From Paenibacillus amylolyticus (lineage in GTDB: Bacteria; Bacillota; Bacilli; Paenibacillales; Paenibacillaceae): DNA of 64,000 bases. The notes below the pieces were generated by a model, which saw nothing but the letters and a program-made list of their open reading frames with translations, ran no database searches and was not told the DNA's origin. Below, in pieces: positions 1 through 64,000 of this stretch. The position numbers were made by a program, and so were the translations under genes. Position 1 is the first letter of the stretch. Each line of letters starts with the position of its first letter. The DNA lies in NCBI RefSeq assembly GCF_001570725.1, contig NZ_BCNV01000001.1, forward strand, positions 2,046,001 through 2,110,000, written 5' to 3'.

Positions 1-104
1 CATTAAATTAACAAAGAATGGGTACTACGCGGACATTCTTCACCTATAGTATGATGAGCGAAAATAAACAAATACGAGCATATCAAGGGAGTAGACACGT
101 TATT

Positions 105-1685
105 ATGATCATCAAAAAAATCGGAATTTCAGTAGTATCACTCACCATTCTGACATCGGTAAGTATGTTTGACGTTTATGGTGCAGCTTCAAAACGCATG
201 ATCGAAGTGTCCGAACAATCGGCTAACGTGGTTGTGAACGGTCAAAGGGTGGAAGGAGAATCGTTTCTATATAACGGAGTCACTTATGTACCGGCAAGAG
301 CGATTGGGGAAGCCTTGGGAAAAGAGGTAGACTGGGATAACAACACTCAATCGGTGTTTGTTGGACAAAAGATTAACGATGAGCAGGGATACCGTGGTAC
401 CAAAACGCCATATCCTTTCAAAGAAGCAAGTTATACAGAAGCTCCTGATGGATATGAGCCCGTATTTATTAACTACGTAGGAAGACATGGTTCCAGACAT
501 CTATCCAGTTCCAAGTACGACAAGACGCTTTTTGAACTGCTCGACATCGCAGAAAAGGATGGGCAGATTACCAATCTAGGCAAAGAGTTGAAGAAGGAAA
601 TTGGCAAACTGATGGTGGTTGAAAAAGATCATTATGGATTGCTATCCACCACGGGTGGAGAAGAACTGAAAGGAATAGGAAGCAGAGTCGGGCAGAATTT
701 CAAAGAACTATTTACATCAGATAAAAAAGTAATTGCACAAGCAACTTTCAAAGATCGAACGCCTCAGAGCAGAGATCAGTTTATTGAAGGGTTAAAGGAT
801 AGCTTGGGCGATAACAAGGTAGACATTCTGGCTTCAGCCTTTGAAGAAGAGCAAGATCCTTATCTACGTCCCTACGATTTAGCTACAAAGTATAACGAAT
901 ATGCTGAAGATGGAGACTGGGTTAAGTTATACGAGGATTATGTTACTCAGAGCACAGGAACGCGTTATGCAAAAGAAGTACTTTTGCAATTTTTCTCTGA
1001 AGACTTCTACAAGCGGTTGAACGCTGGAGAGTTCGAGCTGAAGGATGAGAAGGGAAAAGTGAAGCTCAGCAACCCAACCGAGGCTGCTTCTAATCTATAT
1101 GAACTGTACATCATCTCTTCGAATATTAAAGGAGAAGGTGACTTCGAATTCGGGCGGTATTTCACAACCAATCAGTTAAAGTGGTACGAGAGCGTCGATA
1201 ATATCAATGATTTTTATGAAAAAGGTCCGTCCTTAACGTCAACAGATCTGCCGCAGAATATCATTGCACCCCTGGTCAAAGAATTGATCGTGTCAACCGA
1301 ACAGTCCATTCAGCAGAAAGACACGGCTGGTATATTTCGTTTTGCTCACGCAGAAACCATCATTCCACTATCTTCATTCCTGGATATCGCCGGAGCGAAT
1401 GTTAGTGTAGATAAGCCGCAGGACGTGACCCAAAACTGGAATGGCTCGGTCATCTCACCAATGGGGGCAAATATTCAATGGATTCTGTACTCCAACGGTA
1501 AAGATGTTTTGGTGAAAATGCTTAGAAATGAAGAAGAAATCGCCTTCCCAATCGAAACTAAGACCTACCCATACTATAAGTGGGAAGATGTGAAGACATA
1601 TTACCAAAACAAACTGCAGAAGGTAGGCGTAAGCTTGGACAGCAGTTTGGAAGATAATATTGAACTTTTACAGAAGAAATTCTAA
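105..1685 (+). CDS. Secreted histidine acid phosphatase (MINPP/phytase-like) with copper-amine-oxidase-N-like domain
   Basis: Likely an extracellular phosphomonoesterase of the histidine phosphatase clan (multiple inositol-polyphosphate phosphatase/phytase type). The start at 105 gives a signal peptide (MIIKK followed by a hydrophobic stretch ending near VYGAAS); the longer reading from 18 has no signal-like N-terminus, and AAGGGAG lies upstream of 105. Residues about 35-85 match the copper amine oxidase N-terminal/stalk repeat of Paenibacillus surface proteins (VVVNG, YVPARAIGEALG). The catalytic RHG (H128, in GRHGSRH) and the distal proton-donor HAE (H415-E417) are both present, so it should be active. 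It stands alone, with a terminator right after it. The substrate (phytate or another phosphate ester) is inferred from family only. Confidence 0.85.
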   Translation: MIIKKIGISVVSLTILTSVSMFDVYGAASKRMIEVSEQSANVVVNGQRVEGESFLYNGVTYVPARAIGEALGKEVDWDNNTQSVFVGQKINDEQGYRGTKTPYPFKEASYTEAPDGYEPVFINYVGRHGSRHLSSSKYDKTLFELLDIAEKDGQITNLGKELKKEIGKLMVVEKDHYGLLSTTGGEELKGIGSRVGQNFKELFTSDKKVIAQATFKDRTPQSRDQFIEGLKDSLGDNKVDILASAFEEEQDPYLRPYDLATKYNEYAEDGDWVKLYEDYVTQSTGTRYAKEVLLQFFSEDFYKRLNAGEFELKDEKGKVKLSNPTEAASNLYELYIISSNIKGEGDFEFGRYFTTNQLKWYESVDNINDFYEKGPSLTSTDLPQNIIAPLVKELIVSTEQSIQQKDTAGIFRFAHAETIIPLSSFLDIAGANVSVDKPQDVTQNWNGSVISPMGANIQWILYSNGKDVLVKMLRNEEEIAFPIETKTYPYYKWEDVKTYYQNKLQKVGVSLDSSLEDNIELLQKKF

Positions 1686-1697
1686 TTGGTTGAACGA

Positions 1698-1737
1698 AGA
1701 AAGCAACTCCACTCAAAGGGGTTGCTTTCTTTTTTTG
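1698..1737 (+). terminator. Rho-independent terminator after histidine phosphatase
   Basis: A stem of GAAAGCAAC(T)CC against GGGGTTGCTTTC with a short loop is followed by a run of T. Confidence 0.85.
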
Positions 1738-1770
1738 CATGTTGAATGAAATGGACCAATAAAAAAATCC

Positions 1771-1797
1771 TAAAACAAAATGTGACCAAATGCCGTC
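1771..1797 (+). promoter_or_regulatory. Possible ECF-type autoregulatory promoter
   Basis: TAAAAC at 1771-1776 and CGTC at 1794-1797 are 17 bp apart, resembling the AAC / CGTC elements used by Bacillales ECF sigma factors. It lies about 40 bp before the ECF sigma gene. This is a weak match by eye. Confidence 0.35.
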
Positions 1798-1836
1798 CTT
1801 AAGAGTGTTAGAGGTATAAAGGAGGGCATACCAACC

Positions 1837-2328
1837 ATGCAGCGATCAGTTCCCCAGCTGGGCGATCATGTGATGAAAGTCTATGAGACATACGCGGATA
1901 CGCTGTTCCGGATTGCCATGGTGCACCTCGGCAGACGAGAAGACGCGGAGGAAGCCACTCAGGATACCTTCATCAAACTAATAGAAAAAGCCCCTACATT
2001 CAACGATGCGGAGCATCAGAAAGCATGGTTGATTCGGGTCATCACCAATCATTGCAAATCCTTATTAGGCAGAGGCTGGCGTAAACGGGAGGTCAAGTTG
2101 GAGGGAGTCGATCCCCTTACTACGGACAACCCTGAAGATCACGCATTGATCGAACTCGTGCTGTCACTGCCCGTCAAGTATAGATCGGTGGTCCATCTGT
2201 ATTATTACGAAGATTATCCAATCCGAGAAATCAGCGAGATCCTGGAGATTAGCGAGTCAGCAGTGAAAATGAGATTAAAACGTGGCAGACAGCTGTTAAA
2301 ACTGGAGCTTGAAGGAGAGGAACTGTAA
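1837..2328 (+). CDS. ECF-subfamily RNA polymerase sigma factor
   Basis: A 163-residue sigma-70 protein of the extracytoplasmic-function class. Region 2 spans about residues 15-80 (YADTLFRIAMVHLG, EEATQDTFIKL, AWLIRVITNHCKS). Region 4 is about 105-155 (LPVKYRSVVHLYYYEDYPI, EISEILEISESAVKMRLKRGR, a typical helix-turn-helix). AAAGGAGG stands at good spacing before the ATG. The stop codon overlaps the start of the next gene (TAATG), the usual translational coupling of a sigma factor with its anti-sigma partner. Signal and regulon are unknown. Confidence 0.93.
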   Translation: MQRSVPQLGDHVMKVYETYADTLFRIAMVHLGRREDAEEATQDTFIKLIEKAPTFNDAEHQKAWLIRVITNHCKSLLGRGWRKREVKLEGVDPLTTDNPEDHALIELVLSLPVKYRSVVHLYYYEDYPIREISEILEISESAVKMRLKRGRQLLKLELEGEEL

Positions 2329-3299
2329 TGAACGAAGAACAATTCAAACGAAACTACAAGAAAGCGGTGGATCATATGAAAACAAACGAGCAAATGAAAA
2401 AACGGGTAGAGCAATCTTTGAACACGCAGTATCAGGGACCGAAACGCCAACGCAAACCATTATATATTGCAGCAAGTGTCGTTATCGCTGCCAGCATTGG
2501 GTTGGCTGCGCCAAGTGTATGGCAGCAATTCAATGGACCAGCCACACCAACACCACAGGTGGCAGGGGTTACCCCTGGTGCGTCATTCGACCCCATTGTC
2601 ATTCCGAAGACGGAGCTGCCGGATTCAAACGGCAAAGGTGCCATGGCAAGTATGCTGCAACTGGTTGTCTATGAGGGGAACGTATATACACAGTCCCCAA
2701 CATTACTTGAAGGCACCAGTGCGCTAAACCTGCGCGGCGAAAAGTTGGGTACCACAACTGGCGGCATCGATGAGCTGAGCGGCCAGGATAAATACACGGA
2801 GCTTGCTTCCAACATTGGTGAAGCAGACATCTATACGGTTAATGGCTACGATAAGGATTTCCGTATCATGTCTTACACCGAGATCGATGGTCAGGTGTAT
2901 GCTCAACTATTTGACAAAAACAACGGAATCACCATCAGTAGCGGAGCCGACCTGATCGGAAAACTTCATCTCGAAGGCAACATCGCTTCGGCGCAATGGG
3001 AGACGTTTGACAGCTGGAACAATGGATTGCAGCAGCTTCAGCCGTTAACAGCGGACGAATCGTTGGAAAGCTTTATCTCGGCGTTATCTGCTGCAAAACC
3101 GATCGCAACGAGCCCGGAGTTGGAAGAGAACCTCTACGGCAAGGAAGATCGCAAGATTATCTACCTCACGCTTGAAGATAAAACGCAGGTTCCACTGGTT
3201 CTGTTCGGTGAAGGTCTGGTGCGTTACGGTAATGTTCCGGCATTCCTGGAAGTAGAAAAAGGCGCGTTTCAAACATTCTGGAACAGCCTGGGCGAGTAA
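2328..3299 (+). CDS. Membrane-bound anti-sigma factor, partner of upstream ECF sigma
   Basis: 323 residues with a charged cytoplasmic N-terminus (about 1-44, the presumed sigma-binding part), one transmembrane segment at about 45-65 (LYIAASVVIAASIGLAAP) and a large external domain of about 250 residues. No zinc-binding ZAS motif (HxxxCxxC) is visible, so it would be an anti-sigma of the non-zinc kind. Function is inferred from its one-base overlap with the sigma gene, its topology and the family pattern. A terminator follows, closing a two-gene operon. Confidence 0.75.
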   Translation: MNEEQFKRNYKKAVDHMKTNEQMKKRVEQSLNTQYQGPKRQRKPLYIAASVVIAASIGLAAPSVWQQFNGPATPTPQVAGVTPGASFDPIVIPKTELPDSNGKGAMASMLQLVVYEGNVYTQSPTLLEGTSALNLRGEKLGTTTGGIDELSGQDKYTELASNIGEADIYTVNGYDKDFRIMSYTEIDGQVYAQLFDKNNGITISSGADLIGKLHLEGNIASAQWETFDSWNNGLQQLQPLTADESLESFISALSAAKPIATSPELEENLYGKEDRKIIYLTLEDKTQVPLVLFGEGLVRYGNVPAFLEVEKGAFQTFWNSLGE

Positions 3300-3338
3300 G
3301 GAAAACACAGCGATACGAGTGCAAGGAGTAGATGGAGA

Positions 3339-3378
3339 AGAGCGAACAGGGCATGAAAGTGCTTTGTTCGCTCTTTTT
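3339..3378 (+). terminator. Terminator of sigma/anti-sigma operon
   Basis: AGAGCGAACA pairs with TGTTCGCTCT around a loop containing GGGCATGAAAGTGC, followed by TTTTT. Confidence 0.85.
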
Positions 3379-3475
3379 ATACATAAAATTAGAATATCAT
3401 ATTAATCCATATACATTATAATAGGCAATTGTAACTATTGTGTTGAGTAATCCACACATCTCGAAGATTTGCTCA

Positions 3476-3503
3476 TTGTAACTGTCCTGTATCTGTTTAA
3501 AAT
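3476..3503 (+). promoter_or_regulatory. Possible sigma-A promoter of the tautomerase operon
   Basis: TTGTAA at 3476-3481 and TAAAAT at 3498-3503, 16 bp apart, lie about 60 bp before the first gene. Nothing else is seen between the 3378 terminator and 3563. Confidence 0.4.
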
Positions 3504-3562
3504 AATGAAAGTAAGTTGATCAGTGATCTATATGAAAATCCAAATAAAAGGAGACAACGCCA

Positions 3563-3802
3563 ATGCCAGTAATTACAGTTGAAGCAGCAAAATTGTCTAA
3601 AGAACAAAAAAGAAAGTTAGTACAAGAACTTACCGAATCAGCTTCAAATATCATGAACATACCTCAGCAAGCTTTTTTTGTATTTGTGAAGGAGAATGAT
3701 ACAGAGAACATAGGTGTTGCAGGACAGCTTATTGCAGACAGACAGCAAATCGATTCGCTTAAAAGCGAGGAAAACAACACACAACAAGGAGACCGACTAT
3801 AA
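3563..3802 (+). CDS. 4-oxalocrotonate tautomerase-family protein
   Basis: A small 79-residue protein of the tautomerase superfamily. Pro2, which becomes the N-terminal catalytic proline after Met removal, is present (MPVITVEAAKLSKEQKRKLV), and the VFVKENDTENIGVAG region matches the family. These enzymes tautomerise or add water to enol and unsaturated carboxylates. It is slightly longer than the usual 60-70 residues, with a polar tail. AAAGGAG lies before the ATG. Its stop overlaps the start of the next gene (TAATG), so it is co-translated with a flavodoxin-fold oxidoreductase. The substrate is unknown. Confidence 0.85.
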   Translation: MPVITVEAAKLSKEQKRKLVQELTESASNIMNIPQQAFFVFVKENDTENIGVAGQLIADRQQIDSLKSEENNTQQGDRL

Positions 3803-4347
3803 TGAAAACACTCATTCTTGTATTTCACCCAAATTTGGCAACTTCTCGTGTGAACAAGCGATTGACCGAAGAAATGGAAAAGCAGTCCAACGTTACCGTT
3901 CATCGTCTATATGAGGCTTATCCTGATGAGAAAATTGATGTAGCGGCCGAGCAACAATTGATGGAAGGACATGACCGCATTGTTTTGCAATTCCCTTTCT
4001 ACTGGTACAGTAGCCCATCATTATTGAAAAAATGGCAGGATACCGTCCTGACTTATGGTTGGGCTTATGGTAGCCAAGGAAATAACCTACATGGAAAAGA
4101 GCTTCTTGTTGCCGTTTCTGCTGGTGCCCCAAAAGAAAACTATATGTCAGACGGGCACTTTAAATATTCGATTACAGAGCTGTTACGTCCATTCGAGGCA
4201 ACCAGTAATATGATTGGAACTCGCTATCTGACACCATACATATTGACTGGCGTAATGCAACACCTGTCAGATGAGCAACTTGAGAAAAGTGCCGAGGATT
4301 ACGTGACGTATGCGTTGAACCCAAAAGTTGAGCAGATATCCAGCTAA
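3802..4347 (+). CDS. NAD(P)H:quinone oxidoreductase-like flavoprotein (flavodoxin-2 fold)
   Basis: 181 residues with the Flavodoxin_2 pattern: an N-terminal beta-strand and phosphate loop (LILVFHPNLATSRVNKRLTEE), FPFYWYSSPSLLKKWQDTVLTYGWAYG at the flavin/active-site region, and the VSAGAPKENY loop. It resembles the KefF/YwrO/general stress protein 14 group, which reduce quinones and electrophiles with NAD(P)H and FMN/FAD in the cytoplasm. It is coupled to the tautomerase gene upstream, and the aldo/keto reductase follows 30 bp later, suggesting one detoxification operon. Confidence 0.88.
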   Translation: MKTLILVFHPNLATSRVNKRLTEEMEKQSNVTVHRLYEAYPDEKIDVAAEQQLMEGHDRIVLQFPFYWYSSPSLLKKWQDTVLTYGWAYGSQGNNLHGKELLVAVSAGAPKENYMSDGHFKYSITELLRPFEATSNMIGTRYLTPYILTGVMQHLSDEQLEKSAEDYVTYALNPKVEQISS

Positions 4348-4377
4348 TAAAAACTCATAGTAAGAAGGTGATCGTAA

Positions 4378-5343
4378 ATGAAGAGTGTTCGATTTTCAAA
4401 AAACACCAATGTACCACCGATTGCTTTGGGCACTTGGTCTTGGGGAACCGGCGAAGCTGGAGGAAAAACCGTGTTCGGGAATCAGCTGACAGAAGCGGAC
4501 CTCCAACCAGTTTTTGACGCAGCTATGAATGCCGGACTCTGGTTATGGGATACAGCAGCAGTATATGGAATGGGTTCCTCGGAGTCCATATTGGGGAGTT
4601 TTGCCAAACAACATGATGCCGTGTTGATTTCTACGAAATTCACACCACAAATTGCGGGCGATCACGATAACGCAATGGAGGAACTTTTAGAAGAAAGTTT
4701 AGAAAGACTTCATGTGGATCATGCAGATATCTACTGGATACATAATCCCGCAGATGTAAAAAGGTGGACCCCTCAACTAATTCCTTTAATGAAAAGTGGA
4801 AAAGTTCGTCATGTAGGAGTATCCAATCATAATTTGGATGAAATCAAACTGGCAGCCAGTATATTGGCGGAGGAAGGCTTGCGAATATCAGCTGTGCAAA
4901 ATCATTACAGCTTACTCTATCGCTCGTCTGAGAAAGCAGGAATTATTGATTACTGTACAGAGAATGATATTGTATTCTTCTCCTACATGGTACTGGAACA
5001 AGGAGCATTAACAGACAAATACAGTGCACAAAATCCTTTACCTAGTGGTACAAGGAGAGGGGAAGCCTTTGGTCCTGATCGCCTTGCTAAGCTCGAAAGT
5101 TTGATTCACGTCATGAGAGAAATAGGTAGCAAGTACAGTGCCTCTGTTGCCCATATTGCAATGGCATGGGCTATTGCGAAGGGTACCGTTCCGATTATCG
5201 GTGTAACGAAAACGAGCCACGTCGAGGATGCTGTAAAAGCCATTGAAATTACTTTGACTACGGACGACATCACTAAACTGCAGATCGCAGCAGAAGAAAC
5301 GGATGTCGAGGTTCCAGGCGAGTGGGAAAAAGCAATGCACTAA
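4378..5343 (+). CDS. Aldo/keto reductase
   Basis: 321-residue NADPH-dependent carbonyl reductase with a TIM-barrel fold. The catalytic tetrad is visible: Asp in LWDTAAVYG, Tyr in VYGMGSSES, Lys in LISTKFTP and His in YWIHNP. The C-terminal cofactor segment reads AMAWAIAKGTVPIIGVTK. AAGAAGGTGATC precedes the ATG. It is the third gene of the tautomerase-flavoprotein-AKR run and ends at a strong terminator. Substrate unknown, probably a small aldehyde or ketone. Confidence 0.92.
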   Translation: MKSVRFSKNTNVPPIALGTWSWGTGEAGGKTVFGNQLTEADLQPVFDAAMNAGLWLWDTAAVYGMGSSESILGSFAKQHDAVLISTKFTPQIAGDHDNAMEELLEESLERLHVDHADIYWIHNPADVKRWTPQLIPLMKSGKVRHVGVSNHNLDEIKLAASILAEEGLRISAVQNHYSLLYRSSEKAGIIDYCTENDIVFFSYMVLEQGALTDKYSAQNPLPSGTRRGEAFGPDRLAKLESLIHVMREIGSKYSASVAHIAMAWAIAKGTVPIIGVTKTSHVEDAVKAIEITLTTDDITKLQIAAEETDVEVPGEWEKAMH

Positions 5344-5355
5344 CTGAACTCTTAT

Positions 5356-5412
5356 AAACAAATAACAAATCCTCATTTCCTAACAGAAATGAGGATTTGT
5401 TATTTGTTTGCT
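5356..5412. terminator. Bidirectional terminator between aldo/keto reductase and tetR-like gene
   Basis: A long perfect stem (AACAAATCCTCATTTC / GAAATGAGGATTTGTT) with loop CTAACA. A/T-rich flanks on both sides allow use from both converging genes. Confidence 0.85.
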
Positions 5413-5440
5413 TCTGTTTGAATCCTGCAAGGTAAGGGAA

Positions 5441-5986
5441 TTAGAAGTTTCTATCTAACAATATCCCAGTCTGTTCTGCCATAACCCGAGGAGGTATGGT
5501 CATTCCATTTTTGAACCACCATTCCACACTTCCAACAACTGCGGCTGCAAGAAATTGAAGAATAACTTCGTCATCCATGCCCTTATTCTTTCCTTCGGTA
5601 GTATCAACCTCAATCTTATATTCCTGGACAATCAGATCAATGAATCGGCTGTGAAAATAAGTGGCACTTTTCGTGTTTAACATGGTTGAGAAAAATAAGT
5701 GGTTTTTGGCAAAATATTCAAACCAAACATAGTTCCCTTCTTGAAAACTCATTTCGGATGCAGCGTGGCATAGATCACGGAGATTGCCAATATGCTCTTC
5801 GATAATTTTATCGAGTAGGTCATATTTATCCATATAGTGTAGGTAAATCGTGCCTCGATTAACGTTTGCTCTATCTGAAATATCACGGATAGTAATTTCT
5901 TCGAAAATTTTTTCAGCCATCAACTCAAGTACTGCTTTCTTAATAGCGTCTTGAGATTTGATCACTCTTCGATCCAGTTTAACCAT
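5441..5986 (-). CDS. TetR/AcrR-family transcriptional regulator
   Basis: 181 residues. The N-terminal helix-turn-helix (about 10-55) is typical TetR (AIKKAVLELM, EEITIRDISDRANVNRGTIYLHYMDKYDLLDKI). The C-terminal helical domain is the ligand-binding part. It converges on the aldo/keto reductase and is transcribed away from the carboxymuconolactone decarboxylase gene, so the 350-bp region at 5987-6336 is its likely control region. Ligand unknown; neighbours suggest an electrophile or aromatic compound. Confidence 0.9.
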   Translation of the reverse strand: MVKLDRRVIKSQDAIKKAVLELMAEKIFEEITIRDISDRANVNRGTIYLHYMDKYDLLDKIIEEHIGNLRDLCHAASEMSFQEGNYVWFEYFAKNHLFFSTMLNTKSATYFHSRFIDLIVQEYKIEVDTTEGKNKGMDDEVILQFLAAAVVGSVEWWFKNGMTIPPRVMAEQTGILLDRNF

Positions 5987-6336
5987 TCAAAAACCTCCGT
6001 CTTAGACCCTAACATTGTATTATTCGAAAATCCTTTATCATGAGAGAACACTGTTTCAATGCTCGGTTTTTAGCATTATAAACACGGTTTGGTTAAATAA
6101 TCAATATGCATATCATTCACTGTAAATGGCTTTCTTTAGCGTCAGCGGGAATCGAGAAACCCTTATTTCATTGATTATAATAGTCCTTTTATTCAAAACA
6201 GACCTCATTCAACAGTATTCATTTGATAGGATTAGGCAATAAAATGATATGAATAGGATATAGTTTCTTTTCTCTTTCAATGTAAAATGAGTACACCTAG
6301 CTTTAACTAAAAAGAAACAGGAGGTTTGATGAATAT
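5987..6336. other. Divergent intergenic region, tetR-like / carboxymuconolactone decarboxylase
   Basis: About 350 A/T-rich bases without a convincing gene. AGGAGG at about 6321-6326 decides the start of the next gene at 6337. No clear operator palindrome or riboswitch was recognised; promoters on both strands are expected here but no good hexamer pair stood out. Confidence 0.5.
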
Positions 6337-7092
6337 ATGAATCGAATTGACAAGAGCCAAGAAACATATAAAAAACTATTCGGCGATGGAGTTCCAGCGG
6401 CATATGCTACACATCCTGAATTTCAGGACATATTGAGTCGCTTCATATTTGGTGAAATTTTCGATCAAGGTGCCCTTGATGATAAACAACGCGAGCTTAT
6501 TACCCTGGTCGTACTTACTACGAATCAAACGTTGCCTCAGCTCAAGGCACATGTTCGTGCCGCGCTAAATGTTGGACTGACACCCGTGGAGATCCAAGAA
6601 GCAATCTACCAATGTGCACCATACTTAGGATTCCCGAAAACTTTAAATGCCATATCGGAAATGAATGAAGTTTTCGAAGAACAACATGTTGCACTGCCTC
6701 TTGAGAGTCAACAACGGGTTGAAGAAGATAACCGCCTTGACAAAGGACTTGGTATCCAAAAAGAGATTTTTGGCGATATTATTGAGAAAAACCGGAAAAA
6801 TGCCCCGTCAAATCAAAAGCATATACAGGATTACCTTTCAGCATTTTGCTTTGGTGACTTCTATACCCGTGGAGGTCTGGATCTCAAAACAAGAGAGCTA
6901 CTTACTCTTTGCATACTAAGTGCACTTGGAGGTGCTGATAGTCAAGTCAAAGCACATGTTAAGGGCAACATCAATGTCGGCAATGATAAAGAAACCATGA
7001 TCACCGCTCTTACTCACTGCCTTCCCTATATGGGATTCCCTCGAACTCTTAATGCTTTAGGCTGCGTTAATGAAATCATTCCAGAGAAATAA
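6337..7092 (+). CDS. Double-domain carboxymuconolactone decarboxylase family protein
   Basis: 251 residues containing two carboxymuconolactone decarboxylase (CMD/AhpD-like) repeats, about 25-110 and 150-245. Each ends in the same pattern (AIYQCAPYLGFPKTLNA and ALTHCLPYMGFPRTLNAL). Fused two-repeat members are common near redox and aromatic-compound genes; their activity is often unproven. No CxxC peroxidatic pair of the AhpD kind is seen. The start follows AGGAGG; the earlier ATG at 6328 runs into a stop. A LysR regulator follows in the same direction. Confidence 0.88.
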   Translation: MNRIDKSQETYKKLFGDGVPAAYATHPEFQDILSRFIFGEIFDQGALDDKQRELITLVVLTTNQTLPQLKAHVRAALNVGLTPVEIQEAIYQCAPYLGFPKTLNAISEMNEVFEEQHVALPLESQQRVEEDNRLDKGLGIQKEIFGDIIEKNRKNAPSNQKHIQDYLSAFCFGDFYTRGGLDLKTRELLTLCILSALGGADSQVKAHVKGNINVGNDKETMITALTHCLPYMGFPRTLNALGCVNEIIPEK

Positions 7093-7120
7093 TCACCTTA
7101 ATAGCGCTAATGATTACAGG

Positions 7121-7150
7121 CAGTTGATTATCCCAATCAACTGTCTATTT
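7121..7150 (+). terminator. Weak terminator-like hairpin after CMD gene
   Basis: CAGTTGATT pairs with AATCAACTG over a 6-base loop, followed only by TCTATTTC, so termination may be partial. Confidence 0.5.
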
Positions 7151-7225
7151 CTGGTTAACAGGCAAATACAGCTAAGAAATTGATGCTTCAAGCAGACTTA
7201 AATGGAATGTAAACCAGGAGGAGTT

Positions 7226-8107
7226 ATGGAACTTAGAGTACTTCGATATTTTTTGACAGTAGCTCGTGTAGAAAATATCACACATGCTGCAACGATCTTA
7301 CATGTGACACAGCCTACGTTAAGCAGACAGTTGGCTGATCTGGAAAAAAATTTAGAAACTCAATTGTTTATACGTGGGAAAAGTAAAATAACACTGACAG
7401 AAGCAGGCATGCTTTTACGTCAAAGAGCAGAAGAAATTCTCACACTTGCGGATAAAACAGAGAAAGAGTTTAAAGATCAGAACAATCTGGTTGGAGGAAC
7501 CATATCGATCGGGAGTGTTGAATCATTAACGTCCAATGTTATTTTACAATTATTAAAAGACTTCAATATGGAGTATCCACAGGTTAAGTATCACATCTAT
7601 AGTGGAACGGGGGATGACATAAAGGAGCGAATTGATAAAGGACTGCTCGATGTGGGCATTTTGTTAGAGCCCATTCACATTGAGAAATACGATTTCATCA
7701 GACTGCCCCAGAAGGAGCGCTGGGGAGTCCTTATGAAGACCTCATCACCTCTTGCACAGAACGAATATGTAACTTCAACCGATTTAGCCGGAGTGCCTCT
7801 GCTCATATCCAGCCGATCTGTCGTACAGAATGAGATTGCAAGCTGGTTTGCCGATGAATATGCACATCTAAACTTCGTTGCGACCTATAATTTAATATCT
7901 AATGTACTTAACCTCGTAGAGGAGGGGTTAGGGACGGCAATCTGTATTGAGGGTGCGCTTGCAATGAAGCAGTCTGACACATTATGCTTTAGAGCTTTTC
8001 ACCCGGAACTTCAGTTTCCAACAGTGATTGTGTGGAAAAAACATAAGGTATTCAGTCAAACTGAGGTACGTTTTTTGGAACATATCAGGCATGCCTTTCA
8101 GGCATAA
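7226..8107 (+). CDS. LysR-family transcriptional regulator
   Basis: About 293 residues. The N-terminal winged helix-turn-helix (MELRVLRYFLTVARVENITHAA, VTQPTLSRQLADLE) is followed by the periplasmic-binding-like effector domain (about 90-290). The start at 7226 is preferred over 7202 because AGGAGG lies about 6 bases before it and the protein then begins as LysR proteins usually do. It probably controls the CMD gene or other members of this redox set; the effector is unknown. Confidence 0.9.
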   Translation: MELRVLRYFLTVARVENITHAATILHVTQPTLSRQLADLEKNLETQLFIRGKSKITLTEAGMLLRQRAEEILTLADKTEKEFKDQNNLVGGTISIGSVESLTSNVILQLLKDFNMEYPQVKYHIYSGTGDDIKERIDKGLLDVGILLEPIHIEKYDFIRLPQKERWGVLMKTSSPLAQNEYVTSTDLAGVPLLISSRSVVQNEIASWFADEYAHLNFVATYNLISNVLNLVEEGLGTAICIEGALAMKQSDTLCFRAFHPELQFPTVIVWKKHKVFSQTEVRFLEHIRHAFQA

Positions 8108-8225
8108 TAAAGTATAAATTATAGGTATTGGCTATAGCTGTTTATCAGATGATATTTTAAAGGTGTAGTGAATGCAGCCTTTATGTATTACAGATAAATA
8201 GCTTTTTTGTTGCATGGAAAGTTAT

Positions 8226-8239
8226 TTAAAGCGCTTTCG
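8226..8239 (+). promoter_or_regulatory. Probable catabolite-responsive element (cre) before the beta-glucoside PTS
   Basis: TTAAAGCGCTTTCG matches the CcpA consensus TGWAANCGNTNWCA at all but two positions and has a perfect AAAGCGCTTT core. It lies 45 bp before the PTS gene. Carbon catabolite repression by CcpA-HPr(Ser-P) is inferred. Confidence 0.6.
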
Positions 8240-8283
8240 ATTTTATTCATTTAGGCGGCAACAACAAGAGGGGGCATTATGGG

Positions 8284-10173
8284 ATGAGCAAGAAATACGA
8301 GAAGTTGGCTCAAGATATTGTAGAGAAAGTGGGCGGTAGTGAGAATGTATCCACTCTGACTCACTGTATGACTAGGCTTAGATTTGCACTGAATGATACC
8401 AGTAAAGCAGATCAAAAAGCGCTTAAGTCGTTTGATGGCGTTATTGATGCGGTTGAGAGCGGCGGACAATTTCAAGTCGTTATCGGCACACATGTTGAAG
8501 ACGTTTACAAAGAAGTGATCAAACAACTTAAACCTAACGCGAGTTCATCGGGTGAACCAACTCAAGCTAGAAAAATTAGTATTTTGGGGAAGCTAATCGA
8601 TTTCGTCTCCGGAACATTTAGTCCGATTGTTCCTGCTATTGCTGGTGCTGGGATGATCAAGGCACTACTCGCTCTGCTTATTTTGTTCAACTGGATTTCA
8701 AAAGATTCCCAAACCTACTATGTCGTAAGTCTTATGTCGGATGCCATTTTCTACTTTTTACCATTCTTGTTGGCATTTTCGGCTGCAAACAAATTAAAGT
8801 GCAGTCCCGTGTTAGCTCTCGTTTTAGCTGGCATTTTGCTCCATCCAAACTTGACGCAATTGCGTGTAGATGGAACTGACGTAAGTGTTTTTGGAATCCC
8901 GCTAACTCTTGTATCTTATAGTTCATCTGTAGTTCCAATTCTCTTAATAGTTTGGTCACAATCATATATTGAATCTATGTTTAAAAGGATTATTCCGAAT
9001 GCAGTAAAAGTTATTTTTGTTCCCATGTTCACTATTTTAGTGACGGGAATTCTGGCCTTAACCGTATTCGGACCACTGGGGTCATTTTTCGGAACGTATT
9101 TAGCGATGGGCTTTGAATTCTTGGGTGCACATGGTAGCTGGTTGGTTATTTTCCTGGTTGCAACCTTCTGGCCAATACTGGTTATGTTTGGACTACACCA
9201 TAATATTGTTCCTCTGTCCATTGCTCAAATCACCACATCAGGTTATGAGAATATCCTCGGTCCTGGAGCGATGATCAATTGTATAGGTCAAGGTGTTGCG
9301 GCATTAGTTGTAGGGATGAGAACCAGGGATAAAGCATTAAAACAAATTTCTACTTCCAGTGGGATCACAGCGTTGATGGGAATCACGGAACCAGCTCTTT
9401 ACGGTGTAAATTTACCGAAGAGATACCCACTTGTCGCGGGTATGATTGGAGCTGCCAGTGGGGGACTCTTTGCAGGGCTAATGGATGTTTCCCGTTACGC
9501 AACAGGCGCTTCAGGAATCCCGGCGATTCCGCTGTACATTGGTGAAAATATCTGGAATCTATATAATATTTTGATCGCCCTTGTGATAACAACTGTTGTA
9601 ACTGCTGTGCTTACCTATTTGCTCAGTTTGAAATATGAAAAAGACGCACCTTCACAAAATATTGTTTCAAGTATGAATGAGGTGAGTAGTGTTGCGGATG
9701 AAGTCATTCCAATTAAAGATTCCGTTATTGCAACTCCACTTAAAGGTCAACTCATTCAACTTCAGGATGTACAGGATGTCGCGTTTGCCTCAGAGGCAAT
9801 GGGTAAAGGAATTGCTATTGAACCCAGCGAGGGGAAAGTCATTGCTCCATTTGATGGTATGATTGTGTCCCTATTTCCTAAGAAACATGCTATTGGACTA
9901 TTATCCGATGAAGGAGTCGAAATTCTTATTCATGTCGGCTTAAATACAGTAAAGCTGAACGGAAAATATTTTGAGGCTTTCGTGGAAGAAGGTCAGAGAA
10001 TCACGAAGGGACAGACTTTGCTGACATTTGATCTGGAAAAAATCAGAGAAGAAGGATATGTCACTCAAACGCCTGTTATTGTAACCAATACGTACAGTTA
10101 CTCGGATGTGATTGCAGAGACAAGTCAAAAAAATATTGATTTTAACAACACATTGTTGGTTGTCAAAGCTTAA
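8284..10173 (+). CDS. bglP: PTS beta-glucoside transporter, fused EIIBCA
   Basis: 629-residue sugar permease that phosphorylates beta-glucosides during import. Domains in order: EIIB (about 1-85, phospho-cysteine C28 in LTHCMTRLRFAL), membrane EIIC (about 105-455, many hydrophobic helices with GITEPALYGVNLP), and EIIA (about 490-625, H535 in KKHAIG and phospho-histidine H550 in ILIHVGLNTV). All phosphotransfer residues are present. The start at 8284 follows GAGGGGG; the ATG at 8278 stops at once. A cre-like site lies upstream and a 6-phospho-beta-glucosidase gene follows 28 bp later. No LicT-type antiterminator sequence was recognised in the leader. Confidence 0.93.
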   Translation: MSKKYEKLAQDIVEKVGGSENVSTLTHCMTRLRFALNDTSKADQKALKSFDGVIDAVESGGQFQVVIGTHVEDVYKEVIKQLKPNASSSGEPTQARKISILGKLIDFVSGTFSPIVPAIAGAGMIKALLALLILFNWISKDSQTYYVVSLMSDAIFYFLPFLLAFSAANKLKCSPVLALVLAGILLHPNLTQLRVDGTDVSVFGIPLTLVSYSSSVVPILLIVWSQSYIESMFKRIIPNAVKVIFVPMFTILVTGILALTVFGPLGSFFGTYLAMGFEFLGAHGSWLVIFLVATFWPILVMFGLHHNIVPLSIAQITTSGYENILGPGAMINCIGQGVAALVVGMRTRDKALKQISTSSGITALMGITEPALYGVNLPKRYPLVAGMIGAASGGLFAGLMDVSRYATGASGIPAIPLYIGENIWNLYNILIALVITTVVTAVLTYLLSLKYEKDAPSQNIVSSMNEVSSVADEVIPIKDSVIATPLKGQLIQLQDVQDVAFASEAMGKGIAIEPSEGKVIAPFDGMIVSLFPKKHAIGLLSDEGVEILIHVGLNTVKLNGKYFEAFVEEGQRITKGQTLLTFDLEKIREEGYVTQTPVIVTNTYSYSDVIAETSQKNIDFNNTLLVVKA

Positions 10174-10189
10174 CAAAACTACAAGTTAG

Positions 10190-11626
<1,437 letters not shown>

Positions 11627-11634
11627 TCGACTGA

Positions 11635-11676
11635 GCAGTAACGTATGAAGTCATCGACTTATGCGTTACTGCTTTA
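11635..11676 (+). terminator. Hairpin terminator after bgl operon
   Basis: GCAGTAACG pairs with CGTTACTGC, with an inner AAGTC/GACTT stem, followed by TTTATCC. The T run is short, so some readthrough into the MFS gene is possible. Confidence 0.65.
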
Positions 11677-11759
11677 TCCATTTATCGCAGCATCGAGCGC
11701 TAAATGCTGGCAATATGGAGCAAATACAAACAGTAAAGGAGTTGATTTTTATAACATCC

Positions 11760-12948
11760 ATGGAGAAGCTTAAAACATATTCGTTATTGTCCGTTGCGTT
11801 ATTAATTTCTTCAGGTCCAGTGATTGCCGCTAACATTCCTGCGATAGCCAATGATTTTCCAGAGATATCGGTAACACATGTAGGATTATTAACGACCATA
11901 CCTTCATTGTTTGTTATTCTTGGTGTGTTAATCGCTAATCGACTTGAACTTCTGATTGGGAAGAAAGCAACTATACTCACTGGATTAGGACTTGTTCTCA
12001 TTGCGGGAGTATTCCCTGCATTGTATCATGACCTTTTTTCGTTACTGTTCATTTCTCGCTGTTTGTTTGGGTTAGGTGTAGGTTTGTTTAACCGGCTCAT
12101 CATTCAGATGATCAGTGATATGTATCATCAGAATCCAGGTAAACAAGCAACCGTAATTGGCTTAGAAAGTGCCTTTGAGGGATTAGGAGGCATTTGTCTG
12201 ACACTACTCGTTGGTCAACTATTGAAAATGGGCTGGCATACATCATTTTATGTCTACACCCTGGCACTTCCTATTTTCATTGCATTCCTGATTTTTGTTC
12301 CTTCTGATAAAAAAGAGCTTAATAGAAGAGAAGCGGCCACAACGAATTCAAGCCAAACAAATAATAAAAAAGCCCTTCAAGTCATGATTGGCTATGGTCT
12401 CTTATTATTTGTGATTGTAGCTATGTTCATCAATTATAATTTACAGATTACTTTTGATTTTAGAAAAAAATATTGGAACTGCGACAAACGGAAGCAATAT
12501 GATTGCATTTATAGGTTTGGGAGCTTTTGTTGCCGGCTTTTCTTTTGGAAAAGTATACGAAACATTCGGTAACTATATCGTTCCATTATCGATTCTGTTA
12601 CTTGGAAGCTCGATGTTCGTTACCACATTATCGCAAAGTATCATTCTTACTACCATTTGCTCAATGATCATCGGGTTTTCATTCCGCTGTATAATGCCCT
12701 ATTTATTGCATACGTTTGCTCAACAAATCGCGAAAATGGCAAAGTTGGGTACTACCATTGTTCTGATCTCGTATAACTTGGGAGCCACACTTTCGCCGTA
12801 TGAAGGAAGGTTAATTACTCAACTGTTGCAACTAGATACAGTGCAATCATTAGTCTCCAGTAATGCAATGATCCTATTGTTGATGTCAGTAGCCAGTTTT
12901 GGAGTAGTAACCCTTCATCGCAAAAAGAAGAATATTCAACAAACATAG
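11760..12948 (+). pseudogene. MFS transporter, frameshifted
   Basis: Encodes a major-facilitator permease of roughly 395 residues, split into two frames. The N-terminal half (about 11760-12455) holds the first six helices (SLLSVALLISSGPVIAANIP, RCLFGLGVGLFNRL). The second half continues one frame over at GTATNGSNMIAFIGLGAF. The break falls in the T run at 12452-12455; removing one T gives a continuous ITLILEKNIGTATNG. A good ribosome binding site (AAAGGAG, 11735-11741) is followed 9 bases later by ATA (11751), not a normal start; the first in-frame ATG (11760) is 18 bases away. Both defects suggest decay, although a sequencing error could explain the frameshift. The substrate was possibly a beta-glucoside-related compound. 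Confidence 0.75.
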
Positions 12949-12988
12949 AAAACAGGGAACTTCTTGATATGGAGTTCCCTTGTTTTAG
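12949..12988 (+). terminator. Terminator after MFS pseudogene
   Basis: AACAGGGAACT pairs with AGTTCCCTTGTT around TCTTGATATGG, followed by a short T-rich run. Confidence 0.65.
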
Positions 12989-13109
12989 AGTGAGTTGTAT
13001 AAACCGTTTAATTAGAATTTTTGTAATAAACCAAATGATCGGTCCATTCATTATTTTCGTGTATAAACCCTTAACCACTCCAGTGTACATTTACTCATAT
13101 CCATTTTCC

Positions 13110-13985
13110 TCAAGACATAGCACTGAAATAGTTCATGACTACGCTACGAAATGCTAAAGCGGCTTTTGAAATATACCTGTTTTTGTGCGAAAGAAGAGCG
13201 ATTTCCCGAACGAGTCTGTGCTCCTCTACCTGAAGATATTTAATGCGTTCATGTGGGTTTCTTGCTGTGCTTGGTATAAAAGCGAGACCGATCTCCGCCT
13301 CGACAAGGGCGGTTAATCTTGCAGGCTCATCACCTTCATATACATACTTCGGTAGGAAACCAACAGATTGACATGTGGAATCTACCATATCACGAACACC
13401 ATACCCTTGCTTTACCCCAACAAACCACTCGTCCTTAAGCTCAGTTAATTGAATGCTACTTCGGTCTGCATATCGATGACCCATAGGAACAGCGACTACG
13501 ATCGGGTCGTCAAACAGCATCTGACATTCGATATCGTCACCTTCAATCGGAGGGGAGGAGAGACAAAAGTCCACCTCGCCCCGATGTAGAAGTCTGGACA
13601 TGTTTTCTAACGAAACCATTTGCACATGGAACTGAATATCCGGCTTGTTTTTCCGGAATTCCCGCAGTATGCCGGGCAATGTGCTCGCCGTAGTCACTGC
13701 CAATTGCAGTGTACCCTGATCCGGATTGGAGAGGTCAGCGATTTCCCGCTGTCCCTGTTCCAGTTCAAATAGGGCATTTTCAGTTCGCTGAAGAAATGTT
13801 CTCCCAAAGTCGTTTAGTCGCAGCTTTCTCCCGATTCGATCAAATAAAGGGACGCCCAGGTCGTCCTCTAATCGTTGTATCGTTTTGCTCAGGGAGGACT
13901 GCGTGACGTGTAACTTTCCTGCGGCTTCCGTAACATGCTCGCATCGGGCCACCGTCAGGAAATATTTTAGTTGAAGAAGCTCCAT
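13110..13985 (-). CDS. LysR-family transcriptional regulator, divergent from MFS exporter
   Basis: About 291 residues with an N-terminal winged helix-turn-helix (MELLQLKYFLTVARCEHVTEAA, VTQSSLSKTIQRLEDDLG) and a C-terminal effector-binding domain. Two starts are possible: 13994 or 13985. GAAGGA sits 9 bases before 13985 and immediately before 13994, so 13985 is preferred. It is transcribed away from a DHA2-type MFS gene with about 110 bp between them, the classical arrangement of a LysR activator with its target and its own autoregulated promoter. Effector unknown. Confidence 0.9.
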   Translation of the reverse strand: MELLQLKYFLTVARCEHVTEAAGKLHVTQSSLSKTIQRLEDDLGVPLFDRIGRKLRLNDFGRTFLQRTENALFELEQGQREIADLSNPDQGTLQLAVTTASTLPGILREFRKNKPDIQFHVQMVSLENMSRLLHRGEVDFCLSSPPIEGDDIECQMLFDDPIVVAVPMGHRYADRSSIQLTELKDEWFVGVKQGYGVRDMVDSTCQSVGFLPKYVYEGDEPARLTALVEAEIGLAFIPSTARNPHERIKYLQVEEHRLVREIALLSHKNRYISKAALAFRSVVMNYFSAMS

Positions 13986-14094
13986 TTGCACCATTCCTTC
14001 ATTCCTTCTAGTTCATCAAATCATAACATATAATGCGTTGGAATAAATGAATGGTTTCAAGTAAGATGACAGCAGAAGAAGGAGAGGTGCACCA

Positions 14095-15486
14095 ATGAAC
14101 GTTGGAAAAAAAGGATTGATGTTAGCTGTTGGACTCGGAATCATGTTGAATCCGTTAAATTCCTCTATGATTACTGTGGCTATCTCAAGATTGCAACTCG
14201 TGTATCAACTTGATTTTACAGCCGTTTCGTGGATTATTTTATCGTTCTACATTGCCAGTGCTGTGGCTCAACCCGTCATGGGCAAGTGTAGTGATTTGTT
14301 TGGTCGCAGGAAGATTTTCCTCATGGGTCTTGTTATTGTTTTCGTTTCATCCATGTTAGCTCCATGGTCTCCCAGCTTTTCATGGCTTATCGTATTTCGA
14401 ATCGTTCAATCGATTGGCACAAGCATGATGGTGGCTGTCGGAATGGCGATTGTGAGAATGAACGTGACTGAAAAACAAGCATCCGCCTTGTCTACCTTGG
14501 CGATATTCCTCTCTGGAGCAGCTGCAATTGGACCTTTTATTGGTGGTGTATTGATTCATTGGTGGGACTGGCATAGCATATTCATCGTTAATATTCCGTT
14601 TGTCATGGTAAGCTTTTGGTTCGGCTGGAAAAGCATCCCGAAGGACGAGACATCTCCGTCGATCTCTGGTCACATGTCCATTCGGCAATGGCTTGCATTA
14701 ATTGATGCACCAGGCATCCTGTTGTTTACGGTAGCCTTGGTGACTCTGCTTATCGGATTACTCTCAGTCAACTCCACTGGAAATATTTCAACGTGGCATC
14801 TGCTGACAGGGGGGATGGGATTAATCGCACTCGTCATGTTCATCCGACATGAATTAAAAGCAGACACGCCTTTTATTCCTCTGCGAACGTTTGCCAGATA
14901 CCCCGAAATGACGTGGATCAATGTGCAATACATGCTGGTGAACATCCTGTTTTACGCTCTTTTTTTTGGCGTTCCTACGTACTTGAAGCAGGTACGTCAT
15001 CTCAACGAAGTCTATACAGGAATGAGTATGCTAGCCTTGGGGGTGTGTTCACTAATTATTTCTCCGATCGCCGGGCGCTGGATTGACAGATCGGGATCAC
15101 GAGCAGCTCTGATCGTATCCGCTTCTTTAATGACATTTGGATCTATATTAATCGTTGTTATAAATGAAACTTCTCCAATCTTCATAATCATTGTTGCTTT
15201 AGCTTTATTCGGCATAAGTAACGGCTTAAACGCGGTTGGCATGCAAGCAGCTCTGTTCAAAAGCACACCCAAAGAAATGATCGGTGTAGCATCGGGGATT
15301 TTTAATACATCACGCTACCTGGGGACCATCTTATCGTCATTATTGATTGGGATCGTCATGGGAGATACATTCAGTGTGACAGGATTTCAGATACTTGGCG
15401 TCATCCTTACAGTGCTTGCTGCATCGTTAATCATTATGAGCATACGTAGCAAGGAGGATGGGGTGAATCCAGAGCAGGTAAACTAA
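14095..15486 (+). CDS. MFS drug-efflux-type transporter (DHA2 family, 14 TM)
   Basis: 463-residue membrane exporter of the EmrB/QacA (DHA2) group, using the proton gradient. The motif-A region GKCSDLFGRRKIFLMGL is present after helix 2, and motif C-like glycine/proline-rich helix LSGAAAIGPFIGGVLIHWWDW follows. About 14 hydrophobic helices are readable. AGAAGGAGAGG precedes the ATG at good spacing. It is divergent from the LysR gene, which probably controls it, and a strong terminator follows. The substrate (antibiotic, dye or toxic acid) cannot be told. Confidence 0.9.
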   Translation: MNVGKKGLMLAVGLGIMLNPLNSSMITVAISRLQLVYQLDFTAVSWIILSFYIASAVAQPVMGKCSDLFGRRKIFLMGLVIVFVSSMLAPWSPSFSWLIVFRIVQSIGTSMMVAVGMAIVRMNVTEKQASALSTLAIFLSGAAAIGPFIGGVLIHWWDWHSIFIVNIPFVMVSFWFGWKSIPKDETSPSISGHMSIRQWLALIDAPGILLFTVALVTLLIGLLSVNSTGNISTWHLLTGGMGLIALVMFIRHELKADTPFIPLRTFARYPEMTWINVQYMLVNILFYALFFGVPTYLKQVRHLNEVYTGMSMLALGVCSLIISPIAGRWIDRSGSRAALIVSASLMTFGSILIVVINETSPIFIIIVALALFGISNGLNAVGMQAALFKSTPKEMIGVASGIFNTSRYLGTILSSLLIGIVMGDTFSVTGFQILGVILTVLAASLIIMSIRSKEDGVNPEQVN

Positions 15487-15513
15487 GCGAAACGCCCTTT
15501 AATACCACGGTTG

Positions 15514-15553
15514 CACCCAATGAATCAATAGCTCCATTGGGTGTTTTTTTTGT
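15514..15553 (+). terminator. Terminator after MFS exporter
   Basis: CACCCAATG pairs with CATTGGGTG, followed by eight T. Confidence 0.9.
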
Positions 15554-15901
15554 TTTTCACCAAGTTGTCAGAAAGAGTTGATCCTTTCTTGAACGTTTAG
15601 GGTAGAAGACGTGACTTTGATTGAATTAGATAAAAATAAAGATATAATAATTTTGATTATTAGGTCTTGTAGAGCATTTTCTATGCATTTGATATCAGGA
15701 ATCAACAGGAGTAAACGCAAAGAACATGTGGCAAGATATCGTTGTCATTTACTTTGTGAAATTTTTCTCTTAATTCGTTCACATGAACGATTAGGAACGT
15801 CCAAACCTGATATTGAATGCAGCCAATGAGTAGCAGACCTGGTCCTAAGCAAAAATTGATCACAAAAATGAAACAGAGTTTGAAAGGAGGCAACACAAAG
15901 A
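15554..15901. other. Upstream region of cyd operon
   Basis: About 350 bases without a convincing gene; a 72-codon reading at 15611 has no ribosome binding site and no recognisable features. The region holds the Rex-like sequence and a small inverted repeat (CGTTCA/TGAACG, 15776-15789), then AAAGGAGG before cydA. Confidence 0.5.
15754..15771 (+). promoter_or_regulatory. Possible Rex (redox repressor) half-site
   Basis: TTGTGAAATTTTTCTCTT agrees with the Rex consensus TTGTGAAnnnnTTCACAA in the left arm and partly in the right arm (three mismatches). A further TTCACA lies at 15779-15784. In Bacillales Rex commonly represses cyd genes at high NAD+/NADH, which makes this plausible, but the match is imperfect. 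Confidence 0.35.
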
Positions 15902-17266
15902 ATGGCTATTGATACGGTGTTATGGAGCAGGCTGGTGACGGGTTTGACGCTCGGTTTCCACGTGATTTTTGCAACGCTTGGTGTCGGCGTACCTTTGATG
16001 ATTGCTATTGCAGAGTTCATCGGTATTCGGAAGAAAGATCACCATTACATACTTATGGCAAAAAGGTGGTCCAGAGGGTTTGTCATTTCTGTGGCGGTGG
16101 GTGTCGTGACAGGTACAGCGATCTCGCTGCAATTGGCTTTGGTGTGGCCGAATTTTATGAAACTGGCCGGGAATGTCATTGCACTGCCACTATTTATGGA
16201 AGTGTTCGCATTCTTTTTTGAAGCGATATTCCTAGGCATTTATCTGTACACATGGGATCGGTTCAAAAATCCGTATATCCACTGGCTGCTGACTATTCCG
16301 ATTGTCGCCGGGGCAGGCATGTCTGCTGTTTTTATTACAACAGTGAACGGATTCATGAACCAGCCTGAAGGCTTTGTCATGGAAGCAGGTCAATTCATGG
16401 CAGTGAACCCCGTACAAGCGATGCTGAATACGGCGACGTTCTCCAAGGTGTTCCATGTATTAAGCTCAGCCTATCTGACAGGAGCTGCACTGTTAGCAGG
16501 AATTGCAGCCTTTGCGATGCTGAGAAAAGGGGTGTCAGCCTACCACAAAAAAGGCTTGAATCTCATGATGGCCGTAGTTTTCGTATTCAGTTTATTAAAC
16601 TCCTTAGCTGGAGATGTATCTGCCAAGTTTTTAGCTGAGCATCAGCCGGAGAAGCTCGCAGCTGCCGAGTGGCATTTCGAGACAGAAAGCGGCGCGGATC
16701 TCATTTTATTGGGATGGTTGAATGCTGAACATGAAATTATAGGCGCTCTTCATTTGCCGAAGCTGCTCAGCTTCCTTGCCTTTGGAGACTTTAATGCCGA
16801 AGTAACCGGGTTGAATGAATTTCCACCAGACGAGCATCCACCATTACTTGTGCATTACTTGTTTGATCTAATGGCTGGAATAGGTTTCGCTCTGCTTGCT
16901 ATATCAAGTCTGTACTTCCTGTTTGTGTTCTGGAAGAAACGTAATCAGTTTAACAAGTGGATGCTTCGTATGGTTGCACTCAGTGCACCGCTTGCTTTTC
17001 TGGCTGTTGAGATGGGTTGGTTCTATGCAGAAGTGGGGCGACAGCCATGGATCATCCGAGGTTATATGCGGGTAGAAGAGGCCGCTACTTCTTCCCCGAG
17101 CGTGAGAATTTTATTTTTCGTCTTCTTGCTTCTATACATCCTGCTAGGCGTTATGTGTGTCGTCGTACTGAGACGGTTGTTCAATAACAATCCTGCTGAA
17201 CTTGAGATGGAGAAATGGTTGAAAGAGAAGCATGATCAATCAGCCGAGAAAGGGGAGCAGGCATAA
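15902..17266 (+). CDS. cydA: Cytochrome bd-type quinol oxidase subunit I
   Basis: 454-residue integral membrane subunit carrying the haems; it oxidises quinol and reduces oxygen to water. Conserved haem ligands: H20 (GFHVIFA), H185 (KVFHVLSSAYL) and the Met in EMGWFYAEVGRQPW. The acidic pair in MEVFAFFFEAIFLGIYLYTWDRF is also present. The loop between helices 6 and 7 (Q-loop) is short, as in the YthA/cyanide-insensitive (CIO) type. AAAGGAGG lies before the ATG. First gene of a four-gene cyd run; its stop overlaps the next start (TAATG). Confidence 0.95.
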   Translation: MAIDTVLWSRLVTGLTLGFHVIFATLGVGVPLMIAIAEFIGIRKKDHHYILMAKRWSRGFVISVAVGVVTGTAISLQLALVWPNFMKLAGNVIALPLFMEVFAFFFEAIFLGIYLYTWDRFKNPYIHWLLTIPIVAGAGMSAVFITTVNGFMNQPEGFVMEAGQFMAVNPVQAMLNTATFSKVFHVLSSAYLTGAALLAGIAAFAMLRKGVSAYHKKGLNLMMAVVFVFSLLNSLAGDVSAKFLAEHQPEKLAAAEWHFETESGADLILLGWLNAEHEIIGALHLPKLLSFLAFGDFNAEVTGLNEFPPDEHPPLLVHYLFDLMAGIGFALLAISSLYFLFVFWKKRNQFNKWMLRMVALSAPLAFLAVEMGWFYAEVGRQPWIIRGYMRVEEAATSSPSVRILFFVFLLLYILLGVMCVVVLRRLFNNNPAELEMEKWLKEKHDQSAEKGEQA

Positions 17267-18279
17267 TGAGTTATGAATTGATTGGTATATCGGTACTCTG
17301 GCTGTTCTTGTACGGCTATCTTATTGTAGCATCCATTGATTTTGGAGCAGGGTTCTTCGCCTTTTACGCACGCCTGACGAAGCAGGATCACCTGATTAAT
17401 CGTCTGATCTCTCGCTATCTATCACCGGTCTGGGAGATCACCAATGTATTCTTTGTCTTTTTCTATATTGGCATCGTCGGCTTCTTTCCGGATACGGCCT
17501 ATTATTATGGCTCCGCGCTGCTCGTTCCGGGAAGTATTGCCGTCATTTTACTTGCCATACGTGGATCGTTCTATGCTTTCGAAAATTATGGTTCCAAAAA
17601 AAGTATCGTGTACTTGTTTCTATACGGAGCTACAGGTTTGCTTATTCCAGCGTCGTTGTCAGTAGCACTGACATTGTCTGAAGGTGGCTTTATTTTGAAG
17701 CAGGGGGATACCGTTTCCCTCGATTACTGGGCACTATTTACGAATCCATTATCGTGGAGCATCGTTGGACTAGCCATCGTGTCCGTATTGTTCATTAGCG
17801 GATCATTTCTCACATTTTACGCTTCACGGGCAGAGGATCATCCGGCATTGAAGCTGATGCGGAACTATGCTTTGTTCTGGAGCACACCGACCATTATTCT
17901 CGCGCTGACTGCATTTATATATTTGGGTCAACACAATGAGCGTCATTTTCAAAATATGATGGATTTATGGTGGCTGCTGGCGCTTTCCGTTGCATTTTTC
18001 ATGATTGCCATGTGGCTGTTATATAACGGACGCCGTTATGGTTTAGCTTTTATATGCATCATGCTGCAATTTTTCACAGCCTTTTTCGCTTACGGGATTG
18101 GGCAATATCCTTACATTCTTGATCCATACATCACGATTCAGAGCAGCGCCACATCGCCTGCAATGGGCTTCGCTCTAGTGGTCGTGTTTATCGGTGGTCT
18201 GTGCCTGTTAATTCCTTCTCTGATTCTGGTCTTCAAACTGTTCCTGTTTGATGCGGATTATGTGAAAGGGAAAAAATAA
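17266..18279 (+). CDS. cydB: Cytochrome bd-type quinol oxidase subunit II
   Basis: 337-residue partner of CydA with about eight to nine transmembrane helices. The N-terminal IVASIDFGAGFFAFYARLT matches the conserved G(F)DFG-type signature of CydB, and WEITNVFFVFF corresponds to the conserved WE/N region. It is translationally coupled to cydA by a one-base overlap, and cydD follows after 14 bp with its own GGAGG. Confidence 0.93.
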   Translation: MSYELIGISVLWLFLYGYLIVASIDFGAGFFAFYARLTKQDHLINRLISRYLSPVWEITNVFFVFFYIGIVGFFPDTAYYYGSALLVPGSIAVILLAIRGSFYAFENYGSKKSIVYLFLYGATGLLIPASLSVALTLSEGGFILKQGDTVSLDYWALFTNPLSWSIVGLAIVSVLFISGSFLTFYASRAEDHPALKLMRNYALFWSTPTIILALTAFIYLGQHNERHFQNMMDLWWLLALSVAFFMIAMWLLYNGRRYGLAFICIMLQFFTAFFAYGIGQYPYILDPYITIQSSATSPAMGFALVVVFIGGLCLLIPSLILVFKLFLFDADYVKGKK

Positions 18280-18293
18280 AGGAGGAGCGTTCC

Positions 18294-20117
18294 ATGAAGA
18301 GGAGAGCCAAATCCAATCTGATATCGCAGCAAATGTCTTTACAACGAAAAAACAGGCTTTTCCTTGCGATCATCTCGCTGGCGCTTGGTGTAGCTATTGT
18401 AAGTCAGGCCACATTGGTGGCTGAAGCAGTCCAGCGAATCTTTGTAGAGAAAGCTTCCTTTTCATCCGTGATCCTGTTGCTTGTTCTATTGCTGGCTGTT
18501 ATGGCTGTACGCACACTGTTGACGTATGGCAATGGGAAAGTGGGCTTGCATATGGCAGCCCGTGCCAAGACGAATATGCGAGCAGCCGTTTTACAGAAAC
18601 TGACGCAAGCCTCCATGCCTTCAACCCTTCGTGGACAGACGGGAGGAAAGGTCAGCGTTGCTTTGGATGCTGTGGATGAAGCCGACAGTTATTTCAGTCA
18701 GTACATGCCACGGATGATGGAAGCTGCGATGATCGCGATTCTGATTCTGGTTGTTACGTTTACGCAGCACGCCAACACAGGCTGGATTATGCTGTTCACG
18801 GCGCCATTTATTCCGCTGTTTATGATCTTGGTTGGGCTCCAGACGAAGAACAAATCAGAAGAAAAATACGCGCAACTGGCCGAGTTCTCCGGTACGTTTC
18901 TGGATTCGCTTCAAGGGCTGGTTACGTTAAAAATATTCGGACGGGCGAAACGTCAACAGCAAGAGATTGAACGCAGCAGTCTAGGTTATCGTGATGCCAC
19001 CATGGGCATTTTGAAGATTGCATTTACTAATACGTTTATGCTGGAATCGATCGTGATGTTAAGCATTGGTATCGTCGCGCTTGAACTGGCTATCCAATTA
19101 CTCGTTTTCAAATCGATGAGCTTCCACACGGCCTTTCTCGTGTTGTTGCTCGTGCCAGAGTTCTACAGTCTGTTGAAGAATACAGGAACGGCTTTTCACA
19201 GCGGGCGAACCAGTATGGGGGCGATTCGTAAAGTAGAACAAATGCTTGAGGAAACAAGTGTTAAGAGCACACAAACGAAGTCAGAAGAAGGATCCGATCA
19301 AAGCGATATAACCGATTTGGATGCAATTGCAAAGACGGAAGAGCTTCGTACAACTCGCGCCGAGTTGATAACAATGCCCCCGACCATTGAACTGAACGAT
19401 GTCCGATTCCAGTACTCGCCTGATTCCTTTGGACTTGAGACAGGACAGATCTCAATTGGACCGGGAGAACAGATCGCTATTGTAGGCAAAAGTGGCTCAG
19501 GTAAAACCACGCTACTTCATCTTATTGCAGGTTTGCTGAAAACAGATTCGGGAGCGGTTCTGGTTAACGGAAGCCAGATTTCGCAACATGATGAGGCTGC
19601 ATGGTTCGAGCGTGTTAGCTACATTACACAGCATCCGTATATTTTTGCAGGTACATTTGCCGAAAATATCGCGATTGGGGCAGGGCGGAACGTCTCCAGA
19701 GTTGAAATTGAGCAGGCGGCAGAGGAAGCAGGACTTGCTGGCGTTGTTGCACAATTGGAGCAGGGATTAGACACGTTTGTTGGTGAAGGGGGCCGGGGAT
19801 TATCTGGTGGGGAAAAGCAAAGACTTGCCTTGGCACGTGCTTTTCTGAAGAGACCCGCTGTCATTTTGTTCGATGAACCCACCGTGGGACTGGATCTGCA
19901 TACCGAGCGGGTACTGCAACAATCCATTGCGTCATTAGCCAAAACGGCAACGATGATTACGGTGGCACACCGTTTATATACGATTCAACATGCGGACAAC
20001 ATTTTGTTTATGGACAATGGGGTATTGGTGGATTCAGGTCATCATAACGAGCTTCTAGCACGTTTGCCGCAATATGCAGAGATGGTGGATGTAGGGCGGA
20101 AAGGAGGGTTAGCATGA
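18294..20117 (+). CDS. cydD: Thiol reductant ABC exporter subunit CydD
   Basis: 607-residue half ABC exporter. About five to six transmembrane helices occupy residues 20-300 and a nucleotide-binding domain about 360-600. Walker A is GKSGSGKTT, the signature LSGGEKQRLALARAF and Walker B VILFDEP, with an H-switch in VAHRL. CydDC exports glutathione/cysteine-type thiols and is needed to assemble cytochrome bd. A charged insert of about 40 residues (about 315-365, rich in Glu, Thr and Ser) links the two domains and is longer than usual. Overlaps cydC by 4 bp. Confidence 0.93.
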   Translation: MKRRAKSNLISQQMSLQRKNRLFLAIISLALGVAIVSQATLVAEAVQRIFVEKASFSSVILLLVLLLAVMAVRTLLTYGNGKVGLHMAARAKTNMRAAVLQKLTQASMPSTLRGQTGGKVSVALDAVDEADSYFSQYMPRMMEAAMIAILILVVTFTQHANTGWIMLFTAPFIPLFMILVGLQTKNKSEEKYAQLAEFSGTFLDSLQGLVTLKIFGRAKRQQQEIERSSLGYRDATMGILKIAFTNTFMLESIVMLSIGIVALELAIQLLVFKSMSFHTAFLVLLLVPEFYSLLKNTGTAFHSGRTSMGAIRKVEQMLEETSVKSTQTKSEEGSDQSDITDLDAIAKTEELRTTRAELITMPPTIELNDVRFQYSPDSFGLETGQISIGPGEQIAIVGKSGSGKTTLLHLIAGLLKTDSGAVLVNGSQISQHDEAAWFERVSYITQHPYIFAGTFAENIAIGAGRNVSRVEIEQAAEEAGLAGVVAQLEQGLDTFVGEGGRGLSGGEKQRLALARAFLKRPAVILFDEPTVGLDLHTERVLQQSIASLAKTATMITVAHRLYTIQHADNILFMDNGVLVDSGHHNELLARLPQYAEMVDVGRKGGLA

Positions 20118-21841
20118 ATGAGCTGACGATTTTGTCAAAAGCGATGATTCAGGAACGCAAGGATATCTTGCTTTCGATATTGGGCGGATTCATCGCCGGC
20201 ATAGCAGGTGTAGCTCTCTTTTCCGCGAGCGGGTATATGATATCGCAAACGGTATTTGCGCCACCGTTGTACACCTTAATAGTACTCACCTCGATGGTTA
20301 AATTGCTCGGTTTCCTGCGGGCGGCAAGCCGCTACGGAGAACGGTTGTATTCCCACAGGGCGACATTCTCCATGCTGAGCCGTTTGCGGACGTCCTTTTT
20401 TGCCAAACTGATTCCCGTAACGCCGGGTATATTGAACAAAAATCGAAGCGGGGATCTGCTTGCGCGAATCGTAGGTGATGTGGAAAGCTTGCAAAATTAC
20501 TTTTTGCGAGTCGCGTATCCACCAATCATGGTCGTTATGGTGTTCTTGGCTACCATGCTGTTCACGTCGGCCTTTTCGATCTGGATTGCGTGCTTGTTAG
20601 TACTAGGCATGCTAATCACGGCATTTGTTGTACCAGGCATTGTCTTGTTAGGTCAGCGAAAAATACACGGACGTGTCCGCCAGCAACGAGCTTTGCTGTC
20701 CACGGAAGTAACCGAAGTGTTGTATGGTTTCCGTGATCTGAAAGTATACGGCCAATTAGAACAACGTGAGCAGCAGCTCCAGCAGGCTTCCGCTGCATTG
20801 GCAATAGAACAGAAACAAGCGGCTTCGCACTTGCTGCGTGGGCAATCCATGCATGTTTTTGTAACGTATCTCGTTACATGGGGTGTGCTGGCACTGAGCG
20901 CTTTCTTAATTGTGAATGGAGCGTTTGCCGGTGTATTCCTCGCCATGCTGATCCTGGCCACACAGACCGTGTTCGAAGAAGCTGCGGCAATGGCTATATT
21001 ACCTTTGTATAAGCAGGATAGCGAACACGCTGCTCAGCGACTGTCAGAAACAGTCCCGACCTCCGATGTGGAACCAGTACAGCCGAGCGGTAAAGTGTCA
21101 GGCGATCATGCAGTTTCAATCGAGTTATCTCGTGTTAACTTCCAATATGAAGGTGAATGGAGACCGGCGCTCAGGGAGCTATCCTTGCAACTTACAGCAG
21201 GCTCCAAAACAGCGATTGTTGGCCCAAGCGGTTCAGGCAAGTCAACGATTATCGATCTGCTGCTCAAGCTGCGTACGCCAACGTCTGGCGATATACGGTT
21301 AAACGATGTTCCAGTGCAGGAACTGAATGAAGAGAGCATCTGGCAAAACGCGAATGTCGTGTTGCAGCAAAGTCATTTCTTCCGGGGAACCATCCGGGAT
21401 AACCTGCTGCTGAATGGAGAAGAACATTCGGATGAACAACTGTCGGCTGTGCTGGATAAAGTACAACTGCCGAACAAGTCGTTGACCGATATGGTATATG
21501 AAAAAGGAGAGAACCTATCGGATGGCGAGAAGCAGAGGCTGGCTCTGGCACGGGCCATGCTGCGCAAAGGACGGTTATGGCTTCTGGACGAACCGACGTC
21601 TTCACTGGATTACGTCACAGAGCAACGTGTATTGCAGCATCTTCTGGCCCAGGCATCCGAAGATACACTTCTGTTGATCTGCCATCGGCTTACGGGATTG
21701 GAAGAGATGGATCGGATTGTGGTCATGGACCAGGGCAAGATCGTGGAATCGGGTTCCTTTACCGAGCTGATGGAGCAAAAAGGATACTTTTATGAGATGA
21801 AACAAATTGAACGACAAATGATTGGAGACGCCGGGGCGTGA
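20114..21841 (+). CDS. cydC: Thiol reductant ABC exporter subunit CydC
   Basis: 575-residue second half of the CydDC exporter. The membrane domain is followed by an ATPase domain with Walker A GPSGSGKST, a slightly changed signature LSDGEKQRLALARAM (Asp where Gly is usual) and Walker B LWLLDEP. The ATGA overlap with cydD indicates coupled translation. It is the last gene of the cydABDC run, with a terminator about 70 bp downstream. Confidence 0.93.
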   Translation: MNELTILSKAMIQERKDILLSILGGFIAGIAGVALFSASGYMISQTVFAPPLYTLIVLTSMVKLLGFLRAASRYGERLYSHRATFSMLSRLRTSFFAKLIPVTPGILNKNRSGDLLARIVGDVESLQNYFLRVAYPPIMVVMVFLATMLFTSAFSIWIACLLVLGMLITAFVVPGIVLLGQRKIHGRVRQQRALLSTEVTEVLYGFRDLKVYGQLEQREQQLQQASAALAIEQKQAASHLLRGQSMHVFVTYLVTWGVLALSAFLIVNGAFAGVFLAMLILATQTVFEEAAAMAILPLYKQDSEHAAQRLSETVPTSDVEPVQPSGKVSGDHAVSIELSRVNFQYEGEWRPALRELSLQLTAGSKTAIVGPSGSGKSTIIDLLLKLRTPTSGDIRLNDVPVQELNEESIWQNANVVLQQSHFFRGTIRDNLLLNGEEHSDEQLSAVLDKVQLPNKSLTDMVYEKGENLSDGEKQRLALARAMLRKGRLWLLDEPTSSLDYVTEQRVLQHLLAQASEDTLLLICHRLTGLEEMDRIVVMDQGKIVESGSFTELMEQKGYFYEMKQIERQMIGDAGA

Positions 21842-21912
21842 GAATGTAGTCCCTGTAACAAAAAAACAGTCAATCTTTGAGCATGAAAATAATTTCAAAA
21901 AATCAATGTTAT

Positions 21913-21957
21913 AAACCCCAAAGGGTGCGGTTCACATACTCCTTGGGGTTTGTTTTT
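21913..21957 (+). terminator. Terminator of cydABDC operon
   Basis: AAACCCCAAAGG pairs with CCTTGGGGTTT (one bulge), followed by TGTTTTTG. Its end touches the extended -10 promoter of the next gene. Confidence 0.8.
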
Positions 21958-21965
21958 GATATAAT
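21957..21965 (+). promoter_or_regulatory. Extended -10 promoter of membrane/TPR-like protein gene
   Basis: TGATATAAT is a TGn-extended consensus -10; no good -35 was found at 16-18 bp. The paralogue at 53543 has the same arrangement. Confidence 0.6.
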
Positions 21966-21996
21966 AGTTTTTTTATGTCTATAAAGGAGATGGATG

Positions 21997-22620
21997 ATGG
22001 GAAAATATAAGTGGGATATTGTTTTTTATTTGGCCGTATTTTTATTTGTTGTGTACATGAAGATGAATGACCAATCTCTGTTTCTGATACTTGGGATCGT
22101 TCTCGTCGCGACTCTGATCATGTTTACCATTCGTATTTTTTATCCTCTGGGCTGGGAAACACGCATGGACCGCGTCGAGGCATTTCTACGTAGACAGGAA
22201 AATAATCCAAGGCTTTATATCTATTACGCTCTTGCAAACAGACTTGATGATGAATTGGAACAAACAATAGAGCGCATCAGAAATGAGGACACGAATAAAA
22301 GGACACAAGCAGTATATAATGCAGCTTACGGCATCTACCGCAACGACTTAGTAGCTGTTCGTACTGCGGTACAGAATATGCGTAGATCAGATTATCGTAC
22401 ATATTATGAAACGTATTTGCTTATGGAAGAAGGAAGAAGTGAGCAGGCGAGGGAACACTTGAAATCCATTAACAAGGTCTGGATGAGATCTTCGCTTCTT
22501 GCAGCGATCGAACTAAAAGCGGGACAACGCGAAACTGCGATTCAGCAATTACAGGAAGCAATGCATGCTGTCAGAGGCGTCCATCGTTATATGATATTTA
22601 AGGAATCAGAGAGATACTAA
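21997..22620 (+). CDS. Membrane-anchored helical-repeat protein, unknown function (paralogue of 53543-54193)
   Basis: About 207 residues. Two transmembrane helices at about 8-24 and 27-45 (FYLAVFLFVVYMKM; LFLILGIVLVATLIMF) are joined by a short MNDQS turn. A basic/acidic cytoplasmic helical domain follows, reading like TPR-type repeats (YYALANRLDDELEQTIERI, YNAAYGIYRNDLVAVRTAV, YYETYLLMEEGRSEQAREHLKSI, AAIELKAGQRETAIQQLQEAM). AAAGGAGATGG favours the second ATG (21997) over 21994. The protein is roughly half identical to the one at 53543. No named family recognised; a scaffolding or secretion-related role is only a guess. Confidence 0.85.
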   Translation: MGKYKWDIVFYLAVFLFVVYMKMNDQSLFLILGIVLVATLIMFTIRIFYPLGWETRMDRVEAFLRRQENNPRLYIYYALANRLDDELEQTIERIRNEDTNKRTQAVYNAAYGIYRNDLVAVRTAVQNMRRSDYRTYYETYLLMEEGRSEQAREHLKSINKVWMRSSLLAAIELKAGQRETAIQQLQEAMHAVRGVHRYMIFKESERY

Positions 22621-22667
22621 ATGGTGAACGAAAACCTTTCTTGGCTATATTACAACTGACCCGGATA

Positions 22668-22699
22668 AAAGCTTGTTCCACATTGGAGCAAGCTTTTTT
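22668..22699 (+). terminator. Terminator after membrane/TPR-like gene
   Basis: AAAGCTTG(T)TCC pairs with GGA(G)CAAGCTTT around ACATT, followed by TTTTTT. Confidence 0.85.
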
Positions 22700-22826
22700 C
22701 TCTGGTATTGAAGACCAACAGTATGCAGAGTCGCTGAACTGTTTGGCAGAACAGGGAAAAGCCGAATTAAAATGTACTCTACCCAGTTACCTATATGATG
22801 AGAATCTTAAAGTCTTTTAGTAACCT

Positions 22827-23102
22827 TCACATAACAGCAGATGATTCAAACGCCTTATTTTTCTTCGTAAGTGGCTTTTTCCTCAAAGTCCGATCATACA
22901 GATATGGCTTTCCGTAATATTCCCGCGCATGCTTTTGTTTCTGCTTTTTATGTATATCAACCTTGATCTCCAGATTAGCAACGTTATTTTGGAAATCAGT
23001 AGCAATTCGCTTGCACCATTTGAGTCCACTTTCTTCAGATGCACTGAAATGAACGCGTAATAGATATCCATTCACCGTTAATTCGAACTTGTATAAATTC
23101 AT
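22827..23102 (-). CDS. Small hypothetical protein
   Basis: 91 residues, transcribed leftward, with GGAAAGGA about 9 bases before its ATG. The first 50 residues (MNLYKFELTVNGYLLRVHFS) look like a folded beta/alpha domain; the C-terminal 40 are strongly basic (HKKQKQKHAREYYGKPYLYD, LRKKPLTKKNKAF). No family recognised. It is kept because of the ribosome binding site, the plausible protein composition and the lack of a competing gene; it could still be spurious. Confidence 0.55.
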   Translation of the reverse strand: MNLYKFELTVNGYLLRVHFSASEESGLKWCKRIATDFQNNVANLEIKVDIHKKQKQKHAREYYGKPYLYDRTLRKKPLTKKNKAFESSAVM

Positions 23103-23297
23103 GATATGTATCCTTTCCAGGTAGGGATTCTATACTGCACAAAGCACTATAACTTGATTATAACAGGAACATACGTTCTGTAAAAGTGATATTTATATTG
23201 GCGAGTGAATTTAAAAATACTCAACTCAAATATAATACGTTCATATATTATATTTAATGCTCATTTGATTTTTCTTTACTCCCGCTTAATACATGCT

Positions 23298-23306
23298 TGT
23301 TATACT
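23298..23306 (+). promoter_or_regulatory. Possible extended -10 promoter of large SLH protein
   Basis: TGTTATACT is a TGn-extended -10-like sequence 34 bp before the ATG, with GAGAGGGG as ribosome binding site. No clear -35 at proper spacing. Confidence 0.4.
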
Positions 23307-23340
23307 AACTCGTATTTGAATATGAGAGGGGTAAGACAGC

Positions 23341-26300
23341 ATGAGAATTTATGGACAGCGCTGGTTAGCAATTATTCTTGTCATGGTCATGATTGTTCAG
23401 TCGGCATGGTCATTTATAGGAATCCAAATTGCTGGAGCAGCTTCGTATGAAACTGGACATCTGGCAAAAAACGTAGTAATCAGTCAATTTTACGGTGGTA
23501 AAAAAGACGATGTGGAGGATACCTACAGTAATGACTTCGTCGAGTTACATAATCCCACAGGAGAAGAGATTTCTCTGACGGGCTGGTCCATTCAGTATGC
23601 AGACAGTCAGAAGAGCAAGTGGAAAAAGGTTGATCTGGGGACAGTGAACCATTCCATCCCAGCCTATGGTTATTATCTCATTAGTCTTGACAGTAATGGA
23701 GCAGTCGGAGCTGCACTTCCGCAAGCTGACGAGCAATCTTCCGCCATCAAACTGAGCAATAAAAGTGGCAAAATTGTTCTTTTGAGAACAGATTCGACTT
23801 TAACCGTAATGGACCCCACGACAGATCCCCTGAATGCAGACATAGTGGACTTCGTTGGTTATGGTGCAGATGCCTATTGGGGAACTCCTGCTTCTGAAAG
23901 TGGCAAGCAAAGTACAATGCAACGTTTGGTCTTCGATCCTTTAAACCCAGATCAACCTGCTACGGCTACTATGTTCCCGGATCGCGGTAACAACTGGGAT
24001 ACGCGTGACAATGGTAGAGACTTCGAGAAAGTAAAAGGAGCACCGGTTCGTAACTCTGGAAATACGGCAGCTTACGTTATTCTTGAACAGGAACAAACGA
24101 TTCAAATGCAGTCCGAATCCATGGTAAGCAATGATGCTAACAAAGTTATGCTGACTGCTGTTGGAGGAAAATTGAAACAGGGTCCGTGGTCTTCAAGTGA
24201 GTTTAACGTGCTCGGCCTGCCTAACGGAATATTTGCTGAGGCAGCTGCGAATGGAGATCAGATTCAATTGACTTTCAATGGGGATGGGACGGGTCGTGTT
24301 CTTGCTGAGTCCGAGTTATTCTTCGAGATTCATCCCGAGGCGTGGAACCAAATCAACAAACCATCTTCCACGTTAAACGTTTATCAAGGCAGTCATCGCG
24401 TTACAATAGCAAAATTCACGCCTGATCATCAGATTGTGGCATCACCAGATTCGAACTCTGCTTTCATTCACATGACAGGTTCACATGACATGAGTACGAA
24501 GGTTCGAATTGAAGTAAGTCAAGGCCTTCCGATCGATGGCATTCTTGCATCTGAAGCTTATACGCTAACAGGACTTCCATCCGGAAACTGGGAACTGGCT
24601 GCGGTAGGTGAATCTGCTGATCGCTCCGTTACCATCTCTATCGAAGGCCAATCAGATACTCCAGTGTCTGAACAAATAAAGCTTAATATTGTTCTGAATC
24701 CAGAGGCAATACAGGACGGTAATGAATGGCTCGCTTCAGAGGCAATGGAGCTGACACTTGGTCGTTACATTAAGCCGGTTCTTACGGATATAGCACGAAA
24801 AGATTGGGTCGAGAAAAGTATAATTGCGGACAATACTTTCTTTAATGATCCAGTTACCAAAGAGTACAAATATGGAACTGAAGGCCTGGCCGCGAATGAG
24901 TACACTTTCTTACGAGGCACAAATGCTTTGTTCAAAGCTGATCTTGCTTCAGGTCTAATCACTTCCCCTGCTGAAGTTATTAAGGATTGGGCGAACAAAG
25001 ACATTCTGACCTATACTGAAGGTGATGCTCACATTCAAAACGTGGGTACATTCAATGACAGCACCAAGCAGATGGTGTTTGGTCTGAATGATTTTGATAC
25101 CGCTGGGATTGGAAGCTTTTATGAAGAACTCCTTCGCTTCGTTACAAGCGTGTACATCCTTCCGTATGATAAAGACAGCTCAGGTATTCAACATCTGCAA
25201 ACGTCTGATTACCGTGATGTATCAAGGGTCTTTTTGGAGACATACAAAGATACACTCGTGGATATCCAAAATAATAAGGGTCTGAAAGGTACCAAATTGA
25301 CAGCCAGTAATGTAACAGATTATACGAAAGCAGTCATGAATAGCGTTTCGAAGAAATCATATGAAGAAGCACTTGAAAAATTACTCGGAAAGCGTACGCT
25401 GAATGGCAAGCTTAACATTGCAGGCAACCCCGATAAATTCGAAAAAGCTACTGAAGCGGAATTAAGTGCGTTGCAATCAGGATGGGAAGCATATAAAGCA
25501 GAAGTAAGACACCATTTTCCAAACCTCACAGATGAGCAGTTCGAGGATTACTTTACCATGAAGGATGCCGTACGACGTATTAATCAGGGTGTAGGAAGTA
25601 TTGGCGTCAAACGGTTCAACGTTCTGATCGAAGGTGCGAGCGACAATCACACAGATGACATTTTACTGGATGTGAAAGAGCAGACCCCGGACGCTTCTGA
25701 ATCCAAGAATGCCTACCTGAACATGGGTGTTGACGTTGATACCTATCTGGGCACGTTGGTTGCAGCTCAGCGTTCATACCTGATTCGTGAAGTTTCGCCT
25801 TTCAAAGGAGACTATACGGACAAGACTTTCCAGAGTAAAGAAGAGCTGCAGCAATACTTGATCGACGCTGCCAAATCATACGCATATGCGAGCTCACGTT
25901 TGGATTCGATATCCGATACGTTGAACTATGCTTACGAAGATCGTTTCGTGTCGGATATCATTCCGATCTGGGATGCACTCGTGCCAGCAATCCTGAACGC
26001 AGCTGAGGATTATTCGCAACAGATCGTAACCGATTTTAATCTTGTGAAAGAAGATATGCGATCAGGTAAGTTAATTGATGTAGCCACACTGGATAATTTA
26101 ACCGTTAGCCAAGGCACGATGGAACCATCCTTTAATCCTGAAACTACACAATACCGTGTTACGGTTGATGCGAACACAGAGAGCATTGATATCACAGCGA
26201 AATCCACAGATGCCAAGGCAGCATTAACGGCAAAAGGAAGTTCGTATGCTAACGCTCACTCCCAGACGTTCGCTTTGTCTTCAGGACAAAATCAAATCCC

Positions 26301-27390
26301 GTTTGTCGTGACTGCACGAAACGGATTAACTCGTAGCTATAATCTGACCGTTTTACGTGGTGCGTTAACGCAACCCACGCCTTCGAATCCATCAGGCGGT
26401 GGCGGCTCAGCCGGTTCAAGTGGTACAAATGGAAACAGTGGAACACCATCTAATACTAATCAGCTAATACCTGCCGGTGGCGGAGAATTCGCATTCCAAG
26501 GAGTCACCCTTCGGGTACCGAACGGTGCACTACAGGCGAGCACTACAATGGACATCACCAAAGTTCCAGATGCAGCATCATTGCTTACAGGAACACCATA
26601 TCAATTGTTGGGAGATGTATTCCAAGCCAATTCTAAGATGTTTCTTACACCGGTGACAGTAACCTTACCTTTCGACCAAACCAAAGTTTCACCGAATCAG
26701 GAAATCCGTTTGTACGGTTATAATGAGGCAAACAAACAATGGGAACCGTTTAATGAGGTTAAAGTAGATCGGGAGAAAGGGACCATATCTGGATCAACGA
26801 GCTATCTGGGAACATTTGCGATACTCTTATCAGCCGGACACGGCATATCCTTACCTGAAACTTCGCTAACGTTCAGCGATATCCAAACACATTGGGGAGC
26901 TGCCAATATTCTTGAATTGGTGTCGCTCGGGGTCATTAATGGGTATCCCGATCAGTCGTTTAGACCTGACCGCAACGTTTCCCGAGCTGAGTTGATCAGC
27001 TTGATTGTTAAGGCTTTGAAGCTAGAGACTTCGACAGAATCAGACTTCACCGATACAGATGCTCATTGGGCTCATGATGCTATTAACACAGCACATGCAC
27101 TTGGGATAGCAAACGGCTATAGTGATAATCGTTTTGGACCGAATGAATGGGTTACGCGAGAAGAAATGGCTACCTTTGTCGTGCGAGCTGCGCAATGGGA
27201 AATCAGTGATACATCGATCAGTTTCACAGACGCCTCGCTTGTATCCAATTGGGCTCAACCAGCGATTTCCAAAGCCATTGCTGAAGGTATATTAAACGGA
27301 TATACAGACGGTAGCTTCAAGCCTAAGGACAAAACAACGCGTGCTGAGGCAGCTGCAATGATCCTTCGTCTGATTAAGCTTCAACCATAA
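23341..27390 (+). CDS. Giant S-layer-anchored protein: lamin-tail domain, DUF2252-like core, cadherin-like domain, three SLH domains
   Basis: 1349 residues. A signal peptide (about 1-36, ending AGAAS) is followed by a lamin-tail domain (about 40-190: FVELHNPTGEEISLTGWSIQ, IVDFVGYGADAYWG). After a beta-rich stretch (about 240-460) comes a segment (about 480-895) that matches DUF2252: FLRGTNALFKADL (521-533), GDAHIQNVG (561-569), FGLNDFD (580-586), GVGSIGVKRF (750-759), LLDVKEQTP (K779) and YLIREVSPFKG (813-823). Then a cadherin-like beta-sandwich (about 915-1010), a Gly/Ser linker, a ZU5-like domain (about 1040-1165) and three SLH domains (about 1180-1349: FSDIQTHWG, NGYPDQSFRPDRNVSRAEL) that bind cell-wall polymer. 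It should sit outside the cell. Function unknown; DUF2252 resembles kinase-fold phosphotransferases in its GDxHxxN and NDFD motifs (inference). Confidence 0.85.
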   Translation: MRIYGQRWLAIILVMVMIVQSAWSFIGIQIAGAASYETGHLAKNVVISQFYGGKKDDVEDTYSNDFVELHNPTGEEISLTGWSIQYADSQKSKWKKVDLGTVNHSIPAYGYYLISLDSNGAVGAALPQADEQSSAIKLSNKSGKIVLLRTDSTLTVMDPTTDPLNADIVDFVGYGADAYWGTPASESGKQSTMQRLVFDPLNPDQPATATMFPDRGNNWDTRDNGRDFEKVKGAPVRNSGNTAAYVILEQEQTIQMQSESMVSNDANKVMLTAVGGKLKQGPWSSSEFNVLGLPNGIFAEAAANGDQIQLTFNGDGTGRVLAESELFFEIHPEAWNQINKPSSTLNVYQGSHRVTIAKFTPDHQIVASPDSNSAFIHMTGSHDMSTKVRIEVSQGLPIDGILASEAYTLTGLPSGNWELAAVGESADRSVTISIEGQSDTPVSEQIKLNIVLNPEAIQDGNEWLASEAMELTLGRYIKPVLTDIARKDWVEKSIIADNTFFNDPVTKEYKYGTEGLAANEYTFLRGTNALFKADLASGLITSPAEVIKDWANKDILTYTEGDAHIQNVGTFNDSTKQMVFGLNDFDTAGIGSFYEELLRFVTSVYILPYDKDSSGIQHLQTSDYRDVSRVFLETYKDTLVDIQNNKGLKGTKLTASNVTDYTKAVMNSVSKKSYEEALEKLLGKRTLNGKLNIAGNPDKFEKATEAELSALQSGWEAYKAEVRHHFPNLTDEQFEDYFTMKDAVRRINQGVGSIGVKRFNVLIEGASDNHTDDILLDVKEQTPDASESKNAYLNMGVDVDTYLGTLVAAQRSYLIREVSPFKGDYTDKTFQSKEELQQYLIDAAKSYAYASSRLDSISDTLNYAYEDRFVSDIIPIWDALVPAILNAAEDYSQQIVTDFNLVKEDMRSGKLIDVATLDNLTVSQGTMEPSFNPETTQYRVTVDANTESIDITAKSTDAKAALTAKGSSYANAHSQTFALSSGQNQIPFVVTARNGLTRSYNLTVLRGALTQPTPSNPSGGGGSAGSSGTNGNSGTPSNTNQLIPAGGGEFAFQGVTLRVPNGALQASTTMDITKVPDAASLLTGTPYQLLGDVFQANSKMFLTPVTVTLPFDQTKVSPNQEIRLYGYNEANKQWEPFNEVKVDREKGTISGSTSYLGTFAILLSAGHGISLPETSLTFSDIQTHWGAANILELVSLGVINGYPDQSFRPDRNVSRAELISLIVKALKLETSTESDFTDTDAHWAHDAINTAHALGIANGYSDNRFGPNEWVTREEMATFVVRAAQWEISDTSISFTDASLVSNWAQPAISKAIAEGILNGYTDGSFKPKDKTTRAEAAAMILRLIKLQP

Positions 27391-27413
27391 CGAAACTCTA
27401 GGATGATATTAAC

Positions 27414-27465
27414 AAACAAAGGCTATTTCAGGATGGAAATATCCTACGAAATAGCCTTTTGTTAT
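27414..27465 (+). terminator. Terminator after large SLH protein
   Basis: AAAGGCTATTTC pairs with GAAATAGCCTTT with an inner GGAT/ATCC stem; TTTTGTTATTT follows. Confidence 0.85.
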
Positions 27466-27589
27466 TTATTGATCCATGAGGAATATAATTTTTTTGAAGA
27501 TCCTCAACTCAAGAAGGTTCGCTAGACACCTTTGCAACGGTTCGTTTAATGGTAAAATATCTAAAAATGGTTCATGTTGGGGGATGCGC

Positions 27590-29206
27590 ATGTATAAACT
27601 GATGATCGTTGATGATGAATTGCTCATGCGGGTTGGAATTCGTTCCATGCTGAATTGGGAAGAGTACAACTTCTATGTTGTTGGTGAGGCTGGAAATGGA
27701 AAAGAGGCATTGAACCTTGCGCTTGAAGTGATGCCTGATCTAATTATTACGGATATCAAGATGCCGATTATGGATGGGCTACAGCTTATACAAGAGGCCT
27801 CCTGCGTACTGAAAACCTGTAAGTATGTCATTCTGAGTAACTTTGACGAATTTCATTATGTAAAAAAGGCACTAAAACTTGGCGCTTCAGACTACTTGAT
27901 TAAAAGCGAGATTACAGAAACTGCCCTTATCGATCTCCTGAGTACCGTTGGACAGAAACTACAAAGCGAACATGTTCATCCAACCTACACATCTTCTAGG
28001 GCACATGATTATTCCAACAGCCTAAGACATCTAAAGGACACCTTCTTCCAAGATATTGTAAGCGGATTCATAAGTGAAAAGGATATTGTCACTAAAGCGG
28101 AAGAACTGCATTTTCGTATACGATCGGACCAGTTGGTCGTCATCAAGTTCGTCGTGAACTATTACGAGGATGCGAAGAGGAAATATATTGAAAAGGGGGA
28201 GAAGCTACTCCGGTTTTCGATGCTTAATATTATGGAAGAGATCATTCCATCGAGATGGGAGAAAGAGGTTTTCGTTGAAAGTTCTTCTGAATATTGGCTT
28301 ATCGTTAACGTACTTCCAGAGAGCCAATCTGTACACTCCGACTTGACTAAACTATGTAATAAATTGCTGTCTTCAATCAAGGATTTTATGAATCTATCAC
28401 TCACGGCTGGTGTGAGTAGAATGACTTCCGGTTTACCTCACATTAAAATGGCCTGCCAAGAGGCAGAAATGGCTCTACAACAGGGTTTCTTCACAGGGAG
28501 CAACCAGGTGTTGTATTACGATGATATGGTTCAATCCCCCGATAGAAATGAAGTAAAAGGAGCTCTGAGCCCGCAACAAGAAAGAGATTTTATGAAGTTA
28601 TGGGTAAGTAAAGACATCCAAAAGGCGGAGGAGTTCCTTGAAGGAATTCGCTCGGACCTGGAAGCGCAGCAGGCGGATGAGAATAGCATTCGAAAGCAAT
28701 ATATCATGGTAATGGAAACGATACACTCCCATCTATCCCGAGCTACGGAAAGAGGTGCGCCTTCTTTAACAGAGAAATCGCCATATGAAACTGTTCTGAA
28801 GGGTGAGTACTGGGAGGATATCCACCAGGATATGCTTGCTCACATTACGCATTACTTTAAAACCGATTCCCAAACGAAGCAGGAAAGTACCTATACAGAC
28901 CTCGCCATTGCATTGATCGACAAGTATTATGCCGAGGATATTTCGCTGCAAAGTATCGCTAGCCAAATCAGTGTTAATCCGTCGTATCTCAGCCGATTGT
29001 TTAAGCAGGAAAAAGGAGAGAACTTTATCACGTACTTGACACGAGTTCGGATTGAACATGCCAAGGCGTATCTATTGAGTAGAGGAATGAGAGTGTACGA
29101 AATCGCAGAAAAAGTAGGCTACCATAATTACACGTACTTCAGTAAGATTTTCAAAAAATCGGTAGGTGTCACTCCAGAGGAATATCGAGAACGACAGCAG
29201 GCATGA
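27590..29206 (+). CDS. Two-component response regulator with AraC DNA-binding domain (YesN type)
   Basis: 538 residues. The receiver domain (about 1-125) has the acidic pair D9/D10 (MIVDDE), the phosphorylation site D55 (LIITDIKMP) and the conserved Lys in SDYLIKSE. A middle helical region follows, then a C-terminal AraC double helix-turn-helix (about 440-535: ISLQSIASQISVNPSYLSRLF, YEIAEKVGYHNYTYFSKIFKK). The start at 27590 is chosen because GGGGG (27579-27583) lies 6 bases before it and the receiver domain begins there. The cognate sensor gene follows 28 bp later. It probably activates the sugar importer genes at 31020-34509. Confidence 0.93.
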   Translation: MYKLMIVDDELLMRVGIRSMLNWEEYNFYVVGEAGNGKEALNLALEVMPDLIITDIKMPIMDGLQLIQEASCVLKTCKYVILSNFDEFHYVKKALKLGASDYLIKSEITETALIDLLSTVGQKLQSEHVHPTYTSSRAHDYSNSLRHLKDTFFQDIVSGFISEKDIVTKAEELHFRIRSDQLVVIKFVVNYYEDAKRKYIEKGEKLLRFSMLNIMEEIIPSRWEKEVFVESSSEYWLIVNVLPESQSVHSDLTKLCNKLLSSIKDFMNLSLTAGVSRMTSGLPHIKMACQEAEMALQQGFFTGSNQVLYYDDMVQSPDRNEVKGALSPQQERDFMKLWVSKDIQKAEEFLEGIRSDLEAQQADENSIRKQYIMVMETIHSHLSRATERGAPSLTEKSPYETVLKGEYWEDIHQDMLAHITHYFKTDSQTKQESTYTDLAIALIDKYYAEDISLQSIASQISVNPSYLSRLFKQEKGENFITYLTRVRIEHAKAYLLSRGMRVYEIAEKVGYHNYTYFSKIFKKSVGVTPEEYRERQQA

Positions 29207-29234
29207 ATGTAATCGGTGAATAGAGGTGCAGCAT

Positions 29235-30980
29235 ATGAAGCTTGTCCAGCCCTTCCAAATCAAGCACAAAATTATGGTGATCTGTATGACAGTCATTATC
29301 CTTCCTGTATTGGTAATGACAATCAATTCGTACTACTCGTCAGAGCGGTTATTGGCACAGAACTATACAACGTTGCTAAGTGATCTGGCCAAACAGACGA
29401 ACATTCGTATCGACGAGTTCCTCAAGGAGATTGAGAAAATCACGCTGTTAGCCAGCAATGGCCTTAGCAACAATCTATCTGCGACCCATGAAGGAAGTTT
29501 TCCGATCCAGGATTTTCTACGGGAGGGTAACGAACAAAATGAGATTGCCGCATACAATATTCTGATGAATTATATCATGATGAAGGATCGCGTATTCTCC
29601 ATTTACCTCTACAATATGAACGGGGGAGAAGACCTGTTCGTCAGTCCACATCAACCTATTGATCCAAATTTCAAAGTAGCGAACGAATTGTGGTTCAAAA
29701 AGTTCATGCACGATAATGATCGAACCATTACGCTCACAACACGAATCGATGAGCAATTGGAGAATAAAATACTGGCAGTGTCACATGCTCGCAAAATTCA
29801 TGATGTGGCTAGTGGTGAACTGCTTGGCGTGATCGTTGTGAGCATTGATATCAAATTCATCGAAATCGTCAATCGAAACTTACAGGAAGGGCTACGTTCC
29901 AGATTCATGATTGTTGATGAGAATGACAAGATTGTATATAACGTAAACGACCGATTAATTGGTACACTATTCCGTGACAACGTTCGTCCGCCTGAAGCAT
30001 TAAATGTCGTAGTGACCAGTCCCCTTAGTCAGCAAAAATGGACAACGTACTTATATATGCCCTTGGATGAGCTAACTGCTGATGGCAAAATATTGGGCCG
30101 TAATCTGGTGACACTCGCCATTGTCATTGTTCTTTTTGCTGCGGTTATATCCATCTTTCTATCTCATGTCATCACAACTCCGATTAAGAAGCTGCTCCGA
30201 AATATCGCTTTGGTCGAGAAAGGCCAATTTGAACAAGTTGAACCTATTGCCTCCAGAGATGAGATTGGACATTTATCCATTCGATTCAACAGAATGTCGC
30301 ATGAATTGAAGCGGATGGTCGAACGGATGCAGCAGGAAGAGATAGAGAAAGCCAAGGCCGAGATGCGCGCGCTCCATGACCAGATCAAGCCTCATTTTCT
30401 GTATAACACACTGGGGTCGGTGAAATGGATTGCCTCGATGCAACAGGCTGACAAAATCGTGGAAATGACCGATGCACTAATCTCGATGCTTCGTTATGCA
30501 ACCAAATCCGATGGAACCCTCGTAACCATTCGTGAAGAACTCGATAATATAGCGAATTACGTAACGATTCAGAATGTCAGGTACTATGATTGTATTCAAA
30601 TGAGATATGAGGTGGAGGATCGAATGCTGGATTATCGCATGCCCAAAATGATTCTACAGCCCATTGTGGAGAATGCGATATTTCATGGACTCGCCGAACT
30701 CGAAGAAGACGGAATCATTACCATTCGGATTCAACCACAGCAGGATGAAGTTGTGATCCAAGTCTGCGACAATGGCGTCGGTATGGATCATCATACGATG
30801 CAGAATTTAATGGAAGAGAAGTCCAGTGCAGGTACGGGAACGAATGGCATTGGATTGCATAATGTGCAGCGGCGGATTCAACTTCATTTTGGTAAACCCC
30901 ATGGAATACAGGTGGAGAGTAAAATAGGTGAAGGTACCATTTTCTCGATTCTGCTGCCGGCCATCTCAGAGTTTAGATAG
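29235..30980 (+). CDS. Sensor histidine kinase, YesM type
   Basis: 581 residues from the ATG at 29235 (AGAGG 8 bases upstream; an in-frame GTG at 29226 is less likely). One transmembrane helix at about 15-33 (IMVICMTVIILPVLVMTI), an external sensing domain of about 250 residues, a second helix at about 285-310, a HAMP linker (TTPIKKLLRNIALVEKGQFEQV) and the His_kinase/HATPase domains. Phospho-accepting H387 lies in LHDQIKPHFLYNTLGSVKW; the N-box IVENAIFHG and GxG motifs DNGVGM and GTNGIGLHNVQRRI complete the ATP site. It phosphorylates the upstream regulator. The ligand is likely an extracellular oligosaccharide, by family analogy. Confidence 0.93.
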   Translation: MKLVQPFQIKHKIMVICMTVIILPVLVMTINSYYSSERLLAQNYTTLLSDLAKQTNIRIDEFLKEIEKITLLASNGLSNNLSATHEGSFPIQDFLREGNEQNEIAAYNILMNYIMMKDRVFSIYLYNMNGGEDLFVSPHQPIDPNFKVANELWFKKFMHDNDRTITLTTRIDEQLENKILAVSHARKIHDVASGELLGVIVVSIDIKFIEIVNRNLQEGLRSRFMIVDENDKIVYNVNDRLIGTLFRDNVRPPEALNVVVTSPLSQQKWTTYLYMPLDELTADGKILGRNLVTLAIVIVLFAAVISIFLSHVITTPIKKLLRNIALVEKGQFEQVEPIASRDEIGHLSIRFNRMSHELKRMVERMQQEEIEKAKAEMRALHDQIKPHFLYNTLGSVKWIASMQQADKIVEMTDALISMLRYATKSDGTLVTIREELDNIANYVTIQNVRYYDCIQMRYEVEDRMLDYRMPKMILQPIVENAIFHGLAELEEDGIITIRIQPQQDEVVIQVCDNGVGMDHHTMQNLMEEKSSAGTGTNGIGLHNVQRRIQLHFGKPHGIQVESKIGEGTIFSILLPAISEFR

Positions 30981-30982
30981 AA

Positions 30983-31022
30983 CAAAAGGGCTCGCAGGTT
31001 GAACTGCAAGCCCTTTTGTTTA
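30983..31022. terminator. Bidirectional terminator between yesM-like gene and importer operon
   Basis: AACAAAAGGGCT(C)GCAG pairs with CTGC(A)AGCCCTTTTGTT. A/T runs on both sides serve both converging operons. Confidence 0.9.
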
Positions 31023-31910
31023 CCCCTTGACGCTACCTAGCACCAACCCCTTGGTAAAGTATTTCTGTAAGAACGGATACACGAGTAAAATCGGAATGGC
31101 ACCCAAGAACATTTGAGCGGCACGCCCCGTTCTGGCATTCATCATGGATAACAGCTGCGTATAATCTGATCCAGATTTCAGCATGATTTGCTCAAAACTC
31201 TGCAAAAGGGTCTGGAGGTAGCTTTGTAATGGATAATTGGCTGGATTGTTCATATAGATAATGCCGTCGAACCATGAATTCCAGTGGGCGACGATACTAA
31301 ACAAACCGACTGTTGCGAGAGCGGGCTTGAGGAGCGGGAGTAGAATACGAAGCAATACCTGTACAGGTCCTGCACCATCAATAATTGCTGATTCTTCAAT
31401 TTCCTCAGGCAACCCCCTTATGAAATTCATGAGAATAATCATGCTGAATACGGGGAGAGCCCCAGGCAGGATCAGAGACCATATGGAATCGATCAGTCCC
31501 ATTTTGACGACAACGAGATAGGTTGGAATGAGTCCTCCACTGAATAACATGGTTACGATGAAAAATCCCATATAGATATTACGTCCCATTAATTTTTGTT
31601 TTGACTTGGAGAGGGGATAAGCCGTGAGCACGATCAGAATCAGATTCACTAACGTTCCGAGAACGGTTCGCTGGATGGCCACCCAGAGAGAGGAGAAGAA
31701 GGACCCTCCAGTTAATGCAAATTCATAGGCCTTTGTCGTGAATTCCACAGGCCAGAACGTAACACTTCCCGCCGATACAGCCGCGCTGCTACTGAATGAA
31801 ACAGCAAGCAGGTTGATAAACGGCAGGATACAGAGTAGAGAGATCAGAAGCAATATGGTGTAGTTTAGGATAAGAAACAAACGCCGACTCATACTTTTAT
31901 CATAGATCAT
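31020..31910 (-). CDS. Carbohydrate ABC transporter permease (LplC/YtcP type)
   Basis: 296-residue inner-membrane permease with six predicted helices. The ATPase-contacting EAA loop reads EEIEESAIIDGAGPVQVLLRILLPLLKPAL. AAAGGAGGG lies 9 bases before the ATG. It is the last of three importer genes (binding protein, permease, permease); no ATPase is encoded here, as is usual for this subgroup that shares an MsmX-like ATPase. The substrate is probably an oligosaccharide. Confidence 0.93.
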   Translation of the reverse strand: MIYDKSMSRRLFLILNYTILLLISLLCILPFINLLAVSFSSSAAVSAGSVTFWPVEFTTKAYEFALTGGSFFSSLWVAIQRTVLGTLVNLILIVLTAYPLSKSKQKLMGRNIYMGFFIVTMLFSGGLIPTYLVVVKMGLIDSIWSLILPGALPVFSMIILMNFIRGLPEEIEESAIIDGAGPVQVLLRILLPLLKPALATVGLFSIVAHWNSWFDGIIYMNNPANYPLQSYLQTLLQSFEQIMLKSGSDYTQLLSMMNARTGRAAQMFLGAIPILLVYPFLQKYFTKGLVLGSVKG

Positions 31911-31928
31911 AGTGTTAGTCCCTCCTTT

Positions 31929-32819
31929 TTAGAAGATGCGATAACCAGCTACCCTGTAGGCCAGGATGTACGATACAGCAACGAGAACACTGGAAATGAT
32001 GGATTTGAATAATCCAACAGCGGTACCAATTGAATACTGTGCCTGCTGAATTCCCAGACGGTATACATAGGTATCAATAATATCACCGGTCTGATAGACA
32101 ACAGGGGAGTAGAGATTATAGATTTGGTCAAAGCCAGCATTGAGTACGTTTCCAAGCGACAATACAGTCATTAAAACAATCGTTGGCATGAGAAGGGGCA
32201 ACGTAATGTAGATGGTCTGCTTCCACCGTTTCGCTCCGTCGATCACAGCGGCCTCGTAAAGTCCCGGGTCAATACTGGTCAAGGCTGCTAAATAAACAAC
32301 TGTACCAAAGCCGAAGCCTTTCCATATATCGCTCACGATCATCGTCCAAGGAAAAATAGAGGGTGTGCCAAGAAAGGAGATCGGTGCAATCCCGAAAACG
32401 CCTAGAAATGTATTGATAATGCCGTCGGAGCTAAGGATATCCAGCATGATGCCGGCCATAATGACCCAAGAGAGAAAGTTCGGAATGTAGACGAGTGTTT
32501 GGAATGTACGTTTAATTCCACTATGCAGGACTTCGTTGAGCAGTAATGCGAAAATAACGGGCACGATTATACCACCGATTATCTTGAAGACAGACATGTA
32601 CAGTGTATTCCAGATCGTTCTTACGAAGTTCGGCTGATTAAAGATGTGGTTAAAATTATCCCATCCTACCCATGGCGAGTTGAACCCGAGGCCCGGATTG
32701 TATTTCTGAAACGCAATAATAAGTCCGTAGAAAGGGATGTAACTAAAGATGAAGACCAGAACCAGGCTTGGGATCAACATGAGATGGTAAGCACGCTGTT
32801 GCTTCCATTTGCTCAGCAT
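31929..32819 (-). CDS. Carbohydrate ABC transporter permease (LplB/YtcQ-partner type)
   Basis: About 296 residues from the ATG at 32819, chosen because GGAGG lies 7 bases upstream and the protein then begins MLSKWKQQRAYHLMLIPSLV; a longer reading would run into the binding-protein gene. Six predicted helices; the EAA loop reads GLYEAAVIDGAKRWKQTIYITLPLLMPT. It pairs with the permease downstream, 18 bp away. Confidence 0.93.
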   Translation of the reverse strand: MLSKWKQQRAYHLMLIPSLVLVFIFSYIPFYGLIIAFQKYNPGLGFNSPWVGWDNFNHIFNQPNFVRTIWNTLYMSVFKIIGGIIVPVIFALLLNEVLHSGIKRTFQTLVYIPNFLSWVIMAGIMLDILSSDGIINTFLGVFGIAPISFLGTPSIFPWTMIVSDIWKGFGFGTVVYLAALTSIDPGLYEAAVIDGAKRWKQTIYITLPLLMPTIVLMTVLSLGNVLNAGFDQIYNLYSPVVYQTGDIIDTYVYRLGIQQAQYSIGTAVGLFKSIISSVLVAVSYILAYRVAGYRIF

Positions 32820-32907
32820 TCGTATTCCTCCGTTCTTGGTGCGATATATTGTAACCGCTACCAAGAAGAGACGAGAACATTCCCATCCCTTCTTGGCAAC
32901 AGACTCA

Positions 32908-34509
32908 TTATTTTCCGTATGCCTCATTGACTGCCTGGGTTGCGTCATCGCCTCCGGCTGCACGCCAATTCTGGACAATCAGATCGAAATAATCGATACT
33001 TTCGCTACCCATAATAATCTTGGTGAAGCCTTCGGTCAGGATATCATCCAAGGTTGTGCCGTAGCTTGACAGGATTTCTGGCGTAACCCCCCATAGGGCC
33101 GTCTTGGTGTAGTTCTCGCTGTCGAGTACTTTCTTGGCAAGACCATACGCATTCTTTGGAGCACCTTGTTGCAAATAGTCGCCGACTGCTCCTGGTGTAG
33201 CATTCTCCATGAACTCCACACTGTTGTTATATTTTTGCCACATACCCGAAGTTGTGAGTCCACTGGTATCCTTGGATTGAAGAGCAGCGGAGACCGCCTC
33301 AAATTGCTCGTAATCGGAATTCGGATTAAGTACACGGAACGCTCCAACTACATGGGCAATATCGTTGTCCAGCAAGGCAGATAGCGTTTCTGTGGATTCC
33401 TTGCCATTGCCTTCATCAACAATATAAGCATAGTCGTTCAAAATTTTGATCACTTCTTCAGGGCTTTTAAATCCCTTTTTCATGACGATATAATTGTTGT
33501 TGGCGAAGAAGATGGATTGTTTTGCTTCTTTCCCATCGACGGTAGGGATGATATAAGGGTAGAAGATGGCGTCCTTACCCAGATTGGATACCGTATCGAC
33601 ACCCGGATTATAACCCCACCATTGGTAATAAGGTTGCATGCCCACTTTGCCGGCTACAATGTCCGCGTTCATCGCATTAAAGTCTTTGATTGCAAACTCC
33701 GGATCAATGATGCCTCGCTTGTACCATTCTGACCACTCAGCCAGCGCATTCTTCATCTCGGGTTGCACTGATCCATACACTAATTTTCCACTGTTATCCT
33801 CCATCCACATATCCGGATGCGCATTCCATGCAATGGCGAGCAGGTTGAGGTAATCTAACGATTGATCTACCGCTATACCATAACCTCCGTGCTTTTCCAT
33901 GAATTTCAGTGCAATATTCTTGATGTCTTCCACAGACTTCGGATCCTGGACTCCCAATTCTTCTTTCCAGTCGTTCCGAATCCAGATGAAGTCTGGTTGT
34001 TCAATTAATCCCCAGTGCATCTGTGGTATGCCGTACAGCTTGCCGTCCTTCTTTCCAGATTCGTAACTGTCTGCATCTGCTTCCATATAACCTTTGAGAC
34101 GATCTGAAGCGTGTTGATTAAAGACCTCGGAAAGGTCCATGACCATGTCTGCTTCGACCAACTGTCTGAGTTGTGATGGATTCACCCTGAATACGTCAGG
34201 AAGATCGTTGGATGCGATAGCCAAATTAAGTTTTGTATCATACTCATCGCTGACCCAGTCTGTTTTGACATCGATATTGAATTTCTCCTTGTAGCGCTTA
34301 ATCCACACATTGTTTGTGATATCATCGCCCTTTGGATACTTGGCAGAAGTGTATTCTGACGTCACGGTGTGAATGGTTGTCGTTCCAGCCTCGTTGGAAT
34401 CGGGGTCCGTAGTTGCATCCTTCTCCGTGCTGCTTCCATTGCTACAGGCTGCGAGTAATAAGGTTGACATGCATAAAGACAAGACTAAAGTTTTGGTTTT
34501 CTTGTTCAT
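32908..34509 (-). CDS. Extracellular solute-binding lipoprotein (LplA type)
   Basis: 533 residues. The lipoprotein signal ends LLLAAC with the lipid-modified C22, followed by a Ser/Thr/Asp-rich tether. The body (about 45-525) is the large extracellular binding domain of the LplA/YtcQ cluster, about 500 residues as expected. GGGGGAAAAG precedes the ATG. It heads the importer operon; the leftward direction converges with the YesMN-type pair, a common arrangement for oligosaccharide uptake in Paenibacillus. A cre-like AGAAAGCGTTATTG sequence (34537-34550, opposite strand) lies just upstream but matches weakly. Confidence 0.93.
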   Translation of the reverse strand: MNKKTKTLVLSLCMSTLLLAACSNGSSTEKDATTDPDSNEAGTTTIHTVTSEYTSAKYPKGDDITNNVWIKRYKEKFNIDVKTDWVSDEYDTKLNLAIASNDLPDVFRVNPSQLRQLVEADMVMDLSEVFNQHASDRLKGYMEADADSYESGKKDGKLYGIPQMHWGLIEQPDFIWIRNDWKEELGVQDPKSVEDIKNIALKFMEKHGGYGIAVDQSLDYLNLLAIAWNAHPDMWMEDNSGKLVYGSVQPEMKNALAEWSEWYKRGIIDPEFAIKDFNAMNADIVAGKVGMQPYYQWWGYNPGVDTVSNLGKDAIFYPYIIPTVDGKEAKQSIFFANNNYIVMKKGFKSPEEVIKILNDYAYIVDEGNGKESTETLSALLDNDIAHVVGAFRVLNPNSDYEQFEAVSAALQSKDTSGLTTSGMWQKYNNSVEFMENATPGAVGDYLQQGAPKNAYGLAKKVLDSENYTKTALWGVTPEILSSYGTTLDDILTEGFTKIIMGSESIDYFDLIVQNWRAAGGDDATQAVNEAYGK

Positions 34510-34695
34510 TTCTTTTCCCCCTTATCAGTCATATTTCAATAACGCTTTCTTGAAAATATTCTAAACGAGAAAGGGGGAACGTGATATAAAAGTTATTGAC
34601 GAGAACCCATATGTTTTTTTACTTTCGAGTCAGGGCGGAGAAAAGATTAATGAGTTCAGTGCACTTTTTTTACTTTTTACTCCTTCTTTTTTTAC

Positions 34696-35706
34696 TCATG
34701 TCTCCACAAATTGCTTGAGATGTCGATCGATAACGAGTGAATCTGCTTCATTAGCTCCGATGCCGAAGCAGTGTCCCCACTTGGACTCTATAGGTTGAAA
34801 AACAGCGTTCGGCATATGTTGAACATCATAGGCACTATCTTCTGGCGTGAAGAACAAGTCACTTGACCCCGGCATAACGAGTGCAGGAGAAGTGATCCTG
34901 CTTAACGCCAGTTCGAAGTTGCCGTCATCTAGGGGATTATTGCTGATGTCGCCATATATTCCAGTACGCAGCATGGTAATCAAGTCGTTAGCATCAAAGG
35001 ATAAAAACACCTGGTCCCAGTAATCTTCTACATAAGATTTCAAGGTATCGTAGCCTTCGGTGTGATACAATTTCTCCAAATAATACGCCTGCGAAAACCC
35101 CCATGGAGCATAAGCTCTTCCCATTGCTGCGAGACCGGCAACTGGAGGGCGCTCATATCTACCATTTTTAAAATTCGAATCGGCCTGTAACGCTGCGATC
35201 ATGGATTCGAACACGAGCTGTGTATGCGGTCTGCTCTTTGCCGTTCCGCCAAAAGGGGCGATCCGTTCGACCATCTCGGGATAACTCGTTCCCCATTGAA
35301 AAACCTGCATAGCACCCAGAGACCAGCCCACAACGAGTTGGATTTTGGTGATACCAAACTTTTGAGTGATTAGTTGATGTTGGGCACGCACATTGTCATA
35401 CATGGAGATGAGGGGGAAGTTCTGCTTATCATATGGGGCAGGGGTATTGCTGGGAGAGGATGATAATCCGTTACCCAACATATTGGGCACGACGATAAAA
35501 TATCGACTGGGATCCAGTGTCTTATGTGCTCCAATCAACCATTCATTATCTGTGTGAAGTCCAGCAAACCAGGTTGGAACGACAATAACATTGTCTTTTG
35601 CGGCATTTAACGTTCCATAGGTCTTGTAAGCAATAAAGGCTTGAGGGAGCTGTTGTCCCGATTGAAGTAGTGTATCTCCAAGGTTATAGGTTTCATAATC
35701 ATTCAT
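34696..35706 (-). CDS. Alpha/beta hydrolase, homoserine O-acetyltransferase-like family
   Basis: 336 residues with the MetX-type alpha/beta fold. The nucleophile elbow is VVGWSLGAMQ; the catalytic Asp is probably in MPGSSDLFFTPED and the His in SKWGHCFGIG. It begins with the strand pattern YNLGDTLLQSGQQLPQAFIAYKTYG typical of the family. A true MetX would acylate homoserine with acetyl-CoA; members lacking a methionine-pathway neighbourhood are often plain hydrolases, so the activity is open. Divergent from a LysR gene that may control it. Confidence 0.85.
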   Translation of the reverse strand: MNDYETYNLGDTLLQSGQQLPQAFIAYKTYGTLNAAKDNVIVVPTWFAGLHTDNEWLIGAHKTLDPSRYFIVVPNMLGNGLSSSPSNTPAPYDKQNFPLISMYDNVRAQHQLITQKFGITKIQLVVGWSLGAMQVFQWGTSYPEMVERIAPFGGTAKSRPHTQLVFESMIAALQADSNFKNGRYERPPVAGLAAMGRAYAPWGFSQAYYLEKLYHTEGYDTLKSYVEDYWDQVFLSFDANDLITMLRTGIYGDISNNPLDDGNFELALSRITSPALVMPGSSDLFFTPEDSAYDVQHMPNAVFQPIESKWGHCFGIGANEADSLVIDRHLKQFVET

Positions 35707-35830
35707 GGCTAGATTCTCCTTACAATATAGTAATAACTTGATTTCACTCTACAATACGTCTATCATCAATTCAATGAAACATAATTGAACGAAACATTCA
35801 TTTATTTTGAACAAAGGAGGTGCCTGATTC

Positions 35831-36715
35831 ATGGAAATACGCCAATTAAAAACCTTTTGCACGCTTGCATCGACCTGCAGCTTTAACCAAACTGCTGAAT
35901 TATTGAGCTATGTACCGTCTACCATAACCATGCAAATCAAATCGCTGGAAGAAGAACTCGGTGTGAAATTGCTGGATCGATTAGGAAAAAGGGTCGTGTT
36001 AACGGATGCTGGCCAACAATTTTTGCCATATGCCACTAAGATTTTAAACGATGTAGAGGAAGCAAAATGCATATCTAGTCAACAGGGGGAATTGGCTGGA
36101 ACGGTTGTCATCGGGGCAGATGAAGTGCTGTGTGCTTATCTTCTTCCATCCTTGTTCAAACGCTTCCGTGCGGAGTATCCTGGTGTGCGGTTATTATTCC
36201 GTCCGTTGTCTGGCCAAGAGCTTAAAACGAGTCTGAGAGAAGGACAGGCCGATGTCGTTTTTGTATTGGATGAGCCGGTTACTTCCAAAGATCTTCATTC
36301 CGAGTTTTTAAAGGATGAGACCTTTCAATTGGTGGTTTCTTCCGATCATGTGCTAGCATCACGTTCTGCGTTGGTTATTGATGACTTCCACAAACAGCAT
36401 TTCTTGTTAACCGAAAAGAACTGTTCGTATCGCACGTACTTTGATCAAGCTCTACTGAAAAAAGGTGCGGATGCTCTGACAGAACTGGAGTTTCATAGTG
36501 TAGAAGCTATTAAACAATGCGCTGTGGCCGGTCTAGGGATCGCGCTGTTGCCTGAAATGGCTCTGAAGAAAGAGTTAAGCGAGGCGGAACTGGTTGCTTT
36601 ACCGTGGGATCTGTCTGAAATATGCTTTTCTGCACAAATGCTCTGGCATCGGGAGAAGTGGCTATCTCCGTCCATGACTGCTTTCATTCAGGTCGCTAAG
36701 AATGAGTTACAATGA
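35831..36715 (+). CDS. LysR-family transcriptional regulator
   Basis: 294 residues; N-terminal winged helix-turn-helix (MEIRQLKTFCTLASTCSFNQTAE, YVPSTITMQIKSLEEELG) and a substrate-binding-like effector domain (about 90-290). AAAGGAGGTG precedes the ATG. It is divergent from the MetX-like hydrolase with about 125 bp between them, the likely shared control region; an ATGAA/TTCAT-containing stretch lies there, not resolved into a clear LysR box. Confidence 0.9.
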   Translation: MEIRQLKTFCTLASTCSFNQTAELLSYVPSTITMQIKSLEEELGVKLLDRLGKRVVLTDAGQQFLPYATKILNDVEEAKCISSQQGELAGTVVIGADEVLCAYLLPSLFKRFRAEYPGVRLLFRPLSGQELKTSLREGQADVVFVLDEPVTSKDLHSEFLKDETFQLVVSSDHVLASRSALVIDDFHKQHFLLTEKNCSYRTYFDQALLKKGADALTELEFHSVEAIKQCAVAGLGIALLPEMALKKELSEAELVALPWDLSEICFSAQMLWHREKWLSPSMTAFIQVAKNELQ

Positions 36716-36826
36716 TTGTTCAGAATTTGTTTAGACGTATATGTTAAAATACGCTTCATGGAGATCGTGAAGTGAAATGTAATGAACCTTCAACATTTTG
36801 ATACAGATATATATGGGGGATTAGCA

Positions 36827-37291
36827 ATGGAGAGAAAGATTAGAAATTCTGCAAAAGCATTAATTATCAAAGATGGGAGAATGCTTGCGATTAGGCAGGA
36901 AGATAATGGCGATGTAATCTATCTCTTGCCTGGCGGGAGTCAGAATGCAGGTGAAACGCTGACTGATGCCGTGAAGAGAGAAGTAGCAGCAGAAATCGGA
37001 GTAGACGTAGAACCGTTATCATTGGAATTCGTTATTGAAGGTGTGTATGGCGCAGCTCTTCATCGTGTAGATTTTGTTTTTTTAGCCGAATACATAGGTT
37101 TAATGGACAATAATAGATCTATTCTGCCAAGTGACGAAAATCAAGTAGAATATGAATGGCTTGACATTAAAAACCTGATCCAACAACCTTTATTGCCCTC
37201 AAAATTACGAAAGCAGATCATTAGATTGGTTGAGGGAGAAACAACGGTTATGTATTTAGGAAATGAGGAAGATGAGGACCTCAATGGTTAG
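36827..37291 (+). CDS. NUDIX hydrolase
   Basis: 154 residues from the ATG at 36827 (GGGGG 7 bases upstream; the in-frame ATG at 36782 lacks a site). NUDIX enzymes hydrolyse nucleoside-diphosphate-linked compounds with Mg2+. The box runs G37-x5-E43-x7-R51-E52-V-A-A55-E56-I-G58-V59: all key positions fit except that the first Glu of the usual EE pair is Ala. The second, metal-binding Glu56 is kept. The C-terminus is acidic (GNEEDEDLNG). Substrate unknown. Confidence 0.88.
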   Translation: MERKIRNSAKALIIKDGRMLAIRQEDNGDVIYLLPGGSQNAGETLTDAVKREVAAEIGVDVEPLSLEFVIEGVYGAALHRVDFVFLAEYIGLMDNNRSILPSDENQVEYEWLDIKNLIQQPLLPSKLRKQIIRLVEGETTVMYLGNEEDEDLNG

Positions 37292-37334
37292 ACATGCACA
37301 CGTCGTAAACAAGCGGCGTCTTGTATTTATAGAG

Positions 37335-37381
37335 GAAGGCTATTTCAAAGGACATAATGGTCCGGTAAAATAGCCTTTTTG
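37335..37381 (+). terminator. Terminator after NUDIX gene
   Basis: AAGGCTATTT pairs with AAATAGCCTT, with an inner GGAC/GTCC stem, followed by TTTTT. Confidence 0.85.
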
Positions 37382-37451
37382 CCGTTGAACAAATTGTGCA
37401 TAGCGATTCAAAAATGAAGATCTAGGCTTAGGGGTTACAGTAGGCCAGGGG

Positions 37452-37799
37452 TTATATATCTTGTCCCTTGACGCCTGCAGTCATATTTTTCTGACCCCAC
37501 ATGACCACGGATTCAATTAAAGGAACCAATTCCTTGCCCGATGCTGTGAGCGAATACTCCACTCTCGGTGGAACCTCGTTATATTGCTCCCGATTCACGA
37601 TGCCGTAATGAATCAAATCCTTTAAACAGTTCGTTAGCATCGTTCCAGTAATGCCAGGCAGTCTTCTTTTTAATTCATTGTAACGTATACAGTCATTTTC
37701 ACTAAGGATTGCCAAGATCGGAAGATTCCACTTGCCTCCAATGACCTGAAATGCATAAGTCGCTGGACATAACTGATCAAAATTAAACTCGTATTTCAC
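37452..37799 (-). CDS. HxlR-family (MarR-like) transcriptional regulator
   Basis: 115 residues with the HxlR winged helix (C11-PATYAFQVIGGKWNLPILAIL, RYNELKRRLPGITGTMLTNCLKDL, EYSLTASGKEL). The conserved N-terminal Cys11 is the redox-sensing residue of YodB/HypR-type members that respond to quinones, disulfide stress or aldehydes. It is divergent from the DsbA-family gene with about 130 bp between, suggesting that this gene is its target. Confidence 0.92.
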   Translation of the reverse strand: MKYEFNFDQLCPATYAFQVIGGKWNLPILAILSENDCIRYNELKRRLPGITGTMLTNCLKDLIHYGIVNREQYNEVPPRVEYSLTASGKELVPLIESVVMWGQKNMTAGVKGQDI

Positions 37800-37933
37800 T
37801 TGATACCCTCCAATAGTATACTTTTTGATACTAAGTCAGAAAAAGAATCGTACTTGTTCAGAAGTTTGTAGACATTATAATCAAACTAACACAAGAAAAT
37901 CAATTCATAAGACAAGATAAAGGCGGGATAAGT

Positions 37934-38848
37934 GTGAGTAACGAATCTATGATGTGTGATCTGGAAACAGGCGTATGTGGTGTGAGCGAGGAAGAAGCGA
38001 TGCAAGAAATCAATCTGAATCACGTTGAGAAAAAGATAACTCTTTATTACGCAACAGATCCGATTTGCTCTCACTGCTGGGCGCTTGAGCCTGTGCTTCA
38101 TCGGTTTGTTGAGGAATACGGTCATTACTTTAAGATGCAAATCAAAATGGGTGGGCTCCTGGCTAACTGGAATGGTTTCTCGGATGGCGCTAATGGGATT
38201 CAGAAGCCCTCGGACGTTGCAGCGCATTGGAAGGAAGTAGGTGAGCATTCACGCATGCCCATCGACGGTTCCTTATGGCACGATAATCCCATACTTTCTT
38301 CCTATCCGCCATCTCGGGTATTTAAGGTCATTCAGAGTGCTCACCCTGGTAAAGAGCATGACTTTTTAAGACGTGCCCGTGAAGCCGTGTTTGCATTTAA
38401 TCGAAATATTGGAGAAGATGATGTGCTGACGGATATCGTCGATCAACTGGGCTTGAATGGAAAAGAATTGGTTGAAGCGGCTGCACAGCAATCTGCACAA
38501 GATTTATTAGAGGAAGACTTTGAGAGTGTGGCTAGTTTGGGCGTTAGAGGTTTCCCATCCATAATCATTGTGAATGAAGAGAACCAAGGGTTGAAAGTTG
38601 TCGGAGCGCGTTCTCTTGAAACCTATGTGCAAGCCCTTCAGCAGGTGCTGGGTGGTGATCTGAAACCCAAACAGATAACCTCGTTGGAGCAGAAAATCAG
38701 ACTGGGACACCTTCTTTTTTCTAAAGAATTGGAAGTCATGTACAATATCGAAAAGAGTGATGTAGATTCATATGTGAAATCTGAATTGGCAGAGCACACA
38801 TATCGTATGGGTCATATTTTGAATGAGAGGTATATTGAGCATATTTGA
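37934..38848 (+). CDS. DsbA/FrnE-family thioredoxin-fold protein (SpxH-like)
   Basis: 304 residues with a thioredoxin fold and helical insertion. The active-site-like motif is C45-SH-C48 (ATDPICSHCWALEP), and the cis-Pro region reads RGFPSIII. This group includes SpxH/YjbH, adaptors that deliver Spx to ClpXP, and DsbA-like oxidoreductases. No signal peptide, so it is cytosolic. The N-terminus carries two further cysteines (C8 and C15 in MCDLETGVCG). The start is GTG with GGCGGG upstream; in-frame ATGs follow at 37949 and 37952. Divergent from the HxlR regulator. Confidence 0.85.
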   Translation: MSNESMMCDLETGVCGVSEEEAMQEINLNHVEKKITLYYATDPICSHCWALEPVLHRFVEEYGHYFKMQIKMGGLLANWNGFSDGANGIQKPSDVAAHWKEVGEHSRMPIDGSLWHDNPILSSYPPSRVFKVIQSAHPGKEHDFLRRAREAVFAFNRNIGEDDVLTDIVDQLGLNGKELVEAAAQQSAQDLLEEDFESVASLGVRGFPSIIIVNEENQGLKVVGARSLETYVQALQQVLGGDLKPKQITSLEQKIRLGHLLFSKELEVMYNIEKSDVDSYVKSELAEHTYRMGHILNERYIEHI

Positions 38849-38959
38849 GGAAGCATGTAAGAATCTTCTTGCTTAGGCACACGGATGTGTTATTCGCACA
38901 GGCAAGTCGTCCACCCATTGCGTAGACTGAAGTAGATCAAGTCAAGTGAGGTGAATTCC

Positions 38960-39541
38960 ATGGCTAAAACCAATGAAATACACGTCCGGGTGAAACGGCT
39001 TAAGGATCACCCAGTCTGCGTAACTCTTCATAATGGCGAAACGTACGTCGGGTACATCTCTGGTGTTAACAGCGAAGGCGTAGTGCTTACCGGGGGCGGA
39101 AAGCTTACTCAGGCTGCAATCACAGCACCCTCATCTGGAGGAAGTACTCACAAAACCAAACCTAAAGCAGGTGCTACGAGAAAAACAGTCTCCTCTCGGA
39201 ACCGTAAACGGGCGAACAGCATTCGCAAGTCGCAGGTGCGATCCCGTTCGATGTCTCGTTCAACCTCTCGGCCAGCTCAGGTATCATCTTTCATGCCTAT
39301 GCTAGGCTCATTGTTAGGTGGCTTCGGCGGAGTTGGCGGTGCAGGCTCGATTGGAGGTATGTTAGGCGGTGGTATGCGGTTATTTGGCATGATCCAGCGG
39401 TTTACACCTGTGGTCAAAATGGGGTATGGCATGATTAAGCAGATTCAGCCATTTATGGGGGCAGTTCAAGGGCTGATGGCTCCGCAGAGCCAAGCAGCTC
39501 AGGCTGAAACCGAAGATGAAGAGGAAGCACAACAAGGATAA
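38960..39541 (+). CDS. Hypothetical protein: small beta-domain, basic linker, Gly-rich hydrophobic tail
   Basis: About 193 residues from the ATG at 38960 (GAGGTG 6-7 bases upstream). Three zones are clear: an LSm/SH3-like beta segment (about 1-50, HVRVKRLKDHPVCVTLHNGE, VGYISGVNSEGVVLTGG); a Ser/Arg/Lys-rich linker (about 60-105, RSRSMSRSTSRP, RNRKRANSIRKSQVRSR) resembling SR-type RNA-binding tails; and a Gly/Met-rich hydrophobic part (about 110-180, GSLLGGFGGVGGAG). The end is acidic. No named family recognised. It stands alone. Confidence 0.75.
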   Translation: MAKTNEIHVRVKRLKDHPVCVTLHNGETYVGYISGVNSEGVVLTGGGKLTQAAITAPSSGGSTHKTKPKAGATRKTVSSRNRKRANSIRKSQVRSRSMSRSTSRPAQVSSFMPMLGSLLGGFGGVGGAGSIGGMLGGGMRLFGMIQRFTPVVKMGYGMIKQIQPFMGAVQGLMAPQSQAAQAETEDEEEAQQG

Positions 39542-39939
39542 TACTTGAAATGAAAATCGTGATATAGAACACAACCTTCGTTGACTCATGAACAAAGCAA
39601 TGCTGTAGTGCTGGGTGATGCGCTCCACATATTGTCCATTCGATGGTTCACTGCAAGCTGCTCTCCGTATCTTAAGCGGAGGGTGGCTTATTTGTTTATC
39701 TTGCTACATACGAGAAACGACATCGGAAGAAGGAAGCTGATGAACCTCAGAAACCTTATTCGTGGCAAAATGCGAGATATCGTGTGAAAAAGGTGCTGAT
39801 TCTGTAACATAGCGTTTCCTGTGATCGTTAGTCCGACCGACCACCGTCATACAGCAAAACACCGCGCGCAGGGAGCTGCACGCGGTGCGAAAAACAATGC
39901 TGATGTTGCAGAGTAGGAGAAAATTCTTTCCCGCTCTTA
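39542..39939. other. Intergenic region without a convincing gene
   Basis: About 400 bases. A 68-codon reading at 39581 has no ribosome binding site and no recognisable features. A hairpin with CTCTCCG/CGGAG arms (about 39660-39685) could weakly end the gene on the left; the terminator of the GH51 gene lies at 39858-39893. Confidence 0.5.
39858..39893 (-). terminator. Terminator after GH51 arabinofuranosidase
   Basis: On the minus strand, CACCGCGTGCAG pairs with CTGCGCGCGGTG around a short loop, followed by TTTTGC. Confidence 0.7.
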
Positions 39940-41529
<1,590 letters not shown>

Positions 41530-41532
41530 TTA

Positions 41533-41561
41533 TTGATTTGTTATCTAATGTGTATCATAAT
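41533..41561 (+). promoter_or_regulatory. Probable promoter of ArsR-type regulator
   Basis: TTGATT at 41533-41538 and CATAAT at 41556-41561 with a 17-bp spacer. The palindrome at 41594-41609 lies about 25 bp after the expected transcription start. Confidence 0.5.
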
Positions 41562-41564
41562 GCT

Positions 41565-41593
41565 ATTATATTGAGCAAGCTTATTCTACAGGG
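41565..41593 (-). promoter_or_regulatory. Possible promoter of abfA
   Basis: A minus-strand TATAAT (41570-41565) lies 17 bp from CCCTGT, a poor -35. The TTCGCTA palindrome adjoins this -35, as expected for an operator or activator site. Confidence 0.45.
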
Positions 41594-41609
41594 TTCGCTA
41601 AATAGCGAA
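41594..41609. promoter_or_regulatory. Palindromic operator between abfA and its regulator
   Basis: TTCGCTA-AA-TAGCGAA is a perfect 7-bp inverted repeat with a 2-bp centre. It sits between the two divergent genes and near both putative promoters, so it is the likely binding site of the ArsR-type protein. Confidence 0.6.
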
Positions 41610-41659
41610 TTCTTAATCAATAATATATTGAATTCTAGAGAGATAGGGAAGTGAAGTTC

Positions 41660-42586
41660 ATGATGCTTGGCACGGATTCCTCATCCTTGATCATATATGA
41701 GGCGCTCGCCAGCGAGGCCCGTTTAAATATCGTTCGCTTATTATTGCAAAACAGGGAGATGCATATCAATGCGCTTGCCAAAGAGCTGTATCTGAGCAAA
41801 GCTATCGTTAGTACACATGTGAGCAAATTACAAAAAGCAGGCATCGTAGGCAGTCGCATGAAGCGTGAGAATGGTGGAACGTATAAATACTGCTTTATTA
41901 TGCAAGAATTTATGACTATTAATCTCTCTCCTGAACCAGTGGATGCTCCTTACCATGAAGTCTCTATTCCGGTTGGTCAGTATACGGATTACGAAGCTTG
42001 GCCTACCTGTGGCATTGCAACAACGACGCAAATGATTGGACAATACGACACGCCAGCCTGCTTCATGGACCCGGATCGGGTGAATGCGGGTATTCTTTGG
42101 TTGGCACGAGGTTTTCTGGAATATAAGATTCCCAATTATCTGAATGCAGAACAGCATCTCCAGGAAATTGAAATTTCACTCGAACTCAGTTCGGAAGCAC
42201 CCCAAGTCAATGAAAACTGGCCGTCGGACATCCGCTTTTCCCTTAATGGCAAAAACCTGGGAACATGGACAAGCCTAGGGGACTTTGGGGATCGGAAAGG
42301 CAAACACACACCGCTATGGTGGAAATTGGACGTCAACCAGTATGGCGTGCTGAAGGTGCTGCGTATCAATGGAGAAGGGACGTTTATGGATGGACAGCGC
42401 ATCTCGGATGTGCGTGTCCATGATTTGCAACTGGATTCTTCCACCTACTGGACGTTTGGATTAAGACCGGAAGAAGGGGTGCCCGGTCGAGGCGGACTTA
42501 CGTTGTTCGGGAGAGGGTTCGGTAACTACGATCAGGACATTTTGATTCGGTACTATTACGAGGCTACAGCGTCGGAAAAGGAATAG
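41660..42586 (+). CDS. ArsR-type winged-helix regulator with large C-terminal effector domain
   Basis: About 308 residues. The N-terminal winged helix (about 5-85: YEALASEARLNIVRLLLQN, INALAKELYLSKAIVSTHVSKLQKAGIV) is ArsR-like but lacks metal-binding cysteines. About 220 beta-rich residues follow (WPSDIRFSLNGKNLGTWTS, TPLWWKLDVNQYGVLKVLRI), which look like a jelly-roll, possibly sugar-sensing. This is far longer than ordinary ArsR proteins (about 100). The ATG at 41660 has GGGAAG 9 bases upstream. It is divergent from the arabinofuranosidase, which it probably represses in the absence of an arabinoside signal. Confidence 0.85.
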   Translation: MMLGTDSSSLIIYEALASEARLNIVRLLLQNREMHINALAKELYLSKAIVSTHVSKLQKAGIVGSRMKRENGGTYKYCFIMQEFMTINLSPEPVDAPYHEVSIPVGQYTDYEAWPTCGIATTTQMIGQYDTPACFMDPDRVNAGILWLARGFLEYKIPNYLNAEQHLQEIEISLELSSEAPQVNENWPSDIRFSLNGKNLGTWTSLGDFGDRKGKHTPLWWKLDVNQYGVLKVLRINGEGTFMDGQRISDVRVHDLQLDSSTYWTFGLRPEEGVPGRGGLTLFGRGFGNYDQDILIRYYYEATASEKE

Positions 42587-42616
42587 AATAATCTGGAATC
42601 GTTACAGAGATTCCTT

Positions 42617-43561
42617 TTGTGGACATTGCAGTGCGGGAAACCGTCCCAACAATGTTTACTGGAAGAGATTATTATTAATTTTAACGAAGCTGTTAACATC
42701 AGCAATACACATGTACTGACGCTGGTACCCGAGCTGTTTCATCTAGAGGGTTACAATATTCAGCTTATTCCGCCTCATGAGGGTGGACGTAATGTGGTTT
42801 ACACTTGCGAGCAAGAGGGGCGTGAATTGCTAATTCTACGGGTGTCTTTTTTATCTGACAGAAGCAGAGAACCATTATCAGTACCGGGGAGGTGTTCCAC
42901 TTACCGAATACTATTATAATAGCGGCAAAATTCTGGGCAAAATGCATCAGCTGTCGAAAAGCTATGTACCCGTTCATCGCAGGTATCATCTTTTGGACAA
43001 ATATAATGCAGAGTATATCGAGAGGTTGGTTCCTGAATCATTTTTTCTGCTCAGAAGCAAAATGGTGGAACTTCTCCAAGTGGTAAAAGAATTGGGGGCG
43101 AGCCAGGAGACATTTGGCATGATCCATTTCGATTATTATGACGGGAATTATTCGATCGATTTTGATACGGGACAGATCACGGTATATGATTTCGACAATT
43201 CCTGTTTTAGCTGGTACATGTTTGACCTCGCAAGTTTGTGGATAAACGGAGTTGGTTGGGTTCAATTTGAACCTGAAGCGGACAAACGTAACAGTTCATG
43301 GATGACTATTTCCAAACCGCGCTCGCCGGATACACATCAGAAACCCCGATTTCTGATACCATGCTGGAGAAGCTGCCTTTATTTATTCAAGTCAACCTTC
43401 TGGAGAATATTGTGGATCATTTTGAGGAAATGCAGCGTGCTGGCAAAGAACCGGAAGCTAACGAAGAACTGTTGTATCTCATTAAATGTCTGGAAGAGGA
43501 TATACCATATAAAGGATTTTTCCATGAGATGTATTCAACTGAAGCTCCTTTTGAGTATTAG
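42617..43561 (+). pseudogene. Aminoglycoside-phosphotransferase-fold kinase, broken by frameshifts
   Basis: Three successive frames hold pieces of one APH-family protein. Piece 1 (about 42617-42870) has IQLIPPHEGGRNVVYTCEQ and RELLILRVSFLSDRS. Piece 2 (about 42870-43285) has VPLTEYYYNSGKILGKMHQ, the catalytic HFDYYDGN and the metal-binding TVYDFDNS. Piece 3 (about 43290-43561) has MDDYFQTALAGYTSE and IKCLEEDIPYKGFFHEMY. The first join near 42850-42870 may include a deletion of part of the N-lobe; the second, near 43290, looks like a one-base insertion. No ribosome binding site is seen for piece 1. Probably non-functional. Confidence 0.8.
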
Positions 43562-43611
43562 GAGCGCTGAAGGGACGCACATTACACTACGAATAATTAA
43601 TGATCAACCAA

Positions 43612-43651
43612 AACAAAGAGGCAGCCGGATCGACCGGTTACCTCTTTGTTT
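43612..43651. terminator. Bidirectional terminator before AraC gene
   Basis: AACAAAGAGG pairs with CCTCTTTGTT, with an inner CCGG/CCGG stem; it serves the pseudogene and the converging AraC gene. Confidence 0.85.
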
Positions 43652-43663
43652 CTCTGCGGCATG

Positions 43664-44494
43664 TTATTCGAATTTGGAAGGAGACACGTTGTAGAATTTT
43701 TTGAATGCTTTGGAGAACGTAAAGGGATCGGGATACCCCAGAAATCCGGCAATTTGCTGGATCGTATATTTTTTCTCGTACAGATAGTCTCTGGCCCGAT
43801 TCATTTTGATCTGATTGATGTACTGCCCTGGTGTAATACCTAGAATTTTCTTGAACAACGAAATAAAATATTTCTCAGAAACGCCAGCAATAGCTGCAAG
43901 CTCGCTAACTCGGATGGCCCGATGCAGATTCGCATCCACGTATGGGAAGACATTCTGCAGAACCTCCAGACTTCCTTCGATTTTCCTCAGTTTTCGATCT
44001 TTCAGAAACTCACCGTGATACAGGCCTTGCTTGTGTAATTCAAAAATTTTGGCGATGACGAGAAGCAGAGAGGCTTTCAAGTAGAGTGGACTTCCGGAAG
44101 CGCCGCTACTCTGCTTGAATCTTCGATAGGACGAAGTGAACAGCATTGATTCCTCCTGAATCAGGTTGCCAGGTACGATGCCCGGGAGTTGAAACTCGCC
44201 GAGAATTCGCTTTTGCTCAGCGATGCTGAAATCAAAGTGCATGTATACGAATCGGCACAGCTCGCCGGTCGTGGAAGCAGTGTAAGGCATGTCCGGATAA
44301 AAAAACACCACGTCGCCCGGGCCCGCCATATGCTCGATTCCATCAATGGTAATCTTGACGGAGCCTGCTGTAATGAACCACAGATCATAATCGGAATGAG
44401 ACTTGTGCTCCGTCCAATTGCTGTCGTGCGTTTGTTCCAAATAAGAGCTCATGCGAAGTGTGATATACTCCGAAAGTTCGTCAATTATACTCAT
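43664..44494 (-). CDS. AraC-family regulator with cupin sensor domain
   Basis: About 276 residues from the ATG at 44494 (GGAGA 7 bases upstream; an earlier in-frame ATG at 44515 lacks a site). The N-terminal cupin (about 15-140: SDYDLWFITAGSVKITIDG, GDVVFFYPDMPY) binds a sugar. The C-terminal double helix-turn-helix (about 175-275: VSELAAIAGVSEKYFISLFKK, IQQIAGFLGYPDPFTFSKAFKKF) binds DNA. Divergent from the GH4 glycosidase gene about 200 bp away, so it is the likely activator. Confidence 0.92.
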   Translation of the reverse strand: MSIIDELSEYITLRMSSYLEQTHDSNWTEHKSHSDYDLWFITAGSVKITIDGIEHMAGPGDVVFFYPDMPYTASTTGELCRFVYMHFDFSIAEQKRILGEFQLPGIVPGNLIQEESMLFTSSYRRFKQSSGASGSPLYLKASLLLVIAKIFELHKQGLYHGEFLKDRKLRKIEGSLEVLQNVFPYVDANLHRAIRVSELAAIAGVSEKYFISLFKKILGITPGQYINQIKMNRARDYLYEKKYTIQQIAGFLGYPDPFTFSKAFKKFYNVSPSKFE

Positions 44495-44690
44495 ATTTAC
44501 AGTCTCCGGATGCATCTAATCCAACTCATCCTCTCTACTTTATGACATCCTTCATTTTTAGCTATCATAACAAAGGATTTATTTCTTGTTAACTATCGTA
44601 CCATATGACATGTTTTGAAAACTATCACCCATTCTGATTTCAGCTCACTCACCTATAATGAACTTATATCGTTACGAGGAGGGGTTATTG

Positions 44691-46097
44691 ATGAATGCTA
44701 CAAGCACACAGCATCCAAAGGTAGTCGTTATTGGGGCGGGCAGCCTATTTTTTGGTCGTCAGTCCATCTGGCAGATGGTACACTCCCCATATTTAAATCA
44801 GGGAACGTTGGCTTTGGTGGATACGGACGAGGAACGGCTCTCGAAAATGGTAACACTGGCGGAAAGGGTTGCGCAGGAGAACAACGTATCCTTAAAGATT
44901 GAAGGCTCGGTGGACCGAAGACAGGTGCTTCCGGGAGCCGACTTCGTTGTACTCAGCTTTGCGGAGCAATCGGTGAAATATCGAGGGATCGACTGCCAGG
45001 TTTCTCTAAAGTATGGGATTCGCATGTGTTCCGGCGATACAATTGGCCCTGGTGGAATCTTTCGTGCGATGCGGGAACTGCCGGTTATCATGGAATGCGC
45101 CAAAGATATCGAGGAGTTATGTCCAGATGCGTGGGTGATCAATTATATTAACCCGTCTACCGTTCACGGCATCGCTTTACATCGTTATGCACCGAAGCTC
45201 AAATCATTTGCGTTGTGCGATAGTCATCATATGCCGCATAAGAAAGCCTATTATGCCGTACGAGCCGGCATCATTGGAGACAATAGCCAGTTCACGGAAG
45301 AGATCAACCTGAACTTCGATTTTCGCATCGCTGGTGTCAATCATTTCACTTGGTTGCTCAAAGCCGAGTATGAAGGAAAAAATGTGATGCCTACAATCGC
45401 AGAAGCCATGCACAAGCTGGCAGGTGATGAGAATAATGGCGGTGATCGCGGCGCAAAAGCTCTTTTTAACGATGCGATTACCTATGAACTATATGATATT
45501 TTCGGAATCATTCCCACTTGCACGGCGCATACGAAGGAATACGTTCGGTATTGGCAGGGTCTTGGCAAAACTGCGGACACCATCCCGCCATTATCGATCT
45601 GGGAGACAGAGGACAGGTATCAGCGCCACGATGAGATGTGGCAGCAGGTCGATAACTTCCTTACAGGAAACATCCCGATTTCCGATTACATGAGTACTTT
45701 TGGGCCGGATCATGCAACTGATATCATCGAGAATATGGTGGGGAACTTGGGCAAAAAATTCTTCATCAATACGCTCAATCAAGGCGCGGTAACCAATATG
45801 AATGCGGATTCGTTCCTGGAACTACTATGCGATGTAGATATGGATGGGGCGAAACCACTCCATGTAGGCGAGATGCCGCGTGGGATAAGAGGCATGCAAG
45901 AACTTGTACTGGATACGCATGAGCTTACGGTTGAAGCTGTTCTGGAACAGAGCTACGAGAAGCTGAGAAGGGCGATGCTCACCGACCCGCTCGTGAATTC
46001 CATTAGTGACGCGGACAAGATCATCCATGAATTGTTGGAACTGGAGCGTGAGATGATTCCGGACGTTTGGTACAAGGATAGACTGCAGTATAGCTAA
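44691..46097 (+). CDS. GH4-family alpha-glucosidase/alpha-galactosidase
   Basis: 468 residues from the ATG at 44691 (GAGGAGGGG upstream; 44658 lacks a site). GH4 enzymes cleave glycosides by an oxidation/elimination mechanism needing NAD+ and Mn2+. The NAD-binding loop VVVIGAGSLFFG is at the N-terminus; the metal ligands C176 (LCDSHH) and H218 (VNHFTW) and the CSGDTIGPGGIFRAMRELP segment are all present. The MelA/AglA-type sequence points to alpha-galactosides or alpha-glucosides (unphosphorylated). Divergent from the AraC gene. It closes with a terminator. Confidence 0.92.
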   Translation: MNATSTQHPKVVVIGAGSLFFGRQSIWQMVHSPYLNQGTLALVDTDEERLSKMVTLAERVAQENNVSLKIEGSVDRRQVLPGADFVVLSFAEQSVKYRGIDCQVSLKYGIRMCSGDTIGPGGIFRAMRELPVIMECAKDIEELCPDAWVINYINPSTVHGIALHRYAPKLKSFALCDSHHMPHKKAYYAVRAGIIGDNSQFTEEINLNFDFRIAGVNHFTWLLKAEYEGKNVMPTIAEAMHKLAGDENNGGDRGAKALFNDAITYELYDIFGIIPTCTAHTKEYVRYWQGLGKTADTIPPLSIWETEDRYQRHDEMWQQVDNFLTGNIPISDYMSTFGPDHATDIIENMVGNLGKKFFINTLNQGAVTNMNADSFLELLCDVDMDGAKPLHVGEMPRGIRGMQELVLDTHELTVEAVLEQSYEKLRRAMLTDPLVNSISDADKIIHELLELEREMIPDVWYKDRLQYS

Positions 46098-46150
46098 GAA
46101 TAGATAACGATCAAAGAACACGTCGGTTCCTTCCAAGGGACTTGTCGTGG

Positions 46151-46248
46151 GACAAGAACATGTTCCCATTAAAGTCGCTATATTAGCGGCTTTTTTATTT
46201 TATCGGTACAAGTTCTTGTACCGACCAGAGTAGACAAGAACTTGTACC
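46151..46248. repeat. Cluster of ACAAGAAC-type palindromes upstream of SLH adhesin
   Basis: Three related motifs: GACAAGAACATGTTCCC (46151-46167), the palindrome CGGTACAAGTTCTTGTACCG (46204-46223), and ACAAGAACTTGTACC (46234-46248). The last is an exact inverted copy of GGTACAAGTTCTTGT (46205-46219), 14 bases apart. They could be binding sites of a dimeric regulator or a folded RNA element. The remaining bases to 46471 hold only a weak promoter-like TATAAT. Confidence 0.6.
46172..46199 (+). terminator. Terminator after GH4 gene
   Basis: GTCGCTA pairs with TAGCGGC, followed by TTTTTT. The sequence is nearly identical to the terminator at 53369. Confidence 0.8.
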
Positions 46249-46360
46249 AATACCGATTAGGCGTATATCTCATCGTTGTTTTGCGTTAATTCATTATGTT
46301 AACGGTCAGGTTCGTTGAAGCTCATTCACGCTGAAGCGCATCACAAGTGAATAAGAATTG

Positions 46361-46391
46361 TTGCGGCATACTACTTTAGTAGGACTATAAT
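46361..46391 (+). promoter_or_regulatory. Possible promoter of second SLH protein
   Basis: TTGCGG at 46361-46366 and TATAAT at 46386-46391 are 19 bp apart, with a CTAC/GTAG inverted repeat in the spacer. Weak. Confidence 0.35.
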
Positions 46392-46471
46392 CTCCTTTAG
46401 TTGGCTTTAAAATGTCTTGGTAGACTTAAAGAAAATCTATCAAATAGTTTGTGGAAGGATGAGAGAACATA

Positions 46472-49400
46472 GTGCGGAAATATGCAAAGATTTTATTTAT
46501 GTTTTTACTAGTTATTGTCCTGCTGATCAGTTCGTTTTCAAACGTATTCATTACATACGTATCAGCTGCTAGTACCGATGTGACAAGGGAAGTAGCTTCT
46601 CAATTTATTCAAAGTGTAGATATAAGAACAAAGGTAGGAACAATGTCAGGAGCTACACTTATTGATACACCTGATCTAGAGAAAGATACGGTACCGTTAA
46701 CCTTAAAGGCAGATCAGGCTTTTCAGGCGGATCTTGCTCTCCAGCCAGATAAAGTTACTGTGCAAAAGAATGGAGCATTAGTTAATGGAACAGACATTGG
46801 GTGGACAATTACAGTAAACAAGGAAAATGTTGCTGTTAATAATGCAGTGCTCGTTGATATGATTCCAGATAGCCAGATTCTGAATGAATTATCGATACGA
46901 GTGAATGGAGGGTTACCACCAGGATCTGTAATAGATAATGGAAGCAGCTTATCTATTGCATTGGGCAATATTACAACGCGACAGGTCATTACCTTTACTA
47001 CGTCATTAAAGGAAACAGCATTACTTGCGGCGCTAGAAGCAGGAGATCCGTCCATTCCTGTAAGGAATACCGCTTATCTTGAGCATGACGATAACGAGAC
47101 AACGAATGTGGATAGTCCGAAGACGGTAACTATTCCACTCAATATTTTAAGTACATCGGGAAGCTATGATGCTACAACGACAGTGAATAATACAAAAAAT
47201 ATTACTTGGACGATTGTCGTGAATGAAGCCGAACTGGCATTCAACAATGCTATTATCAAGGATACGCTTCCTGCCGGGCTAACTTACATTGCTGGAACAG
47301 CAACTGTAAATGGTACTAGTGTTACTCCCGTAACAAGCGGCTCAGAACTTACCTTCAACCTGGGTAATATTACAAACGCGGTTACGATTACGTACGAAAC
47401 TGAAATTGAGCCTGCTCGTTTCCAAACAAATGGCTCATATAATTTCATAAACGAAGCAGTCCTTACTTGGGATGGCCTTACTGGAACCGGAGTAGAAAAA
47501 AATGCTTCAGTAGGAGTTGGAAGTAACTTTTTCAACACGTCAGGTGCGGGTTATAACCGAGCGAACGGTGTCATTTCTTGGTCAATTGATATTAATAGTG
47601 AAAATATTAATTGGGCTGCACCAACGATTACGGATAGTATCCCAAGCACGCAACAGTATATTCAAGGCTCTGTTCGAATTGTGGATCATCAAGGTAGTGC
47701 TTATGCTGGCGGCGCATTTAACTACAATACTGGAACTTCAACACTTCGTTATACTTTTGGTTCTGCTATTAATTCACGATACACCATTACCTTTGATACA
47801 AAGCCAGCAAATACAGACAACATTACAGCTAACTTTATTAGCAGCTCTAGTAGTCACTTTTCAAACACAGCAAGCATTTCTAGCGGCACAATTACCCGTA
47901 ATAGTACAGGCACGCAGAGCTATACAAGCAATGTGTTGAAAAAGGATGCAGAAGGCTATGATCTAAATGTAGCTGGGCGTAAGATTACGTGGAAGTTGAC
48001 TGTCAATGAAAACGGGGCAACAACTCCAAGTGCACCGAAAGCAGGAACTGATCCTAGTTTGTACGCTGCTATTGCACTCCCAAATGTAAGTATTGTCGAT
48101 ACTATTCCAGCCGGACTTACCTTTATACCCAGTAGCGTCAGGGTACTTGATCGCAACAGTAATCCTGTCACGGGTCTGGTAACGGTAAGCGGAACAGATG
48201 TCGTAACCTTCGATTTTAATTCCAATATTACGGAGCAATACACGATCTACTTCGATACTGCCATTACGGATCTATCCAAATTCATATCACAAAATAGTAC
48301 GTTGAATAATGGTAATTTTAATGTTAAGAATGAAGCGACATTAATCCATGATAAAACGACAAGATCCACTACTGATTCAGCAACTCAAACCGTCAGCAAC
48401 CATATTGTAAGTAAAAAAGGTATTCCAACCACTAATGGAAATAAGTATATTGATTGGGTTGTATATTTGAACTCTAATGCAGTAAATCTTAATCAGCTGC
48501 TAGATGTTGATAGATTCTGGTTAATTGATAACCTGCAAGCAGGTCTTGAGCTAGATACAACAAGCGTGGAATTAATCGCATACGGTGGAGCAATTAACGT
48601 ACCTGACAATTTACCAGCAAACGGAAATGATGGTTTAGGTGCAGGTACACCAGTACTACTTGATGGCTCTCATATTGTCTATGATGCTACCACTAGAGAA
48701 TTTAGATTTAATATTCCCAATGATACGATTGATAAGGCATATAAGCTTTCTTTCCGTACGTATGTAACGGAAACGGTAGCCTCTGGATCTCGCTTTTCCA
48801 ACATGATTAATCTATTTGGCTCTAAAGATAATGTTGCTGTTCCAATCAATGGTGCTTACCAGTCTAACGATTCACGCCAAGTAACGTTCTTGGAAGCTGG
48901 AAGCATGGGATACGGTAATCTTGGTAAATTAATTGTTAAACAGGCAGATTTAGATGATAACAACGTTAAATTATCTGGTGCAACCTTTGCCTTGTATGAT
49001 CAATATGGGAATAAGGTTCAAGAAAAAGTAACCGTAAATGGAGAACTGGAATTCAATCGAATTAAATATGACTTGCCTTACTATGTTAAAGAGGTAGCGG
49101 CGCCAACAGGATATCTACTGAGTAGAAATGCAAGTGTGGACGGCACTCCAACAACTGTTACGCCAATAGGAGCTGTTGTAGAGAATGCCATTCCATTAAC
49201 ACTAACAGCTTCACATACTCCTAAGTATTTAGAATTAGTTTTTGCTAATGAAGAGATTAGTTCAACGGTGTTCATCAGCCCTGTGAGCGTAAACTTTGAT
49301 AAGAAGGTATCTGCCCAAACAGACGTAAGGACAACGATGACGCTGAATGGTAACACATTAACAAGTGTCGCGAACGGTTTAACTTTGCTAACGTTAGGGA

Positions 49401-50254
49401 CGGATTACACGGTTGTGGGCAACACAGTTACATTCCTGAAGGCGTACTTGGCGAGTCAGTCAGTCGGTACGACAAACTTGATATTCACATTCAGCGGAGG
49501 AGCAACACAGACGCTTGCAATCACGGTAAGTGAAACGACACCAGCACCAGGTTCAGGTTCTGCATCAGTACCAAGTTCAACACCAACACCAGAGCCAGCA
49601 CCGGAGCCAGAGAAAGAAATAGGTTCAATTCCACCACCTAAACCATTCTACATTGATGGAGTTAATATGGATGTAATTAAAGCACTGGTAGCAAAAGCGA
49701 ATTCTGCACCTGTAGTATCATTTAAGGATGTGCCGGCGATTACCCCAAATGCTAAAGCAATCGGGTTTGCGACTAAGCTTGGGATTATCAACGGATATGA
49801 TGATGGTTCATTTCGTGCTCGTGCTACGATAACTAGAGCAGAGTTTGCATCTATGCTAGTAAGAGCACTTGGATTAACGTCAGAAGGTTCCCCCGAATTT
49901 AAAGACACTCAAGGTCACTGGGCGGCCAATGCCATTGCTGTATTAAAGACATTAGACATTGCTAAGGGTTACTTAGACGGAACATTCAAACCGGATCAGT
50001 CGATCACCAGAGCGGAAATCGTAGCTATGCTTTCAGAAGTAATGAACACTTCTTTTGTGAGAAACAATAAGTTCAAAGATGTTATAGGTCACTGGGCAGA
50101 GGCAGAGATTGGTACATTATCAGATATGGGGATTGTAAAGGGTACACCGGATGGTGTATTCAGACCGAATGCTAATGCTACGAGATATGAGTCGTTACTC
50201 ATGATCTTACGTATGCTGAATGCCAGTCTTGATCATTCGCTAAACGTAGAATAG
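46472..50254 (+). CDS. S-layer-anchored adhesin with repeated beta-sandwich modules, SpaA-like domain, X2 domain and three SLH domains
   Basis: 1260 residues; GTG start, AAGGATG about 10 bases upstream. Signal peptide about 1-34 (ending YVSAAS). Residues about 90-810 hold repeated isopeptide/DUF11-like modules (GWTITVNKENVAVNNAVLVD, TWTIVVNEAELAFNNAIIKD, WSIDINSENINWAAPTITDS, WKLTVNENG). Next come a prealbumin-like SpaA module (about 811-925, GATFALYDQYG, YYVKEVAAPTGYLL), an X2-type module (about 930-1020, ISPVSVNFDKK), a Pro/Glu-rich linker and three SLH domains (about 1083-1260, NGYDDGSFRARATITRAEFA, FKDTQGHWAANAIAVL). It would be displayed on the cell wall; the ligand is unknown. Codon use is more A/T-rich than the neighbours. 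Confidence 0.87.
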   Translation: MRKYAKILFMFLLVIVLLISSFSNVFITYVSAASTDVTREVASQFIQSVDIRTKVGTMSGATLIDTPDLEKDTVPLTLKADQAFQADLALQPDKVTVQKNGALVNGTDIGWTITVNKENVAVNNAVLVDMIPDSQILNELSIRVNGGLPPGSVIDNGSSLSIALGNITTRQVITFTTSLKETALLAALEAGDPSIPVRNTAYLEHDDNETTNVDSPKTVTIPLNILSTSGSYDATTTVNNTKNITWTIVVNEAELAFNNAIIKDTLPAGLTYIAGTATVNGTSVTPVTSGSELTFNLGNITNAVTITYETEIEPARFQTNGSYNFINEAVLTWDGLTGTGVEKNASVGVGSNFFNTSGAGYNRANGVISWSIDINSENINWAAPTITDSIPSTQQYIQGSVRIVDHQGSAYAGGAFNYNTGTSTLRYTFGSAINSRYTITFDTKPANTDNITANFISSSSSHFSNTASISSGTITRNSTGTQSYTSNVLKKDAEGYDLNVAGRKITWKLTVNENGATTPSAPKAGTDPSLYAAIALPNVSIVDTIPAGLTFIPSSVRVLDRNSNPVTGLVTVSGTDVVTFDFNSNITEQYTIYFDTAITDLSKFISQNSTLNNGNFNVKNEATLIHDKTTRSTTDSATQTVSNHIVSKKGIPTTNGNKYIDWVVYLNSNAVNLNQLLDVDRFWLIDNLQAGLELDTTSVELIAYGGAINVPDNLPANGNDGLGAGTPVLLDGSHIVYDATTREFRFNIPNDTIDKAYKLSFRTYVTETVASGSRFSNMINLFGSKDNVAVPINGAYQSNDSRQVTFLEAGSMGYGNLGKLIVKQADLDDNNVKLSGATFALYDQYGNKVQEKVTVNGELEFNRIKYDLPYYVKEVAAPTGYLLSRNASVDGTPTTVTPIGAVVENAIPLTLTASHTPKYLELVFANEEISSTVFISPVSVNFDKKVSAQTDVRTTMTLNGNTLTSVANGLTLLTLGTDYTVVGNTVTFLKAYLASQSVGTTNLIFTFSGGATQTLAITVSETTPAPGSGSASVPSSTPTPEPAPEPEKEIGSIPPPKPFYIDGVNMDVIKALVAKANSAPVVSFKDVPAITPNAKAIGFATKLGIINGYDDGSFRARATITRAEFASMLVRALGLTSEGSPEFKDTQGHWAANAIAVLKTLDIAKGYLDGTFKPDQSITRAEIVAMLSEVMNTSFVRNNKFKDVIGHWAEAEIGTLSDMGIVKGTPDGVFRPNANATRYESLLMILRMLNASLDHSLNVE

Positions 50255-50334
50255 AGAAATAGCGAATGAAGATCCGATCGAACAGATGCTGGGTAAACTG
50301 GTGAACCTGAAATCTCATACTCTAAAATAGGCTT

Positions 50335-50385
50335 ACGACCGATTCCCAATATTTTCACCTGGGAATCGGTCGTTTAAATTTAGAC
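50335..50385 (+). terminator. Terminator after SLH adhesin
   Basis: ACGACCGATTCCCA pairs with TGGGAATCGGTCGT; the following TTTAAATTT is only partly T-rich, but the stem is strong. Confidence 0.75.
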
Positions 50386-50514
50386 ATTGATAATGTAGTT
50401 CATCAGCTGCAACTCTTGTCGAATCTCCGTTATAAAAGGGTTTCACACTAATATCTGCATAATATAGAGGAAGCAAAGTCTTTGTTTTTATCTTTTGTCA
50501 TGTATCAAGAAATC

Positions 50515-51402
50515 CTACTCCACTTTAAACAAGCCAGCATGGTCTTCATAGTACGAAGTAATGAAATCACGAAATTCCCCAACAGCAGGAGATAACCATT
50601 TTTGTTTGACCCAGGAGAGGCTAATTGGATATATAGCTGAATCATCATCAATTTTTACATAACGTAACCCCAGTGCTCTACACACGGAGATCGGAAGTAA
50701 TGCAACACCCTGATTAAGCCTGATAATTTCAAGCAGGGTATGAGAATCAACCTCAAATGCAAGGTTGGGCAGGAAGCCTGCTTTTTCACAGAGCATAATG
50801 GTAAATCGGCTGTACTCCTTATTATCGGCAAGGGAAATAAAGGGCTCATTTGCAACAACATTTAATGAGATGCTTGTTTCTCCGCCGTATGCATGATTCA
50901 TGGGCACAACCAGAACAATATCCTCCTCGACCAGGACAACACTCTCAATCTCCTCATCCTGAATCGGATGCCCCGTAATGCCCATATGCATGTCGCCTTT
51001 CTTCAATCCTGTAATAATTTCACTACGAGTCCCAATACCTTGATGAAGCTTGGTTTCGGGGGAATCGTTGATATAGTCACTAATAAGTCCAGTGAGGAAT
51101 CGGGTATTGGTAATCGAGATCCTGATCGTATTGGAGATCTGCTTTTCCTCCGCTTTAATCTCCATCTCTGCATTTTCAATTTCAATAAAAATCCTGTTCA
51201 CATGCTTCAATAAAATTTCACCTGAGGAATTCAATTGAATATTTCGTCCTCTCCTATGAAATAAGGGGGTACCCAGTTCATCCTCAAGTCTTTTAATCGT
51301 CAAGCTTAGGGAAGGTTGAGCAATATTCAATTGCGCAGCTGCCTTAGAGATATGTTCAGTATAGGCAACGGTCTGAAAGTATTTGAGCTGTAGTAATTCC
51401 AT
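50515..51402 (-). CDS. LysR-family transcriptional regulator, divergent from acetoacetate decarboxylase gene
   Basis: 295 residues; N-terminal winged helix-turn-helix (MELLQLKYFQTVAYTEHISKAA, IAQPSLSLTIKRLEDELG) and C-terminal effector domain. AAGGAGTG lies before the ATG. It faces away from the decarboxylase/reductase pair across a very A/T-rich gap of about 150 bp, its probable operator region. Confidence 0.92.
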   Translation of the reverse strand: MELLQLKYFQTVAYTEHISKAAAQLNIAQPSLSLTIKRLEDELGTPLFHRRGRNIQLNSSGEILLKHVNRIFIEIENAEMEIKAEEKQISNTIRISITNTRFLTGLISDYINDSPETKLHQGIGTRSEIITGLKKGDMHMGITGHPIQDEEIESVVLVEEDIVLVVPMNHAYGGETSISLNVVANEPFISLADNKEYSRFTIMLCEKAGFLPNLAFEVDSHTLLEIIRLNQGVALLPISVCRALGLRYVKIDDDSAIYPISLSWVKQKWLSPAVGEFRDFITSYYEDHAGLFKVE

Positions 51403-51554
51403 TGATCTGCACTCCTTATTTATTCTGATAAATATATATAGTACTTATTATGTATTATATTAAATTTAAATATTGATGTAGAATTTTTTTATGAGATACA
51501 GATCAAATTTTTATATAACAAAACTTAACTAAATTTATGAGGTAGGTGTCTTTG

Positions 51555-52301
51555 ATGAAAATCGATGTGAATAACATAGCTAAAAATCTGAATACACCCC
51601 TAACGGCTCCGGCATACCCGATGCCACCGTACAAATTCGTGAATCGTGAATACTTGAATATTATTTACCGAACCGATGAAAAAGCGTTGCGGGCAGCCGT
51701 GCCAGAGCCTCTGGAAATTACGGAACCTTTGGTTAAATTTGAAGTGATGTGGATGCCGGATGTTTCTGGGCTGGGTGCCTATACCGAAGCTGGACAAGTT
51801 ATCCCTGTGCAATTTAATGGAGAGGAAGGCGATTATGTGCATTCGATGTATGTAGACAATTTCCCCGCGATTGCGAGTGGTCGAGAGCTCACCGCCTATC
51901 CGAAAAAGCTGGGGGCACCCAAGTTATATACCGATTCGGATACACTTGTTGGCACACTTGATTATGGAACACTGCGTGTAGCTACGGCAACGATGGGCTA
52001 TAAACATGTGGAGATGGATAAGGAGCTCGCCAAACGTGAAATATGCCGACCTAATTTTATGATTAAGATTGCTACGGACTATACCGGGAATTTAAGAATA
52101 TGTGATCTGATCCGTACTCAAATTACGGACATCGAAGTGAAGGAGGCTTGGACAGGACCTGCCCGGCTTCAACTGTTCGAACATGCATTGGCACCTCTTG
52201 CAGATCTGCCTGTGTTGGAAGTGGTGTCCGCTTCTCATATCCTTACGAACCTAACCTTAAACGCTGCACAACCTGTATATAACTATCTGGAAGAGAAATA
52301 A
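51555..52301 (+). CDS. Acetoacetate decarboxylase family protein
   Basis: 248 residues from the ATG at 51555 (GAGGTAGGTG upstream). The family removes CO2 from beta-keto acids through a Schiff base. The active-site pair is K117-K118 in GRELTAYPKKLGAP, matching the catalytic Lys115-Lys116 of the clostridial enzyme, and the ICRPNFMIKI region is conserved. Whether it acts on acetoacetate or another keto acid cannot be said; it is coupled (14 bp) to a ketopantoate-reductase-family gene and controlled by a divergent LysR, unlike solventogenic operons. Confidence 0.88.
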   Translation: MKIDVNNIAKNLNTPLTAPAYPMPPYKFVNREYLNIIYRTDEKALRAAVPEPLEITEPLVKFEVMWMPDVSGLGAYTEAGQVIPVQFNGEEGDYVHSMYVDNFPAIASGRELTAYPKKLGAPKLYTDSDTLVGTLDYGTLRVATATMGYKHVEMDKELAKREICRPNFMIKIATDYTGNLRICDLIRTQITDIEVKEAWTGPARLQLFEHALAPLADLPVLEVVSASHILTNLTLNAAQPVYNYLEEK

Positions 52302-52315
52302 GGAGGAAAAATAAA

Positions 52316-53350
52316 ATGAGAATTGCAATTGTAGGGGCAGGTTCTTTGGGAACCATCGTAGGTGCATACCTTGCAGATGGCGGACTTGACGTTGAGTTAA
52401 TTGATGCATATCAGGAACATGTAAATGCTCTAAATCAGACAGGTGCTAAAGTAACGGGTACCACAGAGTTTCAGGCCAAAGTAAAAGCCATTAATCCTGA
52501 TCAAAAATCAGGACAATATGACCTCGTGTTACTTTTAACCAAACAACTATATAATGATTCCATCCTTCAGGAACTACTTCCATTCTTGAAAGAAGACAGT
52601 ATGGTGTGTTCCTTGCAGAACGGGATTCCGGAAGAAAAAGTGGCGTCCATCGTGGGTGAAAAAAGAGTTATCGCTGGCTCCGTTGAATTTGGCGCTACGT
52701 TCATTGAACCAGGTGTATCAAGTCTGACTACCGAGTATACTCAATTTAAACAGTATGCTTTTCAGATTGGCGAATTAAATGGTGAAATCACCGAACGAAT
52801 TCAACGCGTGAAATCGGTGTTGGATCTTGTGGGCGGAACACATATTTCCGATAACCTGGTTGGAACCAAATGGTCCAAATTGTTGATTAACAATGCCTTC
52901 AGTGGTTTATCGGCTGCATTGAATGGTGAGTACGGGGACATTATTGATCATGAAGCCGGCATAGTTAGTGCAGCTCATATAGCGGACGAAACGATTAAAG
53001 TTGCTCGCGCCAATGGAGTGACATTGGTTAAAATGAATGGATTCGACATCGCTTCACTTGAACTGAACAGCGAAGAAGACATCCCTGAACGGGTGAAAAC
53101 TCTACGTTACGTGATGGAGCCCTCCAGACTGCTCAAAGCAAGCATGCTTCAAGATCTGGAGAAAAACCGCAAAACGGAGATTGATTATATTAACGGGATT
53201 GTGTCAAGCAGAGCAAAAGGTACCGGTATTGCGACACCTTATAATGATTTAGTTGTACAACTGGTCAAATCTGCTGAAGAAACTCAAACCGTTCCTGATT
53301 TTGACACGAATATTAAAGCTTTTGAAGAACTATTAAGTGCACCAAAATAA
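52316..53350 (+). CDS. Ketopantoate reductase (PanE/ApbA) family protein
   Basis: 344 residues. N-terminal Rossmann fold with GAGSLGTIVGAYLADGG for NADPH (about 7-23), LLLTKQLYNDS and a C-terminal helical domain with the conserved catalytic Lys region (VGTKWSKLLINNAFSGLSAAL) and ENRKTEIDYINGIV-like segment. The family reduces 2-dehydropantoate to pantoate, but copies outside pan operons act on other 2-keto acids. AAGGAGG precedes the ATG. It follows the decarboxylase gene and ends at a terminator, so the two form an operon. Confidence 0.88.
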   Translation: MRIAIVGAGSLGTIVGAYLADGGLDVELIDAYQEHVNALNQTGAKVTGTTEFQAKVKAINPDQKSGQYDLVLLLTKQLYNDSILQELLPFLKEDSMVCSLQNGIPEEKVASIVGEKRVIAGSVEFGATFIEPGVSSLTTEYTQFKQYAFQIGELNGEITERIQRVKSVLDLVGGTHISDNLVGTKWSKLLINNAFSGLSAALNGEYGDIIDHEAGIVSAAHIADETIKVARANGVTLVKMNGFDIASLELNSEEDIPERVKTLRYVMEPSRLLKASMLQDLEKNRKTEIDYINGIVSSRAKGTGIATPYNDLVVQLVKSAEETQTVPDFDTNIKAFEELLSAPK

Positions 53351-53368
53351 ATTCAACTATTCCAACTG

Positions 53369-53396
53369 AAAGTCGCTAATATAGCGGCTTTTTTGT
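53369..53396 (+). terminator. Terminator after decarboxylase/reductase operon
   Basis: AGTCGCTA pairs with TAGCGGCT around ATA, followed by TTTTTTG. Confidence 0.85.
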
Positions 53397-53492
53397 TGTA
53401 TCCGAAAATCTTGTCAGGCTTGATTTTATGAGGGATAGAATATTCTTCGTAATTTTTGTTTCCTAATATTATACAAAAAGAGGAATTGAATT

Positions 53493-53501
53493 TGGTATAA
53501 T
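53493..53501 (+). promoter_or_regulatory. Extended -10 promoter of second membrane/TPR-like gene
   Basis: TGGTATAAT is a TGn-extended consensus -10 about 42 bp before the start. It matches the arrangement at 21957-21965 before the paralogue. Confidence 0.6.
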
Positions 53502-53542
53502 ATAGACTTGCTGGTTATTTTTCTAATAGAAGGAGATTCATT

Positions 53543-54193
53543 ATGAGGTACTCTTGGTGGGAATTCGGGTTTTATTTGGTTGTATTGATGTTTGTCTTGT
53601 TTATGCAAATAAACGAATATCCTTTATTTCTGATTATGGGGGTTGTAGTCGTTACCATTCTTATCGCATTTATTAAGCATGTTTTTTATCCTTTAGTATT
53701 TGATAAGCGTATAGATCGTCTAGAGTCCTTTTTATCCGAGCAGCAAAATACACCTGGGACATACATTATTTATGTTCTTGCGAACAGACTTGATGATGAG
53801 GCAGAACTAGTCATGGAGCAAATTATGCAGAAATATAAACGGAAATCGACGCAGGCCTCGTTCAAGGCAGCTTATGGATTATATCGCAAAGATATGTTTG
53901 CTATTCGGCAAGCTGTACCTCATATTGGATTATCGGACTACCGTACATATTATGAAACCATTTTACTCTTGGAAGACGGGAGAAGTGATGAGGCACGGGA
54001 AAGACTTCAATCCATTAAGAAAAAGTGGATGCGATCAACATTGCTTGCCTATATTGAACTCAAAGCAGAAAACCGCAATACCGCCATCCAGCACGCACAT
54101 GCAGCACTTAACTCTTCCAGAGGTGTTGATCGTTATGTTTTATATAAGGAATACGAAAGAGTATTACCAGAAGTTGTTGGACACTTATCGTAA
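53543..54193 (+). CDS. Membrane-anchored helical-repeat protein, unknown function (paralogue of 21997-22620)
   Basis: 216 residues with the same plan as its paralogue: two transmembrane helices (about 8-25 and 28-46, FYLVVLMFVLFMQI; LFLIMGVVVVTILIAF), then helical repeats (VLANRLDDEAELVMEQI, FKAAYGLYRKDMFAIRQAV, YYETILLLEDGRSDEARERL, AYIELKAENRNTAIQHAHAAL). The LANRLDDE, DYRTYYET and KxWMRS segments are shared with the paralogue. GAAGGAG lies before the ATG. No named family recognised. Confidence 0.85.
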   Translation: MRYSWWEFGFYLVVLMFVLFMQINEYPLFLIMGVVVVTILIAFIKHVFYPLVFDKRIDRLESFLSEQQNTPGTYIIYVLANRLDDEAELVMEQIMQKYKRKSTQASFKAAYGLYRKDMFAIRQAVPHIGLSDYRTYYETILLLEDGRSDEARERLQSIKKKWMRSTLLAYIELKAENRNTAIQHAHAALNSSRGVDRYVLYKEYERVLPEVVGHLS

Positions 54194-54211
54194 AATGGTA
54201 AAAATATTATA

Positions 54212-54247
54212 AAAAAATAAACCGTGCTCCACGGTTTATTTTTTTTC
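54212..54247. terminator. Bidirectional terminator between membrane/TPR-like gene and AraC gene
   Basis: AAATAAACCGTG pairs with CACGGTTTATTT over a short loop, with A and T runs on both sides. It overlaps the stop of the AraC gene. Confidence 0.9.
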
Positions 54248-55954
54248 ATTTGCTGGCACAAGGGCCAGTCTATCCTTAGCAAAAATAGAGGGTAGAACCG
54301 TCAATAACCTCTCACGGGTAAGGGGATCATCGTAGTTCCAGCCAGCTTCTACTATATGTACTTTACTGGGTGCCAGCATTCCAACCAAACTTTGGAGCGT
54401 AGAAGGGATATGTACATTCATCTCCTCCTGAGGTACCATCACGAAGTTTCGGTCTCCAGTGTATTGCGTGATTTTATTAAAATCGATTTGTATCCACGGT
54501 CTGCCATCAACGATCAGCTGATTTACGGATTCAGTGGGTCGAAAGCCAAGTGATTCATACACGGTAGCGGCAAATCCCGTCTGTCCCATAACATATATAT
54601 TCTTGCCTAGCACCAGATAGACAGTAGCTCGTTCTCCAGCAGTATAATCATCCGCCAATTGTCGCCGGATCCTCCTGACACTATCCTCATAGCGGTCGAT
54701 CCACTGTTCAGCCGTTCTGCTTCGACCGAAAAGACCCGCAATATAACGAAGACGCTCAAAAGTGCTGGTTGATTCGCGATAGACGATGGTTGGGGCAATG
54801 GCATCCAGACGAGGTAACTGCTGCTCACTATAGTTGCCTAGCAGTATAAGATCAGGCTTCAGCAGGGAGACTTGTTCCGGTGCGCCTTGCAGTCCAATGT
54901 CCGGGATGTGATGCAGTTTGTTTCGATATATGACTTGTGATTTCATTGTAGTTATACCCGCGCCGACTGGGTGGATACCGATAGCAAGTAACTCACCAAG
55001 GGTATTGGTACCTGTGGCCACGATTCGTACAGCCGCATCAGGGAGGGAAATCTGCCTGCCAAGGGAATCGGTGATCGTTCTTTGCCTGGTCCGTCTTAGT
55101 ATATTGGCGTATTCCCGTGGAGGGTGTCCTGTGAGTTGATGAAAGCGCCGACTGAAATAATATTCATCTTTAAAACCGACTTGTCGGGATATTTCACGTA
55201 AGGTCTCGGTAGAGCTGGACAGTAGCCTTTTAGCATGCTGGACCCTGAGCTCTGTCAGGTAGTCCGTCGGCTTCTTACCTGTCATCAACTTAAACAATTT
55301 GCTATATTGCCATCGAACCATCCCGGCCATTTCGGCCAAGAACTCTACCGTCAGATCTTCGTAATAGTGCTGTTCCATATATCTGAGTGTACGCTGTACC
55401 GCTTGATCACTTTGCACTGGCGGAGGAGGGCTTTCCAGCTGAGCCATCAGGCCAAGTATCAGTTGCAGGCGAGCCTGAGTAACTGCTAATTTTGAATGAT
55501 GAGTAGGAGGGTATTTTTTCTCCTGCAACCGATTTTGCTTGTTGGATAGCAAAAGGGATGGAACTACCCAGTCCTCTCCTGCCAATGCCAATTTTATAGT
55601 AGAAAGAGATAGCCTGTAAGGAAAGCCCAGAATAAGAGGAGGGCAAGCCGGAAGCAGAGTCAACTGATCCACCTGAAAAGCAAGAAAGGTCAACCGAGCT
55701 ACATGCGCTTGCTCTTTTATCGTTTTAAGTATGTAGGATTGCTGAGTAGGGAGAAGAATACAACTACCTTGGCTCAGATCTTGCGAAATGTTGTTCGTCA
55801 ACAGGCGAATTCCATGATCCAGAGTAATAAGCAGTGTGTATTCATTGGCATCCTTGCTCTTAGTTGATGGATTATGATGATTGGTTTCCTCAAGTGGTGT
55901 GAGTTGAAGCAGATCACGCTGCTGCAGTTGGATGTATAGGGAAGCCATTTGCAT
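54236..55954 (-). CDS. AraC-family regulator fused to periplasmic-binding (siderophore-type) domain (Btr-like)
   Basis: About 572 residues from the ATG at 55954, which has GGAG about 9 bases upstream (a TTG start at 55990 is less likely and lies in the Fur box region). An N-terminal cupin-like part (about 10-130) is followed by an AraC double helix-turn-helix (about 180-285: LTVEFLAEMAGMVRWQYSKLFK, LREISRQVGFKDEYYFSRRFHQL). The C-terminal part (about 300-570) is a TroA/FecB-type ligand-binding domain without a signal peptide (VRIVATGTNTLGELLAIG, PDLILLGNY). This resembles Btr, which senses ferric siderophore in the cytoplasm and activates its uptake genes. It follows the binding-lipoprotein gene and has its own Fur box. 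Confidence 0.9.
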   Translation of the reverse strand: MQMASLYIQLQQRDLLQLTPLEETNHHNPSTKSKDANEYTLLITLDHGIRLLTNNISQDLSQGSCILLPTQQSYILKTIKEQAHVARLTFLAFQVDQLTLLPACPPLILGFPYRLSLSTIKLALAGEDWVVPSLLLSNKQNRLQEKKYPPTHHSKLAVTQARLQLILGLMAQLESPPPPVQSDQAVQRTLRYMEQHYYEDLTVEFLAEMAGMVRWQYSKLFKLMTGKKPTDYLTELRVQHAKRLLSSSTETLREISRQVGFKDEYYFSRRFHQLTGHPPREYANILRRTRQRTITDSLGRQISLPDAAVRIVATGTNTLGELLAIGIHPVGAGITTMKSQVIYRNKLHHIPDIGLQGAPEQVSLLKPDLILLGNYSEQQLPRLDAIAPTIVYRESTSTFERLRYIAGLFGRSRTAEQWIDRYEDSVRRIRRQLADDYTAGERATVYLVLGKNIYVMGQTGFAATVYESLGFRPTESVNQLIVDGRPWIQIDFNKITQYTGDRNFVMVPQEEMNVHIPSTLQSLVGMLAPSKVHIVEAGWNYDDPLTRERLLTVLPSIFAKDRLALVPANEKK

Positions 55955-55974
55955 TCGGGAGCACTCCAATCTAG

Positions 55975-55989
55975 TGATAACAATTCTCA
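55975..55989. promoter_or_regulatory. Fur box before AraC-type siderophore regulator
   Basis: TGATAACAATTCTCA matches the Fur 7-1-7 consensus TGATAATnATTATCA at 12 of 14 specified positions. It lies about 20 bp before the start of the regulator gene. Confidence 0.65.
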
Positions 55990-56062
55990 ATTACTAGTTT
56001 ACCACATTTTACACCTTAGAAAATGTTTCGTTGCAGACCTTATTACACGCAGTACAAATTTA

Positions 56063-56106
56063 CAAAATCAAAAAATCCTCCATAGCCCAAAGGGGGTGGA
56101 GGATTT
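56063..56106 (-). terminator. Terminator after siderophore-binding lipoprotein gene
   Basis: On the minus strand AAATCCTCC pairs with GGAGGATTT around a C-rich loop, followed by TTTTGATTTTG. Confidence 0.85.
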
Positions 56107-56124
56107 CGACGTTATCAAGCGTTA

Positions 56125-57078
56125 TTATTGATTCATCCATTTTGGCAATTCATCAAGCAATTGCTCCAGTGCCAGCAGGTTGTCGGTATTCCATTCGGCT
56201 GATGCTGTGTAGACGTGTCCTTGCTGAACGGCCGGCAACGTTTTCCACAAAGTGCTTTGTAACAAGCGTTCAGATTCAGCTCGGCTTTCGTCATTATCGA
56301 GCGTTAGGACAAAGAGATGATCTCCTGCATAGTCCGGCATTAGTTCTTCCGAAAGTTGGACAAATGTTTGGTCCTTGTCGATAATATTTTGCTGAATTGC
56401 TGGCGGAATTGCAAATCCGTGCTCTTGATACAAGACTACACCCAAGGAACGATTGCCCATCACATAGAGCTGTTTACCTAACTGCAAGAAGATGGTCGCT
56501 GTCTCGCCCTCAGCCACATTCAGCTTGTCCCACATCGCTTCCGCTTTTGTATCAAATCTGCTAATCCATTGCTCTGCCTCATCCTGTTTGCCAAAAATGT
56601 TGCCAAGCTCACGTACGCGTTCTGTAAATGGCAACGCCGAGTTGAACGGAATGGTAGGCGCAATCTTCGAAAAAGCAGCGTTCCGGTCAGCATCTTGGTT
56701 ATAACCATTCAAAATCAAGTCAGGCTGCAAGGCCGTAATTGCCTCCAAATCACCAGGGTTCCCGACATCTTCAATACCTTCTAATCGGTCTACAATATAG
56801 CTTTCGGAAGCATGGACCAGATTTGCTCCTACGACTTGGAGATCCATTGCCAGGAGATCTCCAAGGGTTGAACCAAGATAGATCACTCGTTGTGGTTGAG
56901 TTGGTATTTCAGTTACTTCGCCTGTTTGGGTTGTATAGCTTTTTGTCGTTTGCTCGTTGGTCTTCACAGGTTCTTGCGAAGAGGTGCTCTCCGAACGGCT
57001 GCATGCTGCAAGGACGGATAGAAGAAGGAAGCATGCTCCCCATATGAATAGGTGTTTCTTAATTGTACTGTTCATCAT
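56125..57078 (-). CDS. Iron-siderophore ABC transporter substrate-binding lipoprotein
   Basis: 317 residues. Lipoprotein signal peptide ending LAAC (C26), then a Ser/Thr/Glu-rich tether, then a TroA/FecB fold (about 60-315: QPQRVIYLGSTLGDLLAMDL, VGNPGDLEAITALQPDLILNG, ATIFLQLGKQLYVMGN). It captures ferric siderophore at the outside of the membrane. GGGGG lies 5 bases before the ATG at 57078, and 8 before another at 57075. No permease or ATPase gene is adjacent, so it must use one encoded elsewhere. A Fur box overlaps its promoter region. Confidence 0.93.
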   Translation of the reverse strand: MMNSTIKKHLFIWGACFLLLSVLAACSRSESTSSQEPVKTNEQTTKSYTTQTGEVTEIPTQPQRVIYLGSTLGDLLAMDLQVVGANLVHASESYIVDRLEGIEDVGNPGDLEAITALQPDLILNGYNQDADRNAAFSKIAPTIPFNSALPFTERVRELGNIFGKQDEAEQWISRFDTKAEAMWDKLNVAEGETATIFLQLGKQLYVMGNRSLGVVLYQEHGFAIPPAIQQNIIDKDQTFVQLSEELMPDYAGDHLFVLTLDNDESRAESERLLQSTLWKTLPAVQQGHVYTASAEWNTDNLLALEQLLDELPKWMNQ

Positions 57079-57106
57079 TGTTTCCCCCTGAATTCTCTTT
57101 TCTCAT

Positions 57107-57121
57107 TGATAACCATTATCA
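57107..57121. promoter_or_regulatory. Fur box of siderophore-binding protein gene
   Basis: TGATAACCATTATCA matches the Fur consensus TGATAATnATTATCA at 13 of 14 specified positions, just downstream of the expected transcription start. Confidence 0.8.
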
Positions 57122-57132
57122 ATTACAACGTA

Positions 57133-57161
57133 ATTATAGGTGCCTTTTCAGCGGCTTACAA
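57133..57161 (-). promoter_or_regulatory. Promoter of siderophore-binding protein gene
   Basis: On the minus strand, TTGTAA (57161-57156) and TATAAT (57138-57133) are 17 bp apart; the Fur box lies at about +5 to +19. Confidence 0.7.
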
Positions 57162-57319
57162 TGAAAAAAACGCAGTGAATTTATTTGTACAAATGTCAAT
57201 GCGTTCATCTATTTGTTCGTTGCATTATTTTCAATCCGCAGATGCGCTGTCATCGGAGTAGGCGTGATCAAAAACAGCTTGCTATATAAGGAATTAATAA
57301 CCGTTGGATAATAATGACA

Positions 57320-57348
57320 TTGACAACTGCAGGTTTTTCCAAAATAAT
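57320..57348 (+). promoter_or_regulatory. Promoter of codBA leader
   Basis: Consensus TTGACA (57320-57325) and AATAAT (57343-57348) are 17 bp apart, giving a leader RNA of about 220 bases before codB. Confidence 0.75.
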
Positions 57349-57380
57349 AGAATGTAATTGAATACTGGTACCTTTAATTC

Positions 57381-57401
57381 AGTCCAGAGAGGCTGGCAAG
57401 G
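57381..57401 (+). ncRNA. PyrR-binding RNA element (pyrimidine attenuator, anti-antiterminator)
   Basis: AGTCCAGAGAGGCTGGCAAG and the next G match the conserved PyrR-binding loop known from Bacillus pyr mRNAs. PyrR bound to UMP/UTP would stabilise this hairpin and favour the terminator downstream. It lies in the leader of cytosine permease/deaminase genes. Confidence 0.85.
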
Positions 57402-57481
57402 GCAGCGGATTTCATAATCACGCGAGAATCAGGGCATATTCCGTCATGGGATGCTCTGTGTCTTCGCGCGGGTTATGATGC

Positions 57482-57531
57482 AAAAAGAGGCTACTTGTCA
57501 GTGTATAACTTGACGAGTAGCCTCTTTTTTC
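57482..57531 (+). terminator. Attenuator terminator of codBA leader
   Basis: AAAAGAGGCTACT(TGTCA) pairs with (TGACG)AGTAGCCTCTTTT, followed by TTCTGCTTTTT, about 45 bases before the codB start. Together with the PyrR element it forms a pyrimidine-responsive attenuator. Confidence 0.85.
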
Positions 57532-57575
57532 TGCTTTTTATGGTATCAGATACACTTTACGTTGGGGGTATTCTG

Positions 57576-58853
57576 ATGAGCAAACAAGATCAAGAGTTTT
57601 CATGGCAAGCTGTGCCGAAATCGCAAAGAAACCACTTTTGGAAGACGTTATCCGTCATGCTCGGTTTCACATTTTTCTCAGCCAGTATGTTGGCAGGAGG
57701 CACGTTGGGCGTAAGCTTGACGTTCATGGAGTTCATTGGCATCGTGCTTGCAGGCAATCTGGTGCTCGGTATCTATACAGGGGCACTGGCACATATCGCT
57801 GCCAAAACGGGCCTGTCCACACATTTGCTTGCTAAATATGCGTTCGGTGCAAAAGGGTCGTATCTGCCTTCGTTCCTGCTAGGCTTCACACAGGTTGGAT
57901 GGTTCGGAGTCGGCGTAGCCATGTTCGCGATTCCGGTCGCCAAAGCCATGGATTGGAACGTGTACCTGTTGATTATCGTGTTTGGACTTGCCATGACAGC
58001 GTCAGCCATCTTCGGCATGAAGTCACTCGTCATTCTTGGTTATATCGCGGTTCCTGCGATTGCTATTCTCGGTGGTTACTCCATGTTCGAAGGTGCAGGT
58101 TCGCTGGGTGGTCTGCAAGGGTTGCTTGATTACACGCCAACACAGACACTTACCGCGGCGGCGGCATTAACGATCTGTATCGGATCATTCATAAGCGGCG
58201 GAACGCTGACACCCGATTTTGCCCGGTTTTCACGGACATCCAAACAGGCCGTTACCGCAACAGTTATTGCATTCTTTCTGGGTAATTCACTCATGTTTCT
58301 CTTCGGTGCAGTTGGAGCAATGGCCTATAACCTAGCCGATATCTCAGAGGTCATGTTCCTGCAAGGATTAATCATCCCTGCAATCATCGTTCTGGGCTTG
58401 AATATCTGGACGACCAACGATAATGCACTGTACGCTTCAGGTCTTGGTTTTGCCAACATCACCAAAATTTCGAAGAAATTCTTCGTCATCGTTAACGGCA
58501 TCGTTGGTACTGTATTCGCAATGTGGATGTACAACAATTTCGTCAGTTTCCTGAACGTACTTGGCGCGGCGGTACCATCCATCGGGGCCATTATTATCGC
58601 AGATTACTTCATTGTAAAACGTAGAAACTATAAGCCATTTGCTGACATGTCATTCAAAAATGTAAACTGGGTAGCGATGGCCGCATGGGCCATCGGCGTG
58701 GCATTCGCCCAACTGGCTCCTGGCGTAACACCATTGAACGCACTGCTTGGTACAGCAGTAGCCTATATCATCTTGATGCTGATTGTTCCTGCGAAAGAAT
58801 CCAAAGAAATGGGGAAAATAAATGATTATACAGAACGCAAAATTGCGGGGTAA
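57576..58853 (+). CDS. codB: Cytosine permease (NCS1 family)
   Basis: 425 residues from the ATG at 57576, which has GGGGG 7 bases upstream; readings starting earlier lie in the attenuator. About 12 transmembrane helices are visible. NCS1 features include [20 protein letters not shown] near the start and [20 protein letters not shown]. It takes up cytosine with a cation. Coupled to the deaminase gene by a 32-bp overlap, and preceded by a PyrR-type attenuator, so expression should fall when UMP/UTP is high. Confidence 0.92.
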
Positions 58854-60090
58854 AGAAGGACTATGGAATATCGTTGTGAAAGACGGGAAGTTCGAACGAA
58901 TCACACAATCGCTGGAAGTGACCGAAAATGAGGAGATCCTGGATGTCAACGGATCGCTTGTGCTGCCACCATTCATTGAACCACATATTCATCTCGATAC
59001 AACGCTCACCGCAGGCGAGCCGGAGTGGAATCTAAGCGGAACGCTATTCGAAGGCATTCAGCGCTGGTCAGAGCGCAAGGCTTTCTTGACACATGAGGAT
59101 GTCAAAACACGCTCCAAAACGGCATTGAAATGGCAATTGGCACAGGGTATCCAACATGTGCGGACACATGTAGACGTTACCGATCCAAGCTTGATCGCCG
59201 TTAAAGCCATGCTTGAAGTAAAAGAAGAAATGTCTCCATATATGGATATCCAGCTTGTTGCTTTTCCGCAGGAAGGCATTCACTCTTATCCAAACGGTGC
59301 AGAGTTGCTGGAAGAGTCGTTGAAAATGGGCGTTGATGTAGTCGGCGGCATTCCACACTTTGAATTCACACGTGAATACGGCGTTGATTCAATGAAAGTT
59401 GCGTTTGATCTGGCCGAAAAATACGATCGTCTCATCGATATCCATTGCGATGAAATCGATGATGAGCAATCCCGTTTTGTTGAAGTCGTTGCCAAGGAGG
59501 CTTACGAGCGTGGACTGGGTTCACGCACAACGGCAAGCCACACAACAGCGATGGGGTCATACAATGATGCTTATACGTACAAATTGTTCCGTCTGCTTAA
59601 GATGGCTGATTTGAACTTTGTCTCCAATCCGCTGGTCAACATTCACCTGCAAGGACGCTTCGACACGTATCCGAAGAGAAGAGGGCTTACGCGTGTCAAA
59701 GAATTGCAGGAAGCAGGTCTGAATGTATGTTTCGGCCATGATGACATCTTCGATCCGTGGTATCCACTCGGCACAGGCAACATGCTGCAAGTGCTGCATA
59801 TGGGGATTCACGCTTCCCAGTTGCTTGGTTATGACCAGATCGTGAATTCAATCGACCTTATTACGAAAAACAGTGCAAGAACGTTACACATCGAGGATGT
59901 ATACGGTGTTGAAGAAGGCAAACCTGCCAACTTCATCGTACTTGAAGCAGAGAATGAATATGAGGCTGTTCGCAAACAATCCGGTGTACTTTATTCCTTC
60001 AGAGGTGGCCGTAAAATCGCGGAATCGAAGCCACGAGATACATCCATCATTTTTGAAGGTGGTACAGAGAAGGTTACTTTCAATAAATAA
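58822..60090 (+). CDS. codA: Cytosine deaminase
   Basis: 422-residue amidohydrolase that converts cytosine to uracil and ammonia. Metal ligands: the HxH pair in EPHIHLD, the His in [11 protein letters not shown] (which also holds the catalytic Glu), the His in TASHTTAM and the Asp in [14 protein letters not shown]. Length is normal. AATGGGG precedes the ATG and it overlaps codB by 32 bp, so the two proteins form one uptake-and-deamination module feeding pyrimidine salvage. A palindromic terminator-like hairpin follows. Confidence 0.95.
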
Positions 60091-60136
60091 ATTTTCTTTC
60101 ATAACCTCGGTCTCAACCTAAATCACACAGAAATCA

Positions 60137-60182
60137 TATACCGATTAAAAGCCGCTATTAGAGCTGCTTTTAATCGGTATAT
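60137..60182 (+). terminator. Hairpin after codA
   Basis: ATACCGATTAAAAGC pairs with GCTTTTAATCGGTAT over an imperfect inner part. No clear T run follows. Confidence 0.6.
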
Positions 60183-60221
60183 TAATTATGATATAACATC
60201 TTAGTGATGGAGGAAGTTGCT

Positions 60222-60284
60222 ATGGATCTAAGCTCTCCGTTCACACTGGAATCTCGCGATAGCGAGCAGATATATGTATTTTGA
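60222..60284 (+). CDS. Possible 20-residue small ORF upstream of arsR
   Basis: An ATG with a strong GGAGG 9 bases upstream opens a 20-codon frame (begins MDLSSPFTL, ends QIYVF, then TGA). It ends just before the arsR -35. It could be a leader peptide, a remnant of a former gene, or chance. Confidence 0.3.
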   Translation: MDLSSPFTLESRDSEQIYVF

Positions 60285-60287
60285 AGA

Positions 60288-60314
60288 TTGACTTTAGGAT
60301 GGTTGCATTATAAT
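60288..60314 (+). promoter_or_regulatory. Promoter of ars operon
   Basis: TTGACT (60288-60293) and TATAAT (60309-60314) are 15 bp apart, somewhat short, as is often seen at repressed promoters. The ArsR-type palindrome overlaps the -10 and the start region. Confidence 0.65.
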
Positions 60315-60332
60315 ATAAGCATGCACTTATAT
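60313..60332. promoter_or_regulatory. ArsR operator 1
   Basis: ATATAAG-CATGCA-CTTATAT is an imperfect 20-bp palindrome of the ArsR/SmtB type. It overlaps the -10 of the arsR promoter. Confidence 0.65.
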
Positions 60333-60353
60333 TCTACGGAAGGAGGAAGTGAT

Positions 60354-60680
60354 ATGGATTCAATTCAAGAAGCAGCTGATAAGCTAAAATTGTTGGGTGA
60401 CAAAACACGTCTTACGATACTTACACTCCTCAAGGAACGTGAATGGTGCGTATGTGAATTTGTAGAAATTTTGGACATGTCACAACCGGGCATTAGTCAG
60501 CATTTACGCAAGTTGAAGGATCAAGGTTTGGTTAAAGAGAGCAAACGCGGTCAATGGGTATATTACTCTTTGAATGTAGAGAATACACCTTATATCAAGT
60601 CAGTTTTGGAATTCATGCCGGATTCGGTGGAGATCCTTAAGTCTTTAAACAAAGAGAACTATACTTCAACGTGTAATTAA
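60354..60680 (+). CDS. arsR: ArsR-family arsenic-responsive repressor
   Basis: 108 residues from the ATG at 60354 (GGAGG upstream). Winged helix with the As(III)-sensing pair C32-V-C34 (EWCVCEFVEIL) and recognition helix SQPGISQHLRKLKDQGL. Binding of arsenite or antimonite would release it from DNA. First gene of the ars operon; a second operator-like palindrome follows it. Confidence 0.93.
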   Translation: MDSIQEAADKLKLLGDKTRLTILTLLKEREWCVCEFVEILDMSQPGISQHLRKLKDQGLVKESKRGQWVYYSLNVENTPYIKSVLEFMPDSVEILKSLNKENYTSTCN

Positions 60681-60694
60681 TTTTTTCGATCTAT

Positions 60695-60714
60695 ATATAA
60701 GTACATAGTTATAT
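60695..60714. promoter_or_regulatory. Possible ArsR operator 2
   Basis: ATATAAG-TACATAG-TTATAT has the same arms as operator 1. It lies between arsR and arsB and may be a second ArsR site controlling the downstream genes. Confidence 0.5.
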
Positions 60715-60758
60715 ACTAATATAAAATGAGATGAATAGAAAAGAAAAGAGGGATGTGT

Positions 60759-62054
60759 TTGTTATCTACGCTGCTCGCTTGCATTATCTTTTTAATTACA
60801 CTTGTGCTTGTAATTTGGCAGCCTAAAAATCTGTCCATTGGTTGGTCTGCTTGCGGCGGAGCAATTCTTGCTTTACTGGTGGGTGTGGTCAATCTCCAAG
60901 ACGTATGGGATGTGACGCAAATCGTATGGAATGCCACACTTGCATTTGTCGCAATCATTCTGATTTCGTTAATTTTGGATCGTATTGGATTATTCGAATG
61001 GGCTGCTTTACATATGGCGAAAGCTGCTCATGGCAACGGTGTCCGGATGTTTGTTTATGTCTCCATATTGGGAGCAGTGGTTTCTGCTTTCTTTGCCAAT
61101 GACGGAGGCGCATTGATTTTGACACCGATTGTTCTAGCCATGGTGCGTGCGCTGAATTTTGATGAGAAAAAAGTATTTCCATTTATTATAGCCAGTGGAT
61201 TTATTGCGGACACGACATCCTTGCCGTTCATTGTAAGTAACCTGGTGAACATCGTGTCTGCCGATTTCTTTGGTATTACGTTTATGGAATATGCAGGAAG
61301 GATGTTTGTCCCGAATCTGTTCTCACTGGCGGCGAGTATCGGCGTACTGTATCTCTTTTTCCGAAAGAGTATTCCAAAACACTTTGATGCGAATGAATTG
61401 AAACCTCCGATATCTGCGATTAAGGATATGAAAATGTTTCGGTTGTCGTGGGTGGTGTTGGGGGTTCTGCTCATTGGATACTTCACCAGTGAATTTATCG
61501 GAATACCCGTATCCTTTGTGGCAGGTGTTGTCGCAATATTCTTCCTCATCATGGCTTCCCGCAGTTCTGCTGTGCCGACTACTATGCTTATCAAAGAAGC
61601 ACCTTGGGCAATCGTATTCTTCTCCATCGGCATGTATGTAGTGGTGTATGGTCTACGTAATGTCGGTTTGACGGACCTTCTGGCTGTCGTTATTCAGGCG
61701 GTGGCAGATCAAGGATTGTTTGCTGCAACGATAGGTATGGGTTTTATTGCTGCGATCATTTCATCCCTGATGAACAACATGCCTACCGTGCTGATTGATG
61801 CGCTTGCCATTGATGCTACATCGACTACGGGAACTGTTCGGGAGGCACTGATATACGCCAATATTATTGGCTCGGATCTCGGACCGAAGATTACCCCGAT
61901 TGGTTCACTCGCGACACTGCTCTGGCTTCATGTGCTTAGCACCAAAGGTGTCAAAATCTCATGGGGCACATACTTCAAAACGGGTATCATGATCACCATT
62001 CCCACTTTGCTGATTACGCTAGTGGGTCTGTATCTGTGGTTAAGCATTCTATAA
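60759..62054 (+). CDS. arsB: Arsenite efflux pump ArsB
   Basis: About 431 residues, an arsenite/antimonite antiporter of the ArsB/NhaD superfamily with about 11-12 helices. The TTG at 60759 has GAGGG 7 bases upstream and is preferred; the ATG at 60753 adjoins that site. The region [15 protein letters not shown] and [11 protein letters not shown] (both in the helical hairpins of the ion path) are conserved. It exports arsenite made by ArsC. The ATPase ArsA is not encoded here, so export is driven by the membrane gradient. Confidence 0.92.
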
Positions 62055-62078
62055 TATAAACAACGAGGAGACGATGAC

Positions 62079-62498
62079 ATGCGTAAAAAAACACTATACT
62101 TCCTATGTACAGGCAATTCTTGCCGGAGTCAAATGGCTGAAGGCTGGGCCAAGAAATATCTGAGCGAGGACTGGAACATTTATAGTGCGGGAATTGAGGC
62201 ACACGGTTTGAATCCCAAAGCAATTGAAGCCATGAAAGAGGTTGACCTGGATATTTCAACTCAAACTTCTGATATTATTGATTCGAAGTTGTTGAATAAC
62301 GCTGATTTTGTGGTCACATTATGCGGCGATGCCGCTGATAAATGTCCAATGACGCCAGCACATGTGAAGCGGGAACACTGGGGATTTGATGACCCTGCCA
62401 AAGCCCAAGGTACAGATGAAGAAAAATGGGCTGTGTTCCAAAGCGTTCGGGACCAGATTGGGGAGCGCATTAAAACTTTCGCAGACACTGGCAAGTAA
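62079..62498 (+). CDS. arsC: Arsenate reductase, thioredoxin-coupled type
   Basis: 139 residues, low-molecular-weight phosphatase fold. The P-loop C10-TGNSC15-RSQMAEG and the redox pair C82 (TLCGDAADK) and C89 (KCPMTP) are present, as in the Staphylococcus/Bacillus enzyme, which reduces arsenate to arsenite and is regenerated by thioredoxin. CGAGGAG precedes the ATG. Last gene of arsR-arsB-arsC. Confidence 0.95.
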
Positions 62499-62518
62499 GA
62501 CATAAATAACTCAGACCA

Positions 62519-62558
62519 TAAAAAGACCTCCTCTCTAAAACATGGAGGAGGTCTTTTA
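62519..62558. terminator. Terminator of ars operon
   Basis: AAAAGACCTCCTC pairs with GAGGAGGTCTTTT; symmetrical enough to serve the converging HAD gene also. Confidence 0.9.
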
Positions 62559-62598
62559 ACATTCATATTTGTGCTACAGTACTTCAACTGTATCTTCT

Positions 62599-63378
62599 CT
62601 ACAACAAGCCTGCCCATTTTAACCCATGCCAGATCCCGTCCTGCTCCGCACTTGCTGTAACATGTGACGCTAGTTGTTGAAGAGGATGAGGGGAATTGCC
62701 CATAGCAATGCTGCAGCCTGCATAACGGAACATCTCCATATCATTGAAGTTATCGCCAAAAGCATACACCTGGTCAGGGGAAAACCCCAAGCAGTCTGCG
62801 AGTCGGGAAACTCCTTCGGCTTTGGAGCCTCCGGCAGGTAGAACATCCATGGACAACGGATGCCAACGTACAAAGTGCAGCTCACGGAACCTATCTCGAT
62901 ATACCGTTTCCTCTTCTGAAGAGCAGAATAGCATTGTCTGATAGATGAGCCTGTTTGTACAAAAGCTCTTGTTATACCCAGGATGCGTGACACCAAGCGA
63001 AGTTAGACAAAGGTCTACATGTGCATGATATTCCTGACTGCAACTCATCTGTGAATGATCCAGATAAACGAGTGGGTGTCCCGACAGCTCAGCGAAAGCA
63101 GACAGTTGATTCAAAGCATCCGAACAAATGGGGTTACTGTGAATAAGTTCTCCTTGATGCATCACATATTGTCCATTGAAACTAACATAAGACTCCAGCT
63201 CCAGTTCAAGCCGAACCTGTTCCAACATAAACGGAGATCGCCCTGAGGCTAGAGCTACGACATGTCCGGCTTCCTTTAAGGCAAGAACGGCTTGCTTCGC
63301 AGAAGCGGGAATTCGATTGTGGCGGTCGAGCAGCGTACCATCAATGTCAAAGAAAATCAGTTTTGGACTTTGAGCCAC
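62599..63378 (-). CDS. HAD-superfamily hydrolase, Cof/YbjI-like type
   Basis: 259-residue phosphatase. HAD motif I is FFDIDGTLLD, motif II LASGRSPF, and motifs III/IV KAEG and FGDNFNDMEMF, with a Cof-type (C2B) cap between. It is a cytoplasmic sugar-phosphate or cofactor phosphatase. The start is GTG with GGAG inside the end of the upstream gene; it is 4 bp from the sugar ABC ATPase gene, so the two are co-transcribed. Confidence 0.9.
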   Translation of the reverse strand: MAQSPKLIFFDIDGTLLDRHNRIPASAKQAVLALKEAGHVVALASGRSPFMLEQVRLELELESYVSFNGQYVMHQGELIHSNPICSDALNQLSAFAELSGHPLVYLDHSQMSCSQEYHAHVDLCLTSLGVTHPGYNKSFCTNRLIYQTMLFCSSEEETVYRDRFRELHFVRWHPLSMDVLPAGGSKAEGVSRLADCLGFSPDQVYAFGDNFNDMEMFRYAGCSIAMGNSPHPLQQLASHVTASAEQDGIWHGLKWAGLL

Positions 63379-63382
63379 AACG

Positions 63383-64000
63383 TCACACTCCTTCCCCGCG
63401 GACGGAAGAAAGACTCAGACTGACTTGCTCATTTAAGCCGAAAGGAAGAGGGGAGATGACTTCCCAACGTTTCGTATCACTGCGAATATCATAGTGAAAT
63501 TCTTTTCCTTGAAACTGGACATTGGCGATCTCGCCCAATATTCCAGCTTGACTTGAAGGCTGTAAATGGAACTGATCCGGCCTCACGGGATACAACCCGT
63601 TGGATTTAAAATAGTTTGCAACCTGCTTGCCGGGCCAAGCAATATTCGTACCGCCCTCAGGGATGAACATGTTTGCATCCCAATGACCTTTGACCAAATT
63701 GGACTTCGATACAAACCTCGCCACAAATTCGGTCTCTGGCCGCAAATAAATCTCCTGCGGAGTTCCAGCCTGTTCAATCCGGCCATCCTTCATTACGATA
63801 ATTCGGTCAGCCATGGCAAGGGCCTCCCCCTGATCATGCGTCACATAGACTACAGCTGATTTCGTATTCCGATGTACTTGCTGAATCTCACGCCGCATGT
63901 CCATACGAAGCATGGCATCCAAACTACTGAGTGGTTCATCCATCAGCAACAAAGACGGTTGGGGGGCGATGGCGCGTGCGATAGCAACGCGTTGTTTTTG
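63383..64000 (-). CDS. Sugar ABC transporter ATP-binding protein, 3' part (5' end outside window)
   Basis: Only the C-terminal part is present; the window edge cuts off Walker A. Visible motifs from the edge: QRVAIARAIAPQPSLLLMDEP (end of the signature and Walker B), the D-loop SSLDA, the H-switch VTHD and the UgpC/MalK-type IVMKDGRIEQAGTPQEIYLRP. A TOBE-type beta domain follows (about the last 100 residues). It energises a sugar or glycerol-phosphate importer. The HAD gene follows 4 bp downstream. Confidence 0.9.
   Translation of the reverse strand, partial: QKQRVAIARAIAPQPSLLLMDEPLSSLDAMLRMDMRREIQQVHRNTKSAVVYVTHDQGEALAMADRIIVMKDGRIEQAGTPQEIYLRPETEFVARFVSKSNLVKGHWDANMFIPEGGTNIAWPGKQVANYFKSNGLYPVRPDQFHLQPSSQAGILGEIANVQFQGKEFHYDIRSDTKRWEVISPLPFGLNEQVSLSLSSVRGEGV

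Follow-up and report, generated by a model that had tools for sequence, protein, structure and literature searches.

An SLH-anchored DUF2252 protein of Paenibacillus amylolyticus as a candidate extracellular kinase-fold enzyme

Introduction

Does a long gene of Paenibacillus amylolyticus place an enzyme of a kinase-like family on the outside of the cell, and what might such an enzyme do there? Phosphate-transferring enzymes of the kind that the DUF2252 core resembles are usually intracellular, and kinases acting outside the bacterial cell are, to our knowledge, hardly known. The gene lies in the window analyzed here, a 64,000-nucleotide stretch of contig NZ_BCNV01000001.1 (positions 2,046,001 to 2,110,000), and codes for a 1,349-aa protein that, judged from its sequence, is a genuine variant, destined for export, within a kinase-like family already known.

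Domain organization of the DUF2252 protein

The protein is built from a signal-like N terminus, a lamin-tail domain (LTD), a DUF2252 domain, a cadherin-like domain, and three SLH repeats (Table 1). The initial annotation had recognized DUF2252 from a series of motifs read in a particular order, and both family and order are borne out: PF10009 matches at 156 bits against a cut-off of 22.3 (E = 2e-45) over profile positions 12 to 388 of 392, a near-full-length match accompanied by core motifs shared with the family, and the quoted motifs are found in the order given. Pfam also identifies the LTD (43.0 bits, cut-off 34.3), the cadherin-like domain (59.7 bits, cut-off 24.2), and the SLH repeats (three stretches, 154.9 bits), and all four domain types occur in every one of 22 proteins given a fresh scan, 21 relatives plus the window protein. 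Fresh Pfam scans took in these 22 from a 29-protein set and, separately, 4 of 34 long DUF2252 loci; protein searches scored the best 7,999 to 8,000 candidates by shared words, inside a length range.

Two modules are absent from the initial annotation. The ChiW Ig-like domain (PF18683) appears in 29 of 29 precomputed domain lists for the window protein and its relatives, and in 17 of the 22 proteins scanned afresh at E 0.001; the window protein is outside these 17 and gives no PF18683 match in a direct Pfam scan at E up to 1; Table 1 gives a probable site. The second is a beta domain preceding the SLH repeats, which scores as ZU5 in 1 of the 22 proteins. The display plan resembles that of ChiW, the SLH-anchored chitinase of Paenibacillus sp. 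FPU-7, with its SLH anchor, flexible Gly/Ser segment, Ig-like domains, and catalytic core, although the core of ChiW is GH18 rather than DUF2252 (PMC5132251). In ShfP-type surface proteins, too, a surface enzyme is surrounded by LTD, cadherin, SLH, and ZU5 modules, but its core is calcineurin-like (PMC11488536).

Table 1. Features of the DUF2252 locus, in window coordinates
Feature	Residues	Position	Strand	Basis or remark
Stretch missing in same-species genome G001		23195..27487	.	G001 joins flank 22825-23194 to the flank from 27488 onward
Whole ORF	1-1349	23341..27390	+	Signal, LTD, (Ig-like), DUF2252, cadherin-like, Gly/Ser-rich linker and beta domain, SLH x3
Signal-peptide-like N terminus	1-34, end estimated	23341..23442	+	Sequence; hydropathy rule on L185, L186
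Lamin tail domain	43-146	23467..23778	+	Pfam
Middle region, probable ChiW Ig-like (PF18683) site	241-482	24061..24786	+	Placement inferred
DUF2252 as aligned	483-909 (Pfam stretch 515-901)	24787..26067	+	Pfam, alignment
GDAHIQN, catalytic-loop-like GDxHxxN	561-567	25021..25041	+	Conservation; APH match
NDFD, DFG-like metal site (NDxD in exported relatives)	583-586	25087..25098	+	Conservation
GVGSIG, glycine-rich-loop-like	750-755	25588..25605	+	Conservation
LDVK, with K779	776-779	25666..25677	+	Conservation
YLIREVSPFK, with K822	813-822	25777..25806	+	Conservation
Cadherin-like beta sandwich	917-1006	26089..26358	+	Pfam
Three SLH repeats	within about 1174-1338	26860..27354	+	Pfam, motifs

Export and wall anchoring

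The N terminus, MRIYGQRWLAIILVMVMIVQSAWSFIGIQIAGAAS, begins with a basic part, runs on through a hydrophobic stretch, and closes in an AxA-like sequence; the signal call was made by eye and by applying a simple hydropathy rule to L185 and L186, two close orthologues, and is heuristic rather than a SignalP result. The SLH repeats carry TRAE-type motifs (SRAE at 1214, TREE at 1272, and TRAE at 1333), and the protein is without any cysteine. With the signal taken at this heuristic level, these features uphold the cell-surface placement proposed in the initial annotation. The DUF2252 domain itself is Cys-free in 43 of 44 exported rows, compared with 9 of 38 short Bacilli rows and 1 of 43 Halomonas-type rows, the two cytosolic groups. 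The genome has two PS_pyruv_trans genes, which at the level of family are candidates for csaB, since the SLH-anchoring pyruvyl transferase belongs to that family.

Active-site-like residues and kinase-fold likeness

The putative active-site residue set is intact in exported DUF2252. D562, N567, D584, D586, G750, G755, and K779 are kept in all 44 exported rows, as are G561, N583, and S753, with H564 in 43. K779 is also invariant in the short Bacilli (38/38) and Halomonas-type (43/43) rows, and K822 is kept in 44/44, 38/38, and 38/43 rows, respectively; N583 is missing from all 43 Halomonas-type rows and K822 from five. A comparison of 29 exported with 36 short rows, leaving out P0030 and P0032 (fragments), P0031, and P0033, finds RG 525-526, D534, GDxHxxN, NDxD, R599, G750, S753, G755, R758, K779, and K822 common to both; of the 44 exported rows in the wider set, 4 depart from this pattern at G526, R758, or H564. 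Residues of the exported branch's own are K699, D824, and E889 (29/29) and D890 (28/29). Inspection of the DUF2252 alignment by eye shows nothing conserved that would correspond to the kinase alpha-C Glu.

The likeness of GDxHxxN...NDxD to aminoglycoside-kinase-fold enzymes, proposed from the motifs alone, stands up in profile comparison. In one of these comparisons an alignment of 191 rows was reduced to 149 by dropping identical rows and rows with more than 35% gaps. The catalytic segment aligns with the APH profile (PF01636) at hhalign scores of 43 to 44 (probability 66 to 77%), and its score of 43.0 compares with a best of 16.7 among 60 shuffles; the best of a further null of 30 is 18.4. 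With the Pfam APH model, the same segment of the exported protein L078 gives a match of E 0.006 that falls short of the model's cut-off. APH and DUF2252 are alike in the GDxHxxN and DxD segment but differ in motif order, which is reversed, and in the glycine-rich/Lys part, which has no detectable match; the window protein is not an APH member.

Circular permutation, also suggested in the initial annotation, remains a proposal. The glycine-rich-loop-like and Lys motifs are present and invariant, and they come after the catalytic motifs, but the profile match of that half lies within the shuffles: it scores 18.25 against APH, exceeded by 3 of 60 shuffles, and 17.5 against Pkinase, exceeded by at least 5 of 60, and natural and swapped part orders score alike (44.4 and 44.3). 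Matches of the N part to APH and Pkinase fall on a helix read as preceding the catalytic loop and were not counted because they are within shuffle range. The permutation idea is already in print: PMC9758233 lists DUF2252 (rp15) and places PF10009 in the Pfam PKinase clan. Pfam describes the family as uncharacterized, and sequence searches found no solved structural relative of the DUF2252 core.

CotH kinases (PF08757) are likewise of kinase fold and belong to the bacterial envelope or spore surface, but a candidate kinship with DUF2252 was rejected, with an hhalign probability of 0.2% for the whole domain and at most 1.1% for parts, and no Pfam CotH match. Since the two profiles do not match, CotH is at most an analogue. 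The same genome encodes a protein with CotH and Cu_amine_oxidN1 domains (L120).

The exported branch and its conservation

What is new here is that the exported DUF2252 rows and two signal-less ones group as one branch. In a quick 55-row tree, 24 exported and the two signal-less rows form this branch with an SH-aLRT of 98; 23 long exported and three signal-less rows were named for the tree, of which 21 and two were left after row filtering. The branch holds the LTD-DUF2252 proteins of Paenibacillus and Cohnella, a second SLH-anchored build with LRRs (LRR-DUF2252-SLH) from a different family of Bacilli, a secreted form with a single domain, and a lipoprotein of a spirochaete. The 44 exported rows span Paenibacillus, Cohnella, two other Bacilli families, and one spirochaete contig. 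The short DUF2252 members in this analysis are mostly frames of ∼430 to 500 aa with no signal and usually with Cys, whereas the exported ones are almost Cys-free and mostly part of a multidomain surface protein. A profile search for further family members returned at least 14 proteins, too few for co-evolution analysis. In the parts seen of the open-access literature searched, which takes in few subscription papers, the exported form is not described, nor is COG4320 mentioned in that literature; DUF2252 also appears in PMC13118837 and PMC12395122.

DUF2252 is the best-conserved region in four of seven pairwise comparisons with the window protein and ties with the LTD in a fifth; the LTD is more conserved in P0025 and P0029, as is SLH in P0029. 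Two close pairs give DUF2252 dN/dS values of 0.16 and 0.11, a third pair being saturated, with lower values for the LTD in one pair (0.09) and for the linker (0.08) and cadherin-like domain (0.105) in the other. The gene is accessory, being missing from one same-species genome, in which the flank matches overlap by 6 bases at the junction.

Gene neighborhood

In the related genomes G284 and G472, the LRR-DUF2252-SLH gene is followed after about 18 bases by a ppx gene on the same strand, and ppx overlaps ppk1; the identities come from Pfam in G284 and from the same gene order in G472. The proteins of the two are 95 to 96% identical, and the operon therefore counts as one event. A Cohnella endophytica protein (L219) joins exported DUF2252, a phytase-like domain (PF13449), and BslA in one chain, a fusion seen in this protein only in a single-sequence search. 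The operon and the fusion are leads to a substrate or donor. A polyphosphate link as a general rule was rejected, as no relatives of these ppk or ppx proteins are present at the other 103 DUF2252 loci examined (ORFs of at least 100 aa, mostly within 6 to 9 kb), which include L185 and L186, close orthologues of the window locus. A scan of ten window proteins turned up no ppk, ppx, or phytase, and the DUF2252 loci examined have no conserved partner gene hinting at a substrate. A unit with the downstream two-component pair was discarded (the flanks differ in other lineages), as was a role in phage biology or defence, since neither PHROG nor PADLOC gave a match. Promoter-like sites are at chance level and terminator-like sites below it.

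Discussion

Export, anchoring, and intact active-site-like residues are supported, all at the level of sequence. That the protein is a wall-anchored one with a catalytically competent kinase-fold DUF2252 phosphotransferase working outside the cell has, in our estimate, about an even chance. The signal peptide would export the chain, the SLH repeats would hold it on the wall, and the Ig-, cadherin-, and lamin-tail-like modules may space or aim the enzyme; the DUF2252 core would bind nucleotide and transfer phosphate to a wall or environmental glycan or to a surface protein, with released ATP or another phosphate store as putative donor.

Little ATP is to be expected outside cells, which counts against an extracellular kinase. 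One alternative is a cytosolic chain with a misread signal or SLH, and the heuristic signal call and the nested signal-less relatives from P. sambharensis and P. tarimensis point that way; those two rows, however, carry 2 and 3 Cys in the domain against none in 43 of 44 exported rows, and the co-occurrence of SLH, LTD, and signal, together with the PS_pyruv_trans genes (csaB candidates), makes a cytosolic location very improbable. Another alternative is extracellular phosphate chemistry in which polyphosphate or phytate-like compounds are used or handled in place of ATP, as the ppx-ppk1 genes and the phytase-like fusion suggest, but the single operon event, the lone fusion, and the lack of ppk or ppx relatives at the other 103 loci examined and of any ppk, ppx, or phytase among the ten window proteins scanned leave it improbable.

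The fold could also bind nucleotide and carry out another reaction, such as nucleotidyl transfer, which the pseudokinase SelO performs. Fold membership does not determine the reaction, the Pfam family is uncharacterized, and the exported branch has residues of its own; the residue set is nevertheless like that of ordinary APH-type phosphotransfer, with no sign here of another reaction, and we regard this as rather unlikely, if the most credible of these alternatives. A noncatalytic scaffold or binding module would fit an accessory gene, and adhesins are common among surface proteins with such modules, but the catalytic-type residues, which all 44 exported rows keep, from Paenibacillus to the spirochaete contig, make it improbable.

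Beyond the phosphotransferase proposed for the window protein, it is a long shot that at least two phyla export a permuted kinase-fold branch that phosphorylates extracellular substrates, of the wall or the surroundings, with phosphate drawn not from intracellular ATP but from another donor, which may be polyphosphate. The signal-bearing, nearly Cys-free branch with intact active-site-like residues, together with its signal-less relatives, is a concrete set of expressible proteins with which to ask whether phosphate moves outside the cell, and from which donor. The ATP source of CotH is called unanswered in PMC7821199, and that question gives exported DUF2252 added relevance.

Architecture and distribution

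The window gene codes for a 1349-aa protein in which the DUF2252 core is flanked by an LTD, a Cadherin-like domain and three SLH stretches, the SLH part also matching solved S-layer proteins. The DUF2252 motifs quoted in the initial annotation are all present in the same order, and Pfam bears out both its DUF2252 assignment and its SLH domains. The protein contains no cysteine. Ahead of the SLH stretches is a beta domain with HFT in its consensus, although the window protein has neither HFT nor HFS; autoproteolytic ZU5 domains have HFS at the corresponding site.

Coordinates of the window protein and of the genes discussed with it
Feature	Location	Basis or content
Window gene	window 23341-27390 (+)	ORF
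LTD	residues 43-146	Pfam
DUF2252	residues 515-901	Pfam, 156 bits (cut-off 22.3)
Cadherin-like	residues 917-1006	Pfam
Beta domain ahead of SLH	residues about 1061-1165	ZU5 score in one relative
SLH, three stretches	best one ends at residue 1338	Pfam
cydABCD-like block	window about 15902-21841	names by reading and size
Second SLH protein	window 46472-50254	collagen-binding, SpaA and CBM_X2 domains
LRR-DUF2252-SLH gene, L075	4751-11164	genome G284
LRR-DUF2252-SLH gene, L293	8283-14700	genome G472
Cohnella endophytica L219	4288-12711	2808-aa frame

A search with the DUF2252 part, scoring the 7999 candidates with most shared words, yielded 29 proteins of similar length, including the window protein. 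The LTD-DUF2252-SLH architecture, for which a genome survey had been suggested, is general among them: precomputed lists give LTD, DUF2252, ChiW Ig-like, Cadherin-like and SLH domains in 29/29, and a fresh Pfam scan of 22 recovered LTD, DUF2252, Cadherin-like and SLH in 22/22, with ChiW Ig-like hits for 17 of them and a ZU5 hit for one. Where the organism is readable it is Paenibacillus or Cohnella, the sole exception being filed as Bacillus sp. FJAT-27264. PF10009 is present in 19 of 75 genomes of the genus, with frames of 1351-1381 aa in 12, 465-629 aa in six, and one frame broken by a single TAA (G041); this relic of the same gene (L090), with its internal stop, sits in a second genomic context. 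Across the class sample PF10009 occurs in 69 of 398 genomes, eight of them with frames >900 aa. The window gene is accessory, since it is cleanly missing from a genome of the same species (G001), where the flank matches overlap by 6 bases at window 23194/27488.

An exported branch

Scanning named genomes with an 8-row alignment brought up 134 relatives; the best 80 of these include 34 long proteins (L185-L213 and L216-L220), labelled Paenibacillus or Cohnella bar one labelled Bacillus. By a hydropathy rule (ten-residue mean of at least 1.8), which is not clean (L240 scores 1.82 from an upstream start), 33 of the 34 have an N-terminal hydrophobic segment, L216 and L219 from a later start codon only; the rule saw none in L202. 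SLH was found in three of the four long proteins put through Pfam; L218 has LTD, ChiW Ig-like and DUF2252 domains and no SLH match by Pfam. Elsewhere, L221 (469 aa, spirochaete contig) has a lipobox-like FSGC, the one-domain protein L078 has a signal-like start, and L075, from another Bacilli family, combines a signal-like start with LRR, DUF2252 and SLH, a form present in 2/29 genomes of that family. The Halomonas-type, Ekhidna and Gracilibacillus members appear to be cytosolic.

A quick tree built on 55 domain rows places 24 exported and two signal-less Paenibacillus rows on one branch (SH-aLRT 98, no bootstrap), and a tree keeping the 24 apart from the two is rejected (AU p 0.002). The two signal-less rows are therefore nested among exported ones, and the simple reading is loss of export; the position of L075 is less sure because of its long branch. 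The nested members (L214 and L215, Paenibacillus sambharensis and P. tarimensis) adjoin arabinose-type and polyamine-transport-type genes, named by reading. A second sign of export is a cysteine-free DUF2252 domain, seen in 43/44 exported rows, 9/38 short Bacilli rows and 1/43 Halomonas-type, Gracilibacillus-type and Ekhidna rows, with 2 and 3 cysteines in the nested signal-less rows (counted in P0031 and L215); these counts are descriptive and do not amount to a statistical test, because rows inside one clade are not independent.

Conservation and likeness to the kinase fold

D562, N567, D584, D586, G750, G755 and K779 are invariant in the 44 exported rows, and H564, R758 and G526 are found in 43, 42 and 41, respectively. 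When the window protein is compared one by one with seven relatives, DUF2252 is the best-conserved region in four cases (P0002, P0007, P0018 and P0021); it ties with LTD in P0020 (63% each) and falls behind LTD in P0025 and P0029, and behind SLH too in P0029. Its dN/dS is 0.16 against G039, where LTD is lower (0.09), and 0.11 against G049, where the linker (0.08) and cadherin-like region (0.105) are lower; synonymous change is saturated in the G046 pair.

The kinase-fold likeness proposed initially stands for the catalytic half. Residues about 544-602 align with the catalytic loop of a profile built on 28 APH sequences of related genomes (probability 66-77%, score 43-44, against column-shuffle maxima of 18.4 in 30 shuffles and 16.7 in 60), so at profile level this half is akin to the APH fold; it has no match to the Pkinase profile (11.9, null up to 22.6). 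The glycine-rich/K779 half scores within its shuffles, at 18.25 against APH (exceeded by 3/60) and 17.5 against Pkinase (exceeded by at least 5/60). The APH kinship thus covers neither the N-lobe half nor the circular permutation, an idea that is in print in a passage of PMC9758233 and hence already known. A sequence search of solved structures with the family gave no match (best E 0.5, to unrelated proteins).

Genomic surroundings

The window gene follows a block read as cydABCD and precedes two-component genes coding for a response regulator with an AraC-type HTH and a Cache-HAMP histidine kinase, with genes read as ABC permeases further downstream. cydABCD-like genes also adjoin short DUF2252 genes, or stand one gene off, in three other genomes of the family (L272, L274 and L282); the proximity may be chance. 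Other lineages have neighbours read as GH30 and sporulenol-synthase-like, or different sites altogether, and the immediate neighbours of 37 loci include no common partner gene beyond close relatives. The window also codes for a second SLH protein (see table).

In G284 and G472 the LRR form lies about 18 bases upstream of ppx, which overlaps ppk1, all on the same strand; ppx and ppk1 were identified by Pfam in G284, and G472 has the same order with 95-96% identical proteins. The LRR form is a second SLH-anchored DUF2252 build and may be linked to polyphosphate. L219 chains LTD, DUF2252, ChiW Ig-like, phytase-like (PF13449), BslA and SLH domains. The ppx-ppk1 context and the phytase-like fusion, each one evolutionary case, are leads toward phosphate chemistry.

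Proposed function

The display plan of the window protein resembles those of ChiW, an SLH-anchored Paenibacillus chitinase (PMC5132251), and of ShfP-type surface proteins (PMC11488536). CotH, whose ATP source a passage of PMC7821199 calls unanswered, is a possible functional analogue of exported DUF2252, although the two are without profile similarity. The P. amylolyticus genome itself (C7) has a 694-aa frame, L120, with a hydrophobic N-terminal stretch and CotH and copper-amine-oxidase-N domains, a probable second envelope kinase.

The DUF2252 branch is real, conserved, exported and mostly wall-anchored, and its parent kinase-like family is already known. Sequence supports an export signal, a wall anchor, intact catalytic-type residues and an APH-like catalytic segment in the window protein. 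Its core would bind nucleotide outside the cell and transfer phosphate there to a glycan or protein, an acceptor that the lamin-tail, Ig- and cadherin-like modules may keep close.
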